Source of the DNA: Haliscomenobacter hydrossis DSM 1100
GTDB lineage: Bacteria > Bacteroidota > Bacteroidia > Chitinophagales > Saprospiraceae
Reading direction: 5' to 3'
DNA length: 64,000 nt
NCBI RefSeq assembly: GCF_000212735.1
Contig: NC_015510.1
Coordinates: 6,945,001-7,009,000 of the forward strand
In this document: positions 1-64,000 of the stretch, piece by piece
How positions within the stretch are numbered: the first letter of the stretch is position 1
How the letters are laid out: the number at the start of each line of letters is the position of its first letter
Program-made: the position numbers and the translations under genes
The notes under the pieces: model-generated
Seen by the model: the letters and a program-made list of their open reading frames with translations, nothing else
Database searches by the model: none
What the model was told of the DNA's origin: nothing

Positions 1-39
1 TTCATACAAATGGATCATTTTATGAGACCTGTGCATAAA

Positions 40-47
40 ATACCTTT
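40..47 (+). promoter_or_regulatory. possible -7 box of the polysaccharide operon
   Basis: A TACCTTTA-like octamer resembles the Bacteroidota -7 element TAnnTTTG and lies about 80 bases before the first gene. No convincing TTTG at -33 is visible, and the upstream context lies outside the window, so this is a weak call. Confidence 0.25.
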
Positions 48-124
48 ATCTTGTGGCGCTATCTACTGTTTTTTCAAATTAGGTTAAGGCGTTTTTTACG
101 CATAACTAACTCAAAGATAATAAT

Positions 125-1417
125 TTGTATTCTGAATTGCTCAATAAAGAAAAAACCATTGCCGTCATTGGATTGGGTTACGTTGGTCTTCCTTTGGCGC
201 TTGAATTGGCCAAACACTTCCGGGTGATTGGTTTTGACATCAATGTTGAACGCGTTGCCTTAATGCAACAAGGGCTGGATCCTACCCGTGAGCTGGATGC
301 CTCCGTTTTTCAACATGTAGACGTACAATTTACCGCTGATCCTGCTGATTTGCGCAACGCTCATTTTTTTATCATTGCCGTACCGACCGATATCAATGAG
401 CACAAAGTGCCCAACCTGATCCCGCTGCAAAAAGCCTCGGAAAGTGTGGGCAAAGCCCTCAAACCCGGTGATTATGTGGTCTACGAATCAACGGTATACC
501 CGGGGTGTACGGAAGAAGACTGTCTGCCCATCCTGGAACAATATAGTGGACTTAAAGCGCCCGAGGATTTCAAAATTGGTTATTCGCCCGAACGCATCAA
601 TCCCGGCGATAAAACCCGTCCCCTCGCTACCATTCTCAAAGTAGTATCGGGTTGTGATGCCCCTGCCCTGGAAACCATTGCTAAAGTGTATGGGCTAATC
701 ATCACTGCTGGAATCTACGAGGCTCCGAGCATCAAAGTTGCTGAAGCCGCTAAAGTCATTGAAAACATCCAGCGTGACCTGAACATATCCCTCGTCAATG
801 AGCTGGCGATGGTTTTTGATAAAATGGATATTGATACCAATGCAGTGCTGGCGGCGGCGGCAACAAAATGGAATTTTCACCGCTATTCTCCTGGGTTGGT
901 AGGGGGGCATTGCATCGGGGTAGATCCCTATTATCTTTTGCACAAAGCCCGCCAATTGGGCATTGAACCACAAGTGATTGCTGCTGGCCGCCGCATCAAT
1001 GACGCCATGCCCGTCTGGATTGCCAAAAACCTGGTACAAACCCTGCTGCAAAAAGGCAAAAACCCGAGCAGCAGTAAAGTACTGGTGATGGGCATTACCT
1101 TCAAAGAGGATGTTGCCGACATCCGCAATTCTAAAGTTGTCGATCTGGTCAAGGAATTGATGTCGTACTCCATCCATGTACAAATCACCGACCCCTGGGC
1201 CTCGCCAAATGAAGTGGCCCATGAGTACAAGTTGTCACTGACAGAGCAGGTCGGCAAGAACTACGACGCCATTGTGCTCGCCGTCGGGCATCAGGAATAC
1301 AAAAAACTGAGTATGGATTATTTCAAAGAGGTCTCCCATGGGGAGTTGATCTTCTTTGATTTGAAAGGATTATTCCAGCAGCAACGGAGTGAGGCAGATT
1401 ATTACTGGACATTGTAG
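125..1417 (+). CDS. nucleotide-sugar dehydrogenase (UDP-N-acetylhexosamine 6-dehydrogenase, TviB/WbpA type)
   Basis: This cytosolic enzyme should oxidise C6 of a UDP-N-acetylhexosamine to the uronic acid with NAD, giving an acidic sugar for surface polysaccharide. The N-terminal Rossmann motif GLGYVGLPLA lies at about residues 16-25, the central segment has the substrate-loop sequence GLVGGHCIGVDPYY with the catalytic Cys, and the C-terminal UDP-binding domain carries GITFKEDVADIRNSK. Its 430 residues match the family. The start is TTG: a stop at 107-109 closes the frame and no ATG lies between. The family is clear. The exact substrate (GlcNAc or GalNAc) cannot be read from sequence. Confidence 0.93.
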   Translation: MYSELLNKEKTIAVIGLGYVGLPLALELAKHFRVIGFDINVERVALMQQGLDPTRELDASVFQHVDVQFTADPADLRNAHFFIIAVPTDINEHKVPNLIPLQKASESVGKALKPGDYVVYESTVYPGCTEEDCLPILEQYSGLKAPEDFKIGYSPERINPGDKTRPLATILKVVSGCDAPALETIAKVYGLIITAGIYEAPSIKVAEAAKVIENIQRDLNISLVNELAMVFDKMDIDTNAVLAAAATKWNFHRYSPGLVGGHCIGVDPYYLLHKARQLGIEPQVIAAGRRINDAMPVWIAKNLVQTLLQKGKNPSSSKVLVMGITFKEDVADIRNSKVVDLVKELMSYSIHVQITDPWASPNEVAHEYKLSLTEQVGKNYDAIVLAVGHQEYKKLSMDYFKEVSHGELIFFDLKGLFQQQRSEADYYWTL

Positions 1418-1436
1418 TGCTCCAACAAGCAGATAA

Positions 1437-2090
1437 ATGATTTCCTTACATTTTGATCGGCCATCCGCAGCAAGGTTAAACATCCTTGCCCTTGGTGCAC
1501 ATTGTGATGACATCGAAATTGGTTGCGGTGGAACCTTGCTAAAACTGATCGATCAGGGTCAGGTTGGGCACATCACCTGGGTTGTATTTGCCTCCAATGA
1601 AACGAGGAAGCAAGAGGCCACAAGCAGCGCGGCCCAATTTTTGGAAGGTATTTCAAGTAAAACAATACACGTCTTCGATTATCGGGATGCCTTTCTTTCC
1701 TTTTCAGCAATGGAGATTAAGGAACGATTTGAATCCATCAAAACTTCTATTAACCCGGATATCATTTTTACACATTATCGAGATGACCGCCACCAGGATC
1801 ATCGCCTGATTTCTGACCTGACCTGGAATACTTTTCGCGATCACTTCATTCTGGAATACGAAATTCCGAAGTACGATGGAGACCTGGGCATTCCTCAATG
1901 TTTCAGTCACCTCAGCCCAGATCAGGTGCATAGAAAAATTGACTTTCTGATGCAAAATTTTGCAAGTCAACAAAACAAACACTGGTTCGATCGGGAAACT
2001 TTTCTGGCCTTGCTGCGCATCCGGGGATTAGAATCGGCTGCTGATTCCAAATATGCAGAAGCTTTTCATTCGCGGAAATGGGTATTGTAA
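1437..2090 (+). CDS. PIG-L (LmbE) family deacetylase
   Basis: This 217-residue protein is a zinc-dependent N-deacetylase-like enzyme that probably removes an acetyl group from an amino sugar. It has the N-terminal metal motif GAHCDDIEIGCGGT, a variant of the family AHPDDE signature, and a downstream DDRHQDH segment that supplies the third ligand and a catalytic His. It starts 19 bases after the dehydrogenase stop and overlaps or abuts the aminotransferase gene, which suggests one operon tailoring the same sugar. The substrate is inferred from context only. Confidence 0.88.
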   Translation: MISLHFDRPSAARLNILALGAHCDDIEIGCGGTLLKLIDQGQVGHITWVVFASNETRKQEATSSAAQFLEGISSKTIHVFDYRDAFLSFSAMEIKERFESIKTSINPDIIFTHYRDDRHQDHRLISDLTWNTFRDHFILEYEIPKYDGDLGIPQCFSHLSPDQVHRKIDFLMQNFASQQNKHWFDRETFLALLRIRGLESAADSKYAEAFHSRKWVL

Positions 2091-2116
2091 TTGCCCCGGC
2101 ACTTAATCCACACACT

Positions 2117-3505
2117 ATGGAACACAACAACTTTAGTAAATCTCTTGAGTTCAAGAAAAGGATGCACCAACTCATTCCGGGGGGCTGTCATACCTATGCC
2201 AAAGGTGACGATCAGTTTCCGGAGTTCTATCCTCCCTACCTTACTCGGGGCGAAGGCTGCCGGGTTTGGGATGTTGATGGGAACGAGTACATCGAATACG
2301 GGATGGGATTGCGGGCGGTAGCTTTAGGGCATGGATACCCGGCAGTGGTGACTGCAGCTTGCCAACAAATGTGGAAGGGCATCAATTTTGCCCGCCCGGC
2401 TACCATTGAACTGGAAGCTGCGGAAACATTTTTAAACGTTGTACCGGGGGCCGAAATGGTCAAATTTGCGAAAAATGGTTCCGATGCGACTACTGCCGCA
2501 ATCAAACTGGCCCGCGCTTATACCGGAAGGGATATGGTGGCCATTTGTGCAGATCACCCTTTCTTTTCGGTCGATGATTGGTTTATCGGCAGCACTGCGG
2601 TCAACGCAGGAATTCCTCAGTGCGTTCAGGACTTGACAGTAGGGTTCAAATTCAATGACCTTGAAAGTGTAGAATCCCTTTTTGAGCGGTATCCCGATCA
2701 AATTGCCTGTTTGATCATGGAAGTAGAAAAGAATGATCCAGTCGATCTTCATTTTCTTAGAGCCGTACAAGAACGCTGTAAAACCAAGGGTACGCTCTTC
2801 ATTCTGGACGAAATGATTACCGGTTTCCGCTGGCACATTGGTGGGGCACAAACCCTGTACAACATCGTTCCCGATCTTTCTACCTTTGGCAAAGCCATGG
2901 GCAATGGGTTTGCCATTTCCGCTTTGGCCGGGAAAAGAGAAATCATGGAATTGGGTGGCTTGTACCATGATCAGGAAAGGGTCTTTTTGCTGTCAACCAC
3001 CCACGGTGCCGAAAATCATGCGCTAGCTGCTTTTATCGCTGTTGTAAAAGAATACAAAGAAAAAGACATCATTGGGCACCTGCAAACGCAGGGGGAGCGG
3101 CTCCGAGTCGGGTTGGAACAGTCCATACGCACACATGGTTTACAAGATTATGTAGGCATTCACGGTTTTCCGGTCTGTCTGGTTTATTCTACCAAAAATC
3201 AATTAAAGCAAGCCTCGCAAGCCTTCCGAACCTTACTCTTGCAAGAGCTGATCAAAAGAGGGGTGATCGCTCCTAGTTTGGTGCTGAGTTATGCCCACAA
3301 GGCAGCAGACATCGATCAAACGGTAGCCATTTTTCACGACGCACTTGAGATTTACCGCAGGGCCATCGATGAAGGAATTGACAAGTATCTGGAAGGGGAA
3401 ACGGTTCAGCCCGTTTACAGAAAAAGGAACCAGCAAAGTGCATTTAGCTATACCCCACCAGGCGTGGGATACAATTGGCTCAAGCACATTTGTCCTTGGC
3501 CATAA
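2117..3505 (+). CDS. class III aminotransferase, glutamate-1-semialdehyde aminomutase-like
   Basis: This is a PLP enzyme of fold type I. The N-terminus shows the GSA-aminomutase-like LIPGGCHTYAKG, the cofactor Asp lies in LFILDEMITGFRW, and the Schiff-base lysine is about K259 in STFGKAMGNGFA. The protein is 462 residues from the ATG at 2117. A longer form from 2078 would overlap the deacetylase by 13 bases and adds only 13 unconserved residues, so I prefer 2117. In this setting it is more likely a sugar-modifying or polysaccharide-locus paralogue than HemL of heme synthesis. Its true substrate is unknown. Confidence 0.85.
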   Translation: MEHNNFSKSLEFKKRMHQLIPGGCHTYAKGDDQFPEFYPPYLTRGEGCRVWDVDGNEYIEYGMGLRAVALGHGYPAVVTAACQQMWKGINFARPATIELEAAETFLNVVPGAEMVKFAKNGSDATTAAIKLARAYTGRDMVAICADHPFFSVDDWFIGSTAVNAGIPQCVQDLTVGFKFNDLESVESLFERYPDQIACLIMEVEKNDPVDLHFLRAVQERCKTKGTLFILDEMITGFRWHIGGAQTLYNIVPDLSTFGKAMGNGFAISALAGKREIMELGGLYHDQERVFLLSTTHGAENHALAAFIAVVKEYKEKDIIGHLQTQGERLRVGLEQSIRTHGLQDYVGIHGFPVCLVYSTKNQLKQASQAFRTLLLQELIKRGVIAPSLVLSYAHKAADIDQTVAIFHDALEIYRRAIDEGIDKYLEGETVQPVYRKRNQQSAFSYTPPGVGYNWLKHICPWP

Positions 3506-3546
3506 CACAGTATTTTCCATCAACATGAACAAATAATTCAACCAAC

Positions 3547-4317
3547 ATGATAACTCTTGTAAGTAGATTTCTGACTAAAATTTTCGGGAAATCAGCCATT
3601 GTAAAATTCCTGAAAATGATCTCGTGGACGACGAGAAAACTGGCGTCTGGGGCACACTCCGTTCAAATGAAATACGAATGGGGTACCCCTCCTCAGCCTG
3701 AATGGTATGATCATTACAGTGATCAATTTTATCAATTTAAAACAACACAAAACCCTTTGTGGGTAGAGCGGGGAGTCTTTGGGCTTCTGCCAATGAAACA
3801 AGGCGCAAATGTATTGGAACTGTGTTGTGGAGATGGGTACAATACGTATCATTTTTACTCCATTAGAGCCGATAAAATTATTGCCGTTGACTACGACAAA
3901 GAATGTGTCGCCCATGCCAAGAAATACAATCAGGCAAAAAACATAGTTTTTGAACTATGTGACATCAGATACCAGATACCTCAAGGTTCATTTGACAACA
4001 TTGTATGGGACGCTGCTATTGCCTTGTTTACAGAAGAGGAAAGTACCATTATCATCAAAAACATCAAGGACAGATTAACACCAAATGGCGTTTTGACTGG
4101 CTATTCATTGGTTGAGCCCATGACTGGAAAACAAACTTCCGTGCACAATGAGCGGGTATTTAGATCTAAAGAAGATTTGAAAAGATTTTTCGAGCCTTAT
4201 TTTAAACATGTCAAAGTCTTCGAAACCATTTATCCATCAAGGCATAACCTCTATTTCTACGCATCGGATGATGTATTGCCCTTTGACCCAGAATGGCAAT
4301 ATTTAACCCAAAAATAA
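3547..4317 (+). CDS. class I SAM-dependent methyltransferase
   Basis: The 256-residue protein has a Rossmann-like methyltransferase core. Motif I is VLELCCGDGYNTYHF at about residues 95-110, an acidic residue ends the second strand (IIAVDYDKECV), and motif post-II is FELCDIRY. A basic N-terminal segment of about 40 residues precedes the core. It lies 41 bases after the aminotransferase and just before the DUF4910 gene on the same strand. The methyl acceptor is probably a sugar or glycan precursor, which is inferred from neighbours only. Confidence 0.82.
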   Translation: MITLVSRFLTKIFGKSAIVKFLKMISWTTRKLASGAHSVQMKYEWGTPPQPEWYDHYSDQFYQFKTTQNPLWVERGVFGLLPMKQGANVLELCCGDGYNTYHFYSIRADKIIAVDYDKECVAHAKKYNQAKNIVFELCDIRYQIPQGSFDNIVWDAAIALFTEEESTIIIKNIKDRLTPNGVLTGYSLVEPMTGKQTSVHNERVFRSKEDLKRFFEPYFKHVKVFETIYPSRHNLYFYASDDVLPFDPEWQYLTQK

Positions 4318-4358
4318 ATGGCTTATGCTGATTGAGTGGAGAACAAAAAGGAGCCTTG

Positions 4359-5609
4359 ATGTATCGATTGGCTGAAAAACTGTTTCCCATTTGCCGCAGC
4401 ATTACCGGTGATGGTGTACGTGAGTCCTTGAGTATTATCCAAGAATACATTCCTCTGGAAATACATGAAGTACCCAGTGGCACTGCGGTTTTTGACTGGA
4501 CGGTTCCCCCGGAATGGAACATTCGGGACGCTTGGGTTAAAGGCCCTGACGGGAAAAAAATCATTGATTTTAAGGCGAACAACCTGCACATTCTCCAATA
4601 CAGTACCCCTATCCATCAGATATTGGAATTAGAGGACTTGAAAAAACACCTCTTTACGCTGCCTGATCAGCCCGATTTGATTCCCTACCGGACATCCTAT
4701 TATCAGCAAAACTGGGGTTTTTGTTTGGCCTATCGTGAGTTGCAACGCTTGCCAGAAGGGCAGTATGAAGTATACATTGATGCCTCCTTGGAGGAAGGGC
4801 ATCTGACTTATGGAGAATTGTATCTTCCTGGCGAATCAACCAATGAGGTATTGCTGTCGGCGCACATTTGCCACCCAGCTTTGGCCAACGACAACCTTTC
4901 GGGGATAAGTGTCCTTACTTTTCTGGCCCAATGGCTATTGGGACAAAAAAATCGCTATTCCTATCGGTTTTTATTCATTCCGGGCACCATCGGTTCCATT
5001 ACCTGGTTGGCATTGAACGAACCCAAGGTTCAGAACATTCAACATGGGCTGGTTGCATCCCTTCTGGGCGACGCGGGTGGTTTTACGTATAAAAGAAGTA
5101 GGAGAGGAGATGCCGAAATAGATAAAGTAGCCGAATATGTGTTGAAACATTCAGGCCAACCCTATCAGGTTTTTGATTTTTTTCCTTATGGCTACGATGA
5201 GCGCCAATTTTGCTCACCGGGGTTCAATTTACCTGTTGGCAACCTTACCCGTTCTTCTTTTGGAACCTACCCTGAATACCATACTTCGGGGGATAACCTG
5301 CAATTTATTCAAGATAAATACCTTGCGGAATCATTAGACATCTATCAGCAGATCATCACCATTTTGGAACACAATGTCTATTGCCAAAACCTCAACCCCA
5401 AATGTGAACCTCAATTGGGAAAAAGAGGATTGTACGATGCCATCGGTGGGGATAGTGACCAAAAAAAACTGCAAATGGCTATGCTTTGGGTACTCAATTT
5501 TTCGGATGGAACGATGTCACTTTTGGACATTGCGGAACGGGCTAAATTGCCATTTAATCTTATATTAAAAACGAGTAAGTTATTGATTAAATATGAATTA
5601 CTAGTATAA
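4359..5609 (+). CDS. DUF4910 / aminopeptidase-like polysaccharide-locus protein
   Basis: This 416-residue protein belongs to the DUF2172/DUF4910 group found in surface-glycan loci and related in fold to M28 zinc peptidases. Candidate metal ligands sit in LLSAHICHPALANDNLSG and in YHTSGDNLQFI. The last 60 residues (LLDIAERAKLPFNLILKTSK) look like the family's small winged-helix domain. A TTG at 4332 would give 9 more residues, but the ATG at 4359 has an AAAAGGAG ribosome site at ideal spacing, so I use it. The reaction is not established. It may act on an amide in the glycan or its precursor. Confidence 0.8.
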   Translation: MYRLAEKLFPICRSITGDGVRESLSIIQEYIPLEIHEVPSGTAVFDWTVPPEWNIRDAWVKGPDGKKIIDFKANNLHILQYSTPIHQILELEDLKKHLFTLPDQPDLIPYRTSYYQQNWGFCLAYRELQRLPEGQYEVYIDASLEEGHLTYGELYLPGESTNEVLLSAHICHPALANDNLSGISVLTFLAQWLLGQKNRYSYRFLFIPGTIGSITWLALNEPKVQNIQHGLVASLLGDAGGFTYKRSRRGDAEIDKVAEYVLKHSGQPYQVFDFFPYGYDERQFCSPGFNLPVGNLTRSSFGTYPEYHTSGDNLQFIQDKYLAESLDIYQQIITILEHNVYCQNLNPKCEPQLGKRGLYDAIGGDSDQKKLQMAMLWVLNFSDGTMSLLDIAERAKLPFNLILKTSKLLIKYELLV

Positions 5610-5674
5610 GTTAAATAACAAAGGCAGTGAGAATGCGTTTTTATGATTGAGTAACCTATTTCAAAAAACCGATC

Positions 5675-8600
5675 ATGAAACAATTTACACTACCTTTTTT
5701 GTTGATTTTATGTTGTTTGTGTCGATCTAATGCCGTCAATTATTACTTTTCTACTACGGAAGGAGACGACAACCGCAGCACCTTATTGGCGCGAAATCCC
5801 AAAACTCCCTGGAAAACCTCGACCAAATTAAACAATTTTTTCTCGCAGCTGAAACCCGGAGATTCGGTACTGTTCAAGCGAGGTGAAGTGTTTTTTGGAG
5901 AGATTCGTATGACTCAATCTGGCACCAATGCGTTGCCAATCGTATTGGGAGCTTATGGCAAGGGAGAACGCCCGGTGATCAGCGGGTTTACTACGGTATC
6001 GGGCTGGAAATCTCTCGGAGGAGGAATTTATGAAAGCCCCGTTTTGACCACTACCCCCAACCTGAATCTGGTTGTGATCAATGGCGTCAACTACGCGATG
6101 GGCAGGTACCCCAATGAAAATGCGGCCAACAAAGGCTACCTGAATTTTGAATCATTTGGCTCCAATTTTATTGTCGACAATCAACTCAATTCATCCATCA
6201 ATTGGAAAAATGGGGAATTGGTGATTCGAACGACCCGCTGGACGATCGAAAGACTACCCATTACCGCGCATAATAAAAAACAATTGACCTTTGGATCATC
6301 CTTGCGCAATGCACTGACCAATGGTTATGGGTTTTTTATTCAAAACCACCTCCAAACCCTGGATAAATTTGGAGAATGGTTTTACAATTCATCTACAAAA
6401 AAGCTCTACGTATTTTTGGGCAATACCGCTACCGCTAATGTTACCGTTCAAGTCGGAACAGTCAACCTGCTGGTCGAACCCAGGGCCAGCCATCTCGTGT
6501 TGGACAATTTGACCCTGACTGGAGCCAATCAATACAATGTATACGGGGAATGGGCCAATTTGCAAAACCTGAGAATCAAAAACTCACAAATATTATTTTC
6601 CGGAATTGACGCAATTAAATTGTCCCAACGTTTGAATTTCGTATTGGAAAATTGCACCATCGCCCATTCCAATAGCAAGGCTGTTAATCTAAATTACAAT
6701 AACCTTCGCCCAACCCTTCGCAACAACAAGATCATCAATACCGGTATTTTCCCCGGCATGATTGTTGACGGCCAATCTTACGCCGTGGTCAGTACTTCCA
6801 AAGGCCTGGTGGCAGAATACAACACCATCACCAACTCGGGGTATGTCGGAATACGCTTTACCGGAGACTCTAACCTCGTTAAAAACAACCTCATCGATCG
6901 TTTTTGTACCGTACTGGACGATGGCGCTGGAATCTATACCTGGACGGGAGGCCAAAACATGACTTACAACAAGCGGAGTATCATCGGCAACATCATTGTT
7001 AATGGAATTGGCGCCCCCGAAGGTACAAATCGCCCCGACATATTTGCGGCAGAAGGTATCTATCTGGATGACAATTCTACCAATGTAGAAATTTCTGGGA
7101 ATTCAGTGGCCCATTGCCGCAACAATGGAATCTATGTACACAACTCCAGAAATCTGCAAATTCTGAACAATACCTTTTTTAACAATGGGGTACAATTCAC
7201 CACCGTTCACGACGACCTGGGGCAAGCAATTTCCAATTTAACCATTTCCAATAATAAATTTTTCTCCAAAAAACCGGACCAAATCAATGCTTTGCTGAGG
7301 TCTAAAGCAAATGACTTTCAGAACATCGGTAGCTTTTCTGGCAATTATTACGCCCGTCCCCTTGATGACAACATGACTATTTTTACCCAAAACTATAAAA
7401 CCAATACCAAGCAATGGTATTCTTTTAAAAGCTGGCAAGCGTCATACGGCAAAAATAAAGAAGCAGGGGCGAGCCCGGTTCAAATTAAACCTCATACCTT
7501 GATCTCAATCGATGACGACCACAACAAGTATCCCAATAAAGGATTTGAAACTGGGGTGAGTGGGCTGTATTGCTGGTCTCCTACCAACGACTGTTTTACG
7601 GTTTGGACAACAACAAGCCCGCTTGAGGGTCGGGCAATAAAAATTTCGGGGGCTAGTTACGGCCAATTTAACCTGGAGGTTGGATCCATTGACCGCAATA
7701 AACAATATATTTTACGTTTCAGCGTGTTGGCCGAAAGTGAAAGCGATCTGAATGTATACCTGGTGCAAAGTTATACACCCTGGCAAACCCTTTCCACCAT
7801 AAAATCGATTCGAATTACACCGACCAGAACAAATTATGAAGTCCTCATTTCAAATCCTGTTTCTGAAGCTTCCACCAGTATCCAGTTTCAATCGGTAAAC
7901 GGCAAATTCTCCTATTGGTTGGACAATGTCAGCCTTTGTGAGGCTGTAGCTTCTCCGACCAATCCAGATGACTACATACGTTTTGAATACAATCCAACTA
8001 CGACGAACAAAACCATCTCCCTGGAAACCAGTTATTTGGATGTGAAAAAAACGCTGTATTCTGGCAGTGTCGTGTTGAAACCCTTTGAGTCCATCGTTTT
8101 GGTCAAGGATGTCAAGAATGTCGCCAGCCTTTCCGGATCTTTGGACTATTTTAATAGCCGCCTTGAGGAATGTCAAGTTCAACTCAATTGGGCCTATATC
8201 GTTGAAGATAACTTCAGCCATTTCGAAGTAGAAAGGAGCGAGGATGGGATCAATTTTGCTACCCTCTCCAGGATAAACAAGAAAAACAATCCTGGTTTAC
8301 AATCCTTTCAATACCTGGATGCCGAGCTTGGAGCCAGGAATTTCTATCGATTGAAGAGGGTAAAAACGGATGGAAAATTTACGTACTCCGAGGTTCGGGA
8401 AGAACAAACAGATTGCAGTAGCCGGAATTCCTGGCAAATTAATCCCACCCTTTTACATCCTGGGAATGCAGAATTGGCCATCAACTTGTTTACCAAAGAA
8501 ACCTCGCTCTGGCTAACCATAATTGATCAATTTGGCAGGAAAATAAGGAGTATTCAATCCGAAACCCTGGCCGGTTGGAACAAATTAAGCTGGAACATTG

Positions 8601-8686
8601 ATGATCTTCCCATTGGAATGTATTATCTTCACCGCTCAGATGTATTAATAAAAAGAGCTCTCCCATTTGTTGTGAGCAAGAACTAA
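5675..8686 (+). CDS. exported parallel beta-helix protein with type IX secretion C-terminal domain
   Basis: The 1003-residue protein starts with a Sec signal peptide ([13 protein letters not shown], cleavage near residue 21). Residues about 270-530 hold repeated parallel beta-helix rungs (NNKI, NNTI, GNSV-type turns) as in polysaccharide lyases and epimerases. A jelly-roll carbohydrate-binding-like region follows (about 615-760), then a segment typical of T9SS cargo ([21 protein letters not shown]). The end is a type A sorting domain ([15 protein letters not shown], then LPIGMYYL). It should be secreted through the outer membrane and attached there. The setting among glycan genes suggests a polysaccharide substrate, but no catalytic residues can be assigned. 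Confidence 0.87.
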
Positions 8687-8718
8687 TTGCTGTCTACTTT
8701 ACCTTCATATATTGTCCA

Positions 8719-8755
8719 AGACCTTTACAACTGGTACATCCAGTTGTAAAGGTCT
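8719..8755 (+). terminator. perfect 16-bp hairpin terminator after the beta-helix gene
   Basis: Arms 8719-8734 and 8740-8755 are exact reverse complements around the loop TACAT. The hairpin lies 32 bases after the beta-helix stop and before the dehydratase gene, separating two transcription units. A long open frame from 8712 would begin inside it, which argues that the next gene starts at 8790. Confidence 0.85.
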
Positions 8756-8789
8756 TTACTGTTGGTTTAATCATTTAATTTTTTTACAC

Positions 8790-9908
8790 ATGTCCAAAAA
8801 ACGAGCCTTACTTACTGGTGTCACAGGTCAGGATGGAGCTTATCTCAGTGAATTGTTACTGGAGAAGGGGTATGAGGTACACGGCATCAAACGCCGCTCC
8901 TCCCTGTTCAATACCACGCGTATCGACCATCTTTATCAAGACCCTCATGAGCGAAATTTACCTTTTTTTCTCCACTATGGCGATTTGACCGATTCGACCA
9001 ATTTGATTCGTATCGTACAGGAGGTTCAACCTGACGAAATCTACAATCTCGGCGCACAATCACACGTACAAGTTAGTTTTGAGTCACCAGAATATACGGC
9101 CAATGCCGATGGAATTGGTGCACTCCGCTTGTTGGAAGCCATCCGTTTTTTGGGTTTGGAGAAAAAAACAAAATATTATCAAGCGTCTACCTCCGAACTT
9201 TATGGATTGGTGCAAGAAGTGCCCCAAACCGAACGTACCCCCTTTTATCCGCGATCTCCTTACGGCGTAGCCAAACTTTACGCCTACTGGATAACCGTCA
9301 ACTACCGGGAAGCGTACAACATTTATGCCTGCAACGGCATCTTGTTCAATCACGAAAGCCCACTGCGTGGTGAAACTTTTGTTACCCGCAAAATTACCCG
9401 TGCCGTTGCCAAAATTGGTTTGGGGTTGCAAGACAAGCTCTTCCTCGGCAACCTCGCTGCCCGTCGCGACTGGGGACATGCCAAAGATTACGTAGAAGCC
9501 ATGTGGTTAATGCTACAACAAGACCGTGCCGAGGATTATGTCGTATCCACCGGAGTGGAAACCAGCGTGCGCGATTTTGTACGTTTGGCGTTTCAGGAAA
9601 TCGGTGTAGAAATCGAGTTCCAGGGGGAAGGCCGTAAAGAAGTAGGCATCGTTGTGCGTGCTGATGATCCAGATTTTCCGCTGTTGCCCGGGCGTGAGGT
9701 TGTGGCCATTGATCCCCGCTACTTCCGGCCAGCCGAAGTTGATCTGCTCATTGGAGACAACACCAAAGCCCGGGAAAAACTGGGCTGGAAACCTACTTAC
9801 GACCTGAACGGGCTGGTACAGGAGATGGTGGCCGCAGATTTGGACTTGTTCCGCCAAAATCGTGTACTCAAGGAAGCAGGCTTTTTGGTAAAAAATGAAT
9901 TTGAATAA
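8790..9908 (+). CDS. gmd: GDP-mannose 4,6-dehydratase
   Basis: It converts GDP-D-mannose to GDP-4-keto-6-deoxy-D-mannose, the first committed step to GDP-L-fucose and related deoxysugars. The extended-SDR NADP site is [14 protein letters not shown] at the N-terminus. The catalytic Ser/Thr and Tyr-x3-Lys lie in [10 protein letters not shown] and [14 protein letters not shown]. The conserved [19 protein letters not shown] motif is present. At 372 residues from the ATG at 8790 it is exactly the family length. The upstream in-frame extension to 8712 runs through a terminator hairpin and is rejected. It overlaps the next gene by 14 bases. Confidence 0.97.
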
Positions 9909-10851
9909 AATGGAACAGTCCAGTAAAATATACATTGCCGGCCACCGGGGAATGGTGGGATCGGCCATTGTGCGATGCCTGAAAAAGGCCGGATACCAGC
10001 ATCTGCTTACCCGTACTTCCAAAGAGCTCGATCTACGCAATCCAGAGGCAGTCAAAACCTTTTTTGAACTGGAGCGACCAGAATACCTCTTTTTGGCAGC
10101 GGCCAAGGTGGGCGGTATTGTGGCCAATAATACCTATCGGGGCGAGTTTTTGTACGAAAACCTGATGATCCAGAACAACGTCATTCACGCCGCCAAGGAA
10201 CACGGAATGAAAAAATTGTTGTTCCTGGGGTCGTCCTGCATTTATCCCAAGTTGGCCCCGCAACCACTCAAAGAAGAATACCTCCTTTCCGGGTTTTTGG
10301 AACCGACCAATGAGCCGTATGCCATCGCTAAAATAGCCGGCATTAAACTGTGTGAGGCATACCGGGATCAATATGGCTGCAATTTTATTTCGGCCATGCC
10401 CACGAACCTTTACGGACCCAATGACAATTATGACCTGCATACCAGCCATGTATTGCCAGCCCTGATCCGGAAATTTCATGAGGCCAAAATCAATGGAGAT
10501 TCCACCGTTGAAATTTGGGGAACGGGAAAACCTCTGCGTGAGTTTTTGCACGTCGACGATCTGGCCGAAGCCTGCCTTTTCCTGATGTTGAACTACAACG
10601 AAGCCAGCCACATCAATATCGGTACGGGTGAAGATTTGAGCATCTTGGAATTGGCTGAACTGGTCAGGGATATTGTTGGCTTTATCGGTGAAATTCGGCT
10701 CAATACGACGAAGCCCGATGGTACACCCCGCAAATTGCTCGATGTGTCTAAAATCCATAACCTGGGCTGGAAACACCGCATCGGTTTGCAAGAAGGGATC
10801 GAAAGAACGTATCATCAGGAGCAGGTTCATTTTGCTGCTAGCTTGGTGTGA
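9895..10851 (+). CDS. fcl: GDP-L-fucose synthase
   Basis: This epimerase-reductase turns GDP-4-keto-6-deoxymannose into GDP-L-fucose with NADPH. The N-terminus has the SDR motif [15 protein letters not shown]. The active site is [17 protein letters not shown] followed by [16 protein letters not shown] (Tyr-x3-Lys). The C-terminal half carries [17 protein letters not shown]. Its 318 residues fit the family, and an alternative ATG at 9910 would give 313. The 14-base overlap with gmd implies translational coupling, so the pair makes activated fucose for the locus. Confidence 0.96.
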
Positions 10852-10890
10852 ATTATTTTTTTATCTTTAATCTCAAAACAAAATCAGGAA

Positions 10891-11610
10891 ATGAAGGCGT
10901 TGATTCAGAAATTTCTGAAAAAAAGAGGGTTTTATATTACCCAATATCCGGACGAGGATATGTCAAGGCGTATGAAGATAATCAGCACCAATCATATTGA
11001 TGTTGTATTTGATGTAGGCGCGAACATCGGGCAGTATGCGCGCAAAATGCGTGCGTATGGATACAACAAAAAAATCATATCCTTCGAACCGCTACATAGT
11101 GCTTTTGAACAGTTGAAAATTGTGGCTGCAAAGGACAACAATTGGATACTCAACAATTACGCCCTGGGTGATGAAGACGTGAAAAGCGTCATCAATATTT
11201 CGGACAACTCCTACAGCAGCTCTATTTTGAACATCCTTCCAACCCACCTGGACAGTGCTCCTCAATCTAAATACATTGCCAAAGAAGAAATTGAAATCAA
11301 AAAAATTGATACAATTTTCGATTCTTTTTGCAACAACGGAGATAACGTGATGGTCAAAATTGATACCCAGGGATATGAGAAAAATGTGATCGATGGCGCA
11401 ACAGCATCCCTCGACAAAATCAAAGTCATTCAACTTGAAATGTCGATTCTACCATTGTACGAAAATGAAATGTTGTACATGGATATGATCAATTACCTGG
11501 ATAAGCAAGGGTTTCAATTGTTTTCATTGGAGAATGGATTTTCAGATGAAAATACCGGTCAATTGTTGCAGGTGGATGGAATTTTTGTACAAAAAAGACG
11601 GCATGCATGA
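10891..11610 (+). CDS. FkbM family methyltransferase
   Basis: The 239-residue protein has the FkbM-type core: the SAM motif VVFDVGANIGQYARKM at about residues 32-47, FEPLHSAFEQL, and the late motif VMVKIDTQGYEKNVIDGA. Such enzymes commonly O-methylate sugars in surface glycans. It is the last gene of the glycan block, 39 bases after fcl, and is followed by a strong hairpin. A TATCTTTA at 10862-10869 could give it a weak promoter of its own. The methyl acceptor is not known. Confidence 0.88.
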   Translation: MKALIQKFLKKRGFYITQYPDEDMSRRMKIISTNHIDVVFDVGANIGQYARKMRAYGYNKKIISFEPLHSAFEQLKIVAAKDNNWILNNYALGDEDVKSVINISDNSYSSSILNILPTHLDSAPQSKYIAKEEIEIKKIDTIFDSFCNNGDNVMVKIDTQGYEKNVIDGATASLDKIKVIQLEMSILPLYENEMLYMDMINYLDKQGFQLFSLENGFSDENTGQLLQVDGIFVQKRRHA

Positions 11611-11635
11611 AATACCTATCCTCTTAAACCATCAG

Positions 11636-11673
11636 GCAAATGGCCACTGTGATCAATCGCAGTGGCCATTTGC
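11636..11673 (+). terminator. hairpin terminator ending the glycan block
   Basis: Arms 11636-11649 and 11660-11673 are perfect 14-bp complements. Three more inner pairs, one of them G-U, leave a TCAA tetraloop. The hairpin sits 26 bases after the FkbM gene. There is no long T-run, so it may act partly through stem stability. Confidence 0.75.
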
Positions 11674-11722
11674 ATAATACTGCCCCAAATACCTTATCTT
11701 GCGCCCCAATAAAAAAAATCGC

Positions 11723-12775
11723 ATGCCAAAGATCAATAAGGGGCAAACCAATCACAAGCCAAAAGACCGCTCCAAAGAAAAGAAAAAAGAACACCCCACC
11801 GAAAAAGCGCAATTGCACCCCCGCAATCGGCATCGTGCGCGTTACAATTTTAAATTGCTGATAACCAGTTGCCCAGAATTGGCTGATTTTGTAAAACCGA
11901 ATGTACACGGGGATGAATCCATTGATTTTGCCGACCCTGTGGCGGTGAAACTGTTGAACAAAGCACTGCTGAAGCAGTATTACAGCATCGAAAACTGGGA
12001 CATTCCCGAGGGGTATTTGTGCCCACCTATTCCCGGACGGGCCGATTACATCCACCACATTGCGGAACTGCTGGGATCCTACAATTTTGGAAAAATTCCG
12101 CAGGGACAACACATCCGTTGCCTGGATATTGGCGTGGGTGCCAATTGTGTATACCCCATCATTGGCACCAACGAGTACGGCTGGTCTTTTGTAGGCACAG
12201 AAATTGACGCGCAAGCCATTGAGTCAGCCAATCTCATCATTGCGGCCAATCCTTTTTTGCAGGACAAAGTAACCTGCCGTTTACAAACCAAGCCTGCGGA
12301 CATCTTCAAGGGCATCATTCAAGCGGAGGAATACTTCGACCTGTCCATTTGTAATCCACCTTTCCATGCCTCGGCAGAGGCTGCGGATGCTGCAACCCTG
12401 CGCAAACTGAGCAATTTACAGCAGCAAAAGGTCACAGAAGTCACCAAGAATTTTGGTGGACAAAACATGGAACTCTGGTGTGAAGGCGGAGAGGAAGCCT
12501 TTGTGCGTGAAATGGTGCGCCAAAGCCGGCAGTTTGCTACTTCCTGTTTTTGGTTTTCCAGTTTGATTTCCAAACAAACCCACCTCAAAAAAGTCTACGA
12601 AGCGCTCACCAAAGCCGGTGCTACCGAAGTCAAAACCATTCCCATGGGTCAAGGCAACAAGACCAGCCGAATCGTAGCCTGGAGCTTTTTGAGCAAAGAA
12701 CAACAAGCCGCCTGGCGGGACTTGCGCTGGAATTCAAAACCCGTTAAAGAGGAGGTGGCAAAAGAGGATTGGTAG
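11723..12775 (+). CDS. rlmF: 23S rRNA (adenine-1618-N6)-methyltransferase RlmF
   Basis: It methylates N6 of A1618 in 23S rRNA with SAM. The first 35 residues are a lysine-rich tail (KPKDRSKEKKKEHPTEK) fit for RNA binding. The SAM-binding region is IRCLDIGVGANCVYPIIG, and the amino-methyltransferase motif NPPF occurs in FDLSICNPPFHAS. Its 350 residues are typical. I use the ATG at 11723 rather than the TTG at 11699 because the extra 8 residues add nothing conserved. Confidence 0.94.
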   Translation: MPKINKGQTNHKPKDRSKEKKKEHPTEKAQLHPRNRHRARYNFKLLITSCPELADFVKPNVHGDESIDFADPVAVKLLNKALLKQYYSIENWDIPEGYLCPPIPGRADYIHHIAELLGSYNFGKIPQGQHIRCLDIGVGANCVYPIIGTNEYGWSFVGTEIDAQAIESANLIIAANPFLQDKVTCRLQTKPADIFKGIIQAEEYFDLSICNPPFHASAEAADAATLRKLSNLQQQKVTEVTKNFGGQNMELWCEGGEEAFVREMVRQSRQFATSCFWFSSLISKQTHLKKVYEALTKAGATEVKTIPMGQGNKTSRIVAWSFLSKEQQAAWRDLRWNSKPVKEEVAKEDW

Positions 12776-12796
12776 TTCGGCAATAGGCCGCCCCAA

Positions 12797-13348
12797 TCAA
12801 TCCAGGTATTTTGAATAAGTAGGCCGATAACCCAAAAGATAGGCAAAGGGGGTAAGCAGCAAAAAGACCACTTTTTGCACGAAAAATGGCGGCTTGATCA
12901 GTCGGTACTCCCTGGCGTATTTGTTAGCCATCAAAGCTATTTGCAGGATATTGGGCATTCCGTTGGCCTTGGTTTTCCCATCTCTGGCCAAGCCGATGCC
13001 CATTTCCAGCAGGTGTTCGGTATTCATGGCGGGTTGTACTTTCCAATGCACCACCGTTTGGTTGTCCGAGTTGTTCCACATGGAATGAACGGTATTAGCA
13101 GGAATGTGCAAAGTGTCTCCTGCCTGTAGCACTTTGAGCTGTCCGGCAATACGAACGCTCAACTCACCGGCTAAAACCCGGAAATCTTCACGTTGAAAAG
13201 GATGATAATGCGGAACCGGTTCATTGGAGTGAGCCCGGTAAGTCGTTTCCATTTCTAAAAACTGACCATTGGTATCTTTGCTGGTTTGCAAAAACCTGAT
13301 TTCTTGCCCGGTTTGGGGATTGGAAATGATTTTGTTTTGAACGGCCAT
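12797..13348 (-). CDS. cupin-domain protein
   Basis: The 183-residue protein contains one cupin barrel. Metal-ligand candidates lie in EPVPHYHPFQREDFRVLAG (motif 1) and AGDTLHIPANTVHSMWN (motif 2), at about residues 42-105. The last 40 residues are hydrophobic and basic (FFVQKVVFLLLTPFAYLLG), suggesting a membrane-associated tail. It converges with rlmF with only 21 bases between stops. The substrate and reaction are unknown. It could bind a small molecule or act as an oxygenase. Confidence 0.75.
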   Translation of the reverse strand: MAVQNKIISNPQTGQEIRFLQTSKDTNGQFLEMETTYRAHSNEPVPHYHPFQREDFRVLAGELSVRIAGQLKVLQAGDTLHIPANTVHSMWNNSDNQTVVHWKVQPAMNTEHLLEMGIGLARDGKTKANGMPNILQIALMANKYAREYRLIKPPFFVQKVVFLLLTPFAYLLGYRPTYSKYLD

Positions 13349-13424
13349 CGCGCTGTTTTTTGTCTAAAATACGGACAAGAAAAACGGTCAGCAAGTGACG
13401 TTTTTTCGATAAATAAAAAATTTA

Positions 13425-13443
13425 GCCCCGACGAGGTCGGGGC
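13425..13443 (-). terminator. terminator of the VWA gene
   Basis: Perfect 8-bp arms (13425-13432 and 13436-13443) with a 3-base loop lie 10 bases past the VWA stop. Read on the - strand they are followed by TAAATTTTTTATTT, a typical intrinsic terminator tail. Confidence 0.85.
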
Positions 13444-13452
13444 GCTATACTT

Positions 13453-14730
13453 TTATCTCTTTTTGTGCCGCATATTGTAGGATTGCGAGCGGCCTGCTTT
13501 CATCGCCATCGCCACATCGTAGTGCGACATTTCATCAAAATTCTTCATCTGCTGTTCATAACGAAGGATTTCTTCGTACTGCTTTTTGAGTTCTTCGGTA
13601 GGAGGCAGGATTTGAAAATGTTGCTCCATAAAGTCTTTGATCTGTTGGATCAAACGTTTGGCTCCTTCGCGGTTGCCCACTTCGGCAAGACGGATGACCT
13701 CTTCGTACAGCTCATTGGCCACAAAGAAGGTGGTTTGTTCCAAAACAATATTCTGGGTATTTGCCTGAACAAGTTCAGGGTCGCTGGTGACCAATACCTC
13801 CAGTTCCTGGTTTTCTTCGATTTGGGCGTAATTGCCCAAGGCGTTGTCGTATTTCAGCTGGAGTCCAAACGCGAAGTTGTGCTCAATTGGACGCAAAGAC
13901 GTCATTTTTAGCAAAACCGCCTTTTTTTCCAAACTGAACAGGTCGTTGAAGTTGATTACAACCTTATCCTTAGTGATTTCAGCGGGGAAACCGTATACTT
14001 TTTCGCAACGAAAATCACTGCTCGGTAATTGAATCTCCATTTTGACACCCTGTGCCACCACGGCCAATAAGCCACGCAGTTCTTCAGCAAAAATGCCGGG
14101 AATTTTATCGGGGCTTTCGATGAAATAATAATTGGCGCCGCCGTATTCAGAAAGGCTGGTCATCAGCAATTCATTAAAATCGGCACCAACGCCGAAGGTA
14201 GAAACGGCGATGCCTGCGTTGCGGAATTTTTCCTGTACCATCTGTTGCAACACTGTCGGATCGGTAATGCCATGGTTGGCCAGTCCGTCCGAAAGCAAAA
14301 GCACCCGATTGACGAAACGTGCCTGTTTGGTGCGCTCGACTTGTTCATATCCCGCCAGCATTCCACCGCTGAGGTTGGTCATATTCCGTGCTTCCATCAA
14401 CGCGATGCGCTGCCGCAGTTCCTGTTTGTTTAGCACCGGAGCAGAGGGACTGAGCACTTCAACGATGTCGTCGTATTGCACGATGGATACCCGATCTTCC
14501 GGACTGAGGTTGTCTACGATGAACTGTGCAGCTTTTTTGGCGTAAGCGATTTTGTCGCCCGCCATAGAGCCGCTGCGGTCGATCACCAGCGATAGGTTCA
14601 GTGGCACGCGGTCTGCTGAGGCGGGTGCTTCACTGCCCTGTAGTTCCAGGTACAGATAAAAGTTCTGTTTGGGAGAATTGGATAACCAATACCGGTTTTC
14701 AGCAAGGAAGGTAGACTGGATTGCGCTCAT
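13453..14730 (-). CDS. von Willebrand factor A domain protein
   Basis: The 425-residue protein has a VWA domain at about residues 42-215 with a complete MIDAS signature: DRSGSMAG (DxSxS), a conserved Thr in NMTNLSGG and the Asp in LLLSDGLANHG. The C-terminal half is beta-rich and ends in a helical, charged region (EELKKQYEEILRYEQQMKNF). No signal peptide or membrane span is visible, so it is probably cytosolic. Such proteins scaffold protein complexes through a bound metal, but no partner is evident nearby. Confidence 0.85.
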   Translation of the reverse strand: MSAIQSTFLAENRYWLSNSPKQNFYLYLELQGSEAPASADRVPLNLSLVIDRSGSMAGDKIAYAKKAAQFIVDNLSPEDRVSIVQYDDIVEVLSPSAPVLNKQELRQRIALMEARNMTNLSGGMLAGYEQVERTKQARFVNRVLLLSDGLANHGITDPTVLQQMVQEKFRNAGIAVSTFGVGADFNELLMTSLSEYGGANYYFIESPDKIPGIFAEELRGLLAVVAQGVKMEIQLPSSDFRCEKVYGFPAEITKDKVVINFNDLFSLEKKAVLLKMTSLRPIEHNFAFGLQLKYDNALGNYAQIEENQELEVLVTSDPELVQANTQNIVLEQTTFFVANELYEEVIRLAEVGNREGAKRLIQQIKDFMEQHFQILPPTEELKKQYEEILRYEQQMKNFDEMSHYDVAMAMKAGRSQSYNMRHKKR

Positions 14731-14809
14731 GATGGTTTAGGTTTATGGAGTGAGAGAATGAGCGGGACAACACCAGGTTTTTGAAAGAAGTTCCCGGCTA
14801 AAAGTTTAA

Positions 14810-14946
14810 CACCCGCCTGCGGCGGAAATTTATCAAGATAATTTCACCACGGATTCCACAGATTTTCACAGATTTTTGGTCGTATCCATGAAATTTGTGA
14901 AAATCTGTGGAATCCGTGGTGAAAAAAATCCGCCGCAGGCGGGGTG
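14810..14946. repeat. long intergenic hairpin, element A (intact reference copy)
   Basis: Outer arms 14810-14826 and 14929-14946 carry the tag CCCGCCTGCGGCGGA and its complement. Inner arms 14842-14875 and 14891-14924 pair over 34 bp with a single mismatch, around a loop of about 15 bases. It lies just beyond the 3' end of the DUF1343 gene. It is nearly the same sequence as element B at 52855, which is split by a group II intron. AATCTG followed by TGGAATCC at 14902-14915 is the matching unoccupied intron site. Confidence 0.93.
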
Positions 14947-14967
14947 CTGGACTGCTGTGTTCCCGAT

Positions 14968-16176
14968 TTATGGATACAAAAGATATTTCTTCCGCATCTC
15001 CTTGTAATTCGACAACCCTGGCTCCCAGCTCTTGCGGATTTCCTTCTCTTTTTTGCCCGCCATAATTTGTTCCTTGAACAATTTGGTGCCCGCCAGTTTG
15101 TCAATATCTCCCATTTGTTTGCTTTGGCTGCGGTCAAAAAACTTGTTTTTGACGGGATAGGCTTTATACAAATCCATCATCCAACGGATGTTGATGTGTC
15201 CTTTTTTGCGGTAAGCCTTCAGGTCGTATTCCCTTAAATCCAAGCCGTAACAAACCTCATCCTTGTGCAATGGATTTTCCGACATGCCCTGAATTCCTTT
15301 GGGGGTAAAGGTAAAATCGTATTTCCCCTTCAACGCCGGGCTACCCAGCACCGTAAAGGGCATGTAGGTGCCCCGTCCCTGACTGACAATCGTGCCTTCG
15401 AACAAACACAGCGATGGATACAGCAAAATCGATTGTTGGGTATTCAGGTTAGGCGAGGGCGCTACTGGGAGGATGTAGTCCATGTCGTGGGTGTAGTTCT
15501 TGAGGGTGATGATCTTCAGTTTGCATTGCTGCTTGTTGGCAATCCAGCCTTCCCCGTTGATCATTTGGGCAAATTCACCGATGGTCATCCCGTGGGTGAT
15601 CGGGATGGGAAACCTGCCGATGCCTGATTCCAGTTTCATGTCCAAAATGGGACCGTCGACAAACCCATTGGGGTTGGGGCGATCCAGAATGATCAGCTCC
15701 TTGCCCGCTTCTGCGCAGGACTGCATCGCGTCGCGCAGGGTATTGATGTAGGTGTAAAAACGGCAACCCACGTCCTGAATGTCAAATATCAGCACGTCGA
15801 TTTGCGCCATTTCTTCGGGAGTGGGTCTGTTTTTTTTGCCATAGAGGGAAACAATCGGGATACCCGTTTTGGGGTCGATCTCATCGGCTACCTTGTCGCC
15901 ATTGCTGGCGTTGTTGCGGAATCCGTGCTCTGGACCAAAGATGAGTTTGATTGCAACCCCCAGCGACTGCAAGCTGTCTACACTTAACTTGTTGCCGATG
16001 ATGGAGGTTTGATTCACCAGCATGCCTACTTTTTTGCCCTGCAAATAGGGGAGGTAGGCGTCGATTTGTTCGGCACCGGTGACGATGGGGGAGTCTTCCG
16101 AAAGGGGTTTGGAGTTTTCTGAACGGAAGAGTGAAAATAGGCAGAGGAGCAGAGTGGGTACCAGTAAGAGCTTCAT
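14968..16176 (-). CDS. DUF1343 protein, NamZ-like exo-beta-N-acetylmuramidase
   Basis: Characterised members of this family cut terminal MurNAc from peptidoglycan fragments. The 402-residue protein starts with a signal peptide (LLLVPTLLLCLFSLFRS). It has the conserved blocks GMLVNQTSII, IFGPEHGFR, VLIFDIQDVGCRFYTYI, LDRPNPNG and LYPSLCLFEGTIVSQGRGT. A periplasmic or outer-membrane role in cell-wall recycling is likely. A TAACTTTG box at 16227-16220 (- strand) could drive it with a leader of about 38 bases. Confidence 0.9.
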   Translation of the reverse strand: MKLLLVPTLLLCLFSLFRSENSKPLSEDSPIVTGAEQIDAYLPYLQGKKVGMLVNQTSIIGNKLSVDSLQSLGVAIKLIFGPEHGFRNNASNGDKVADEIDPKTGIPIVSLYGKKNRPTPEEMAQIDVLIFDIQDVGCRFYTYINTLRDAMQSCAEAGKELIILDRPNPNGFVDGPILDMKLESGIGRFPIPITHGMTIGEFAQMINGEGWIANKQQCKLKIITLKNYTHDMDYILPVAPSPNLNTQQSILLYPSLCLFEGTIVSQGRGTYMPFTVLGSPALKGKYDFTFTPKGIQGMSENPLHKDEVCYGLDLREYDLKAYRKKGHINIRWMMDLYKAYPVKNKFFDRSQSKQMGDIDKLAGTKLFKEQIMAGKKEKEIRKSWEPGLSNYKEMRKKYLLYP

Positions 16177-16219
16177 GGTTAGGTATGGTTAAATGTGTTG
16201 TCGAAGTAATTCCTGGTAT

Positions 16220-16227
16220 CAAAGTTA
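16220..16227 (-). promoter_or_regulatory. possible -7 box for the DUF1343 gene
   Basis: TAACTTTG on the - strand matches TAnnTTTG exactly, about 44 bases before the start codon. The -33 region is poor, so confidence is moderate to low. Confidence 0.35.
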
Positions 16228-16288
16228 ATAAATTTGTCAAACAAGAGCGGGCTACCGAGCGGATTTACCCCAATGCTGTGAATTGCAC

Positions 16289-16296
16289 TATATTTG
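16289..16296 (+). promoter_or_regulatory. -7 box for the zinc-ribbon gene
   Basis: TATATTTG matches TAnnTTTG, with a TTTA at 16264-16267 in roughly the -33 position (21 bases apart). Transcription would begin near 16302, so the TTG at 16294 cannot be the start codon and the ATG at 16321 is favoured. Confidence 0.5.
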
Positions 16297-16320
16297 TTTT
16301 TCGATAAAAACCTAAGACCA

Positions 16321-16614
16321 ATGCCCAAACTGATCAAATGTCCCAGTTGCCAAACCTGGAACGAAAACCAGGACTATTGCAGCAATTGTAAGCACCTGCT
16401 GAGCCTGGACATCCAACGCGTGCAAGAACAGGAGAAGTTGGAACAGGAAGAACAACAACGCCCACTTACCCGATTCAGCAACTACCTCGCCCGATTAAAA
16501 AAATCGGATAACCCGATTGATCGAATCAAGTACACGGTACTGAATTCTGCCTGGCTGATGTTTCTGATTTTTGTGACGGTGATGATCGCAATGGTTGCCT
16601 TGGCACCAGGATAA
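16321..16614 (+). CDS. small zinc-ribbon membrane protein
   Basis: The 97-residue protein begins with a four-cysteine zinc ribbon (KCPSCQTWNENQDYCSNC). A glutamine/glutamate-rich helix follows (EQEKLEQEEQQR), and there is one C-terminal membrane span (AWLMFLIFVTVMIAMVALA). The zinc knuckle should face the cytosol. I do not recognise a named family. The next gene, 8 bases downstream, also encodes a small membrane protein, so the two are probably co-expressed. Confidence 0.75.
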   Translation: MPKLIKCPSCQTWNENQDYCSNCKHLLSLDIQRVQEQEKLEQEEQQRPLTRFSNYLARLKKSDNPIDRIKYTVLNSAWLMFLIFVTVMIAMVALAPG

Positions 16615-16622
16615 GCAGGCCC

Positions 16623-16991
16623 ATGATGCGTCGCTACCCACTCGTGGTTGGGCTATTGGCCTGCTATCTTGTACACCTGTCCCTAAAGTTTGGACGCGTG
16701 CCTGTTCCCGGGTTTTTTAGCCACTATTTTGCGGATTTGCTGTGTATGCCACTGCTGCTGTCGCTTGTGGCGATTGCCATGCGTTGCGTCAAAAAAGACC
16801 CCAATTTGTACCTGCCCTGGCCAATGATTCTGGTGGCCGTGTTGTACGTAGGTGTTGTGTTTGAGTATTGGCTACCCCATTATTGGCCGCGTTATACTGC
16901 CGATGTTTTCGACCTGCTGATGTACGGGGTAGGAGGGCTGGGGTTCTATTTTTTTCAAGCCAGGTTGCTGCCTTCACCTGTTCAGAAATGA
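16623..16991 (+). CDS. small multi-span membrane protein of unknown function
   Basis: The 122-residue protein has about four hydrophobic spans: LVVGLLACYLVHLSL, LLCMPLLLSLVAIAM, WPMILVAVLYVGVVF and LLMYGVGGLGFYFF. It follows the zinc-ribbon gene by 8 bases on the same strand. Similar short proteins occur in other Bacteroidota, but I cannot assign a function. Confidence 0.7.
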   Translation: MMRRYPLVVGLLACYLVHLSLKFGRVPVPGFFSHYFADLLCMPLLLSLVAIAMRCVKKDPNLYLPWPMILVAVLYVGVVFEYWLPHYWPRYTADVFDLLMYGVGGLGFYFFQARLLPSPVQK

Positions 16992-17180
16992 ATACATTGG
17001 GTAGCTCATCTATGGGTTATTGCTGATTTATGAGATTTTGGAGAAAAAAGATATTGAGAAAAGGCCATGAGATATACATCAAAGTGACACTTGGACGGGT
17101 AAGCAATCCTGTAATTTGTATTTCTTTCCATTTTGCGGAGTATCCCATGAATTATCCGCACAAATCCTAAGCCAATCAAC

Positions 17181-18179
17181 ATGCAAAGCCCAATCACTGG
17201 AAAAGAAATGAAACTTCACATTTACGATAGCCAGTTAAAGGTTCGTAAAGAAGCCTTTGATGTAAAATACCACGTGTACAAATGTGAGGATACCGGAGAA
17301 GAATTTGAAACCCCGGCATTGGTAGAAATCAACTTGCAGCAAGCGATGGATCAGTATCGCAGCAAGTACAACCTACCGTTCCCGGAGGAAATTCGGAGCA
17401 TCAGAGAGCAATATGGGATTTCGGCAGCAAAAATGTCCGAGGTACTGCGATTTGGAATCAACCAGTACAAGCAGTATGAAAATGGGGAATTACCCAGTGA
17501 ATCGAACGCAAGCTTGATTTTTCTGGCAGCACACCCCAAAAGCTTTAGCCAATTGGTTGAACTAAGCGGTTTGAGTCGGGAGGAAAAAGACAAATTGCAA
17601 AAAAAGATAGAAGCTTTATGTGAGCAAAATCCACATCAACAGGAGCATGAATGGACGACTCACTTGTTCATGGGGTCAAATCGGCCAGATGTGGAGCGAG
17701 GATTTAGAAAGCCTAGTCTCCTTCATTTTTACGCAATGATTTCATTTTTTGCGCTGCACTTAAGTCCGTTTAAGACCCAAATGAACAAGCTTCTTTTTTA
17801 CGCCGATTTTCACCATTTCCGCAAGCATGGTCGCTCCATCAGTGGCGCAAAATATCGGGCGATTGAAATGGGCCCCGTTCCCAATAACTTTGATGCCATC
17901 TTTCAATTTGCCGAAAACGAAGGCTTTGTCATCCTGGATCATCATGAGTTCCCCAACGGTGCCATTGGCACCAAGTTTTTTCCCAATCCGGCTGCAAAGA
18001 TTGAAGATTATTTAACGGAGTTGGAATTGGAAAGTTTGAAAGAAGTACTGGAGCGCTTCAGGAATGTAAAAAGTCAGGACATCATTCAGCTCAGCCATGA
18101 AGAAAATGCGTGGGTCAATAACGCGGGAACTAGGTCGATCATTAGTTATCTGGATGCTTATTGTTTGAAGGGGATGTAA
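17181..18179 (+). CDS. MqsA-like HTH plus Panacea (SocA/DUF4065) antitoxin
   Basis: The 332-residue protein has two parts. Residues 1-135 resemble the MqsA-type antitoxin N-terminus (MQSPITGKEM with a degenerate zinc ribbon, YKCEDTGEEFET) followed by an HTH (ISAAKMSEVLRFGINQYKQY). Residues about 190-320 form a Panacea domain (MNKLLFYADFHHFRKHG, then YRAIEMGPVPNNF). Panacea domains neutralise many unrelated toxins and are normally encoded beside their toxin. No toxin-like gene abuts it here. It probably also autoregulates through the HTH. Confidence 0.85.
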   Translation: MQSPITGKEMKLHIYDSQLKVRKEAFDVKYHVYKCEDTGEEFETPALVEINLQQAMDQYRSKYNLPFPEEIRSIREQYGISAAKMSEVLRFGINQYKQYENGELPSESNASLIFLAAHPKSFSQLVELSGLSREEKDKLQKKIEALCEQNPHQQEHEWTTHLFMGSNRPDVERGFRKPSLLHFYAMISFFALHLSPFKTQMNKLLFYADFHHFRKHGRSISGAKYRAIEMGPVPNNFDAIFQFAENEGFVILDHHEFPNGAIGTKFFPNPAAKIEDYLTELELESLKEVLERFRNVKSQDIIQLSHEENAWVNNAGTRSIISYLDAYCLKGM

Positions 18180-18333
18180 AGACGGAAAGTGGTTTAGAGG
18201 GGTTCATTCTTCTCCAACCAAAGGGACAACTCAGGGTAATTTGGCTCTAATTTTAAATCAAAATTGGGGCTAAAGCGCCTCTGGGCTCCTTTTGTTTTTG
18301 CAAAAAAGCCATAAATTGCCTAAAATTAAAAAA

Positions 18334-18648
18334 ATGTCAACTGCCGCATTATCCATTGACAACAGAATAGTCACTGACCAAGGCATCCTGGGTGGGCAAC
18401 CTCATATTGCCCAGCGGCGCATTCGAGTGAAGGACATCGTCCAATGGTATGATCTCTTAAAAATGGATGCGGATGAGATCGCCGCAGCTTACGATCTGGA
18501 GCTGGCCGATATTTTTGCAGCACTGGCGTATTATTACCACTATCGGGTGGCGCTTCAGGAAGTTTGGGAAAAGGAAGAGTTGTTGGTTGAGGAATTGCGT
18601 AAGGATATGCCTTCGAAAATTAAGCGGGTAGTGGATGGAGCGAATTAG
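18334..18648 (+). CDS. DUF433 antitoxin-like protein
   Basis: The 104-residue protein matches DUF433, a winged-HTH family often acting as antitoxin to a PIN-like (Mut7-C/DUF5615) toxin. Diagnostic segments are GILGGQPHIAQRRIRVKDIV and a DLELADIFAALAYYYHY-type helix-turn-helix. I use the ATG at 18334, since the TTG at 18292 lies in AT-rich leader. The usual toxin gene directly downstream is absent: the next bases are non-coding and then a membrane-protein gene. It is therefore an orphan or acts on a partner elsewhere. Confidence 0.82.
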   Translation: MSTAALSIDNRIVTDQGILGGQPHIAQRRIRVKDIVQWYDLLKMDADEIAAAYDLELADIFAALAYYYHYRVALQEVWEKEELLVEELRKDMPSKIKRVVDGAN

Positions 18649-18763
18649 TTTTTATTTGGATGCAAACTATTCTGGTTTTTGTTATTTTTAGCTCTACGAA
18701 AATCACATTTACAATATTGTATTTAATGATGTCTTTCACTCCACATAACAAAAAGAAAACACA

Positions 18764-19165
18764 ATGAATGAAATTATAACATTTTGGCAGGTAGCAGGTA
18801 TCTTGCTTGGATTTCAAGTTACTGCTTTTACTTTTAGGTTGAACAGAGAATTGCAATTTCCAGACAGAACGCAAAGATGGTTTCCATTAGCAGACTTTCT
18901 GAATATATTATCAATGCTTATCACTACTATTTTTGTATTTGCAATTCCCATTGCTCAACGAAACAACATCAATATTGACAATTGCTATTTTTGGTTTGGT
19001 GTTGCAATGATTATCTTTGTTTTTTATCCAATAGCATTGATTGCTCACTACGATTTATTAGGCAAGAAGAAAGAGGAGGAACAACGTTATACGACAAAGC
19101 AAGAATTTATAGTCATTATCATTGCATTGCTTTCCACGATTATATACACTATATATGCTTGGTAA
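18764..19165 (+). CDS. AT-rich membrane protein of unknown function
   Basis: The 133-residue protein has about four hydrophobic spans: ITFWQVAGILLGFQVTAF, FLNILSMLITTIFVFAIPIA, FGVAMIIFVFYPIALIAH and IVIIIALLSTIIYTIYAW. A charged loop KKKEEEQRYTTK precedes the last span. It overlaps the phosphatase gene by 11 bases, implying coupled translation. The two genes are visibly richer in A and T than their surroundings, a sign of recent acquisition. No family is recognised. Confidence 0.65.
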   Translation: MNEIITFWQVAGILLGFQVTAFTFRLNRELQFPDRTQRWFPLADFLNILSMLITTIFVFAIPIAQRNNINIDNCYFWFGVAMIIFVFYPIALIAHYDLLGKKKEEEQRYTTKQEFIVIIIALLSTIIYTIYAW

Positions 19166-19601
19166 AATATTATTTGTCTGCATTGGCAACACTTGTAGGA
19201 GTGTACTTGCTGAGCATATATTTAGGAATAAGCATGAATATGAATTAGTTGTAGTAGAAAGTGCAGGAAGTTGTGCCAACCAAGAAAATGTGAGCGCTTA
19301 TGTAATTGAAATACTTAAAGATAAATATATTATAGATGTTAGTAAACAAAAGCCAGTAAGCGTTACGAAAAAAAAATTAAAAGATTTTTTCCTAATAATT
19401 TGTTTGGACAAAATGGCATTCGACTCCCTAAATGTAGAGAATAATGTGAAAAATAAGTTGGTTTTTTGGGATATTGAAGACCCGTGGGGGAAAGATTTGG
19501 AAGATTACATGAAAACATTTTCAATTTTGGAAGATAAAATTAGCCAATTAAACCCATCACTAAAACATCTGACTGACCATGTCACCAAAATCACACCATA
19601 A
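19155..19601 (+). CDS. low-molecular-weight protein tyrosine phosphatase-like protein
   Basis: The 148-residue protein has the LMW-PTP active-site loop LFVCIGNTCRS (C-x5-R-S) at residues 6-16 and the late general-acid motif in WDIEDPWGKD. It could dephosphorylate protein tyrosine. Arsenate reductases of this fold share the loop but usually have extra cysteines, not clearly seen here. The start is the ATG at 19155, inside the end of the membrane-protein gene. It is AT-rich and lies 35 bases from the left end of an IS element. Confidence 0.82.
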   Translation: MLGKILFVCIGNTCRSVLAEHIFRNKHEYELVVVESAGSCANQENVSAYVIEILKDKYIIDVSKQKPVSVTKKKLKDFFLIICLDKMAFDSLNVENNVKNKLVFWDIEDPWGKDLEDYMKTFSILEDKISQLNPSLKHLTDHVTKITP

Positions 19602-19636
19602 AATACATAGCAAATAATTAACAGCCAACTGAAGAG

Positions 19637-19661
19637 TGTCTCGTCCTGAAATAGCTTTACA
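19637..19661 (+). repeat. left terminal inverted repeat of the IS3 element
   Basis: This 25-base end matches the right end (21213-21237, opposite strand) at 22 positions. GAG immediately outside it is the left copy of the target duplication. Confidence 0.9.
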
Positions 19662-19688
19662 AAAGTAAGGGACAAAAGGGGACAAATT

Positions 19689-20072
19689 GTGAAAAAAGTA
19701 AAAAGCCAAAAAAAGTACAGCGACAGCCTAAAAAGAGAAGTAGGTCGTCGTTACCTTCGAGAAGAATTCAGTTATGCAGTGGCTGCTGAAGAGTATGGGC
19801 TGAAAGACAAAACGGTGGCGAAAGAATTCGTTAAGTGGTATCGGATGCAACTAGAAAAAGAGAACAAGAATGGTCAAGATGCGGAGTCCTCAAGCGAAGG
19901 GAAAGTAGAATCCACAGCTGGCAATCTGGATGAAGCACTAGCACGAATCAAAGAGTTGGAGCGAGCCTTGTATATGTCCGAACTCAAAGGGGAAGCCTTG
20001 GAAACGATGCTAGATATAGCGAAGCGTGACTTGGGGATTGATGTTCGAAAAAAGTATGGGGCCAAACAGTGA
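19689..20072 (+). CDS. IS3-family transposase OrfA
   Basis: The 127-residue DNA-binding subunit has an N-terminal helix-turn-helix (KYSDSLKREVGRRYL ... AVAAEEYGLKDKTVAKEF) and a C-terminal leucine-zipper-like coil (LDEALARIKELERALYMSEL). The start is GTG. Its stop TGA overlaps the GTG start of orfB by 4 bases (GTGA), so the second protein may arise by coupled reinitiation, or a fusion by frameshifting as in most IS3 relatives. Confidence 0.88.
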   Translation: MKKVKSQKKYSDSLKREVGRRYLREEFSYAVAAEEYGLKDKTVAKEFVKWYRMQLEKENKNGQDAESSSEGKVESTAGNLDEALARIKELERALYMSELKGEALETMLDIAKRDLGIDVRKKYGAKQ

Positions 20073-21004
20073 AAGAACTACGCGAATTGAAAAATCGGGC
20101 GAGTTTAAAAGACTTGTGTTCATTGTTTGGCCATAGTCGCCAAGCCTACTATGAATGGGGAAATCGGGAACAAGAAGACGCTCTGGAGCAGGCTATTATT
20201 ATTGATTTGGTGCGCCATATTCGGCAGGACATCCCTCGAATTGGGTCACGTGCCTTGCACTTTATGCTGCAACAGCAATGGGAAAAACAAGGGATTAAAT
20301 GCGGACGAGATCGACTTATTGAAATCCTTCGGCAAGCCGAAATGTTGATTTATCCCAAGCGCAAATACACTCAAACGACCAATAGTCGGCATCATTTTTA
20401 CAAATACCCTAACTTGATTAAAGAACTGGAAATCAATAGACCAGAGCAGTTGTGGGTCAGTGATTTAACCTATATTCGGGTACAAGAGGAGTGGAATTAT
20501 GTCATCTTTATCACCGACGCCTACTCGCACAAAATGATGGGTTTTAGGGTTGATGACAACATGAAAACAGACATGTGTGTCCAAGCCTTGGACATGGCTT
20601 TAGCCGCTCGAACTAAGCGGGAGCAGCCTTTGATTCATCACTCGGATCGAGGGGTTCAGTATTGTTCCAAAGGCTATGTCCAAGGGCTCCTGAATCAACC
20701 CAACATTCAGATCAGTATGACCCAAAATGGTGACCCCTTGGAAAATGCGCTGGCCGAAAGGGTCAACGGTATTTTCAAGAACACCTACAATATGGATCAA
20801 CGGTTTGAATCTCTGATCGAGGCCCAAGAAGCAATCGCCAAAATGGTGTACTCCTACAATAATGTTCGGCCTCATAGCTCTTGTGATATGATGACTCCCA
20901 ATGAGGCCCATCAAGGTACAGGAGCGCTCAAGCGCAGATGGAAGACTTACTACAAAAAAGCCTCGGTAATGGCCGAAGAATTGGGGAGTGAGCCGAGTAG
21001 CTAA
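20069..21004 (+). CDS. IS3-family transposase OrfB (DDE catalytic subunit)
   Basis: The 311-residue protein has an HTH_21-like N-terminus (RQDIPRIGSRALHFMLQ) and an rve integrase core with the DDE triad: D in LWVSDLTYIRV, D in IHHSDRGVQYCS and E in NALAERVNGIFKNTY. The family tail NNVRPHSSCDMMTPNEAHQ is present. It is full length with no stops. The GTG start overlaps the orfA stop. Confidence 0.93.
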   Translation: MKELRELKNRASLKDLCSLFGHSRQAYYEWGNREQEDALEQAIIIDLVRHIRQDIPRIGSRALHFMLQQQWEKQGIKCGRDRLIEILRQAEMLIYPKRKYTQTTNSRHHFYKYPNLIKELEINRPEQLWVSDLTYIRVQEEWNYVIFITDAYSHKMMGFRVDDNMKTDMCVQALDMALAARTKREQPLIHHSDRGVQYCSKGYVQGLLNQPNIQISMTQNGDPLENALAERVNGIFKNTYNMDQRFESLIEAQEAIAKMVYSYNNVRPHSSCDMMTPNEAHQGTGALKRRWKTYYKKASVMAEELGSEPSS

Positions 21005-21151
21005 ATGGTGCAAAAGTTGCTTTCCCACAATTCCAACACCCTTAGCAACAAAAAAAATTAAATGGTTTTTTTTTGCTGCTGGGTATTGAAATGTGGAAAA
21101 CCGATTGGTGCCCTGAACTTAACCAACTACATTTGTACGGTGACTTTAACG

Positions 21152-21237
21152 TGTAATGCTATTTTAGGACGTATTTGTGAATGTAAACCTATTTTAGGAC
21201 AAGCCTTTTACGTGTAAAGTAATTTTAGGACGAGACA
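21152..21237 (+). repeat. three tandem copies of the IS terminal motif at the right end
   Basis: TGTAA...ATTTTAGGAC occurs at 21152, 21182 and 21213, spaced 30 and 31 bases. The last copy is the terminal inverted repeat itself. The left end shows only one clear copy. The arrangement suggests multiple transposase-binding sites on one end. Confidence 0.8.
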
Positions 21238-21252
21238 GAGTGGAAATAACCC

Positions 21253-22815
21253 TCACACCCAAACCCCAAACACCTCCTTATCCCCCACCCTCATCCATTC
21301 CTGCCGCCAGGACTTCTCCTTCTTGTGCTCAAAAATGAGCAAAAACCCTGTTTTTAGGTGCTGCCGATCCAGGTAGTCACTCAGCTGAGTCAAACCCGCC
21401 TGGTGCGCTTTTTCGCCATACCAGCGTTTTAGTTCAATGATGTATTTGTGCTGAAAATAGGTGACCACCACATCCAGGCGTTTTTCCTCTGAGATCTGGG
21501 GTTCTTTAAACGTATGGCCTTTCCCGTTCAGAATGGGGTTGAGGAAGGACAAAAACACCAGGCGCGCATTGCGTTCCAAAAAATCCTGATCCTTTTTGTC
21601 GTGTTCCGACTGCATGAACTGCTGGAATTTAAGCAACACCGCTGCGATGTCCAGGCCATTATCGGCAATTTTGAAATGCTCGCTAAAATTGTAGTCGCGG
21701 CCGTAAGTGATTTCGGTTTTTACAGTCATGTAGTTGTACAGGCGCTGCTCGTAGATGCGGTTGTGAATGGCCAAGCGGCCATTTTCCTTAAAGATACCGT
21801 ACATGCGCCCAAAATTGGTGAGTGGTTCATCGGGGTTAAAGGAGATTACATCGCCGTCGATGATCACCCGGTATACCAGATCGTATAGGGCAGGATTGTT
21901 CTCCAGGTTTTTGATCAAACTGTCAAAGTTGGTGTTGTTTTCTTTTAAGAGCAGATTGACCGCACGATCCACATCTTCAAGTACCCAGCACCTTTCCGTT
22001 TTTAGTGGCAACAGTTTTTCGGCCATGATTTTGCACAATTTGCTCACCAAAAAAGGATAACCGGAAGTGAAATAATATAGCCTTTCGGCAATTGGGGCTA
22101 CTTCCATTTCTACTTGTTCTGCCAGGCGGTATTCTTCCAACATTGGTGCAATCTCGGCAGGATTAAAACTCATTTCCACCTCAAAATCTGCGGCGATGTT
22201 CCAGGGACTATTGTATTGTGCTTGATCCCCCGAACGCATTTTTGATTTTAGGGATTTGATGTCGTGTACGCCAGTGAGGACAATACTGTGAAAAGTAGCA
22301 TGAATAGGCGAAAAACGTTCGAGATACTTGGTGCGAAGCATGCCTAGGAAACTCAAAAAAGGCAAAAAATTACTGCTGGCGTCTACTTCGTCAATCAATA
22401 AGACCAGTTTTTTATCCGCTTTATGCACCAATTGTGTGATCACTTCCGAAAGGCCATTCATGTCCTCGACCCTGGGTAGCAATTCCGCCAAAAAAGAGGC
22501 TAAATCAGGAGCAGTGAATTTCAACATTTTCATCACTTCATCCACAAACATGCTAGCAAATGCTTCATCTGATTCATACCACTTCGAATCAATGCCTTGA
22601 AAGCTCAACCGAATGGGGAAATAATTGTTCGATTTTTCCAAATCGTTTTGAAGAAATTGCAGTGCAGTCGTTTTTCCATATTGCCTGGGCCGATTGATAA
22701 TGAAATACTGTCCCCGCTCCACCATGTCCGTGATGGCCGCCATTTTAGCACGTGTATCCATCATGTAATGCAAGTGAGGAAAGCAGACGCCCGTAATGTT
22801 GAACTCCTTTTTCAT
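21253..22815 (-). CDS. AAA-ATPase-like protein with C-terminal PD-(D/E)XK nuclease domain
   Basis: The 520-residue protein belongs to a Bacteroidota-rich family pairing an AAA-ATPase-like domain (PF09820 type) with a PD-(D/E)XK fold (PF08011 type). Walker A is NRPRQYGKTTALQ at about residue 45 and Walker B is LVLLIDEVDASS. The nuclease-like motif is RLDVVVTYFQHKYIIELKRW. The ATG at 22815 gives MKKEFNITG, the usual family start. The 6-residue extension to 22833 overlaps a TATCTTTG promoter-like box. Its cellular role is unknown, and such genes are often multi-copy and mobile. Confidence 0.85.
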   Translation of the reverse strand: MKKEFNITGVCFPHLHYMMDTRAKMAAITDMVERGQYFIINRPRQYGKTTALQFLQNDLEKSNNYFPIRLSFQGIDSKWYESDEAFASMFVDEVMKMLKFTAPDLASFLAELLPRVEDMNGLSEVITQLVHKADKKLVLLIDEVDASSNFLPFLSFLGMLRTKYLERFSPIHATFHSIVLTGVHDIKSLKSKMRSGDQAQYNSPWNIAADFEVEMSFNPAEIAPMLEEYRLAEQVEMEVAPIAERLYYFTSGYPFLVSKLCKIMAEKLLPLKTERCWVLEDVDRAVNLLLKENNTNFDSLIKNLENNPALYDLVYRVIIDGDVISFNPDEPLTNFGRMYGIFKENGRLAIHNRIYEQRLYNYMTVKTEITYGRDYNFSEHFKIADNGLDIAAVLLKFQQFMQSEHDKKDQDFLERNARLVFLSFLNPILNGKGHTFKEPQISEEKRLDVVVTYFQHKYIIELKRWYGEKAHQAGLTQLSDYLDRQHLKTGFLLIFEHKKEKSWRQEWMRVGDKEVFGVWV

Positions 22816-22904
22816 AAAGACAAAGATATTCAAATTCTGGCACTATCAGGAAGGAGGAACCATCCCTTTCTTGCATTTACGAGCTTGTTTAAATAAAAAG
22901 GCAT

Positions 22905-22937
22905 GGCACCTCAAAAGGCAACGCCTCCTGAAATGCC
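22905..22937 (-). terminator. terminator of the susC-susD pair
   Basis: Arms 22905-22919 and 22923-22937 pair over 15 bp, four of them G-U, with a 3-base loop. On the - strand they are followed by a TTTTTATTT tail. It lies 46 bases past the SusD stop. Confidence 0.75.
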
Positions 22938-22982
22938 ACACCTTAAACAAAACGCTAAAAAACAAAACAGACGCAAAAAAAA

Positions 22983-24803
22983 TCAATATCCAGGATTCTG
23001 TGGAAACTTAGGTCCTTCAACCACCCTGTCTATTTGTGCCTGTGGAATTGGGCGCAACATGTGAAAGTCTTTGATGTTTACAGCAGCATCAGGATTCCAA
23101 TCTTTTACCCTGCGCACCAAAGAACGCGTCCGCACCAAGTCGTGCCATCTTTGCCATTCGCCGTAAAACTCACGGGTACGTTCGTCCAGGATGAAATCAA
23201 GCGTAACAGCTGCCTCTGTAATTTCCATGGCCGTTGCTGCAGCCGCATTTTGCTCCGCAGTGTTGCTTGGGCGGAAAGCCGCTCTCCTTCTGATGGCATT
23301 GAGCAAATCCTTGGCAGCCGTAGCTTGACCTGCTTTGAAGGCGGCTTCCGCTCCAGTCAGGTACACATCCGCAAAGCGATAAATCACCACGGGTCTTGAG
23401 GATGGATCGTTGAAGTTAGCACCACGGCTGGGGTCCATAAACTTCTTCACCGCAGGGAAATAGGTGTTGTTCCAAAGGCTGGGTGGAATTACCGTCCCCT
23501 TGAAGGGTCTGGTGCCAACAAACTGTGGAGCACCGGGCACTTCATAATCCGGCATCCAGATGGCCGTATCCACACCTATGCGCATGGTGTAGGTAGGGAT
23601 ACCCCGGCTGTTGTTGGCCGCAGTTTGAGCGTTGCTTGTGGCAGTATTGGAAATCCAGACCGTATAAAAGGTGTTTTCGAAACGAGAATCAACGTTGCGG
23701 TTAACAAAGGCCTGGTCCAGAAAATAACTTTTACCAGCGTTGGGACCAGAAGGCCACTTGTAGCTATTGGGACGAATGCGGATGTAAGGACGACCGTAAT
23801 AGGAGTCCCGAATCATACTTGCAGAGCCACTGTTGGCCAAATTGCCGCCAGCATTTTTGAACGAGTTGATGCCACAATTGGGGTAATTCCAATTGGTAAA
23901 CCAAGGCGAGAGGTTTTGTGCTGCGCCACCCGAAGCACCACCACCCACGGTATAATAACCATATTTGGGGTCTTTGGAGTGATCACTTACAAACATGGTT
24001 TCTTTGCCATAATCATTGGCAGGAACAAAAGCATCGCCATAGTTTGCCCAAAGGTCAAGACCATAAGTCGCTTTTTTGGCAATAATGTCTGCACAGATGG
24101 TCGATGCTTGTACAAAATCTGCCTGGTTGTTGGTCAACCAGCCTCTGGTCAAATACGCTTTAGCCAAAACCAACTGCGCTACGGGTTTGCAAGCGGCTTT
24201 GTCAATAAAAGGAGAGGTGGGTCTATCCGGTAAATCCGTCGCAGCCTCGGTCAAGTCTTTGATGATTTGTGCGTACACCTCTGCTGCGGGCTGCCGGGAA
24301 GCGGCCTGTGAAGGCACCGTGATGAACTTGGTATTTAAAGGCACGTCTCCAAAGGTTTGTACCAGATAAAAATACCAGAAGCCGCGCAAAAACTTGGCTT
24401 GAGCCAGGTATTGCTTGCGGGTCGCATCTGGAAGGTCGATGGTTTGGCCGTATTCCAACACCCCATTTAGCGTATTGATATCGGTGTAAGCGATATTCCA
24501 GGCGGCACCAAAGTTGGTTCCGTTGAGCCCATTATAGTTGTGCAGTTGAATCCCACTGGCGCTGGCTCCGGCCAAATGTTCATCTGTTCCGGCCATCATT
24601 TCATTCGTAAAACCTTCCGTTCCCCATGCTGAGCGGATGTCGTTGTATACCCCGGCAATGCCTCCCAATACGCCGGAAGGGCTATTAAAAAACGAGGGTA
24701 CGATGGCTGCCTTAGGATTCTCTTCCAGGATTCCCTGACAACCATTGTTGATAAATGCACACAGTACCAGAACCGCTGGTAAAAGTTTATATTTTAGTTT
24801 CAT
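22983..24803 (-). CDS. SusD/RagB family nutrient-binding outer-membrane lipoprotein
   Basis: This 606-residue surface lipoprotein should bind glycan or peptide ligands and lid the SusC channel. It has a lipoprotein-type signal (LLPAVLVLCAFINNGC), the SusD-like N-terminal half with TPR helices (FLRGFWYFYLVQTFGDVPL) and the C-terminal RagB signature (FILDERTREFYGEWQRWHDLVRT ... LRPIPQAQID). It follows SusC in the same transcription unit. No glycosidase or regulator adjoins, so the ligand is unknown. Confidence 0.94.
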   Translation of the reverse strand: MKLKYKLLPAVLVLCAFINNGCQGILEENPKAAIVPSFFNSPSGVLGGIAGVYNDIRSAWGTEGFTNEMMAGTDEHLAGASASGIQLHNYNGLNGTNFGAAWNIAYTDINTLNGVLEYGQTIDLPDATRKQYLAQAKFLRGFWYFYLVQTFGDVPLNTKFITVPSQAASRQPAAEVYAQIIKDLTEAATDLPDRPTSPFIDKAACKPVAQLVLAKAYLTRGWLTNNQADFVQASTICADIIAKKATYGLDLWANYGDAFVPANDYGKETMFVSDHSKDPKYGYYTVGGGASGGAAQNLSPWFTNWNYPNCGINSFKNAGGNLANSGSASMIRDSYYGRPYIRIRPNSYKWPSGPNAGKSYFLDQAFVNRNVDSRFENTFYTVWISNTATSNAQTAANNSRGIPTYTMRIGVDTAIWMPDYEVPGAPQFVGTRPFKGTVIPPSLWNNTYFPAVKKFMDPSRGANFNDPSSRPVVIYRFADVYLTGAEAAFKAGQATAAKDLLNAIRRRAAFRPSNTAEQNAAAATAMEITEAAVTLDFILDERTREFYGEWQRWHDLVRTRSLVRRVKDWNPDAAVNIKDFHMLRPIPQAQIDRVVEGPKFPQNPGY

Positions 24804-24872
24804 GTCAATTCGTTTTTTAGCGCAGGTCTAAATATTTTCGCTTAAAACAAAAATTTTGGACATGCGCTGAGT

Positions 24873-27800
24873 TTAAAATTTCAAATTCAGGCCAAACGTA
24901 AACTGTCGGAACGCTGGGTTATTCAGGTTCACACTAATTTGGCGGGCTGGAGCACCTACATCACCAGCACCAGTTGGAGCTACCCCTCCACCATATCCAT
25001 TACCCTCTGGATCAGGACCAAATCCTGCATCTACAAATGGGGAGTAGATCACAAATGGGTTGGTTGCGTTCAGGTAGACTCTTGCGGAGGCGAGGCCCAT
25101 TTTACTCATCAAGCTGCTGGGTAGTTGGTACCCAAAGTTGATGCTGCGGCACTTGATGAACGACCCGTCCTGGTAGCCCAGCGTAGAACCAAACAACAAG
25201 CGGTCGGTACCCGCATCTGGCGCAGGGAAGGCATTGGTCGGATTGGTCCGTGTCCAATAGTCCACTTTGAGCTGGTTGACCCGGCTTTGGTTGAAGAAGG
25301 GGAAACCGTTGCCACCACCATCGGCAGTGAGGTGGGGTGCCAATACTTGCATACCCATTCTGGCGTAGATCACGATAGAAAGGTCAAAGCCCTTGTAGCT
25401 GAAGCGGTTGGTGAGGCCACCTTCCCATTGCGGTTGGAAGTTGCCCAGGATTTGACGGTCGTTGGCGTCAATCTTGCCGTCTCCGTTGGCGTCCTCAATC
25501 CGGATTTGGCCGGGATATTGAACTGGAGCAGTTTGTTTCTTGATCTGCTCATTGATGGAGTCTTGCAATTGCCAAATGCCGATTTTTTTGTAGTCGTAAA
25601 TCACAGTCAGTGGTTGGCCGACAAACCAGCCCGCACCTTTATTTTCCAATTCGGCAGGCGTGGTCAATTGGGTGATTTTTTCCCGGTTGAAAAAGAAAAC
25701 CCAATCGGTACTCCAGTTGAATCCATTGGTTTTTTGAATATTCTGGGTCGTGATCATCACTTCTACACCTTTACCTTCGGTTCTACCCAGGTTTTGCAGG
25801 GTGGAAGAGGCACCGTTACTGGCAGGAAGTGGTACCGACAACAAGATGTCTTTCGTTTTCTGATGGTAATAATCGATACTACCCGTGATGCGATCATTGA
25901 ACAAGCCAAATTCCAAACCCAAATCAATCTGGTCGGTGGATTGCCAGCTCAGCGTTGAGCTAGGCAAGCTGGTCACCAGGTAGGCGAGTTGTTGTCCAGC
26001 AGTACTTTGTCCAAAATTGTAATACCCTGCGCTCAAACCGCCCAAAGTGGCGTATGCCCCTACGTTGCGGTTGCCGGAAATACCCCAGCCCCCTCTGATT
26101 TTCAGGTTGGAGATCGCTTTTATATTTTTCATAAAACCTTCTTCCGTCACGGTCCAACCCAAGCCCACGGCTGGATAGTTGAAATACTGAAAGCCTGGAG
26201 ACAGCGTAGAAGAACCATCGCGGCGGAAAGTAAGGGTAGCCAGGTACTTACTGGCAAAACTGTAGTTCACGCGGCCCATGTACGACAACAAGCCCGTTTC
26301 GGAGAATGAACCCGTAGCAGTTGGTTGCCCAGCAGCCAAGGCGAAGTTGGCATTGGCAATGTAATCTGCTGGAATACCCGTTACATTAAATTGACTCCTT
26401 TGGTTATGGTCTTTGGTTACTTCAAACAAACCAGTGATGCCCAGTTTGTGTTTTTTGGCAAACACTTTATCGTAGTACAACAGGTGCTGGAAGTTGTACG
26501 ACCAGGCTTCGCTGTTGTTCACTTCGGCGTTAGAAGAAGACTGTACCACGGCAGTATTGACATAGGTCAAAGGCCCAGAGTAACCATTGCCATTGTCTTG
26601 TCGGAAATCCAGACCCGCATTGAAGCGGTAACGCAATCCTTCCACAATTTTCAGTTCCGCGTACAAACTGTTGAAGGTTCTGAGCCTCCGGTTGTTTGCC
26701 AACAAGGAGCTGGCCTTGGTGATCAGCGTGAGGGGGCTAACCGCTGCCGCATCAATTGAACCGATGGCTGGGTTGAGGTTTACGGTACCATCGGCATTGT
26801 AAGGTGAAGCCAGCGGGGTCAAACGCACCAAACCACTGGGCACACCACCACCACCTACCGTATTCGAGTACGTCAGGGTATTCATGGTGTTGAGTCCAAT
26901 TTTTAGTCGGTTGTTGATCCGATGGTCAATGGTCGTACGTAGCGAGAAACGTTCAAAATTCTGATTGGGAATAACCCCTTCTTCCAGGAAATATCCGCCA
27001 CTCAAACCGTATTGGGTGCTTTCACTGCCGCCACTTACGCTCAACAAATGGCTGGAGTTAGAGCCCGTGCGATAAATCAAATCTTGCCAGTCGGTGGATA
27101 CCCCCGCCGCCAAGGCATCCTTTTCTGGCTGGGTGAGCAAGTAGGATGAAGTTCCGTTGCTGCTGGGCCAGCTGGAACGGTTGTATGCGGCTGCATCGGT
27201 TTTGAATTGGGCATATTCCGCCCCGTTCATGACGTTGTACTTGGACATGATGTTGGTCAAACCATGGAACCCATCATAGGTGATCACTGCTTTGCCCGTT
27301 TTTCCCCGGCGAGTAGTCACCAGGATCACCCCGCCTGCACCCCGCGAGCCATAAATGGCCGTGGCAGAAGCATCTTTTAGAATATCGAGACTGGTAATGT
27401 CTTCAGGATTCAAATCGTTGATGCTACCACCGTATGGAATCCCATCAACGACGATTAATGGGCCATCTAAAGCATCACTTGAACCACTATTGGTGGTCAA
27501 AGTACGGTTGCCCCGAATCCGGATTTGGCCAGCAGCACCTGGAGTAGAACTGTTATTCACAATCGAAACCCCGGCAGTCCGTCCTTTCAATTGAGCGATG
27601 ATGTTGGGCGCGGGTACCTCTTTAAGTACTTCGGACTTAATTTTAGTCACAGCACCAGTTACGTCTTTTGCTTCCTGGGTACCGTATCCTACTACAACCA
27701 CTTCACTCAACACTGATGTGTTGATTTCCATGACCAGATTCAAATTTGTCTGGCCATTGAGGACGACGGTCTGTTCATTGTAACCGGTGTAACTGAACTT

Positions 27801-28049
27801 CAAGGTGCTATTGATGGGTGCATTGATGGAAAATCTCCCATCAATGTCCGTAATGGTACCTCTGCTTGTACCTACCAGTAGAATGCTTACGCCAGTGAGT
27901 GGCTCATTCCCATCTTTCGAGGTAACCGTTCCTTGAACCGTTACATCTTGAGCCTGTGCAAAACTAACGAAGCTTACGAAAATCAGCATCAGCACGCTGA
28001 ATCTCCTCAGGCAAGTTAGTCCTGGAAATGTTTTTTGTTTGTTTCGCAT
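24873..28049 (-). CDS. SusC/RagA family TonB-dependent transporter
   Basis: The 1058-residue outer-membrane transporter starts with a signal peptide (VLMLIFVSFVSFAQAQ). Next come a carboxypeptidase-regulatory-like domain (VQGTVTSKDGNEPLTGVSI ... GRFSINAP), a TonB-box-like SEVVVVGYGTQ, a plug domain (IRIRGNRTL ... ILKDASATAIYGSRGAGG) and a 22-strand barrel ending with the aromatic FGLNLKF. The ATG at 28049 is chosen. An extension to 28112 would read through the -7 promoter box. It partners the SusD downstream for energised import. Confidence 0.95.
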   Translation of the reverse strand: MRNKQKTFPGLTCLRRFSVLMLIFVSFVSFAQAQDVTVQGTVTSKDGNEPLTGVSILLVGTSRGTITDIDGRFSINAPINSTLKFSYTGYNEQTVVLNGQTNLNLVMEINTSVLSEVVVVGYGTQEAKDVTGAVTKIKSEVLKEVPAPNIIAQLKGRTAGVSIVNNSSTPGAAGQIRIRGNRTLTTNSGSSDALDGPLIVVDGIPYGGSINDLNPEDITSLDILKDASATAIYGSRGAGGVILVTTRRGKTGKAVITYDGFHGLTNIMSKYNVMNGAEYAQFKTDAAAYNRSSWPSSNGTSSYLLTQPEKDALAAGVSTDWQDLIYRTGSNSSHLLSVSGGSESTQYGLSGGYFLEEGVIPNQNFERFSLRTTIDHRINNRLKIGLNTMNTLTYSNTVGGGGVPSGLVRLTPLASPYNADGTVNLNPAIGSIDAAAVSPLTLITKASSLLANNRRLRTFNSLYAELKIVEGLRYRFNAGLDFRQDNGNGYSGPLTYVNTAVVQSSSNAEVNNSEAWSYNFQHLLYYDKVFAKKHKLGITGLFEVTKDHNQRSQFNVTGIPADYIANANFALAAGQPTATGSFSETGLLSYMGRVNYSFASKYLATLTFRRDGSSTLSPGFQYFNYPAVGLGWTVTEEGFMKNIKAISNLKIRGGWGISGNRNVGAYATLGGLSAGYYNFGQSTAGQQLAYLVTSLPSSTLSWQSTDQIDLGLEFGLFNDRITGSIDYYHQKTKDILLSVPLPASNGASSTLQNLGRTEGKGVEVMITTQNIQKTNGFNWSTDWVFFFNREKITQLTTPAELENKGAGWFVGQPLTVIYDYKKIGIWQLQDSINEQIKKQTAPVQYPGQIRIEDANGDGKIDANDRQILGNFQPQWEGGLTNRFSYKGFDLSIVIYARMGMQVLAPHLTADGGGNGFPFFNQSRVNQLKVDYWTRTNPTNAFPAPDAGTDRLLFGSTLGYQDGSFIKCRSINFGYQLPSSLMSKMGLASARVYLNATNPFVIYSPFVDAGFGPDPEGNGYGGGVAPTGAGDVGAPARQISVNLNNPAFRQFTFGLNLKF

Positions 28050-28548
28050 TGTTTGTTTGTTTAAATAATAAATCACAAAATATTCGTCGGCAAATACAAA
28101 GATAGAGATCATATTTTATCTATGAAACCGATTGCAAAGTTTTTTTTGTGCAAATTACAATTATTTTACTGACGCCAACCCGGCTCGGGGTAAGATTAGG
28201 GTTCCTGCCTAAGTCTATTTGGTTCTAAATACAATTAATTCAGATATTTTATAAGTTGTTAATAAATAATATTTAATGGTTGTTGCTTCCATCTACGGCA
28301 GGGTTAGGGTATACACATTAAAATTTGAGGAGCAGAGGCGGGGGCCTGTTGACGTTTCCAAACCCCTCTGAGTGCTAAGATTTGGGCATAAAAGTGGCCT
28401 ATTTGTGAAATCGGTTACATTTTTGCCCAAAAAACATCACCCTTTAGCCCCTGACTTTGTCTGGGTGTAATCTTATTTTTACAAAATCGATGGATAGCGG
28501 CCCTCTACTTGTAATGAGGATCCCGGATCTTTTCAATGAACTACTCAT
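28050..28548. other. gene-free stretch upstream of susC
   Basis: About 500 bases lie between the ABC ATPase gene stop and the susC start. Apart from the susC promoter candidate near 28097-28126 I see no credible coding frame, RNA gene or long hairpin. The region is AT-rich at the susC side and may hold further regulatory sites. Confidence 0.5.
28097..28104 (-). promoter_or_regulatory. -7 box of the susC-susD operon
   Basis: TATCTTTG on the - strand matches TAnnTTTG exactly. A TTTC at 28126-28123 is at roughly the -33 position (18 bases apart). Predicted initiation near 28090 gives a leader of about 40 bases to the ATG at 28049. Confidence 0.5.
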
Positions 28549-29229
28549 TCACCGCAACCCCAAGCGTTCAATTCGATCTCCCAGCGCGAAACTTTTCATT
28601 TCCGCATCCAATTCCTGAAAATCGGCTTTTTCCACCCGCTTCACAAACACACCTTCCCGCAACAAATGAATTTCATCACAAGTATCGTTCAGCGTAGAAA
28701 AAATGTGTGAAGAAATGACGATGGTTTTTTGCAAAGCCACGAGCTCATGAATAATCGCCGTAATGATCATATTGCTTTGGATGTCAACGCCATTGAAGGG
28801 TTCGTCCAGGATAAAAAAATCGTTGTTTTGGAGCAAAATTCCGGTAAGTGCCAGCTTCTTTTTCATGCCGGTGGAATACGTCTCTGCGTACTGGTCTAGG
28901 GGGAGCTCAAAGATGTTTTTCTCCTGGAACTTGGTCATCTTGACATTGCGCGCATTGCAGAGCAGTTGCAAATATTCACTTCCAGTAATTTTGGACAGGA
29001 AGAAGGGGTTGGTGGGTAAAAATCCCAGGTGATTTTTCAAAATGGGGTACACACTCGTTATCGTACCCGTACAGGTTTCCAATCCAGCAATGCACTTGAA
29101 CAAGGTCGTTTTGCCCGCTCCGTTCTCGCCCACGATGCCATATACTTTTCCACTGGCCAGGCTCAGGTTGACATTTTTCAAGACCCGTTTTTGTCCATAG
29201 GATTTTGACAAATTTTCAATTTCAATCAT
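28549..29229 (-). CDS. ABC transporter ATP-binding protein
   Basis: The 226-residue nucleotide-binding subunit has Walker A GENGAGKTTLFKC, Walker B FFILDEPFNGVD and the H-loop VISSHIF. The signature motif is degenerate (YSTGMKKKLAL instead of LSGGQ), as in many efflux-type ATPases. Its start overlaps the permease gene stop by 4 bases, so the two form one exporter operon. The substrate cannot be inferred. Confidence 0.9.
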   Translation of the reverse strand: MIEIENLSKSYGQKRVLKNVNLSLASGKVYGIVGENGAGKTTLFKCIAGLETCTGTITSVYPILKNHLGFLPTNPFFLSKITGSEYLQLLCNARNVKMTKFQEKNIFELPLDQYAETYSTGMKKKLALTGILLQNNDFFILDEPFNGVDIQSNMIITAIIHELVALQKTIVISSHIFSTLNDTCDEIHLLREGVFVKRVEKADFQELDAEMKSFALGDRIERLGLR

Positions 29230-30143
29230 TGCAGGATGGCATTTAAACGTTTAACGGATCGGGTGTAAAACAGCGGAATCACCACCACCAAGAGGGGCGG
29301 AAACCATAAACCAAGCCCCAACAAAATTGCCTGAGGCAAACTCATTTCCCCCGGAAAAGCCGAATACTTGGCCAAAATCATGGTCAGCAAAAATAGGTAA
29401 CCGAGGCCTTGCACCCCCAACAAAATCAGCAGTTTGTCTGGAAAATATGCGCTCAAACCCAGCAGCAGCGGGAGTGCCAGTATACTGGAATAGCCCAGCG
29501 CAGTGGCTATTTTTTTGAATAAAAATTTTCTTGCCGAACAGGAGTAAATCCACACAAAGTATTCATGCTCCGGCGTAGCACAATGTATCATCCCCAGCAG
29601 GAAAACCAAGACCAGACTTCCGACACCCAGGTTAAAATTGGCTACTTCCACCGCTTTGAAGCCAACAAAATAAGCCAAGAGATAAAGGAACCAGTATTTT
29701 CGAAATCCCTGCGTAAACTCAAAAGGAAAGTGGTAGAAGGGCGTGGGCAGGGTGATCTGCAAGCGATCGACAAATTTAATCCGGCTCAACGCTACTGCGC
29801 ACAACATCAGCAGCAGAGCCAGCTGCCACTGCCCCTCATACAGCAGATACAAGACAAATGGCGAGGCCAACAGGCTGTTTTCCAACAGGCGAATTCGCCA
29901 GTAAACAGTGCTGGAAAAAGTGGCCAGCAGAAAGTCATTCCGCTCCCGATCACTGAGTTTGGACAGGCTGCTCAACGCAAGTAAGACATAGAGGTAAGCC
30001 GCGTAAGTGGTTTTGTAAAACAGATAGTACGATAGCCCCACAAACACCAACAGGCCCAGGATATAGCCCAGAAATGGGCGTACGCCAAGTTCATTCAACC
30101 TGCGATTGAGGATGCGGTATTGGACGATGAAGTAGTACTGCAC
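29226..30143 (-). CDS. ABC transporter membrane subunit (putative)
   Basis: The 305-residue protein has about seven hydrophobic spans, such as FLGYILGLLVFVGLSYYLFY, YWFLYLLAYFVGF and ILALPLLLGLSAYF. It is encoded directly upstream of an ABC ATPase with a 4-base overlap, which is the main reason to call it the permease. The sequence itself is poorly conserved and belongs to no family I can name. Confidence 0.7.
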   Translation of the reverse strand: MQYYFIVQYRILNRRLNELGVRPFLGYILGLLVFVGLSYYLFYKTTYAAYLYVLLALSSLSKLSDRERNDFLLATFSSTVYWRIRLLENSLLASPFVLYLLYEGQWQLALLLMLCAVALSRIKFVDRLQITLPTPFYHFPFEFTQGFRKYWFLYLLAYFVGFKAVEVANFNLGVGSLVLVFLLGMIHCATPEHEYFVWIYSCSARKFLFKKIATALGYSSILALPLLLGLSAYFPDKLLILLGVQGLGYLFLLTMILAKYSAFPGEMSLPQAILLGLGLWFPPLLVVVIPLFYTRSVKRLNAILQ

Positions 30144-30220
30144 TTGTTGTTTTTAGCGTGGTAGAGTTGGTTGCAAAGGGGAATGAAAAATTACAAGCCA
30201 GTACTAAAATTTTCACTCAA

Positions 30221-30268
30221 CTTGGGGTGAGTTGATTATCAATTACCTGATAATCAACTCGCCTCAAG
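30221..30268 (-). terminator. long hairpin terminator of the Kelch gene
   Basis: Inner arms 30229-30241 and 30248-30260 pair perfectly over 13 bp with a 6-base loop. The stem extends outward to 30221 and 30268 with two G-U pairs. It lies just past the Kelch gene stop at 30274, before the ABC genes on the same strand. Confidence 0.78.
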
Positions 30269-30273
30269 TCTAC

Positions 30274-31239
30274 TCAACGCAACACCTCCACCGTATTCAA
30301 CTCCGGCCCACCGCCCCTGTTTTTAGAACCTGCACCGATGTACAATTTTCCTTTGGCCTTCACCACTTGGGTACCGTGGCGGGTGGTCTGGAGATTCGGC
30401 CATTTTTCCCAGGCGTTTTTTTGCACATCAAAGGCCTCCACTTCATTGTGCGCTTCCACATGCGCGGACGATTCCCCACCGATGATCAACACCTTGCCTT
30501 TGTAAGCGATGGCCGTAGCTCCGGCACGAGGAGTAGGGATGTTTTTGCTGGCATCCAGGGTCGTCCAGGTATTGGTTTTGAAGTCGTAAATGTCTACCTC
30601 ATTCAGGGTGAGTTGCAACACTTGATTGGTTTTGGCCCAGGAGGTTCGGCCTCCGGCTACCACGAGCTTATCCTTCACAACAGCCACCGAAATATGGTCG
30701 CGCGCGTGTGGCGCATCGGGTAGTTTGCGCCAGGTATTGGTAGCGGGGTCATATTCGTCAAACCAGCCCACAAAACCATCCCAGTGCCCATCCTGAATGC
30801 CACAAACGATGTAAAATTTGTTGTTGCGGATGAAGGTGCCCGCTGCGCCGCGCAGGCGGTCTTTGGGAATTTCTGGGCCTTTGCGCCAGGCATTGCTCTT
30901 GGGGTTAAAAATATAGATGTGTTCAATTGGCAGCTCGTGCGGGTACTTCCCCGTGAATGCGCCGAGTACATATATTTCACCTTTGTAGCTCAAGGCTTGA
31001 AAGTGGTTCATTTCTAGCGGACTGGTTTCCAGCGCTTTCCAGGTGTTGGTCGACAAGTTCAACTCATCCACCGGCCGCATGCCCCGTCCGCCCAGTAGGT
31101 ATACTCGATTGCCAATGGCGGCCATGGCGTTTTCGTGGCGGGCACTGCACTCGTTTTGGGTGGGTAAAATTTGCCAGGTTTGGGCACCCAGGGCGATGCA
31201 GATGCCCAGGAACAAGAGGGTGAGGAGCTGATTGCGCAT
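30274..31239 (-). CDS. exported Kelch-repeat protein
   Basis: The 321-residue protein has a signal peptide (LLTLLFLGICIALGAQ). About six Kelch blades follow, each with a GG pair and spaced Tyr/Trp (RVYLLGGRGMRPVDELNLST, KLVVAGGRTSWAK, KVLIIGGESSAH), giving a six-blade beta-propeller in the periplasm or outside the cell. It lacks a T9SS domain. It may bind ligand or sugar, as in galactose-oxidase and sialic-acid-mutarotase-like propellers, but no catalytic residues are assigned. Confidence 0.87.
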   Translation of the reverse strand: MRNQLLTLLFLGICIALGAQTWQILPTQNECSARHENAMAAIGNRVYLLGGRGMRPVDELNLSTNTWKALETSPLEMNHFQALSYKGEIYVLGAFTGKYPHELPIEHIYIFNPKSNAWRKGPEIPKDRLRGAAGTFIRNNKFYIVCGIQDGHWDGFVGWFDEYDPATNTWRKLPDAPHARDHISVAVVKDKLVVAGGRTSWAKTNQVLQLTLNEVDIYDFKTNTWTTLDASKNIPTPRAGATAIAYKGKVLIIGGESSAHVEAHNEVEAFDVQKNAWEKWPNLQTTRHGTQVVKAKGKLYIGAGSKNRGGGPELNTVEVLR

Positions 31240-31334
31240 GTTGAATAAAGTTTGGGTAAAGATACTAAGAATTATGTCGCAAATGCCCCCTGAAGCTGTC
31301 GCAATTATACCACATTTTATGTTAAAAATTAATT

Positions 31335-31342
31335 TACCTTTG
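31335..31342 (+). promoter_or_regulatory. -7 box for the VOC-protein operon
   Basis: TACCTTTG matches TAnnTTTG exactly, 48 bases before the start at 31390. The -33 box is only approximate (TTTT at 31315-31318). Confidence 0.45.
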
Positions 31343-31389
31343 CAATGTAAAACTTTTAAAACATCATTTTTTACCTAAAAACTTAAATT

Positions 31390-31830
31390 ATGGCAAGTGT
31401 AAGCACCTATCTCAACTTCCCTGGCAACACCGAAGTCGCGTTCAATTTTTACAAGTCAGTATTTGGTACGGAGTTCAGTAGTGACGGCATCGTACGTTTC
31501 AGCAGCGTCCCGCCACAAGAAGGTACGCCTCCAATGGCAGAAGAAGACCTCAACCTGGTGATGCACGTTGCCCTGCCCATCATGGGCGGACACAGCATCA
31601 TGGGCACCGATGCAACTGAATCGATGGGCTTTAAAGTCCAATTTGGCAACAATTCCTACATCTGCCTTTCTCCCGATACCAAAGTAGAAACCAAACGCCT
31701 GTTTGATGCACTTTCTGTTGGTGGTAAGGTAGAAATGGAGTTGCAGGAGATGTTTTGGGGCAGCTTGTTTGGCAGTTTTACCGATCAATTTGGCGTACAG
31801 TGGATGTTTGATTGTGTAGAACAAGCCTAA
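31390..31830 (+). CDS. VOC-fold (PhnB-like glyoxalase superfamily) protein
   Basis: The 146-residue protein has the PhnB/3-demethylubiquinone-type VOC fold: VSTYLNFPGNTEVAFNFYKSVFG at the N-terminus and LFGSFTDQFGVQWMFD at the C-terminus. Such proteins bind metals or small molecules, but many lack known reactions. The next gene, 26 bases downstream, encodes two more domains of the same type, so the pair probably arose by duplication and is co-transcribed. Confidence 0.85.
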   Translation: MASVSTYLNFPGNTEVAFNFYKSVFGTEFSSDGIVRFSSVPPQEGTPPMAEEDLNLVMHVALPIMGGHSIMGTDATESMGFKVQFGNNSYICLSPDTKVETKRLFDALSVGGKVEMELQEMFWGSLFGSFTDQFGVQWMFDCVEQA

Positions 31831-31856
31831 CTTCAACATCCAAAAAGACAGTCCTG

Positions 31857-33110
31857 ATGCAAAATAAAATCTATCCTTGCCTTTGGTTTGATGGCCAAGC
31901 CAAAGCTGCTGCCGATTTTTACTGCTCCGTTTTTGGCGATGGAAAAATCACGGCGGATACCCCCATGGTGGTCAATTTTGAACTAGGTGGGCAAAAATTC
32001 ATGGGCCTCAACGGTGGTCCACAATTCAAACCCAATCCCTCCATTTCCTTTTATGTGGTTTGCCAAAGCGAGGCCGAAATCGACGCGGCCTGGGCTCAGC
32101 TCAGCTCCGGGGGGATGGTGATGATGCCCCTGGGCAAATATGCCTGGAGTCAAAAATACGGTTGGTTGCAAGACCAATTCGGCGTTTCCTGGCAATTGGA
32201 CTGGGGTAAAATGGAGGACGTGGGTCAAAAATTCTCCCCGCTGATCATGTTTGCCAATGCACAGCATGGCAACGCTGAAGCAGCAATTAATTTATATTCC
32301 AGTTTGTTTCCTGAATCTTCTCTTGTAGGAGTCGCCCGTTTTGAAGAAGGAGAACCCACTCCAGGGTTGATCAAACACGCTCAGTTCAAGCTCCACAATC
32401 AGGTCTTTATGGTCATGGACGCTCCGGGCACCCACGCTTTCAATTTTAATGAAGGTGTATCTTTGGTGGTGGACTGCCAGGGGCAGGAGGAAGTCGACCA
32501 TTATTGGAATGGCTTCACTGCCAAAGGGGAAGAAAGCAGGTGCGCCTGGTTGAAGGACCAGTTTGGCGTATCCTGGCAAATCGTGCCCCGCGAATTGATG
32601 CAACTGCTGTCCGATCCCGATCCTGAAGTCGCTCAATACGCCATGAATGCACTATTGCAAATGAAAAAAATTGACATTTCAAAATTAACTATGGAACCAA
32701 CTAAAACCGTCCTCACCGTGCAAACCACCGTGAATGTACCCGTAGCCAAAGCCTGGCAATACTGGACGGAGCCAGCACACATCATGAATTGGAACAACGC
32801 TTCCGACGATTGGCATACGCCTAAAGCAAGTAATGACCTCCGTACTGGTGGTCGCTTTGTGTACACCATGGCGGCCAAAGACGGCAGCTTCAGTTTTGAT
32901 TTTAGTGGAACGTACACTGAGGTCACCGAACACCAACGCATCGCCTACACCCTCGACGATGACCGCAAAGTAGCCATCATTTTTGAGGCAGTAGGCGATA
33001 CGACGAAGGTAACTGAATCCTTCGAAGCCGAAGACATGAACAGCCTCGAATTGCAGCAAGGTGGCTGGCAGGCGATTTTGGATAATTTTAAGCGGTATAC
33101 GGAGGGGTAA
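31857..33110 (+). CDS. VOC-VOC-SRPBCC three-domain fusion protein
   Basis: The 417-residue protein joins three small-molecule-binding folds. Residues 1-120 are a PhnB-like VOC domain (IYPCLWFDGQAKAAADFYCS ... QDQFGVSWQLDWG). Residues 125-270 are a second VOC domain (LIMFANAQHGNAEAAINLYS ... KDQFGVSWQIVP). After a short linker, residues 285-417 are an AHSA1/START-like SRPBCC domain (TVNVPVAKAWQYWTEPAHI ... QGGWQAILDNFKRY). The frame is open across both linkers, so this is a true fusion. The start is the ATG at 31857. The function is unknown. Confidence 0.85.
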   Translation: MQNKIYPCLWFDGQAKAAADFYCSVFGDGKITADTPMVVNFELGGQKFMGLNGGPQFKPNPSISFYVVCQSEAEIDAAWAQLSSGGMVMMPLGKYAWSQKYGWLQDQFGVSWQLDWGKMEDVGQKFSPLIMFANAQHGNAEAAINLYSSLFPESSLVGVARFEEGEPTPGLIKHAQFKLHNQVFMVMDAPGTHAFNFNEGVSLVVDCQGQEEVDHYWNGFTAKGEESRCAWLKDQFGVSWQIVPRELMQLLSDPDPEVAQYAMNALLQMKKIDISKLTMEPTKTVLTVQTTVNVPVAKAWQYWTEPAHIMNWNNASDDWHTPKASNDLRTGGRFVYTMAAKDGSFSFDFSGTYTEVTEHQRIAYTLDDDRKVAIIFEAVGDTTKVTESFEAEDMNSLELQQGGWQAILDNFKRYTEG

Positions 33111-33129
33111 ATTTCCCCTTTGACCTAAT

Positions 33130-33175
33130 AAAAGGGGCACAAACGATACGCTCTAGCGTCTCTTGTGCCTCTTTT
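33130..33175 (+). terminator. hairpin terminator after the VOC fusion gene
   Basis: Arms 33130-33142 and 33163-33175 pair over 13 bp with one G-U pair, and a small inner stem (ACGCT/AGCGT) fills the loop. The right arm ends CTTTTATT. Its T-rich and A-rich sides could make it work in both directions. Confidence 0.75.
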
Positions 33176-33184
33176 ATTCAGCCG

Positions 33185-33215
33185 TTTGATTTTATGCCAA
33201 TTCCGGCTATCTTTG
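33185..33215 (+). promoter_or_regulatory. consensus Bacteroidota promoter for the Uma2 gene
   Basis: TTTG at 33185-33188 and TATCTTTG at 33208-33215 are separated by 19 bases, an exact match to the TTTG/TAnnTTTG consensus. Initiation near 33221 places the ATG at 33237 a short distance downstream and excludes the longer frame from 33165. Confidence 0.78.
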
Positions 33216-33236
33216 TATAAACCAGTTCGTACACTT

Positions 33237-33866
33237 ATGCCAACTGTACTCGAATCTCAGGCTGTTGTTGCCAATGTTTTCAAGGTGAAGTTCCACCTTG
33301 ACAAACCATTGCGCTTGTATGCAAAAGACATGAGCAGCGAGGAGTTTTTTGCCTTCTGCCAACTCAACAATGACCTGCGGATTGAACGTACTGCGGATGG
33401 CCAAATGATTATTATGGCTCCAACTGGATCAGAAACCGGGAACAGAAATTCAGAAATTAATGCTGAAATAGTTTTTTGGAATCGTGTGCACAAATTGGGG
33501 GTTACTTTTGATTCTTCGACGGGTTTCACGTTGCCAAATGGAGCTGAACGTGCACCCGACACTGCCTGGATTCGCAAAGAGCGCTGGGATGCACTTAGCC
33601 TTCATGAAAAGAAAAAATTCGCCCCGATTGCCCCCGATTTTGTACTTGAACTGCGCTCAGAAGACCAAAGCCTGAGCGAACTCCGCGAAAAAATGGACGA
33701 ATACATGGATTGTGGCTGCCGCCTGGGTTGGCTGATTGATCCCCAAAATCGGCGTACTTATGTGTATACTGAAAATGGGGAAATCCAGACCGTGCCTTTT
33801 GAGGAAAAATTGAGCGGAGGCCCGGTAATGCTGGGATTGGAGGTAGTTTGGGGGGAAGTGATTTGA
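33237..33866 (+). CDS. Uma2 family (PD-(D/E)XK nuclease fold) protein
   Basis: The 209-residue protein has the Uma2 pattern: FFAFCQLNNDLRIERTADGQ, a GSETGNRNSEINAEI helix, the catalytic-like Asp in ERAPDTAWI and the E-x-x motif in PDFVLELRS, then KMDEYMDCGCRLGWLIDPQ. The fold is that of restriction-like nucleases, but biological activity is unproven for most members. The ATG at 33237 is set by the promoter. XisI follows about 80 bases downstream on the same strand. Confidence 0.87.
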   Translation: MPTVLESQAVVANVFKVKFHLDKPLRLYAKDMSSEEFFAFCQLNNDLRIERTADGQMIIMAPTGSETGNRNSEINAEIVFWNRVHKLGVTFDSSTGFTLPNGAERAPDTAWIRKERWDALSLHEKKKFAPIAPDFVLELRSEDQSLSELREKMDEYMDCGCRLGWLIDPQNRRTYVYTENGEIQTVPFEEKLSGGPVMLGLEVVWGEVI

Positions 33867-33947
33867 GAGAGACACCCATCACACCCTAATTTTTCTGCAA
33901 ATACCGGATGGCTGCTTCCAATACTTCAGCTAATAATGCCACCGTAC

Positions 33948-34277
33948 ATGGAAAAAATAGAAAAATACCAAGCCATCATCCTAAACTTTCTGCAACAGTA
34001 TGAAGGTGAACACAAAGATGGAGAAACTTATGTCCTAACGGATACTATCCATCATCATTACCAAATCATGCGCGCAGGCTGGGATAATTTGAACCATTAT
34101 TTTTTGAGGGTACGAATCCACCTACACATCAAACCGGATGGTAAAATCTGGATCATGGAAAATCGGACTGAGGACGAGATTGCGGAAATTTTGGTAGATT
34201 TGGGGGTAGACAAGAGGGACATTGTGTTGGCATTGTTGCCGGAGCATGTGAGGGAGTTATCGGGGTATGGGGTTTAA
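33948..34277 (+). CDS. xisI: XisI family protein
   Basis: The 109-residue protein matches XisI, named from a factor controlling excision of the fdxN element in cyanobacterial heterocysts. Signature segments are MEKIEKYQAIILNFLQQYE, HHHYQIMRAGWDN, HLHIKPDGKIWI and IAEILVDLGVDKRDIVLALLPEHVRE. I prefer the ATG at 33948 to that at 33936. Its usual partner XisH, a nuclease-fold protein, is missing. A Uma2 nuclease-fold gene occupies that position instead. Confidence 0.85.
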   Translation: MEKIEKYQAIILNFLQQYEGEHKDGETYVLTDTIHHHYQIMRAGWDNLNHYFLRVRIHLHIKPDGKIWIMENRTEDEIAEILVDLGVDKRDIVLALLPEHVRELSGYGV

Positions 34278-34421
34278 GTGCTTATAATTCCTCACGCAAA
34301 TCACCCTATTAGTCGAATAGGCCCGATGTTTAGGTCTGCTGTTATATAAATCTAACTGTAGCTGTTCGCTGCAAAACTCATCTTACTTAACAAATATCCT
34401 TTTCAATACCCATAAGATAGA

Positions 34422-34450
34422 TACTGCCATTTATTTCTAAACAGGCAGTA
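34422..34450 (-). terminator. weak terminator-like hairpin after ric
   Basis: TACTGCC at 34422-34428 pairs with GGCAGTA at 34444-34450, with further GATA/TATC pairing outside. It lies about 20 bases past the ric stop. There is no T-run, so the role is uncertain. Confidence 0.35.
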
Positions 34451-34470
34451 CCTATCGTTTTCTTTGAGAA

Positions 34471-35181
34471 CTACGCCCCCACCATCTCCCTTTCCAATTC
34501 CATCCCCTTCACAAACAAGATATTATTCTCCAAATGTACATGCTCGTGTAACTTTTCCTCGAACTCCTTCAGCATCGAAAACAGCACCCGATACGTCGTA
34601 CAAGCCCCCTCCGGTGCCTGGTACTGATCGGTGAGTTCGGCAATGCGGGCCATCAAGGCACCCGCATTTTCGTGCTCGGTTTCCATGACCGCCAGCGGGT
34701 TTTCGATGGTCCCAAAGGCAGGTTTTTGCCAGTGGCCAGCGGATTCGAGGGTTTTGATGTAGGGGAAGAGGACTTGTTCTTCTTTCTGTAAGTGCTGGAG
34801 CAATTCTTCCCGCAGTTCATTCCAGACTTGCAGCACTTCGATCACTTCGGGATGCCGCTGTCCGTGTACCCGCGCTACTTTGACCGCAAACTCGGTAATC
34901 GGGTTGGCGCTGCGCTGGATGTAGTGGTGGTACTTGTTGACGATGTAATCGATCAGGAAGCTCAGCGACCACTCGTTGTATTCCGTTTCGGAAGCAAAGG
35001 CAGATTGCTCCAGTTCCTCCAAAGCTGCGGCTACCTCGGTCGCGTCGATACCTTTGGACTGGCAGCTTTCAACCAGGGTACGGCCCCCACCGCAGCAAAA
35101 GTCGATGCCGTAGTGTTTGAATACCGCGGCTTTGCGGAAATCTTCGGCCACGATTTGGCCTACAGTTTGATTGCTATTCAT
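34471..35181 (-). CDS. ric: iron-sulfur cluster repair di-iron protein Ric (YtfE/ScdA/DnrN)
   Basis: Ric proteins restore iron-sulfur clusters damaged by nitric oxide or oxidants. The 236-residue protein has the ScdA_N domain (VGQIVAEDFRKAAVFKHYGIDFCC, paired Cys) at residues 5-55. A four-helix hemerythrin-like domain follows with di-iron ligands in DYIVNKYHHYI, HLQKEEQVLFPYI, METEHENAG and LHEHVHLENNILF. It sits downstream of nosY on the same strand, separated by hairpin element C, and fits a nitrogen-oxide stress role. Confidence 0.94.
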   Translation of the reverse strand: MNSNQTVGQIVAEDFRKAAVFKHYGIDFCCGGGRTLVESCQSKGIDATEVAAALEELEQSAFASETEYNEWSLSFLIDYIVNKYHHYIQRSANPITEFAVKVARVHGQRHPEVIEVLQVWNELREELLQHLQKEEQVLFPYIKTLESAGHWQKPAFGTIENPLAVMETEHENAGALMARIAELTDQYQAPEGACTTYRVLFSMLKEFEEKLHEHVHLENNILFVKGMELEREMVGA

Positions 35182-35228
35182 TAGACAATTTATTTAAGTT
35201 ATTGAAAATCAATTTGATTCTATTTTCT

Positions 35229-35483
35229 AAAGCGACATGAATAGGAACGCGGATGACGCGGATGACGCGGATCAGGCGGATTTACGCGGATTTTGGCTTT
35301 CGCCTGCGGCGAAAATTTATATGGCCACAAAGGCACAAAGTCACTAAGCCGACGAATCGAAAATGGTTTCTTGGTGGCTTTGTGCCTTTGTGGCTATTTT
35401 TCTCTTATCACGCCGAAGGCGGGATTAAAATCCGCGTAAATCCGCCTGATCCGCGTCATCCGCGTTCCTATTCATGTCGCTTT
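35229..35483. repeat. nested long intergenic hairpin, element C
   Basis: This fills the 332-base gap between ric and nosY. The outer arms 35229-35294 and 35427-35483 pair almost throughout. They include short tandem units (ACGCGGATG, with one extra unit on the left). Inside lie a second, unrelated pair of arms (about 35322-35345 and 35373-35395) and short tags CGCCTGCGGCG and CGCCGAAGGCG. It sits at the 3' side of nosY. Its nested, modular make-up resembles elements A and F. Confidence 0.92.
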
Positions 35484-35513
35484 GGCCATTCAAGCGCGAA
35501 GCGCTGAAAATCC

Positions 35514-36281
35514 TCAAAAATCCTTCCGGCTAAAGCTGCGCACACTCCCCCACAAGGGCAGTACAAACCACAGCAGCATGATCCCGATGGCATACGCGAC
35601 CCCCGCTCCACTGCCAAAAAACTGCTGCATCACCGCCCCCGTAAAACCCATCAAGGCCGAAGCATCGGTATGCAACATCACCAGGATGCGCCCCAGATCA
35701 ATGGGGTTGAAAGAAACGAAGGCAATGACCGCCTTCTCCAGTGGATATTCACTAAAGGCAAAGAGCAAAAAGAGTACAAAGCCATTGTAGAGCAGCGCAA
35801 AATAGAACCACAGCAACAAAGCCACGCCAATGCCCCGGGCCTTATCTCTGGTGCGTACTGCAGCCAACATGGCCAATGCCACAAAAATGAGGGTCAGAAA
35901 CACCCCCGTCAAGACCAGACTGAGGGCTGCAGCGCTGAATCCAGTCAGTAAAACCGGGATGCCCACCCCAATCAAAAAAGCCAGCGAAAGCGCAATACCC
36001 ACCCCCAAAAACTGCCCAAAAGCCAACCTTTTCCGTGGAATGGGTTGCGCCAACAGCAGCTCGATGAACTCATAGGAATTGTAATAATGGATGGTGCTGA
36101 AAATGATGCTGACCAGCGGCACCACGATCAATACGATGTTCAACAAATTGAGCAAACCTTTGCCGGGATTGCTTTCGATGCTGAACATTGTAGCCGACAT
36201 CAGCAGCAAAAAGAGGGTGTAGGCAATGATCATGCGGTTGCGCAGGATGTCGTAAGCGATATAGCGAAGCAGGATGCTCAT
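35514..36281 (-). CDS. nosY: NosY-like ABC permease of nitrous-oxide reductase maturation
   Basis: The 255-residue protein has six hydrophobic spans (for example LLNIVLIVVPLVSIIFS, LAFLIGVGIPVLLTGF, FVALAMLAAV). With NosF and NosD it forms the NosDFY machinery that supplies sulfur or assembles the copper-sulfide centre of NosZ in the periplasm. It starts inside the nosF stop with a 4-base overlap. It ends shortly before hairpin element C. Confidence 0.9.
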   Translation of the reverse strand: MSILLRYIAYDILRNRMIIAYTLFLLLMSATMFSIESNPGKGLLNLLNIVLIVVPLVSIIFSTIHYYNSYEFIELLLAQPIPRKRLAFGQFLGVGIALSLAFLIGVGIPVLLTGFSAAALSLVLTGVFLTLIFVALAMLAAVRTRDKARGIGVALLLWFYFALLYNGFVLFLLFAFSEYPLEKAVIAFVSFNPIDLGRILVMLHTDASALMGFTGAVMQQFFGSGAGVAYAIGIMLLWFVLPLWGSVRSFSRKDF

Positions 36282-37033
36282 AGGGCGATGGTTTTGCGTT
36301 GAGGAGTGGGGGAAATTTTGCCTTGTTGCGCCATGATTTTGGCGATGGCTTTGGCAAAACGGGTTTCTTCCGTTCGTTCCAAAATGTTTTCTACCGACTC
36401 AAAAAACAGTAAATCACCTTCCACCAGGTACATCACATCGGTGGTTAGTTCTTCCAGGTCGTTGAGGATATGGGAAGTCATCAAGACGAGTTTTCCTTTT
36501 TGTTGCTCGCGCAAAACCTTGGCTTTGAGTGCTTCTGCCGCCAGTGGATCTAAACCCGCGGTGGGTTCATCCAGTACCAATACGGCTGGATCGAACAAAA
36601 AAGCCAAGCAGGCGCTGACCTTCTGCCGGGTTCCGCCCGAAAGGGTGCGCATGGGTTTATCGAAACTACTTTTTAAGCCAAATTCTTCGATCAACTCCTC
36701 GTCCAGGGGCCCGCAATGGCTGTCTTTGCGCAGGTCGGTCATCAGGTCGAATACCTGCCGCACCCGCATGTTGTCGGGATAACGGCCAATTTGGGGCATG
36801 TAGCCGATCTGCTTGCGGTAGTCCCAGGAATCGCGGAGAATGGGTTGGTCATTGAAACAAATCCGCCCCGCATCGGGGATCACCATGCCCAGCAAACACT
36901 TGATGAAGGTGGTTTTACCCGAGCCATTGGGGCCAATCAGGGAGACCCCCTTGCCCTTTTGCAAGGATACACTCACGTTGTTGAGGGCGCAGAGTTTGCC
37001 AAAATGTTTGCTCAAATTTTGGGTCTGGATCAT
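36278..37033 (-). CDS. nosF: NosF-like ABC ATPase
   Basis: The 251-residue ATPase has Walker A GPNGSGKTTFIK, signature LSGGTRQKVSACL, Walker B VLVLDEPTAGLDP and H-loop LMTSHIL. It energises the NosDFY complex. It overlaps nosD and nosY by 4 bases each, so the three are translationally coupled. Confidence 0.93.
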   Translation of the reverse strand: MIQTQNLSKHFGKLCALNNVSVSLQKGKGVSLIGPNGSGKTTFIKCLLGMVIPDAGRICFNDQPILRDSWDYRKQIGYMPQIGRYPDNMRVRQVFDLMTDLRKDSHCGPLDEELIEEFGLKSSFDKPMRTLSGGTRQKVSACLAFLFDPAVLVLDEPTAGLDPLAAEALKAKVLREQQKGKLVLMTSHILNDLEELTTDVMYLVEGDLLFFESVENILERTEETRFAKAIAKIMAQQGKISPTPQRKTIAL

Positions 37034-38253
37034 CGCTTGATGGGTTTGAGGAGTGGACTGGAATCTTTCAGTTCACTGGGGGTCAGGCTGGGGAATATTT
37101 TTTCACTTTCTTCGATCAGGCGTACGACAAAACTGTGCAAAAACATCAGTCCGGCCGGAATGCGCTCCACAATCATGGCGTAAAGGCTCACCGGGTGATA
37201 GGGCACATCACCTACTCCGTCGCGATTGAGGTCGTAACCCGCGTATTGGTCCCAGTAGTTGTGCGAAAAACGGTTCAAGACCGTGCCGCCATTGGTGGCC
37301 ACATCGAAGGTGTTGGCCAGAAAGTTGTTTTTTTCAAACACATTGTCGCTGCAATTCGCTTGAATGCGCAAAGCCCAACCGTTGTTTTCGAGCGTATTGT
37401 AGGCCAGATGAATCCGGCTGGAACCCTCCATGTAGATTCCGGTGGTATTGTTGTCGAAGGTGTTGTATTCAATTTTGCTGTCGGAAATGTCTTTGAGCAG
37501 CAAGCCGTAGGCCGCGCTACCCCAGTTTTGTTCAAAATGGTTGTGCTGCATGACCACGTTGCGGGTGTACATCACGGCTACCCCGGCACCATTTTCGCGA
37601 AAGCGGTTGTAGGAATACGTGTTGTTGTGGGAAAACATAAAATGCAGGCCGTAACGAATGTTGTTTTGGCAAAAATTGCGTTGCATGTGGCTCTCGGTCA
37701 CAAATTCCAGGTAAATGCCATCGCGGTGTCCTTTTACCGTGTTGTCACTGAACGACAGATGATTGCATTTCCAGGCGTGGATGCCGTTGCCGGTATTTTG
37801 TTCTTCAGATGGTTTTCCCTCAATGGTGTTGTTGCGGGCGGTACAATGGTCGGCGTTGGAGAAATAAATCCCAAAATAACTTTGGCTGATGTGGTTGTTG
37901 AGCACTTGTACGTATTTGGCACTGAGCACTTTTACGGCTGCCCAATCCGTGATGCTGGTACGTCCGGTCCTTTGAAAATGGAAGCCTTTCACCACGACTT
38001 TATCCGCACTGATGGTGATGATCTCCCCTTGGCCACTGGCATCAAGTAGTGGTTTGTCTTGCCCCAGGAGGGTCAGTGATTTGTTGATTTTGATGCCGTA
38101 TTGGTAGTACGTCCCGGCGCGCACCAGGACGGTATCGCCCGCTGTGGCCCGGTCAATGGCTTGCTGAATCGAGGCACCGGGCGCAACCTGGATGGTTTTT
38201 GCCCCCAGATTGGTGATCAAAAATATGCTGAGGATGAAAAAGGGAGTCCGCAT
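37030..38253 (-). CDS. nosD: NosD-like periplasmic copper-site maturation protein
   Basis: The 407-residue protein has a signal peptide (FFILSIFLITNLGA) and about ten parallel beta-helix rungs (NNHISQSYFGIYFS, NTVKGHRDGIYLEF, NTFDNNTTGIYMEG) typical of the CASH domain. The NosD-type tail NYWDQYAGYDLNRDGVGDVP then AMIVERIPAGLMFLHSF is present. It acts in the periplasm with NosFY in assembling the CuZ site. It follows nosL after 41 bases that contain a short ATGA-rich tandem tract. Confidence 0.94.
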   Translation of the reverse strand: MRTPFFILSIFLITNLGAKTIQVAPGASIQQAIDRATAGDTVLVRAGTYYQYGIKINKSLTLLGQDKPLLDASGQGEIITISADKVVVKGFHFQRTGRTSITDWAAVKVLSAKYVQVLNNHISQSYFGIYFSNADHCTARNNTIEGKPSEEQNTGNGIHAWKCNHLSFSDNTVKGHRDGIYLEFVTESHMQRNFCQNNIRYGLHFMFSHNNTYSYNRFRENGAGVAVMYTRNVVMQHNHFEQNWGSAAYGLLLKDISDSKIEYNTFDNNTTGIYMEGSSRIHLAYNTLENNGWALRIQANCSDNVFEKNNFLANTFDVATNGGTVLNRFSHNYWDQYAGYDLNRDGVGDVPYHPVSLYAMIVERIPAGLMFLHSFVVRLIEESEKIFPSLTPSELKDSSPLLKPIKR

Positions 38254-38255
38254 AA

Positions 38256-38287
38256 CTAATGATGAATGATGAGTGATAAATGATGAA
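38256..38287. repeat. short degenerate tandem tract between nosL and nosD
   Basis: Repeats of AATGATG/GTGATAA fill most of the 41-base gap. Each unit carries potential ATG and TGA codons. No function is evident. Confidence 0.5.
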
Positions 38288-38294
38288 TCCCCAT

Positions 38295-39326
38295 TTACTT
38301 TTGCCAGCTCAGCCAGTCAAGGCTGTTGCCTTCCAATTGTTTTTCCGATTGTGCTTCCTTCAATTTTTCGAGGGAAGAAAACGCCGCAATATTGCCTCCC
38401 ATTGGGCTGCGCAAGCCTTCCGCCTTCAACAAAGCGGCCTTGCGCAAGTCGATCAGGGTTCCTTCTTTATTGTAGTCATTGACCAAAATATGGCCATAGT
38501 CTGCTTCTTTTGAGCCTTGCATGCGGTAGTATTTGTCCAGACAAAACAAGTCGTCAAACAGGTACACTTTGCCTTTGGTCGTAACCAGTTCCGCGCCAAA
38601 GCGGCCATCCATGATGGTCATTTTGCAAAAAGTACATTGATCGTGTCCGTAATCAATGGGGCGGGGTTGGGGGGTACAAGCAAACAGGAACAACAGTGCC
38701 AGCGCAACAACAGCGGACAATGGTTTGGCTTGGGTTTTGAGGGTAGGAGTGAGGTTTTTACAAAAAAAATATTCACAGGCGACCACCAGTGTCAGCACCA
38801 AGCCAGCAAAAATGAACAGGAAGCCTCCCCAGTCTGGCACCGAATACGCGCCAAAATTGAGCAGCTTTTTGTAGCCGATCAAAGGTGGTTGGTAGGCCAT
38901 ACCGGGTACACTAATTGCGGCAGTGGGATCGAGGTTGTGGCCGTACTGGTAGCCCCATTGGTAAAAATCGACCATGGCGGCAATACCTGCAACTACGATC
39001 AACCCCAGGTACGCCAGGGCCCCAACCCGTTTATTCAACCAGACCACCACCAGACCAAGTACCACAAAAAGTGCGGCGAGGTACGGCAGGAAGGTAAACT
39101 CAGGAAACATCTCCTCTTTGATGTGGGCCATACCGATGTAGTGATTCAGACCATTGATGATTTCGACATCGCCAGAAAGATGACTGAGCCAGATTTTCAT
39201 CATCAATCCTTCAGGATACTGGGGTGCCCATAATTCAATTCTCCAGATGGGCAGGAAAAAGGAACCAATCATGGACAAGGAGGCGATCAGGATCGCTATG
39301 CGGGATAGAGTGCGCAATGGCTTCAT
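38295..39326 (-). CDS. nosL: NosL copper chaperone fused to an N-terminal membrane domain
   Basis: NosL delivers Cu(I) for NosZ maturation. This 343-residue form is about twice the usual size. Residues 1-215 hold four to five membrane spans (IAILIASLSMIGSFFLPIW, LPYLAALFVVLGLVVVWL, LGLIVVAGIAAMVDF, GFLFIFAGLVLTLVVA). After an internal hydrophobic, lipobox-like segment (LALLFLFACTPQ), the NosL domain begins with DYGHDQCTFCKMTIMDGRFGAEL, containing the C-x2-C-x-M copper motif. No internal Met lies before the NosL part, so it is a genuine fusion. An upstream extension to 39431 is hairpin repeat and is rejected. Confidence 0.9.
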   Translation of the reverse strand: MKPLRTLSRIAILIASLSMIGSFFLPIWRIELWAPQYPEGLMMKIWLSHLSGDVEIINGLNHYIGMAHIKEEMFPEFTFLPYLAALFVVLGLVVVWLNKRVGALAYLGLIVVAGIAAMVDFYQWGYQYGHNLDPTAAISVPGMAYQPPLIGYKKLLNFGAYSVPDWGGFLFIFAGLVLTLVVACEYFFCKNLTPTLKTQAKPLSAVVALALLFLFACTPQPRPIDYGHDQCTFCKMTIMDGRFGAELVTTKGKVYLFDDLFCLDKYYRMQGSKEADYGHILVNDYNKEGTLIDLRKAALLKAEGLRSPMGGNIAAFSSLEKLKEAQSEKQLEGNSLDWLSWQK

Positions 39327-39363
39327 AACAACGATTTTTTTTTGATTCGGCTTCGCCAAATCG

Positions 39364-39495
39364 TTTTTCACCACGACGACGCGACGGCACGACGAAACGA
39401 CGTTTTTGCGCGCTTCGCGCTCAAAGGACACAACGCATGGCGTTGTGTTGTAGCGGCAGCTAACGTCGCGTCGTCGCGTCGTCGCGGTGAAAAAA
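39364..39495. repeat. long intergenic hairpin, element D
   Basis: Left arm 39364-39402 and right arm 39464-39495 pair across TTTTTCACC and repeated ACGACG units. Inside are two small hairpins, GCGCGCTTCGCGC and ACACAACGC-ATG-GCGTTGTGT (39428-39448, perfect). A further perfect hairpin AAGCAGC-GAA-GCTGCTT follows at 39498-39514. It lies between the nosZ stop and the nosL start, so it may tune nosZ relative to the maturation genes. Confidence 0.9.
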
Positions 39496-39556
39496 CAAGC
39501 AGCGAAGCTGCTTCAAAATGCAGATTATGCATACCTAACACAGGAGTGGCAATGAT

Positions 39557-41545
39557 TTATTTCAAACTCACTTTGGCCGCTTCATCCAGGTTCACCCCCG
39601 TGCCCCAGCGCAAGGCCACATTGCTGTTGGCGGGCGAAACCCGGACGTATCCCTGCATTTCCTGGTGCAGCGCCGAACAGAAGTCGGTACAATACATGGG
39701 CACGATACCGGCTTTGGATGGAATCCATTTCAGGGTACAGGTCTCTCCAGGCATGATCAGAATTTCGGCGTTGTTGGCCTTGCGGATGGCAAATCCGTGC
39801 GGTACATCCCAGTCTTGCTCCAGGTTGGTGACGTGGAAATACACCTCATCGCCCACCTTAACACCCTCGATGTTGTCCGGGGCAAAGTGCGAGCGGATGG
39901 AGGTCATGTACACGTGCACCTCTTTGCCCTTGCGCACAACCTTGGTTTCTTTCTCACCTTTGGCCACATAAGGGTGGAAGTTGTCTTCCAGTTTGAAAAA
40001 CTTCACACTATTCGGTTCAACCAATGCAGCCGGGAGCGCTTCAGCGTAGTGCGGTTCACCCACGGTGGGGAAGTCGAGCAGGAGCTGCATTTTGTTGCCA
40101 TCAATGGAATACAACTGTGCCGATTGGGCCAATTCAGGGCCAGTAGGGAGGTAGCGGTCTTTGGTGATTTTGTTATAGGCAATCACATATTTTCCGTGTG
40201 GTTTCATGGTTGGACCACCAGGGATACTCAAGTGACCTACCGAATAATAAGTAGGAACGCGATCAAGTACTTCCAGTTTTTCAATGTTCCATTTGACCAA
40301 TTCAGAAGATACAAAGAAAGAAGTAATGGCATTGCCTTGTCCGTCAAACTCGGTGTGCAATGGCCCCAAGCCGGGTTTTTGCACTTCACCGTGCAACACC
40401 GCTTCGTAATTCAACACGGGAATACTTTCAAACTCTCCGTCGAATTTTTTAGCGGCAATGGCTTTTATCATTTTACTGAATGAGAATACGGGAATCACGG
40501 CGGCCAACTTGCCACTGCCTACAATGTATTCACCCGTAGGATCTACATCGCATCCGTGGGGTGATTTGGGGCAAGGGATGAAGTACAACATGTCTGGACA
40601 ATCTTTGGGGTCCAGGGTCATTACCTCCTTGATCATGGTAGAAGTAGCCGAGTGGGTTCTTTCATCGTATACGTTGTGGGCGTATTCGGCGGGTTCTTTT
40701 TTGCCTTTGCCAGCTTTGAGGTACTCTTCTGCCTTTTTCCAGTTCACGGCCAGAATGAAGTCCTTGTCTTTTTGCGAAGCATTCACTTCCAGCAAAGTAT
40801 TGGCTTGTTCCGTATTGTAAGTAGAGAAGAAAAACCAACCGTCGGATACCCCACGGCCACAGCGCGACAAGTCAAAGCTTACCGCTGGTGTTTTTAACTG
40901 AAATCCAATGGACATCCGCCCGCTGGTTTTGTCGATTTTGACAAAACTGAGGTAGCCTTTAAAGTTTTCCTTAAAACTGCTGATCGGCACGTCGGCAACC
41001 GCATCAGGTGGGACGGAAAAACGGGTGCCGGCTACAGCATATTCGGTATTGGCCGTCAAAAATGGGGAGGAGTGGTTGCCCCCGCTGTTGGGCAATTCGA
41101 TGATCTCTTCGGTACGGAAGGTTTTGAGGCTGATGCGGGCTATTCTCGGCGTGTTGTTGCCGTTGATAAAAACCCAACGCCCGTCGTGTTCTCCTTTGGT
41201 CGTCGACAGGGCGATGTGGTGAGAATCATCCCAGGGCACAAAACCGTTGGAGGTGTTGAGCATGGGTTTGGTTTCTTCGCTGTACCCATATCCGCTTTCC
41301 GCGAACTGAGAAAAAACCGGGATGATGCGCAACAAGCGCCCGGAAGGGATGCCGTAAACCGACATTTGTCCGTTAAAGCCACCCGATACAAAGCTGTAAA
41401 ACTCGTCCTTTTGACCCGGTGCTACGTATACCTTGGCGGCTGCGTCACCGGATATGGTTGTGCCCAAATCTTTGGGTTTACAGCTGAACGTCAGGGCCAG
41501 CAGCGATAGGAATCCAAAGGTTGGTATGACCCAATTCAATTTCAT
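39557..41545 (-). CDS. nosZ: nitrous-oxide reductase, Sec-dependent clade II type
   Basis: It reduces N2O to N2 in the periplasm. The 662-residue precursor has a lipoprotein-type Sec signal (LSLLALTFSCKP), not the twin-arginine signal of clade I. The beta-propeller half carries His-rich CuZ motifs (DDSHHIALSTTKGEHDGRW, SGGNHSSPF, CPKSPHGCDVDPTGEY). The C-terminal cupredoxin has the CuA site MYCTDFCSALHQEM. The ATG at 41545 is preferred, since the extension to 41608 reaches the predicted transcription start. It leads the nos operon. Confidence 0.97.
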   Translation of the reverse strand: MKLNWVIPTFGFLSLLALTFSCKPKDLGTTISGDAAAKVYVAPGQKDEFYSFVSGGFNGQMSVYGIPSGRLLRIIPVFSQFAESGYGYSEETKPMLNTSNGFVPWDDSHHIALSTTKGEHDGRWVFINGNNTPRIARISLKTFRTEEIIELPNSGGNHSSPFLTANTEYAVAGTRFSVPPDAVADVPISSFKENFKGYLSFVKIDKTSGRMSIGFQLKTPAVSFDLSRCGRGVSDGWFFFSTYNTEQANTLLEVNASQKDKDFILAVNWKKAEEYLKAGKGKKEPAEYAHNVYDERTHSATSTMIKEVMTLDPKDCPDMLYFIPCPKSPHGCDVDPTGEYIVGSGKLAAVIPVFSFSKMIKAIAAKKFDGEFESIPVLNYEAVLHGEVQKPGLGPLHTEFDGQGNAITSFFVSSELVKWNIEKLEVLDRVPTYYSVGHLSIPGGPTMKPHGKYVIAYNKITKDRYLPTGPELAQSAQLYSIDGNKMQLLLDFPTVGEPHYAEALPAALVEPNSVKFFKLEDNFHPYVAKGEKETKVVRKGKEVHVYMTSIRSHFAPDNIEGVKVGDEVYFHVTNLEQDWDVPHGFAIRKANNAEILIMPGETCTLKWIPSKAGIVPMYCTDFCSALHQEMQGYVRVSPANSNVALRWGTGVNLDEAAKVSLK

Positions 41546-41621
41546 AGGTGTAGATTTAGTGATGAAGAATATGCTGTAAAGAATGGTTTCATCACACTCC
41601 TTGAGCACATGATTGCTGGCT

Positions 41622-41629
41622 CAAATATA
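41622..41629 (-). promoter_or_regulatory. -7 box of the nos operon
   Basis: TATATTTG on the - strand matches TAnnTTTG. Initiation near 41616 would give a leader of about 70 bases. The -33 box is poor (TTTA at 41650-41647), consistent with dependence on an activator. An inverted repeat TTGAGC-N12-GCTCAA (41601-41624) overlaps the start region and could be an operator, which is speculative. Confidence 0.45.
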
Positions 41630-41758
41630 TTAAGATAAAAAGGTCTTAAATTATGATTAACTTCAATCGCCCTGGTGATAAATGTCAGTCGAACCAAAAA
41701 AAGACATAAATATCTTTATCTCCGAAAATAACTCATTTATCAACAAAAATAGTTGACT

Positions 41759-42319
41759 ATGAAACTGTTAAACAAATGGAGGGTGGGTGCGATGGCCCTG
41801 TTGATCAGCCTGTTTATCCTGTCCTGCCAATCCAATACAAGCAATTCGGCAGAGGCAAAAGTCACTGTGGCCCCTGGTGCGGGTCAATCTGCGGTAGCTG
41901 ATGACATGTCGGCCAAAGATGTGGTGAAAGTAGCCGTTGGTTCTCCAGACCATAAAACCCTGGTCACGGCAGTCCAAACCGCCAATCTTGTAGATGTACT
42001 TTCCAACGCTGGGCCCTTCACCGTTTTTGCCCCAACGGATGCTGCTTTTGGCGCCTTGCCCAAGGGTACAGTTGAGGATTTGTTGAAGGAAAAAAACCGC
42101 GACAAGCTGACCGACATTTTACAGTACCACGTGGCAGTGGCGGTTTACACGGAAGAAATGCTGACCGACGGGCGGATTTTGAGTATGGTCAATGGGGGTT
42201 CAGCGGCCATCAGCAACAAAAACGGGGTGATCATGATCAACGATGCCAAAGTTATTGCCTCCGTAAAAGCCAGCAATGGCATCGTACATGTCATCGACAA
42301 AGTTATTCTACCAAAGTAA
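41759..42319 (+). CDS. fasciclin-domain lipoprotein
   Basis: The 186-residue protein has a lipoprotein signal (MALLISLFILSCQS). One FAS1 domain follows with the H1 motif (AGPFTVFAPTDAAFGALP), a YH motif (DILQYHVAVAVY) and the H2 motif (ASNGIVHVIDKVILPK). It should sit in the periplasm or at the cell surface. It is divergent from nosZ across a 213-base promoter region and heads the + strand set of Rrf2, cytochrome c and membrane protein. The start is the ATG at 41759 rather than the TTG at 41753. Confidence 0.9.
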   Translation: MKLLNKWRVGAMALLISLFILSCQSNTSNSAEAKVTVAPGAGQSAVADDMSAKDVVKVAVGSPDHKTLVTAVQTANLVDVLSNAGPFTVFAPTDAAFGALPKGTVEDLLKEKNRDKLTDILQYHVAVAVYTEEMLTDGRILSMVNGGSAAISNKNGVIMINDAKVIASVKASNGIVHVIDKVILPK

Positions 42320-42381
42320 TTGCCCTACCTTAATTTTCCGAATAGTTGAATATCTTGCAATGTAATTTTGACTTTGAGCTT

Positions 42382-42798
42382 ATGTTTTCCAAATCTTGTC
42401 AATACGCCATCCGGGCAGTGCTCTACCTCGCCGAACACGGCAAAGAAGGTCAATGCGTTGGGGTAAAGGAGATCACTGAAGCATTGGAAGTACCCGGCCC
42501 TTTTTTGGCCAAACTCCTGCAACAGTTGTCGCGCAACCAGTTGATTGGCTCCACCAAAGGGCCGCACGGCGGTTTTTGTATGAGCCCCAAACACCTGGAA
42601 GCGCCCTTGATCATGGTGATTGAGTGCATTGATGGGCCCGAGGTATTTACCTCTTGTGTTCTGGGCTTACCGGCTTGCAACGCCGCCAACCCCTGTTATT
42701 TGCATCACCAATCGCTGGCTTACAAACAAGGAATGCTCAAAATACTCAAAGACAAAACCATTGCTGAAGTTGCTCGACAAGTACCGGAATTAAGGTAA
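42382..42798 (+). CDS. Rrf2 family regulator with putative iron-sulfur cysteines
   Basis: The 138-residue winged-helix repressor begins SKSCQYAIRAVLYLAEH and has the recognition helix region VPGPFLAKLLQQLSRNQLI. A cysteine cluster follows in FTSCVLGLPACNAANPC (C-x6-C-x5-C), close to the C-x5-C-x5-C of NsrR and IscR that binds an iron-sulfur cluster. With ric and nos genes beside it, a nitric-oxide or redox sensor controlling this cluster is likely. The ATG at 42382 gives the canonical Rrf2 start. TAATTTTG at 42363-42370 may be its -7 box. Confidence 0.87.
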   Translation: MFSKSCQYAIRAVLYLAEHGKEGQCVGVKEITEALEVPGPFLAKLLQQLSRNQLIGSTKGPHGGFCMSPKHLEAPLIMVIECIDGPEVFTSCVLGLPACNAANPCYLHHQSLAYKQGMLKILKDKTIAEVARQVPELR

Positions 42799-42837
42799 AA
42801 TCAACCTGATTTTTCACTTTTTTTTAATACTTGTTCA

Positions 42838-43302
42838 ATGAATAAGCACATCGCACTGCTGCTGGGGCTCGGCATTCTATTGTCGGCCTGTGGCGGTAAT
42901 TCCAACAACACCGCGGATTCTACTGCTGAAAAAGAAACGCCTGCTACCACCCCTGCCGCTTCAGAAAAAGGCATCGGGGAGATCAAGTCTGTGACCCTCA
43001 ACAATCCACTCAAACCGGATATGGTCGCTACGGGTCAAGCCATTTACGACATGAAATGCGCGGCTTGCCATAAACTGGACGACATGCGGGTAGTTGGCCC
43101 GGGCTGGAAAGGCATCACCGAGCGGCGCAAACCCGAATGGATCATGAACATGATCACGAATGTAGAAGTCATGCTGGACAAAGACCCAGCCGCCCAGGCC
43201 TTGCTGGAAGAATGTCTTACCAGGATGCCCAATCAAAACGTATCGATTGGGGATGCGCGGGATATTTTGGAGTTCATGTATGCCAATGATGGCAAAAAGT
43301 AA
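42838..43302 (+). CDS. class I c-type cytochrome lipoprotein
   Basis: The 154-residue protein has a lipoprotein signal (LLGLGILLSACGGN), a low-complexity Thr/Ala/Glu linker, then a mono-heme domain with MKCAACHKLDD (CxxCH) and a likely distal Met in LTRMPNQNVS. It is exported and probably tethered to a membrane. It is a plausible electron donor to the periplasmic NosZ, as such cytochromes accompany clade II nos genes. Confidence 0.9.
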   Translation: MNKHIALLLGLGILLSACGGNSNNTADSTAEKETPATTPAASEKGIGEIKSVTLNNPLKPDMVATGQAIYDMKCAACHKLDDMRVVGPGWKGITERRKPEWIMNMITNVEVMLDKDPAAQALLEECLTRMPNQNVSIGDARDILEFMYANDGKK

Positions 43303-43308
43303 TTATCA

Positions 43309-43383
43309 AAAAATTCACCACGATTAACACAGATGAACACAGATACTTAATGCATTGTAATCTGTGTTAATCGTGGTGAAAAC
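43309..43383. repeat. long intergenic hairpin, element E
   Basis: Arms 43314-43333 and 43361-43380 are perfect 20-bp complements. They contain the CACCACGATTAACACAGAT-type sequence related to the inner arms of A and B. It lies 7 bases past the cytochrome c stop, so it may also terminate transcription. AATCTG-TG at 43359-43366 resembles the intron target site. Confidence 0.9.
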
Positions 43384-43419
43384 CCATTCGCATCCTTAAT
43401 GTTTTTAATCTGTTGTGAC

Positions 43420-44616
43420 ATGCCTACCTCTTGGTTCAAAATAGCACTGGGTAATTTTTTCATCGCCGCCCTCCTGGGGCTAACGCTACGGTTTGCCTTC
43501 ATCCAGGAGATCCCTTTTTTTACATTCAAAAACATCCTGCATGCGCACTCCCATGTAGCCATGTTGGGTTGGTTGTATTTGGGGTTGTTCGGCTTGTTGT
43601 TTGTACATTTTGTACCCAATGCAGTTGCCCGGCAGAAATCCTATACCCGTTTGTTTTGGTTGACCCAGTTCAGTGTCCTGGGGATGCTGTTCAGTTTTCC
43701 ATTTCAGGGCTACGGCCCGGTTTCAATTGCCTTTTCTACGCTGCATATTTTTTGTGCGTATGCTTTTACCCGCCTGATTTGGCGCGACCTGCATGGTGAT
43801 GCCCGCTTTAGTGCCCGTTTGTTGCGTACTTCACTGTTTTTTATGGTACTTTCTACTTTCGGGGTTTGGGCCATGGGACCACTGATGGCCTTGGGTTTAA
43901 AACACACGATCTGGTACCATCTTGCAGTGCAGTTTTTCCTGCATTTCCAATTCAATGGCTGGTTTGTCATTGCGGTATTGGCGCTGTTCTTTCGTTGGGT
44001 GGAGCAACAACAAGTGGTACTTCCGCTACCACAGCTCAAGTGGTTTTACCGCTTATTGATCAGCTCTACTGTACTCACCTTTGCCCTGGCAGTAGCCTGG
44101 TCGGAGCCACATCCCCTGGTTTTTGCGGTCAACAGCATTGGCGTGGGGTTACAATTTGCTACGCTGGGGGTATTTTATCGGACGCTGTTGCCCTGGTGGC
44201 TGCAACTCAAATCCAAACTGAATCGCGTCAACTACATCTTGTGGCGACTCGCCTGGATCAGCTTTTGTATCAAGGTACTGGCGCAAACTGCGGTTGCCCT
44301 GCCGATGGTGGCCGAAATGGCCTACACCATCCGCAATTACATCATCGGGTTCATTCACCTGATCATGCTGGGAATCTTGAGTTTTTTCATCCTGGGCATG
44401 CAATGGCAACAGACGATAAGAATGGATCAGCAGCGTAAACTGGGGTTGATCATTTTGAGTACCGGGATTCTCTTATCCGAATGTCTGTTGTTTTTGCAGG
44501 GAACAATGTTTTGGGCAGGACTGGGTTTTATCCCTGGGTATTATTATCTATTGTTTGGGGTAAGTGGGCTGATGCCGATTGGTGTGTTGATGCTGTGGCT
44601 GAAAGTAAAAGTTTAG
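43420..44616 (+). CDS. heme-copper-oxidase-like multi-span membrane protein
   Basis: The 398-residue protein has about twelve hydrophobic spans. Histidines cluster within spans: ILHAHSHVAMLGWLYLG near residue 45, LKHTIWYHLAVQFFLHFQF near 170 and IGFIHLIMLGILSFF near 310. The pattern recalls subunit I of heme-copper oxidases, but the family is distant and several members are annotated only as hypothetical. Placement after the cytochrome c suggests a redox or nitric-oxide-related role. I use the ATG at 43420. The longer frame from 43399 adds 7 residues next to hairpin E. Confidence 0.7.
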   Translation: MPTSWFKIALGNFFIAALLGLTLRFAFIQEIPFFTFKNILHAHSHVAMLGWLYLGLFGLLFVHFVPNAVARQKSYTRLFWLTQFSVLGMLFSFPFQGYGPVSIAFSTLHIFCAYAFTRLIWRDLHGDARFSARLLRTSLFFMVLSTFGVWAMGPLMALGLKHTIWYHLAVQFFLHFQFNGWFVIAVLALFFRWVEQQQVVLPLPQLKWFYRLLISSTVLTFALAVAWSEPHPLVFAVNSIGVGLQFATLGVFYRTLLPWWLQLKSKLNRVNYILWRLAWISFCIKVLAQTAVALPMVAEMAYTIRNYIIGFIHLIMLGILSFFILGMQWQQTIRMDQQRKLGLIILSTGILLSECLLFLQGTMFWAGLGFIPGYYYLLFGVSGLMPIGVLMLWLKVKV

Positions 44617-44637
44617 CACCAGCAGGGCAAGTAGACA

Positions 44638-46074
44638 TTACTCCCGCACGAATTCCTTTACGTCTCCCCCTTGCTTCAACAACAACTTCTTCTCCCCAGG
44701 TTTAAACTCGATCACCACCCCAAACTGATCCAGCCTAAAGGTATGATTGCCCATGGCCTGCATGGCAAATTCATCTTTGCCCTCAGCCTTCGCCAGCAAG
44801 GTCTTATCTTTTTTGGAAAAGCTGAATTTGAAGTTGACACCAGGGTTGGAATACACCCCTACGTACGGAGCTACATCCAGGTTGGCCAGTTCCACGGCCA
44901 GTTTCACCACACTCCCAACCTCATCAATGCCCGTGATCCCTTCTGTACTTTCCAGCCGCGCCACGATGCCCCAGCCGTAAAAATCGTTCGCTATCGCAAT
45001 CAGCAATTCGTTTTCACCCGGTTTAAGGTTGATGTCAAAACTGGCGTTGTCTTTTGACATCCGGCCTTCCGGGTATTTCCGCATGGCAGCTTGTTGAAAG
45101 AGATTTTTGTCCACAAAGACCGTTTGTTTGTTCAAAAACACCCATACTTCATCGCTGAAGCCCAGTTGAAGTTTGGTTTTTACATTTTCCTTCGCCATAA
45201 TTTTGGTTTTGAGCCAAACCACTTTCCGGCTTTTGTTGCCACCAAATTTTCTGGTCAAATTGATGAATCCAGCCCTTTCGGCGTGAATGCTGTCGGTAAA
45301 TTGTTCTGCCTTGGGTTGGTTGCCCAAAAAAGCCTCGCTGCCGGGGGGTAAATCAGTGGGCGAACTAATGGCCCATTTGCGCAAATAATTGGTTTCATGA
45401 TTGCTCAAATCCACCCCTTCCTGCGGGGTTAGGCCTTCCGTTTCATTGGGTTTGATTTGCAGATTGGCGATGTATGATGCGCCCTCAAAAGCAATGCTGC
45501 CTTCCGTCAGGTTGCCTTCCAATTTGGGGATTTCCAACACGGGCTGCGCTTGGTTGTTCATGTACACCCGCATTTGATGACCCGAAATCACCAACTTGAT
45601 GTGGTTCCAATCGCCCCCTTTGATCGGTGCCGGGCCCTGGTATTGCGGGTACATGTCCCACATGTTGATGGCATCAAAATAGGGGGTGTATTGGATGGCG
45701 TTATTGGTGAGTTTGTTGCCAATGGTACCGACGCGCAGGTACACAATCTCCTGTTCTTTTTCGTCTTTCCGATGGAAATAGATGGATTGCGCGAATTCAG
45801 GTAAGATCAGTTCAACGTCAAACTCGATCGTGCCGTCTTTGAATACCCAATCCTTCAGTACAACTTGCCCGGAATTGGGGGCAAGTTTCATGCTTTTTTG
45901 GCCTTTGTAATCCACAAAGTCTACTTTCCCGGCTTGGAAATCCCATTTTTCGGGTGTGAGCGGGATGGTAAAATCGACAGGCTTGGTTGCTGTGGCTGAG
46001 GGTTTGCTTTTTTGCGCAAAAGCAAAGCTTTGGATGGCAAGAAAAAAAAGGATAAAAAGAACTTGTGTTTTCAT
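44638..46074 (-). CDS. exported LamG/DUF1080-like (3-keto-disaccharide hydrolase-type) protein
   Basis: The 478-residue protein has a signal peptide (VLFILFFLAIQSFAFAQ). An N-terminal concanavalin-like domain follows (residues about 45-215: WVFKDGTIEFDVELI, DWNHIKLVISGHQMRVYMNN). The middle beta-sandwich (KTKLQLGFSDEVWVFLNKQ ... ENELLIAIANDFYGWG) resembles a galactose-binding fold. The C-terminus is a short lipocalin-like strand region. It converges with the oxidase-like gene with 21 bases between stops. Sugar binding or hydrolysis is possible, and no catalytic residues are assigned. Confidence 0.75.
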   Translation of the reverse strand: MKTQVLFILFFLAIQSFAFAQKSKPSATATKPVDFTIPLTPEKWDFQAGKVDFVDYKGQKSMKLAPNSGQVVLKDWVFKDGTIEFDVELILPEFAQSIYFHRKDEKEQEIVYLRVGTIGNKLTNNAIQYTPYFDAINMWDMYPQYQGPAPIKGGDWNHIKLVISGHQMRVYMNNQAQPVLEIPKLEGNLTEGSIAFEGASYIANLQIKPNETEGLTPQEGVDLSNHETNYLRKWAISSPTDLPPGSEAFLGNQPKAEQFTDSIHAERAGFINLTRKFGGNKSRKVVWLKTKIMAKENVKTKLQLGFSDEVWVFLNKQTVFVDKNLFQQAAMRKYPEGRMSKDNASFDINLKPGENELLIAIANDFYGWGIVARLESTEGITGIDEVGSVVKLAVELANLDVAPYVGVYSNPGVNFKFSFSKKDKTLLAKAEGKDEFAMQAMGNHTFRLDQFGVVIEFKPGEKKLLLKQGGDVKEFVRE

Positions 46075-46196
46075 GGCTGCGTCGTTTGATTTTGGTCAAA
46101 ACTAGGCGGGAAAGCAGCTTTTGAGGTATTCAAACTCGATTCAAGTTGAGTTCAAGTTTGGTTCACAAGGACTGGAGATGCTTTGCATCTTTTGCT

Positions 46197-46332
46197 AAAG
46201 CGGCAGGATGGTAAAACGGATTGGAACGGATTGGAACTGACTTTGACTCGCCTTCGGCTCGTCCTTATCCGCCGCAGGCGGAATAAAAATCCGTTTTCAT
46301 TCGTTCCATCCGTTTTACCATCCTGCCGCTTT
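46197..46332. repeat. long intergenic hairpin, element F
   Basis: Arms 46197-46221 and 46308-46332 are perfect 25-bp complements, with partial pairing continuing inward through AACGGA/TCCGTT units. The loop region holds CGCCTTCGGC and CCGCCGCAGGCGG tags like those of A, B and C. Unlike the others it lies between two divergent genes (the LamG-like gene and the SRPBCC gene). Confidence 0.92.
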
Positions 46333-46370
46333 GGTTTAATAAGGAGGATTAAAAACGATAATTCCATTAC

Positions 46371-46874
46371 ATGACCACCACCGTTACCGTCAAAACAATT
46401 TACCACTGCCCCCTCGAACGCGCCTTTAAAGCACCGATGCTTTGTGATGTATCCAAAGTGCATACAGGCTTTGGCATCATGCCCAGAGTGACCCACTGTA
46501 CCGAAGATAAAAACTGGGGTCAACCCAGTAGCAGCAAAAAGGTATTTGTTGCGCCCTCCTTCACCCAGGCGGGTGGCGAAGCCTCAATGGATCGGGTGAT
46601 TGAACGCATGGAAAACCAGTATTGGAAAATCGAGGTGAGCGATTTCAAGTCCTGGATGCTGGGTTTTTCAAAATTTGTGGGGGAATGGCGGACGACGGAA
46701 CTGGAACCCAACAAAATTTTAATTGAATACACCTATACCATGCACGCCGAGGTGATCTGGCTGTATCCGCTGAACTGGTTGTTTACCAAGACTTTCTGGC
46801 GGGTATATATGCAAAGGGTGTTGGAAAATGTAAGGGTGATGGCCGAAGGGGAGGAGCCGTTTTTGTATGCGTGA
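46371..46874 (+). CDS. SRPBCC (START-like) domain protein
   Basis: The 167-residue protein has the helix-grip fold pattern: TVKTIYHCPLERAFKAPMLC at the N-terminus and FWRVYMQRVLENVRVMAEG as the long C-terminal helix. It has no signal peptide and probably binds a hydrophobic small molecule in the cytosol. It starts 39 bases after hairpin element F. The ligand is unknown. Confidence 0.8.
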   Translation: MTTTVTVKTIYHCPLERAFKAPMLCDVSKVHTGFGIMPRVTHCTEDKNWGQPSSSKKVFVAPSFTQAGGEASMDRVIERMENQYWKIEVSDFKSWMLGFSKFVGEWRTTELEPNKILIEYTYTMHAEVIWLYPLNWLFTKTFWRVYMQRVLENVRVMAEGEEPFLYA

Positions 46875-46900
46875 AGAGGATTTATGCGCTACAGGGTGTT

Positions 46901-47695
46901 TTACAGATCACCTTTTTCTCCCTCAATCCATCTTTCCAACATTACTCTTTCAGATGGTGACTGGTGAGTGCCACCTGCCAAAACATCCAGAAATTTATCC
47001 CAAAGATTTTTTTCTTCTTTAAATTCTTTTTTATAATCCACCAGTGCTTTATAATACTCATTTTGGTACTTCAGCGCTTCTTCGTAAGTAAAATTCACTG
47101 GAATATGGTCTACAATCATTTGGGTAATTGCATTCAATTCTTCGGGGGTGTATCGTTCAATCAATTGCAACAATACCCTGCATGACTCCACATGGGTAAC
47201 GAGGGATTCCACAAGTGGCGTTTGAAGTGTTGCAAATTCCTTTTCCCATTGTGGGTGAACAGCTTCTGGCAAAAAGTTCAATGCTGTATTGGCAGCATTT
47301 TTAGCATTGTCCTTAAATGCAGTTACGTGTACAGTCAGTTGTGTCCATAAACTCAGTGAATCGTTTTTCTCTTTTTGGGCTATATTTTCTTTTGCCGCAG
47401 TAAGGGTATCATTGATGCCACTGATTGCAGTATTCATTTCCTGAACAATCGCTTTCCACTGGGTTGTCGCTTCTGGCGAAGTGGTGGCTTCAATGATCAA
47501 CAAGCCATCTCTGTTCAATTCATCCAGTTCACTTTCAATTTTCAGCAATTCGGCATAATCTTTTTCCAGTGTGTCTGTAAATTTTTTTACGGACAATAGT
47601 GCGCTCAGTTCAGGGTCATGAATTTTGGTGTTGCTATTTACTGCTGTTTCAGTATCCGTAATTTCCAGGATAGTGTGTTCTTCTAATGCGTCCAT
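46901..47695 (-). CDS. helical protein of unknown function
   Basis: The 264-residue protein is mostly predicted helix with coiled-coil-like stretches (LEKDYAELLKIESELDELNR, KNDSLSLWTQLTVHVTAFKD). No signal peptide, membrane span or motif is recognised. The ATG at 47695 gives MDALEEHTILE. The ATG at 47740 would add 15 residues (MTNLCRVKSLSKLLK). It stands alone between the SRPBCC and LysE genes. Confidence 0.65.
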   Translation of the reverse strand: MDALEEHTILEITDTETAVNSNTKIHDPELSALLSVKKFTDTLEKDYAELLKIESELDELNRDGLLIIEATTSPEATTQWKAIVQEMNTAISGINDTLTAAKENIAQKEKNDSLSLWTQLTVHVTAFKDNAKNAANTALNFLPEAVHPQWEKEFATLQTPLVESLVTHVESCRVLLQLIERYTPEELNAITQMIVDHIPVNFTYEEALKYQNEYYKALVDYKKEFKEEKNLWDKFLDVLAGGTHQSPSERVMLERWIEGEKGDL

Positions 47696-47793
47696 CTTCA
47701 ATAGTTTTGACAATGATTTTACACGACAAAGGTTTGTCATTTAGCCACAATAAAAGTTACACAATCTGATAAATAAGTTGCAATATTCACACA

Positions 47794-48414
47794 TTAATTA
47801 CCCCCAAAAGCATTGTAAATCGTAGTCAAAGCCAGCACCAAAAACAAAAGGCTGAGGATATAATTGATGTTGCGGGCGATGAACTGGACCCTTTGTTGGA
47901 TGACCCTGGCAAAGGAAACATACAACATAAAGAGCGAAAAAGCGCCTGCCATGGCGCCGAGGGCAAACAACCAGTTGTGGGGTGCCTGGGTTTCCAATAC
48001 CCCCTTCGCTTCCAGAATTGTGGAATAGCCCAGGAAAAAGGGAATCGCCAGCATGTTCATCCAGGCCATGGTAAAGCCCGCCCAATAACTTTGAGTTCCA
48101 CTTTCCTTCAGCTTAATCTGCACTTTTCTGCGCGCCTGTCGGTAAAAGGTATACGCCAACAGCAGGAATGCAGCGATGGCCGCATACGTCAGGTAGCGGA
48201 TCAACTCCGGGTTTTTGGCCAGAAACTTGGCGAAGGTCACCGCGATCAAAGCCTGAACGAAGATGACACTTGACGCGCCCAATACAAAGCGCAAGGCTTG
48301 TAGCCGTGGGTGTTCCAGACTGATCTTCAGCGCGGTCATGTTGAGCATGCCCGGAGGACTAAAGCCCAAAAAGGCTACTAAAATGGCCAGAAATACGGTT
48401 TGTAGCTGTTCCAT
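47794..48414 (-). CDS. LysE family amino-acid exporter-like protein
   Basis: The 206-residue protein has six hydrophobic spans with the LysE/RhtB arrangement. The N-terminal FLAILVAFLGFSPPGMLNMTALKISLEH matches the family's proline-glycine motif region, and the rest includes WAGFTMAWMNMLAIPFFLGYS. It probably exports amino acids or similar small molecules from the cytosol. The substrate is unknown. Confidence 0.85.
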   Translation of the reverse strand: MEQLQTVFLAILVAFLGFSPPGMLNMTALKISLEHPRLQALRFVLGASSVIFVQALIAVTFAKFLAKNPELIRYLTYAAIAAFLLLAYTFYRQARRKVQIKLKESGTQSYWAGFTMAWMNMLAIPFFLGYSTILEAKGVLETQAPHNWLFALGAMAGAFSLFMLYVSFARVIQQRVQFIARNINYILSLLFLVLALTTIYNAFGGN

Positions 48415-48596
48415 ATGGAATTTTTGTCAAAAATAGGGTAGGGGAGAGTAGGGGAAAGTGAGGGAGGTCACAGAGGGGTGAAACACTTTCCTTGCGGTTA
48501 TGTCAATATTACGGTTTCTTTACGATTGCATAAAAAGCCTTTTTAAGTTGTATAAAGTTTACAAAAAAAATATCAAACGAAAAATATCAAAATACT

Positions 48597-48628
48597 TTTG
48601 TTTGATTTCCCCAGCTTTTTTACTTTTG
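48597..48628 (+). promoter_or_regulatory. promoter of tex
   Basis: TTTG at 48597-48600 and TACTTTTG at 48621-48628 are 20 bases apart, matching the Bacteroidota consensus. Predicted initiation near 48634 leaves a leader of about 43 bases to the ATG at 48677. Confidence 0.62.
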
Positions 48629-48676
48629 TTCCCCCGGCACTAACACTAGCGCCCGACCACAAAATACCAAAAATCG

Positions 48677-50809
48677 ATGAGTACGACCAAACACCTCGAA
48701 TTGATCGCCCAAGCCACGGGCATAGGACTGGGAAAAGTAAAAAGCACCATTCAACTCCTGGATGAGGGGTCTACCATTCCCTTCATTGCCCGTTACCGCA
48801 AGGAAGCAACCGGAGAGCTGGACGAAGTGCAAATTGCTGATATTCAACGCGAACATAAGAAATTCGATGAATTGGAAAAACGCAAGGAGAGTGTCCTTGG
48901 CTCCATTGCCGAGCAGGGCAAACTTACCGATGACTTGCGCAAACGCATCGAAAACTGCTACAACCCCACCGAACTTGAAGACATCTACCTGCCTTACAAA
49001 CGCAAGAAAAAAACCCGCGCCTCGGTAGCCCGCGAAAAAGGCCTGGAGCCCCTGGCCTTACGTTTGTTCGAACAACGCGATACCGATGACCCTGAAATCC
49101 TGGCGGGCAAATACCTTACCGATGATGTGCCCTCGGTAGAAGATGCCCTGGCGGGTGCCCGCGACATCATTGCGGAGATGATCAGCGAAAGTGAAGAGGC
49201 CCGTAACCTCTTGCGGCGTGTTTTTTCCAAAACCTCCATCATTCAGTCCAAAGTAGCCCGGGGCAAAGAAAAAGAGGGCGACAAATACAAAGACTATTTC
49301 GACTTCTCGGAAGTCCTCAGCAAATGCCCTTCCCACCGTTTGTTGGCCATGCGCCGGGGTGAGGAAGAAGGTTTTTTGCGGGTCTTGATTGTACCCGAAG
49401 ACGAAGAGGATGCCAAATTTCAACTGGACAAACGTTTCCTCAAAGGATTTGGGGCCAGCGCCGAGCAGGTCAAAGCCGCCATTCACGATAGTTACGAGCG
49501 TTTGCTGGCGCCTTCGATCGAAACCGAATTCCGCAACCTTTCCAAAGACAAGGCCGACAAAGAAGCCATCGATGTGTTCACCCAAAACTTGCGTCAACTC
49601 CTGCTGGCAGCACCCCTGGGCCAAAAACGCGTGATGGGCCTCGACCCCGGTTTCCGCACGGGCTGTAAACTCGTCGTGCTCGACGACAATGGCAATCTAG
49701 TGGAAAATTTGGCCATTTACCCCCATCCTCCCCAATCAGATGAGGCGGGTGCGACGAAAACCATTGCTTTTTTGGTAGACAAACACGGCATCGACGCCAT
49801 CGCGGTAGGCAACGGTACTGCCGGGCGGGAAACCATGGACCTTTGCCGCAGGATCAAGTTCAAGCATTCGGTAGAAGTGTTTATGGTCAATGAGGCAGGG
49901 GCTTCGATTTATTCGGCATCGGATGTAGCGCGGGAGGAGTTTCCCGATTATGATGTCACCGTGCGTGGTGCCGTTTCCATCGGTCGGCGTTTGATGGATC
50001 CCTTGGCTGAATTGGTTAAAATTGACCCCAAATCTATCGGAGTGGGTCAATACCAGCACGATGTAAACCAAAGCCAACTCAAGGAAAGCCTGGATCAGGT
50101 GGTCGAAAGTTGTGTCAACAGCGTGGGGGTTAACCTCAATACCGCCAGCAAACACTTGCTCACTTACGTCTCTGGTCTCGGTCCGGTAATCGCCAAAAAC
50201 ATTGTGGAATACCGCGCCCAGAACGGCGCATTCAATACCCGCAGCGAGCTGAAAAAAGTAGCCCGCCTGGGGGATAAAGCTTTTGAACAATGCGCTGGGT
50301 TTTTGCGCATCCGGGGGGCGAAAAACCCCTTGGACAACACCGCAGTCCACCCGGAAACCTATCCCATCGTAGAGCAAATGGCCAAAGACCTGGCTTGCAA
50401 AGTGCAAGACCTGATCAGTAATGGCCCCCTGCGCAAAAAAGTAGAACTGAAGCGCTACGTAACCGGCAAAGTGGGTTTACCTACCCTACAAGACATCATG
50501 AAGGAATTGGAAAAACCAGGGCTCGACCCCCGGGGAACCGCCAAGTCCTTCGATTTTGGCAACGTCCACAGCATTGAAGACCTGCGGCCAGGTATGGTTT
50601 TGCCCGGCATCGTGGAAAATATCACCAATTTTGGGGCCTTCATCGACATTGGCATCAAAGAAAAAGGCCTGGTACACGTGTCCCAAATGGCCAACCGTTT
50701 TGTGAAAAACCCCATGGAGGTGGTGACCCTGCGCCAGGAAGTTAGCGTACGGGTCGTGGAGGTAGACATTGCCCGGAAACGGGTCCAATTGTCGATGAAA
50801 GATTTGTAG
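48677..50809 (+). CDS. tex: Tex family RNA-binding transcription accessory protein
   Basis: Tex is a cytosolic nucleic-acid-binding protein related to eukaryotic Spt6. The 710-residue protein shows the N-terminal helical domain (STIPFIARYRKEATGELDE), a YqgF-type RNase-H-like domain (RVMGLDPGFRTGCKLVVLDD), a helix-hairpin-helix region (LNTASKHLLTYVSGLGPVIA) and a C-terminal S1 domain (LPGIVENITNFGAFIDIGI). It is full length, with its own promoter and terminator. Confidence 0.96.
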   Translation: MSTTKHLELIAQATGIGLGKVKSTIQLLDEGSTIPFIARYRKEATGELDEVQIADIQREHKKFDELEKRKESVLGSIAEQGKLTDDLRKRIENCYNPTELEDIYLPYKRKKKTRASVAREKGLEPLALRLFEQRDTDDPEILAGKYLTDDVPSVEDALAGARDIIAEMISESEEARNLLRRVFSKTSIIQSKVARGKEKEGDKYKDYFDFSEVLSKCPSHRLLAMRRGEEEGFLRVLIVPEDEEDAKFQLDKRFLKGFGASAEQVKAAIHDSYERLLAPSIETEFRNLSKDKADKEAIDVFTQNLRQLLLAAPLGQKRVMGLDPGFRTGCKLVVLDDNGNLVENLAIYPHPPQSDEAGATKTIAFLVDKHGIDAIAVGNGTAGRETMDLCRRIKFKHSVEVFMVNEAGASIYSASDVAREEFPDYDVTVRGAVSIGRRLMDPLAELVKIDPKSIGVGQYQHDVNQSQLKESLDQVVESCVNSVGVNLNTASKHLLTYVSGLGPVIAKNIVEYRAQNGAFNTRSELKKVARLGDKAFEQCAGFLRIRGAKNPLDNTAVHPETYPIVEQMAKDLACKVQDLISNGPLRKKVELKRYVTGKVGLPTLQDIMKELEKPGLDPRGTAKSFDFGNVHSIEDLRPGMVLPGIVENITNFGAFIDIGIKEKGLVHVSQMANRFVKNPMEVVTLRQEVSVRVVEVDIARKRVQLSMKDL

Positions 50810-50831
50810 GGGCAACCCTTCGTGGTTGCCC
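50810..50831 (+). terminator. terminator of tex
   Basis: GGGCAACC (50810-50817) and GGTTGCCC (50824-50831) form a perfect 8-bp stem with a 6-base loop directly after the tex stop, followed by TTTATAT. Confidence 0.82.
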
Positions 50832-50939
50832 TTTATATCGGGAGTGTGCCCACGAAGGAGCAGGGAGGGTACCCACATTGGGGCACCCGTACAGTTGCAA
50901 TATCAATTGTTTATTTGTAGATTTTGAAAAAATTCAATC

Positions 50940-51365
50940 ATGATTTTTCCTGGAGAATTGGTTGATTTAAGAATAAACACCCCCAAAGAGCATCAACGCA
51001 TCATCAGTAAACTGACCACGGGTTTGGGCGTGCTTTTTTATCATGAGGGCAGTATTGATTTAGAGCCCCTCCCCGAAACCATGATCGATGAAGGCCAAAC
51101 CAGCCCAGTTCCCGACGTTTCACTCTACAACAATAAAACCTATCAAACACCAGTAATCATTGAGGTGTGCCACCCCAACGGTGTGAAAAATGATTTTAAA
51201 AAAGTCCAACGTTTGATCGATGAATTTGATTATGGCACGGTCGAAGGATTCGTTTATGACTACATCAACAATTCCTGGCAGAAATATGTGAAAGGAAGCG
51301 GCACACAAACGGAAAACCTATCTTTCTCTAAGGTTTTGAACGTTGACCTAGCAAATTTACTTTAG
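50940..51365 (+). CDS. Uma2-like nuclease-fold protein
   Basis: The 141-residue protein is shorter than typical Uma2 but keeps the PD-(D/E)XK pattern: PVPDVSLYNNKTYQTPVIIEVC with a later Lys-rich helix (GVKNDFKKVQRLIDEFDYG). It has no signal peptide. The gene converges with the nitroreductase gene. Whether it cuts DNA is unknown. Confidence 0.72.
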   Translation: MIFPGELVDLRINTPKEHQRIISKLTTGLGVLFYHEGSIDLEPLPETMIDEGQTSPVPDVSLYNNKTYQTPVIIEVCHPNGVKNDFKKVQRLIDEFDYGTVEGFVYDYINNSWQKYVKGSGTQTENLSFSKVLNVDLANLL

Positions 51366-51395
51366 TTGATCAATTCGTTTTGTACCCATTAATTT

Positions 51396-51974
51396 TTACA
51401 GCTCCTTCACAAACGTCCCAAGCTCTTTCCTGCTCCTTGGCGTAGCCTCTCTACTGCGGAACGGCTCGTCCAATTGTGCCGCTTCGCCTAAGTGCCCCAA
51501 TGCAATCATCACTACGGCTTGCTCGTCATCGGCCAAATTGAAATCCCTGCTGATTTTTCTTTTGTCAAAACCCTCCATCACGTGGCTGTAGATGTTCATG
51601 GAAATGGCTTGCAAAAGCAAATTTTGGTTGGCCATTCCGGTATCATGTAAGGCATTGATGTTGGGTTGCTGATTGCGTGCATAAGTGGTTTTGGCGTAGC
51701 TAAAGACCAGTGCTGCCGCATCTTTGGCCCAGGCCGCATTGCCGGGGTTGAGGTAAGACAAGAGTTGTTGATACCCTTCCTCATTTTGCTTTAGGGCAAC
51801 GATGTAGCGCCAGGGCTGTTCGTTCATGGCGCTGGGAGCCCAATTGGCCGCCTCCAGAATGGTACTTATTTCCAGTTGGCTGAGGGCTTGTGGCGAAAAA
51901 GCCCGCGCACTCCAACGTTTGCGGATCAGATCGGCTACTGGATATTGTGTTTGAGCATGTTTGATGCTAACCAT
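51396..51974 (-). CDS. nitroreductase family FMN oxidoreductase
   Basis: The 192-residue flavoprotein has the family N-terminus (LIRKRWSARAFSPQALSQ) with the FMN-phosphate-binding Arg-Ser, the AANWAPSAMNEQPWRYIV motif and the C-terminal VVMIALGHLGE segment. It should be a cytosolic NAD(P)H-dependent dimer reducing quinones or nitro compounds. It lies downstream of pirin on the same strand, separated by a 10-bp hairpin. Confidence 0.9.
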   Translation of the reverse strand: MVSIKHAQTQYPVADLIRKRWSARAFSPQALSQLEISTILEAANWAPSAMNEQPWRYIVALKQNEEGYQQLLSYLNPGNAAWAKDAAALVFSYAKTTYARNQQPNINALHDTGMANQNLLLQAISMNIYSHVMEGFDKRKISRDFNLADDEQAVVMIALGHLGEAAQLDEPFRSREATPRSRKELGTFVKEL

Positions 51975-51988
51975 TGTATTGTTTTGAA

Positions 51989-52022
51989 GTCTGCCTGCAC
52001 TCCAACACGAGGGCAGGCAGAC
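51989..52022 (-). terminator. terminator-like hairpin between pirin and nitroreductase genes
   Basis: GTCTGCCTGC (51989-51998) and GCAGGCAGAC (52013-52022) are perfect complements with a 14-base loop. It lies 9 bases past the pirin stop and has no T-run. It may only attenuate read-through into the nitroreductase gene. Confidence 0.45.
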
Positions 52023-52030
52023 GGTTACGT

Positions 52031-52747
52031 TTATACATTCATCGGAACTTCCATCAGCAGGAATTCAGCAGCGCTGTTGGCTTGGATGGACAAATGCTCC
52101 GTATTCCAAACCCCCAATCCATCGCGGGTACTGAGCGATTGATCGTTGACACTGACGTCTCCTTTGAGCACAAAGACATACACTCCGTTACCCGCTTTTT
52201 TGATGGAGTACTCAGCAGTATGGCCCTGATCAAAATCAGCCAGGTGAAACCAGGCGTCCTGGTGAACCCAAACCCCGGCATCGTCGGGATAGGGGGAAAT
52301 GATCTGTTGCAATTGATTTTTGCGATCGGCCTTATTGAGGGTAATCTGGTCGTAACGTGGGGTAACATTGCGCCGATTGGGGAACATCCAAATCTGCAAA
52401 AACTTGACCAACTGATCTTTGTTTTTGTTGTATTCGCTGTGGTACACCCCCGTTCCGGCGCTCATCACCTGGATGTCGCCGTTGCGGATGACGGTGGCAT
52501 TGCCGATGTTGTCCTTATGCTCCAGATCCCCTTCAAGTGGAATGCTGATGATTTCCATGTTGTCGTGAGGGTGGGTGCCAAAGCCCATACCTGCCGCTAC
52601 GGTATCGTCGTTAAGTACCCGCAATGCGCCGAAATGCATGCGTTCGGGATTGTAATAATTGGCAAAACTGAAGGTATGAAACGAATTGAGCCAGCCGTGA
52701 TTGGCGTGACCACGGGTATCGGCTTTGTGCAAAACGGTATTTGCCAT
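52031..52747 (-). CDS. pirin family (cupin) protein
   Basis: The 238-residue protein has the pirin signature: NHGWLNSFHTFSFANYYNPE, the metal-binding GFGTHPHDNMEIISI and VMSAGTGVYHSEYN. The C-terminal cupin half is WVHQDAWFHLADFDQG onward. Some bacterial pirins have quercetinase activity. The ATG at 52747 is the family start, and the 23-residue extension to 52816 is not conserved. Confidence 0.93.
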   Translation of the reverse strand: MANTVLHKADTRGHANHGWLNSFHTFSFANYYNPERMHFGALRVLNDDTVAAGMGFGTHPHDNMEIISIPLEGDLEHKDNIGNATVIRNGDIQVMSAGTGVYHSEYNKNKDQLVKFLQIWMFPNRRNVTPRYDQITLNKADRKNQLQQIISPYPDDAGVWVHQDAWFHLADFDQGHTAEYSIKKAGNGVYVFVLKGDVSVNDQSLSTRDGLGVWNTEHLSIQANSAAEFLLMEVPMNV

Positions 52748-52820
52748 GGTTGTTTTTCTTTGTGGATGAACAAATTTGATGACACAAAGATCAGGCAAGA
52801 CCATGGCTAGCACCAATAAT

Positions 52821-52852
52821 GTAGATTAAGAAATGGACTTGTGGTAGATTAA
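52821..52852 (+). repeat. short direct repeats flanking element B
   Basis: GTAGATTAAG occurs at 52821-52830, GGTAGATTAA at 52843-52852, and GGTAGATTAAG again at 54929-54939 beyond the other side of the hairpin. They may reflect duplication of a target when the hairpin element arrived, or chance. Confidence 0.4.
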
Positions 52853-53361
52853 CTCCCCGCCTGCGGCGGAGATGGATAAAGATAATTTCACCACAGATTT
52901 CACAGATTTTCACAGATTTTTTGCCATATCCCTGAAATTTGTGAAAATCTGGTGCGCCACGAGGCGTGCGGTAAATATAAAATAAAACCTATGTGGATGC
53001 AAGAACCACACGAGCCAAGATGCCGATCAGCTTGAAGGAGGTGCGATTGTTGTGGAGGAAACGAAATGACAAGAGCTCGCACTAACGAGATGGATAAGCT
53101 GCATTAGTTAGGCCTCGTTACACAGTTGGTAGTGGTCAGTCTGCCAGATTGGATGAAACCTGCCACCCCAATGGAAGCATCGGCAAAGTGCACAAAGGGG
53201 GCTACCCGGGGTAAAATAATGTTGCGTGTCCATCAAAGGTGCCGCATGAACGTGGGAGACCCTAACGGAGGGATATCCAACCCTGCCGAGGGAGTCGGAG
53301 ATGCCCATATTAGTGCTGATCCCCGAAAAGGTAAAAGCGGGAGGAGCGAAGGGGCATTACT

Positions 53362-54777
53362 ATGAACAAAACTTGCAAAATGGAAGACCAGTCAAAATTG
53401 AGAAACAAGTATCATCAGAAAGACGGAGCGGAGGGAGAACTGCCACTATTCGGGAAGAAGAAATGGGAGATGAGCGATGCGGAAAGGGTATTTTCGTTAC
53501 AATGCAAGCTATACCAAAAAGCCAAGCAGGACAAGGGGTATAAGTTTTACGTGCTATACGACAAGGTGTTTCAAAAACATATGTTGAGCGTTGCGTGGAA
53601 GGCAGTAAAAGCCAACCAAGGCTCCCCCGGCATAGACGGGATCAGCATAAATGATATTGAGCAAGGCGGCGTGGAGAACTATTTGGAGGAACTAGGGGAA
53701 GAACTAAGGACGAAACGCTACCGGGCGCAAGCAGTAAAACGGGTAATGATCCCGAAAGCGAACGGAGGAGAACGGCCATTAGGGATACCGACAGTTAGAG
53801 ACCGGATAGTACAGACAGCATGTAAACTACTAATAGAACCGATCTTTGAAGCGGACTTTGAGGAAAGTTCCTATGGGTTCCGGCCAGAACGCAGTTCTGG
53901 GGATGCACTAGGAGCGATCAAGGGTTATCTACAGGAAGGGAAGAGTGAAGTATTGGATGCGGACTTGAGTAAATACTTTGATACGATACCACACGATAAA
54001 CTGCTGATTGGGCTAAAAGAGCGGATCAGTGACGGACGGATATTGGACTTAATCGGTCAATGGTTGAAAGCGCCGATATACGAGGATGGACAGTTTAAAG
54101 GGGGTAAGAAGAACAAAGTAGGGACACCACAAGGGGGCGTGATCTCGCCCTTACTGGCCAATATATACCTGAACCTATTAGATCGGATCGTGAACAATCC
54201 GAAGAGTTTGTTTTACCAAGGTGGAGTGAAGATAGTACGGTATGCAGATGATTTTGTGTTAATGGGCAAACAGATCGGAGAACAGGTGAAGGAGCAGCTC
54301 AAAAGCTTGCTAAGTCGAATGGGATTAAGCTTGAATGAGCAGAAAACCCGAACGGTTGAAGCAAAAGCGGAGAGCTTTGACTTTTTAGGGTTCACCATCC
54401 GCTACGACAAGGATTTATGGGATCGTAACAAACGCTACTGGAACATCATTCCAAGTCAGAAATCGGAGCAAAAGATCCGAGACAAGATTGATACATATCT
54501 TGAAGCACATGGTCACTACAAGGGAGAACAAGTGAGCGAAGACCTGAATAAGCTATTACGGGGATGGTTGAACTACTTTGACATCAAAGGGGTGAGCTAT
54601 CCAGCGGTGAGCAAAAGACGGTTACGGCACTACCTGCAAGAGCGACTGAACCGTTACTATAACCGCAAGAGTCAACGGAAGTGTAGGCTTTATGGACAAA
54701 GAGCCTTTGAGGCATTAGTCGAAAAGTATGGACTAATCGACCCGACGAAATACACTTCCGGAGGAGTTCGCCTGTGA
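53362..54777 (+). CDS. ltrA: group II intron reverse transcriptase/maturase
   Basis: The 471-residue protein has reverse-transcriptase blocks RPLGIPTVRDRIVQTACKLL, YGFRPERSSGDALGAI, DADLSKYFDTIPHDKL, GTPQGGVISPLLANIYLN and the catalytic VRYADDFVL. The maturase domain X follows (LNKLLRGWLNYFDIKGVSY ... RYYNRKSQRKCRLYG). No HNH endonuclease follows, as in intron classes that prime from nascent strands. The ATG at 53362 has a GGAGCGAAGGGG purine tract upstream. The gene lies in intron domain IV. Confidence 0.95.
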   Translation: MNKTCKMEDQSKLRNKYHQKDGAEGELPLFGKKKWEMSDAERVFSLQCKLYQKAKQDKGYKFYVLYDKVFQKHMLSVAWKAVKANQGSPGIDGISINDIEQGGVENYLEELGEELRTKRYRAQAVKRVMIPKANGGERPLGIPTVRDRIVQTACKLLIEPIFEADFEESSYGFRPERSSGDALGAIKGYLQEGKSEVLDADLSKYFDTIPHDKLLIGLKERISDGRILDLIGQWLKAPIYEDGQFKGGKKNKVGTPQGGVISPLLANIYLNLLDRIVNNPKSLFYQGGVKIVRYADDFVLMGKQIGEQVKEQLKSLLSRMGLSLNEQKTRTVEAKAESFDFLGFTIRYDKDLWDRNKRYWNIIPSQKSEQKIRDKIDTYLEAHGHYKGEQVSEDLNKLLRGWLNYFDIKGVSYPAVSKRRLRHYLQERLNRYYNRKSQRKCRLYGQRAFEALVEKYGLIDPTKYTSGGVRL

Positions 54778-54801
54778 AAGCTCATGAAGAAGTTCATAGG
54801 A

Positions 54802-54876
54802 AAGCCGTATGCGGGAAAACCGCACGTACGGATTGACGAGGGGGAGAAGCGGCAGCGCCGCTTCTCTCTACTCTAC
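54802..54876 (+). ncRNA. group II intron domains V and VI
   Basis: Domain V (about 54802-54834) has the AGCCGTATGCGG ... CCGCACGTACGG stem with its AGC triad and two-base bulge. Domain VI is the hairpin GAGAAGCGGC-AGC-GCCGCTTCTC, followed by the probable branch A at 54870 and the 3' splice site after CTAC. Confidence 0.88.
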
Positions 54877-54949
54877 TGGAATCCGTGGTGAAAAATAAAT
54901 CCGCCGCAGGCGGGTGCTAAACTTTTACGGTAGATTAAGTGAAGGGAAT

Positions 54950-55528
54950 CTATTTGCCTTTGAGCAAGCGAGAACGCATTTTGCTAAAAAACTCGGGGGT
55001 AACGCCAATGTACGAGGCGATTTCTTTTTGCGGCAGGGTAGAGACCAGGGATGGGTATTTTTTGCAAAAATTTTGATACCGTTCTTCGGCGCTCAAACTC
55101 AGGCTATCCAGTACCCGCTGTTGGTAAGCTACGAGGGAGTTTTCGGTGAGAATGCGAAAAAAACGTTCAAATTTAGGGATGTCGTGGTAGAGCTTCTCCT
55201 GGTTGATTTTGGACAACTGGAGTACTTCCGTGACCCCAGGTGCCTGAATATTCAGCGTTCCCGGTTGTTGGGTATACAAGCTGTACATGTCGGCGATCCA
55301 CCATCCGGGCGGAGCAAAGTTGAGGATGTGCTCAAACCCGTTTTTATCTACCGTGAACCCCTTTAAACAGCCACTGACTACAAAAGTGGTGTACCTGCAG
55401 ATGTTGCCTTCTACCAAAAGGAACTGCTTTGGCTTGAGGGTTCTCCGCTCTAACAGTTCCATGAATGCATGGGACTCCGCCTCATTCAGTTGGATGTGTT
55501 TGGCAATATTTTGTAAAATCAGTTCCAT
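54950..55528 (-). CDS. Crp/Fnr family transcription regulator
   Basis: The 192-residue protein has a cNMP-binding-like domain (LKPKQFLLVEGNICRYTTFVVSGCLKGF, APPGWWIADMYSLY) at residues 25-115 and a C-terminal winged helix (LPQKEIASYIGVTPEFFSKMRSRLL). It lacks the cysteine set of true Fnr. This subtype is common in Bacteroidota, often with unknown effector. TAACTTTG at 55558-55551 (- strand) may be its -7 box. Hairpin B with its intron lies beyond its 3' end. Confidence 0.88.
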   Translation of the reverse strand: MELILQNIAKHIQLNEAESHAFMELLERRTLKPKQFLLVEGNICRYTTFVVSGCLKGFTVDKNGFEHILNFAPPGWWIADMYSLYTQQPGTLNIQAPGVTEVLQLSKINQEKLYHDIPKFERFFRILTENSLVAYQQRVLDSLSLSAEERYQNFCKKYPSLVSTLPQKEIASYIGVTPEFFSKMRSRLLKGK

Positions 55529-55574
55529 GCGCTGGGTTTAAAACCAGCTGCAAAGTTAATCGACTGATTTTAAA

Positions 55575-56915
55575 TTATGGCTTTCCCAATTGTTTATGCA
55601 ACATAAAACCAATGCCACTGGAATAAATTTCAACTTTGCCATTCCCAACACCCTGGAAAGGAATTTGCCCAAACCAATTGATTTGCAAACTCAGTCCCGG
55701 GCGGAGATTTTTTTCAATCCCGATGCCCAACTGCGCCAGCGACAACCAATAGTTTTTGTCTTTGGTACTGTGCCATTCATTGACCTGACCATGGGTGTAG
55801 GATTTGTAATAGAACTCGTATTCCTCCTTTAAGATGGTCCAGGAAGAAGAGCCAATCAGGACAAAAGAATTCCATTTGGGCCGTACGAGCCAGTTATAGC
55901 GGGCATCAAAACTCCATTGCAACATGTCACAAGTTCCTTCGGTGGAGTAGGGGTACGCTTTATTGGTCCAAAACCCTTTCGGTGCGACATATTCGCGCTC
56001 ATCCGCGACATAGTTTTTGAGCAAATACTGGCCAGAAGCCTGGAAAACCAGTCGTTTTCCCAGTCGATAATCAATGGCAATTCCGGCATTCAATCCATTG
56101 GCAGTTTGCCCGTTGGCATTCACCGCAGCAAGGTCAGGGCCGGCACTGAATCCTAATCCCCAGGTGTTGTTTTTTGCTCGCAGGGGAGGAATATTCTCCT
56201 GGAAAGGTGTAACTGCAAAAGCAAGCAATGCTTCCGATTTTAATGAATCGGATCGCAAAGGTAAATCGGGCCAGGCTTGAGCAACGGTGCTGAAAGCATC
56301 AAAAGCCTCTTGACCTTTGCTGGTGGCCGTGGAATCTACAAGCAAGTTTTTGTCCGTGGTGGTCGGTAAAACAGCAAGGTCTTCGTTTGTATTGGCACTT
56401 TGCAGATCCTTGGGCGCAATGGGAACAGTTGTTTTGTTCAGGTTGTGTTTTCCAACCTGTTGAGGACCTTGCTTTCGGGATGTAAACAAGCGTGGATTCT
56501 TGGAGGCTGAATGATTTTTGCGGGTAGTTGATGAAACGGCAGCCTCATCTCTCGAAGCGGCATGGTTTTTTTCTTCGGCCAAGTCCATGGATTCTTGCTG
56601 GGCCGATGGGGGCTGCAATACTTTTGGTTTGAGCTCAGCTTTATTTTCTGGCACTTTTTTGGTAGACTCATTGGCAATCGGGCCATTGAATTTTTGACGT
56701 TCAGGCTTTGGTGGGGTAGATGTAGCTTGAATGCCCCAAATCAGACCAACGCCCAATGCCATAAACACGGCAAAGAACAGCCAGAACAAACCACGTCGGC
56801 GCTTGCGCTCCGCATGTGCCAGTTTGTCTTCCATCCGCTCCCAAGCCTGTTCGTTGAATGGGATGTCTGGTTCTTCTGAAGCCCGCTTGTACAAATCATC
56901 TACAAAATCCTTCAT
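55575..56915 (-). CDS. anti-sigma-like protein with C-terminal beta-barrel domain
   Basis: The 446-residue protein has a cytosolic N-terminus of about 45 residues (IPFNEQAWERMEDKLAHAE), one span (GLFWLFFAVFMALGVGLIWG), a long polar linker, then a barrel-like C-terminal domain from about residue 230 (TWGLGFSAGPDLAAVNANG ... GIGIEKNLRPGLSLQINWF). It is encoded 17 bases downstream of an ECF sigma factor, and its N-terminus resembles sigma-binding segments of membrane anti-sigma proteins. The regulatory role is inferred from this context. Confidence 0.75.
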   Translation of the reverse strand: MKDFVDDLYKRASEEPDIPFNEQAWERMEDKLAHAERKRRRGLFWLFFAVFMALGVGLIWGIQATSTPPKPERQKFNGPIANESTKKVPENKAELKPKVLQPPSAQQESMDLAEEKNHAASRDEAAVSSTTRKNHSASKNPRLFTSRKQGPQQVGKHNLNKTTVPIAPKDLQSANTNEDLAVLPTTTDKNLLVDSTATSKGQEAFDAFSTVAQAWPDLPLRSDSLKSEALLAFAVTPFQENIPPLRAKNNTWGLGFSAGPDLAAVNANGQTANGLNAGIAIDYRLGKRLVFQASGQYLLKNYVADEREYVAPKGFWTNKAYPYSTEGTCDMLQWSFDARYNWLVRPKWNSFVLIGSSSWTILKEEYEFYYKSYTHGQVNEWHSTKDKNYWLSLAQLGIGIEKNLRPGLSLQINWFGQIPFQGVGNGKVEIYSSGIGFMLHKQLGKP

Positions 56916-56932
56916 GGCAAACAAAGTATGAG

Positions 56933-57472
56933 CTATTGCTGCATTTGCTGTATAATCAGTTGTCGCAATCGCTCGCGTGCTTTGGACAAATTGGATTTGG
57001 AAGTACCTACCGAAATGCCCAACTCCTGGGAAATTTCTTCGTGGGTAAACCCATCCAGTACGTATAAATTGAACACAGTGCGATAAGCTGTTGACAGCGA
57101 TCGCACCAAAGCCATTAGTTCCTGAAACCCGAGTCTAGCCAGAATCTCTTCGGTATCAGGAATATTATATTCAGTGTCCATCAGTGTGCTTATTTTGAGT
57201 TTCTGCTTCTTTTTGATGTGATTGATGGCCGTATTGATCAAAATCCGCCGGAACCATGGCTTAAACGGCAGATCCGCGTCATAGCGCTGGATGTTGAGGA
57301 ATACCTTTAAAAAGGCATCATTGGCTACCTCGATCGCCTCATCTTCGTTATCGCAGTAGCGCAAGGATACCGACATGGCGTATCCATAAAATTGCCGATA
57401 CAGCTCTTTCTGGGCAGCGCGCTCCTTGCGACGGCACCCCTTCAGAATGTCAGCCAAATTATGGTTCTCCAT
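56933..57472 (-). CDS. ECF-type RNA polymerase sigma factor
   Basis: The 179-residue protein has sigma region 2 (ELYRQFYGYAMSVSLRYCDNEDEAIEVANDAFLKVF) and region 4 (LSTAYRTVFNLYVLDGFTHEEISQELGISVGTSKSNLSKAR). The ATG at 57472 gives MENHNLADILKGC, the normal ECF start. The frame to 57607 has 45 extra unconserved residues. The next gene is its likely anti-sigma partner. The divergent neighbour is the GNAT gene. Confidence 0.92.
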   Translation of the reverse strand: MENHNLADILKGCRRKERAAQKELYRQFYGYAMSVSLRYCDNEDEAIEVANDAFLKVFLNIQRYDADLPFKPWFRRILINTAINHIKKKQKLKISTLMDTEYNIPDTEEILARLGFQELMALVRSLSTAYRTVFNLYVLDGFTHEEISQELGISVGTSKSNLSKARERLRQLIIQQMQQ

Positions 57473-57613
57473 ATGAGCTCTAGAAGGTTTAATACACCCA
57501 GTACAAGCAATGGGGATAAAACGTTGCCACTGAGGTATAATTTTTAGCATTTTTCTCCCGCTAAAATTATTACTTTTCATTATTTTTCCGAAATAATTCA
57601 GCAACACCTAAAC

Positions 57614-58123
57614 ATGATCGAAATCATCGAGGCTACCGAATTTCACCATCCGATCATTCGGAGCATTGCCTATCGAACCTGGCCCGATACTTTTGAGGCC
57701 ATCCTGTCCACGGATCAAATCCTGTACATGCTCGAACAGATGTATAGCCTGGCGGCTTTGCGTGAACAAACCCAGGTGAAGGGACATCAGTTTATTCTGG
57801 CCAAAGAGGGCTTGGAATACCTGGGTTTTGCTTCGATTGAAAAAAATTATCAGGATCAGCAACATACCAAAATCCATAAAATCTACATTCTCCCTGAAGC
57901 CCAGGGGAAAGGCATCGGCAAAGCACTTTTTGAGGAAATGACCCAACGCGCACGCACGGCCAACAATGACAAGCTGCTACTCAATGTCAATCGAGACAAT
58001 AAAGCCACCCATTTCTACGGAAAGATTGGGTTCCAGACCGTCGGTACGGAAGACATCGACATTGGCAATGGCTATTTTATGAATGATTACGTCATGGAAA
58101 AAAACATCATCCCATCAATATGA
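57614..58123 (+). CDS. GNAT family acetyltransferase
   Basis: The 169-residue protein has the GNAT core with the acetyl-CoA loop KIYILPEAQGKGIGKALFEE (Q/R-x-x-G-x-G/A) and the late strand LLNVNRDNKATHFYGKIGF. It probably acetylates a small molecule or protein N-terminus. Its stop overlaps the ATG of the metacaspase gene by 4 bases (ATGA), so the two are translationally coupled. The acceptor is unknown. Confidence 0.88.
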   Translation: MIEIIEATEFHHPIIRSIAYRTWPDTFEAILSTDQILYMLEQMYSLAALREQTQVKGHQFILAKEGLEYLGFASIEKNYQDQQHTKIHKIYILPEAQGKGIGKALFEEMTQRARTANNDKLLLNVNRDNKATHFYGKIGFQTVGTEDIDIGNGYFMNDYVMEKNIIPSI

Positions 58124-61100
58124 AAAAACTATATTCCCTTTTCATCGGCATCGATACCTATCATCCCGAGTCTAAAGTAACCCCTTTGGAGGGCTGTCGC
58201 AATGACGTGGCAGCCATGAAAGATTTTTTGAGGGATACCTACGCTAAATCTTTCGATTTGTCGCCTGAAATTACCTTGCTCAACGATCAGGCCACCTACG
58301 CCAATATTGTCAAATGCCTGGGGACCCATCACTTGGCCAAAGCGGGCAAAGACGATGTGGTTTTGATGTACTACAGCGGTCATGGAACCCAGGAAAAAGC
58401 AGCACCTGAGTTTGAAAAGCTCGACCCCACTGGCCTACAAGAATCCATGGTTTGTTACGACAGCGGTCTGCCGGGCAAGTATTGCCTCGCCGATAAAGAG
58501 TTGCGTATCTTATTGGGCACCATTCAGCAACAAGGGGCGCATCTTACACTCATTTTTGATTGCTGCCATTCGGGAAACATTACACGGAGCCTTGACGATA
58601 CCAACAACGGGAAGGTTCGGCAATTCTTTTTTCCGGAGGGAACGCCAGCGCGGCCTTACCAATCTTACCTGGATGGATACTTTGTTAAAAATTTCCCCCA
58701 GGGCCCCAGCAGCAATCAATTGCCACTGGCCAGCCACATTTTGATGACGGCTTGTGACCGCCAGGAAAAAGCCTTTGAACTTAAAATCCAGCGGGGGATG
58801 TTCTCCTACAATCTGCTCAAGGTTTTGGGCAATGAACCCAACATCAGCTACGCCGATCTGTACACCCGCTGCCAGGCTTCCATGTTTCGCTCGGTGGAAA
58901 AACAACATCCGCAATTTGAAACCATTGCCGGATTTGATCCCTGGAATAAGTTTTTGAACCTGGGAGAATCAACGCGTGGTGCCCAAGCTACTTACCTCCT
59001 CAGTGCCAACGATAAAAACCAGTGGAACGTCAATTGTGGTGGGGTACACGGCCTTTCCACCGAATTGAATAAAATTGCCGAGTTTGAAATTTTGGAACAA
59101 GGCAGCGGCAAATCCCTAGGGCGAGCAACCACTGCCAGCGTAGGTTTTCAGGACAGCACTGTCGTTTTGAACAACAACCTTGCGCTGGACATGGACCGCT
59201 CTTACACGGCCAAACTAATTACGCTACCCGCAGCTCCGTATGCCATCACCCTTAAAGCCACAGTGAAGGGTAAAAAACGTTACGATGCTTATGTGAAAGC
59301 CCAACAGGCCATCGGGAGGGCCAAACTTTCGCCTTATTTTGAGTTGATTGATGGCAATGTAGGTGGAAAATACCGCGTCGACCTCGATCAGGATGTATTG
59401 GACATTTACAATCAGGAAACCAATACATTGATCAAACGATTTGGTGGAGACGACGATGATCCCATTTTTAAAGGGACAATTGAAATTTTAGACCAGATCG
59501 CCAAATGGGAGAAAAACCTCGCACTCGACAACCGCAATACCCAGTTCAATCGCAACGCCTTTAAGATCACGGCCAAACATTCCGATACCGGTCAGGTGCT
59601 CACCGGATTGAGTGATCCTGCCAATCCCAATACGGAGGTCATCAACGTGCAAGTAGCCAAAAACCTGAATGGAAAATACACGTTGCCACTCGATTTGGAA
59701 CTCAAGAATGCTGCGGGCGGCACCCTGTTTTACAAAGCCCTTTACTTTTCGCGCAAATACGGCGTAATGTCTTTGAATGGAGATTATTTGACCGTCGATG
59801 AAATCCCCGCTCAAGACCAGTACATCCAACCCCAGGCTCTGGAATTTGACCTCGATGGGGGCCGGAAAGAGAGCAGCGAAATTGTCAAATTCATCGTCAG
59901 TACCGTAAAGATCAATGAAGAATTTTTGTTGGAGCAGGAGGAACTCGAAAAACTGGGCGAAACCGTCGAATTTTGGAAGGAAAGGGGTAGGGGAGTCGAT
60001 CTTCTGGCCAATGCCAGAGACCTGGTGAAAAAAGGGCAAGATAAAAAAGCACCTGCCAACGACTGGTTTTGCAAAACCGTCGTATTCAAACTCACCGCAT
60101 TGGCTAGCGAGGTGGGGAAAACACCCGTGCAAATGGGCAATGGAAAAATTGTGGTCAAGGGCCACGATTCCTTCCGCGCCAATCTCGCGTTGACTTCAGC
60201 GGGCAATTCTACCCGCGACATCAACAGTGTGGCACCACTGCCCCAAATTTTGGGCTGGGATAACCTCGTTTCCCTGGACACTCCTTCTCGTGACCTCTAT
60301 TCCGCTACGCCGGATACGCTGGAAATCAGCAACCTCGAAAACGACGCTGACCTGCTCAATAACCCGCTACAAATTGAACTGGATGCCCAGCTCAAAGCCG
60401 GAGAATTTATTCTTCCCCTGACTTTTGACGGTGAAGATTTTCTGCCCGTAGGCACAACCCGAGAATTGGCCGACGGCAAAGTGGAAATTTCCATTCACGA
60501 AATTCCCGAGGTGAAATCGGAAGGCCGGAGCATCCTGCGTGCCCTGAAGATGTGTTTTTTCAAAGTAGCCCTGGGACAAGAGCAAAACAAACTCTGTTGG
60601 ATTGAATACGTGGATGGCAAGCCAAAATACCACGATACCGGGGTCAAAGAAAAGGTAGCCAGCGCCAAAAACATCCTGCTGGTCATTCACGGCATTATTG
60701 GCAATACCACCGAAATGGCGGCGGCGATGGGGCGCGCCATAAGCAGCAAAACGGTGGATCTGGTTTTAGCCTACGACTACGAAAACCTGAACACCAGCAT
60801 CGAAGCCAATTCCGGTAAGCTTAAAACAGCCCTGGAAGCAGTGGGCATCAAACTCGATAAAAAGGGCAAGTTCAACAAAAAGTTCAGCATCCTGGCTCAT
60901 TCCATGGGTGGATTGGTCTCGCGCCATTTTATCGAACAGTTGGGGGGTAGGGCAGTGGTGTCCAAACTCATTTTGGCGGGTACTCCCAGCGGCGGCTCCA
61001 ATTTGTCTAAAGTGACCAAGTACCGCGATACCGCCCTATTTTTGTTGCCTTTGGCGGTCAATGTGGGTTTGGCCATTCCGGCCATTGCGACCATCATGGG

Positions 61101-61470
61101 CATTTTGAAAGGCTCAAAAAGCCTGACCGCCAGTTTGGAACAAATGGACTACAACCACCCGGGCCATTTTCTCAAAAACCTGGAACAGTCCAGCGATCCC
61201 AAAATTCCGTATTACGTGCTGGCTGGGCACCTGGATTTGTTCTTGGAAACCGATAACCAAGCCAAACGTTTGGTCAACAAAATTTTCAAAAATGTGGCCA
61301 ATGTGTTTTTTGATGAACCAAACGACATCGCAGTAGGGGTAGACAGCATCAAACATGTTCCGGTTAAACGCAAACCAGCGCCGGTATTTTTTGACGTCAA
61401 ATGCCACCATTTGAATTACTTCAGTTTGAAAGAAAGTGTGGATAAAATTGTAGACTTGCTTAAAAAATAA
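58120..61470 (+). CDS. metacaspase-like protease fused to an alpha/beta-hydrolase
   Basis: The 1116-residue protein starts with a caspase-like domain (residues 1 to about 290): LYSLFIGIDTYHPES, catalytic His88 in MYYSGHGTQ and Cys149 in IFDCCHSGN, the metacaspase dyad. Residues about 300-800 are beta-rich with no family I can name. Residues about 845-1116 are an alpha/beta-hydrolase with oxyanion motif LLVIHGIIGN and nucleophile Ser928 in ILAHSMGGLVSRHF, resembling PGAP1/lipase-type enzymes. It has no signal peptide, so it is probably cytosolic. A stress- or infection-triggered lipase is possible but unproven. Confidence 0.85.
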   Translation: MKKLYSLFIGIDTYHPESKVTPLEGCRNDVAAMKDFLRDTYAKSFDLSPEITLLNDQATYANIVKCLGTHHLAKAGKDDVVLMYYSGHGTQEKAAPEFEKLDPTGLQESMVCYDSGLPGKYCLADKELRILLGTIQQQGAHLTLIFDCCHSGNITRSLDDTNNGKVRQFFFPEGTPARPYQSYLDGYFVKNFPQGPSSNQLPLASHILMTACDRQEKAFELKIQRGMFSYNLLKVLGNEPNISYADLYTRCQASMFRSVEKQHPQFETIAGFDPWNKFLNLGESTRGAQATYLLSANDKNQWNVNCGGVHGLSTELNKIAEFEILEQGSGKSLGRATTASVGFQDSTVVLNNNLALDMDRSYTAKLITLPAAPYAITLKATVKGKKRYDAYVKAQQAIGRAKLSPYFELIDGNVGGKYRVDLDQDVLDIYNQETNTLIKRFGGDDDDPIFKGTIEILDQIAKWEKNLALDNRNTQFNRNAFKITAKHSDTGQVLTGLSDPANPNTEVINVQVAKNLNGKYTLPLDLELKNAAGGTLFYKALYFSRKYGVMSLNGDYLTVDEIPAQDQYIQPQALEFDLDGGRKESSEIVKFIVSTVKINEEFLLEQEELEKLGETVEFWKERGRGVDLLANARDLVKKGQDKKAPANDWFCKTVVFKLTALASEVGKTPVQMGNGKIVVKGHDSFRANLALTSAGNSTRDINSVAPLPQILGWDNLVSLDTPSRDLYSATPDTLEISNLENDADLLNNPLQIELDAQLKAGEFILPLTFDGEDFLPVGTTRELADGKVEISIHEIPEVKSEGRSILRALKMCFFKVALGQEQNKLCWIEYVDGKPKYHDTGVKEKVASAKNILLVIHGIIGNTTEMAAAMGRAISSKTVDLVLAYDYENLNTSIEANSGKLKTALEAVGIKLDKKGKFNKKFSILAHSMGGLVSRHFIEQLGGRAVVSKLILAGTPSGGSNLSKVTKYRDTALFLLPLAVNVGLAIPAIATIMGILKGSKSLTASLEQMDYNHPGHFLKNLEQSSDPKIPYYVLAGHLDLFLETDNQAKRLVNKIFKNVANVFFDEPNDIAVGVDSIKHVPVKRKPAPVFFDVKCHHLNYFSLKESVDKIVDLLKK

Positions 61471-61808
61471 TATTATCTTTAAGCAAATCAGGTGTTCTAT
61501 TTCAAATTTTCTTTTGTGCTAGTTCAAATCAACTCTTGTTTTGGTGTTTGCCTTAATATTTTATTACCATAAAATTTCACAATCATGGCAAAACGTTATT
61601 CAGGTAATGAATTAGCAATTACCGACCTCGACAATGCAATGGACTTGGTAGAAGCTTACCAAAAAGAAAAGACAGATTTTCCAATTCTTTGAGTTGTACT
61701 AGGAATATTCTTTACGTGACCTCAGGGCTATTTTAAAGTGCAGTTTCCAGAATTTTGAATAAAATTTTTCTTGAAGCTGTACTTTCTTTATTTTGAATTC
61801 TATAACTA
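61471..61808. other. gene-poor gap between the metacaspase and sensor genes
   Basis: This 338-base AT-rich stretch holds a 35-codon open frame (61585-61692) and otherwise no long hairpin or RNA gene that I can see. A TATCTTTA at 61474-61481 could be a promoter element. Confidence 0.45.
61585..61692 (+). CDS. 35-residue small open frame, possibly a remnant
   Basis: The frame runs ATG to TGA and encodes MAKRYSGNELAITDLDNAMD followed by VEAYQKEKTDFPIL. Composition and codon use look coding (amphipathic, charged), but no family is recognised. It may be a small protein, or the truncated start of a gene lost by deletion. It lies 114 bases after the metacaspase stop. Confidence 0.4.
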   Translation: MAKRYSGNELAITDLDNAMDLVEAYQKEKTDFPIL

Positions 61809-64000
61809 TTGAATACCAGCGTTTTGAGCCCTAAATATTTATTTCTCTGGATTTTTTTACTAGGCTGCACTTCTTTATTAGGCCAAGAATCGGTCTTGTT
61901 TTATCATGAGCTCAATAGTCAGGGGAAGCTCTCCCAAACCATCAATGAGTTTGTTTTCCAGGACTCGCGTGGCTTTACCTGGATCAGTTCAATCGATGGA
62001 CTTAATCGTTATGATGGCATTAATGTTGAAGTGTATAAAACGAACAAAAGCAAAAATTCCATTCAAGGCCACAACATTCAAAGTGGTTTTTTTGAGGACA
62101 AAGAGGGGAACATCTGGTTCTGTACTTATGAAGCAATCAATTGTTATCGCCCTGAGTCCAACGATTTTTTGCACCATCAACTGGATATAAAAGGAGAAAA
62201 AATCAATACGGACTACCATATCTTTCATTTTGAAAAAGGAAGTTCTACATTATGGGTAAAGATTGGTGAAGCCATTTATACTTTTGATACCCAACAAAAA
62301 ATCTTTACTAAAACTGATATTCAAGGGCCGCTGGGCTTGCGGTTTTTGGTGTGGGAGAACAAAAAAAGCGGGAAAGTTGAATCTATCTGGACATGGTCAT
62401 TCATAGATTCAACGCTTGTGGAAATATATCCGGGTAGGAAAGTAAGACTACAACCCATCGTCAATTATGATCGAGTTATTCAAAAAGCCATCATACAAAA
62501 CCCCGATTCTTTGTGGGTACTGACTTCCCTTGGCTTGAACTGTGCCAGCAGGCAGGGCGATGGGCAATTTTTGAGCCGCTTGATTACTCCTCCCGGATTG
62601 ATGCCTGGAGTTATTCCTTTAAGCATGCTTGCCATTGGATCAGGGAAGTTGTTGTTGTGGCTATCGGATGGAAGTTTGGCAACATATCACATATCACATA
62701 ACCGCATACTAAGGCGCTGGTATTTGCACGCCTTTAACCCTTTGGTACGCTCGGAAGCGATAGGAAGGAATATGTACCTGGATCCGCAGGACAATATCTG
62801 GCTCTCCATTCCCGGTTTAGGCCTTCGCTATGCCAATTTGAGTCGAAAAACATTTGAATTTATCTCACTAACAACCCCGGGCAGCCAGGAAAAAATCAAA
62901 ATAGAGGCGCTTGGAATGCTGAATAACGGCACCTTACTCTTTGTGGATAAACACGAACGCCTAAAGGTGTACGTTCCGGAAACAGGTTTTATTGAACCGC
63001 AAAATGTACAAATTCTAAAAGATCATGTGGTATATGCTATAGTCATTGATGCACAAGACTATGCCTATTTGTTTACCCTTAATGCCATTTTTGTTTACAA
63101 CAGCAAAAAGAACTGGCTTGACAAGTTGAGTGGAAATACATTAAACTTGATGACTGCTACAAAACTCAAAAATGGCCAAGTACTTGGCACTACCTATCCT
63201 TCTCTACAACTCATGAATTGGCAACTTGCTGCGCCACATGCGTCCAGGCCCATCAAAGGGTTGGAAAAGGGGCCACAATTTTTCAATAACATTTTTCAGG
63301 ATCGTATGGGTACGGTGTACTTACCATTCAATGACCAACACATTCTGGCAGGCAAACTCATTCGGGATAGTTTTGTGTTGAGCAAAAAAATTGAAATCAA
63401 AGGAACAGTCAATGGGTATTATAGCGATCCTCGCCAAGATAAGATTTGGATAGCCACTTCCTACGGTCTATTCATCGTCAATACAAAAAATTGGAGTTGG
63501 AAGACCGTACTTTCCAAAGACCGAAGTACTCAACAATACATTTTGGGTATGCTGCCCGATCCAAACGGGCAACTTTGGCTGAGTACCCACAATGGATTGT
63601 TTCGTTTTGACCACAAAACCGGAAAGAGCAAAAGGTTTGATGTCATCGATGGTTTGCCTGATATTGAGTTTTTGAGTCGAGCTGGAATCTTATGTGCAGA
63701 TGGAAAAATGCTCTTTGGTACGCGCAATGGCCTGGTTTATTTTGATCCGATGAAGGTATCGCCTTTGAAATATGCACCAAAGGTAGTCTTACTTGAATTT
63801 AAAGCAAACAACGAGAACAAAGACAGTTTGCAAAAAACTTTGCGTCAAGGCACAATAAAGCTCCCTTTTAGGTCTGCAATATCTTTCCGGTTTCAGGGAA
63901 TTGAATACAGTGACCCTCAGAATATTCAACTATCTTATTACATGTATCCTCAGGAAAAGCAATGGATAAATCTTAGCAATACCCAGGGCAGTGTAAGGTA
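61809..64000 (+). CDS. beta-propeller sensor protein (two-component regulator propeller type), truncated by the window end
   Basis: An uninterrupted frame of about 730 codons runs off the window. It begins TTG with a hydrophobic signal (YLFLWIFLLGCTSLLGQ, either lipoprotein or cleaved at LLGQ). Repeated propeller blades follow: VFQDSRGFTWISSIDGLNRY, FFEDKEGNIWFCTYEAINCY, LPDPNGQLWLSTHNGLFRF. A Y_Y_Y-type domain starts at the end (ISFRFQGIEYSDPQNIQLSY). The family normally continues with a span and a histidine kinase or LuxR/LytTR output, all outside this window. It senses periplasmic ligands, often glycans. Confidence 0.85.
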   Translation, partial: MNTSVLSPKYLFLWIFLLGCTSLLGQESVLFYHELNSQGKLSQTINEFVFQDSRGFTWISSIDGLNRYDGINVEVYKTNKSKNSIQGHNIQSGFFEDKEGNIWFCTYEAINCYRPESNDFLHHQLDIKGEKINTDYHIFHFEKGSSTLWVKIGEAIYTFDTQQKIFTKTDIQGPLGLRFLVWENKKSGKVESIWTWSFIDSTLVEIYPGRKVRLQPIVNYDRVIQKAIIQNPDSLWVLTSLGLNCASRQGDGQFLSRLITPPGLMPGVIPLSMLAIGSGKLLLWLSDGSLATYHISHNRILRRWYLHAFNPLVRSEAIGRNMYLDPQDNIWLSIPGLGLRYANLSRKTFEFISLTTPGSQEKIKIEALGMLNNGTLLFVDKHERLKVYVPETGFIEPQNVQILKDHVVYAIVIDAQDYAYLFTLNAIFVYNSKKNWLDKLSGNTLNLMTATKLKNGQVLGTTYPSLQLMNWQLAAPHASRPIKGLEKGPQFFNNIFQDRMGTVYLPFNDQHILAGKLIRDSFVLSKKIEIKGTVNGYYSDPRQDKIWIATSYGLFIVNTKNWSWKTVLSKDRSTQQYILGMLPDPNGQLWLSTHNGLFRFDHKTGKSKRFDVIDGLPDIEFLSRAGILCADGKMLFGTRNGLVYFDPMKVSPLKYAPKVVLLEFKANNENKDSLQKTLRQGTIKLPFRSAISFRFQGIEYSDPQNIQLSYYMYPQEKQWINLSNTQGSVR

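Follow-up and report, generated by a model that had tools for sequence, protein, structure and literature searches.

A group II intron of 1,925 bp occupies positions 52952-54876, on the plus strand, of the window, by which we mean the whole 64,000-nucleotide stretch of Haliscomenobacter hydrossis DSM 1100 analysed here; the parent contig is 8,371,686 bp long and the genome 8.77 Mb. The insert starts with GTGCG, ends with CTAC and is flanked by the exons ...GAAAATCTG|TGGAATCC... It encodes a reverse transcriptase/maturase of 471 aa (53362-54777, plus strand; TIGR04416, 384 bits) in which no endonuclease domain was detected, RVT_1 and GIIM being the sole Pfam families found in the ORF at E <= 0.001. 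A PADLOC scan returned general reverse transcriptase similarity. Domains V and VI follow at 54800-54876 on the same strand (RF00029, 47.9 bits, gathering score 40), and a candidate branch-point adenosine at 54870, position -7 from the 3' end, forms a single-base bulge in the domain VI fold. The domain I match to Rfam group-II-D1D4-4 reaches 36 bits, under the gathering score of 49. The insert is clean relative to element A, an unoccupied copy of the host repeat at 14810-14946 that reads AAAATCTGTGGAATCC without interruption. On sequence grounds, the domain V/VI match, the reverse transcriptase/maturase and the uninterrupted element A confirm the insert as a group II intron, in agreement with a preliminary description that had proposed a clean 1,925-base group II insert running from GTGCG to AC. 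That description also took the occupied repeat to equal element A outside the insert, which is too strong: it is the same repeat but not an identical one, with ACGGATTCC in element A versus ACAGATTTC in the occupied copy, and the loop also differs.

The host repeat is a long hairpin. Its left part (52855-52951) comprises an outer arm, CCCGCCTGCGGCGG, an inner arm of CACAGAT units, a loop and the start of the right arm; its right part lies at 54877-54914, where the 3' exon (54877-54893, plus strand) is the remainder of the right inner arm (TGGAATCCGTGGTGAAA). Another unoccupied two-unit site lies on the minus strand of the window at 43315-43344. Within domain I, EBS1 (CAGATT, 53145-53150, plus strand) is the exact complement of IBS1 (AATCTG, 52946-52951, plus strand), so that all six of the last 5' exon bases pair, as had been proposed. 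The EBS2 core (CAC, 53121-53123, plus strand) faces an IBS2 core (GTG, 52941-52943, plus strand) in the preceding repeat unit, and a candidate EBS3 (A) lies at 53214 on the plus strand.

Eleven domain I sequences give a consensus fold with which these assignments can be compared; 55 of its 106 pairs show one or more two-sided changes. EBS1 falls in a terminal loop of this covariation-supported fold, where the preliminary description had looked for it, while the EBS2 core occupies an internal loop and the EBS3 candidate is left unpaired; in the single-sequence minimum-energy fold most of EBS1 is paired. Over 11 intron types, 61 of 66 EBS1-IBS1 positions pair when G-U is included, against a shuffled mean of 49.6, and 14 of 100,000 shuffles reach 61, relatedness between the introns being ignored. 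The pairs include CAGATT/AATCTG in the window intron, CGGAGT/ACTCCG in L064, CAAAGA/TCTTTG in L065, CAAAGG/CCTTTG in L068 and CAGCGG/CCGCTG in L095; pairing is weaker in L067, L069 and L070 (5/6 each) and in L079 (4/6). Left out of this test were L111 and L075 (truncated), L066 (no 5' exon), L082, L083 and L088 (too divergent for alignment) and L019 (same genome); alignment A1 is without L068 and L069, which have stop codons, and without L073 and L075. EBS1 thus covaries with IBS1, and in the relatives it follows the repeat variant present in the exon.

The columns for EBS2 and EBS3 were picked after the sites had been seen. When the spacing to the EBS1 target is left free, the 3-nt EBS2 core covaries with exon GTG, GCG, GAG or ATG in 32 of 33 pairs (24 of 20,000 shuffles are as good, relatedness ignored); at fixed spacing the signal is weak, with 13 of 33 pairs and 2,757 of 100,000 shuffles as good. 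Eight of the 12 combinations of segment and pairing rule showed no excess with free spacing, and neither did longer segments. The EBS3 candidate, picked as the top-scoring alignment column, is Watson-Crick paired with the first 3' exon base in eight of nine cases (L070 is the exception), and five further columns reach 7/9.

Genome-wide figures were obtained from genome searches and from 60 sampled 20-kb stretches, with some overlap in a small number of cases among the stretches or with the window. The genome search found 11 intron copies, of which eight are full length, two are split and one is without an ORF. Five of the full-length copies are 0-3 bases apart and the remaining three differ from those by 31-57; the 471-aa ORF is intact in seven of the eight, the exception being L007. 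Near-identical copies with intact ORFs would speak for recent activity. Both split copies (L017 and L018) are interrupted inside the reverse transcriptase gene by an insert of ~1.19 kb that, in a scan of L017 only, encodes HTH_32 and DDE_3 proteins, and which we take to be an IS630-type element. The ORF-less intron (L019, 501-1201) is 701 bp long and matches the window intron at 89% identity over its first 466 nt and at 100% over its last 116 nt; it looks chimeric, which suggests conversion or mobilisation in trans. A lone palindrome resembling domain VI (L020, ~400-650; C1:4228249-4228281) lies in the same repeat as the introns; it is similar to the 33 nt at the intron's 3' end with a mirror-image extension added, and is possibly a truncated insertion. 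The copies sit between long ORFs, as judged from lists of ORFs of at least 110 aa that extend 1.5 kb around eight copies and 0.5 kb around the other three. Support for the proposed safe, intergenic homing sites comes from these lists, and the insertions may be harmless to the host. Viral contigs yielded just distant relatives of the intron, at 51% identity or less, and all plasmid sequences among the at least 5,000 matches listed were below 60% identity, the first listed at 50.7%.

All 11 copies have a 5' exon that ends in ATCTG and a 3' exon that starts with TG, and by eye an ATCTGTG-like unit lies directly upstream of the cut in every one of them. The unit recurs with a period of 10 bp: the pattern ATCTGTGNNNATCTGTG occurs 119 + 114 times in the genome and its reversed control pattern not at all, and the sampled 1.264 Mb contains AATCTGTG 82 times, in 27 cases with a tandem unit upstream. 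The ATCTGTGNNNATCTGTG pattern is nearly private to this genome: of 59 related genomes, three have a single copy each and 56, four congeners among them, have none. With the flanks joined, the cut lies inside a stem in eight copies, where upstream partners pair with 11-12 of the 12 preceding bases and with 7-8 of the 8 following ones; L007 has the cut only partly in a stem, and in L003 and L006 no fold-back arm pairing across the cut was found when 130 nt upstream and 45 nt downstream were folded. Because these two copies have no such stem, the target seems to be the sequence of the tandem unit rather than the hairpin. Hence, the proposal that the exon-binding sequence recognises the arm of a repeated hairpin holds for the repeat, a multicopy element occupied by 11/11 copies, with EBS1-IBS1 covariation and the consensus fold in its favour, and less well for the hairpin. 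Likewise, AATCTG|TG is the insertion site at ten of 11 copies (TATCTG|TG at L001), as had been expected, and placement in a hairpin arm is not general. CTYCGYG pairs are about as dense in the genome as ATCTGTG pairs (32 vs 28 in 1.2 Mb), and no copy uses them.

Related introns were recovered in other bacteria, with matches in 19 of 398 genomes in a family search and in 18 of 395 in a phylum search, the window's genome being counted in both, and 44 related loci were taken from named genome contigs. A two-unit rule (TYYG at the cut and G-not-G-G one unit upstream), written after the sites had been seen, fits 13 of 15 relatives' insertion sites and 0.18% of random positions. These 15 loci have an intron 5' end of the GTGCGCCACGAG or GTGCG(C/T)CAGGA type, or one base off it (L075). 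Left out of the count were the Bacillota loci L086, L087, L092 and L094, which have another start and 5' exons that do not end in TYYG, and other loci with no recognisable junction or with the same site twice (L108 = L064, L109 = L065). Of the two that do not fit, L098 has half of the pattern, its second unit not being at the right spacing, and L095 has none of it and no recognisable repeat. The site variants are CTTTG|TG, CTCCG|CG, ATCTG|CG, ATCTG|TG and CTTCG, not every locus having a 3' exon. In the congener G199, with an intron at CTTTG, the CTYYGYG pair pattern has 34 matches, and CTTTGTG is found in 24 of the 29 listed. The same pattern has 106 matches in G107, with an intron at CTCCG, and only three in G390 (CTCCG|CG); abundance of the matching repeat is therefore supported for some hosts only.

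The site type is shared by bins of Planctomycetota (L068, L083) and Nitrospirota (L082), with the caveat that metagenome contigs, when short, may be mis-binned. In a reverse transcriptase tree, the window intron and 12 others are grouped with support of 100/99, and L081, L082, L083, L084 and L222 join at 90/88; the tree is without L068, L069, L079, L088, L091 and L093, reads single stops as X and contains no named class references. By eye, three distant Bacillus/Paenibacillus relatives (L086, L087 and L094) start with GCGTGCCC and lie just after terminator-like hairpins with T runs. Three congener loci (L119, L130 and L132) each consist, also by eye, of an isolated domain V/VI fragment preceded by unrelated sequence, the pattern that 5' truncation on insertion would leave.

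We consider the introns to be endonuclease-less mobile group II introns with IIB-like exon recognition that retrohome at replication forks into interspersed intergenic repeats, a reading to which we assign a probability of about 0.85. After splicing, the excised RNA would find two neighbouring repeat units (GTG..ATCTG|TG) through EBS1, the EBS2 core and probably EBS3, and would reverse-splice into this two-unit site. The target would most likely be single-stranded DNA at the fork, in the lagging-strand template, with a nascent strand as primer, since the reverse transcriptase has no second-strand nuclease of its own. A mostly palindromic, multicopy repeat usually offers targets on both strands, so that one of them would face the lagging side. 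Relatives elsewhere would follow the same plan, their EBS sequences being fitted to other variants of the repeat.

The orientation of the copies, which along with the relatives' other repeat variants was absent from the preliminary description, is uniform with respect to a replication origin near 5.3 Mb: all seven copies at 0.15-3.63 Mb are on the minus strand and all four at 5.92-8.12 Mb on the plus strand (two-sided chance 0.001). Strict sites elsewhere have the introns' orientation in 31 of 70 cases (Fisher p = 0.0005 versus the introns, some of the sites being clustered), and at six of eight palindromic sites the strand not used still has a good two-unit target. We infer the origin from the cumulative GC skew, with its minimum near 5.3 Mb, from rpoB (5.78 Mb, plus) and rplD (6.01 Mb, plus) and from the agreement of five of six sampled tRNAs, one of them lying close enough to base 1 to leave its side in doubt. 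Given such an origin, every intron points in the direction of fork movement, which probably places them all in the lagging-strand template; the strand of the 0.15-Mb copy, near the terminus side, is the least certain. Clusters of DnaA boxes marked no origin, gene direction in the sampled stretches was mixed, and 16S rRNA, sought with the Rfam family and a universal 16S word, gave no information on the direction of replication. An origin at dnaA (base 544) would turn the same 11/11 into leading-strand templates, with the same intron and target and the nascent leading strand as primer. Such was the first reading of the orientation, and it was dropped on rplD and rpoB. It can appeal to dnaA lying near base 1 and to a change in GC skew near 0-0.4 Mb, but dnaA appears to lie toward the terminus side of the skew, far from the inferred origin, rpoB and rplD would oppose replication head-on, the leading strand would be C-rich and the tRNAs favour the other origin; we consider it improbable, though the strongest of the alternatives.

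Somewhat less probable still is recognition of the folded hairpin by an intron of a group IIC-like type, base pairing being secondary. The stem around the cut in eight of 11 copies would suit it, as would the position of the three Bacillus/Paenibacillus relatives after terminator-like hairpins and the ranking of PDB chains, in which the GsI-IIC reverse transcriptase (188 bits) precedes 6me0 (162) and LtrA (137). Hairpin recognition is demoted because no stem spans the cut in L003 or L006; where there is a stem, the cut is inside it. Moreover, EBS1 pairs over 6 bp and covaries, and the EBS2 core covaries with free spacing, whereas PMC7923331 describes IIC introns with EBS1 pairing of 3-4 bp and without evidence for an EBS2. 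Recombination between repeats, or duplication of them, as the main mode of spread instead of retrohoming might explain the repeat sequence shared between sites, ~100 nt in L004, L018 and L019 by eye, and the chimeric look of L019. The flanks, however, differ beyond the repeat (130 nt on each side, by eye), the insertion phase is identical at every copy, five copies are just 0-3 bases apart and the orientation is uniform, which makes this very unlikely. Retrohoming at forks into the two-unit site is thus our preferred reading.

Precedents exist in kind: introns in insertion sequences, introns at terminators or attC, and insertion sequences in REPs. By analogy, the closest mechanism would be that of RmInt1 and RmInt2. 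Both are class D introns of Sinorhizobium. RmInt1 (IIB3) has a reverse transcriptase without an endonuclease domain, a bias to the lagging-strand template and a repeated target, ISRm2011-2 (PMC8914252, PMC5894124); RmInt2 targets both inverted repeats of ISRm17, which leaves at least one target on the lagging-strand template (PMC5894124, PMC8914252). As described there, both share with the present intron several copies in one genome and a repeated target, and RmInt1 shares the lack of a detected endonuclease domain. Unlike their insertion-sequence targets, the target here is a short, mostly palindromic repeat of tandem units, with EBS sequences matched to its variants in relatives. For IIC and IIC-attC introns, the reported insertion sites are inverted repeats, terminators or attC (PMC7923331). 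In that account the introns have an upstream stem-loop, a 3-4-bp EBS1 and no known EBS2, whereas here we find a 6-bp EBS1, an EBS2 core, a candidate EBS3 and two of 11 sites without a stem; the window intron lacks the IIC combination of 3-4 bp of EBS1 pairing with a stem-loop upstream of the cut. The TeI introns of Thermosynechococcus fall into families told apart by EBS1/2/3 and have proliferated in one genome, one family at ISEL1 (PMC2882425); their targets, as reported, are mixed, in contrast to the one repeat family here. Insertion sequences confined to REPs have also been reported (ISPpu9 7/7, ISPpu10 7/7, ISPa11 6/6, ISPsy8 5/5), along with a P. putida group II intron at REPs in two of nine cases (PMC1525189). 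The former are DNA transposons, whereas the insertion proposed here would be RNA-guided, with 11/11 copies in the repeat. New here are this completeness, a short repeat as the target in relatives of several phyla and an EBS1 that follows the repeat variant. In openly licensed PubMed Central literature, no title or abstract opening was found on group II introns in an ATCTGTG-type repeat, and the literal sequence of the repeat led to no relevant paper in open literature, its one match being unrelated by title (fish environmental DNA).

A wider proposition, which we regard as evenly balanced, is that the whole intron lineage, in Bacteroidota and in the Planctomycetota and Nitrospirota bins, inhabits a single widespread family of hairpin repeats, with a period of ~10 bp, that is apparently undescribed. 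EBS1, EBS2 and EBS3 would be retuned to the variant of each host, intron and repeat would diversify together, and the palindrome would give a lagging-strand target in nearly every copy. The system supplies EBS/IBS pairs pre-matched by evolution and draws attention to intergenic repeats of one family, seen near introns in several phyla, and an RNA-guided retroelement could proliferate in this way by addressing a repeat, not a gene. Strand choice by endonuclease-less introns could also be studied here in a natural system with its own internal control, in that six of eight palindromic sites keep a good target on the other strand, yet all 11 copies have one orientation relative to the fork. Other families of spaced heptamers are abundant in the 60 sampled stretches as well, with CGAACCC every 8, ATCAACC every 10 and AAAAGTG every 14 bases.
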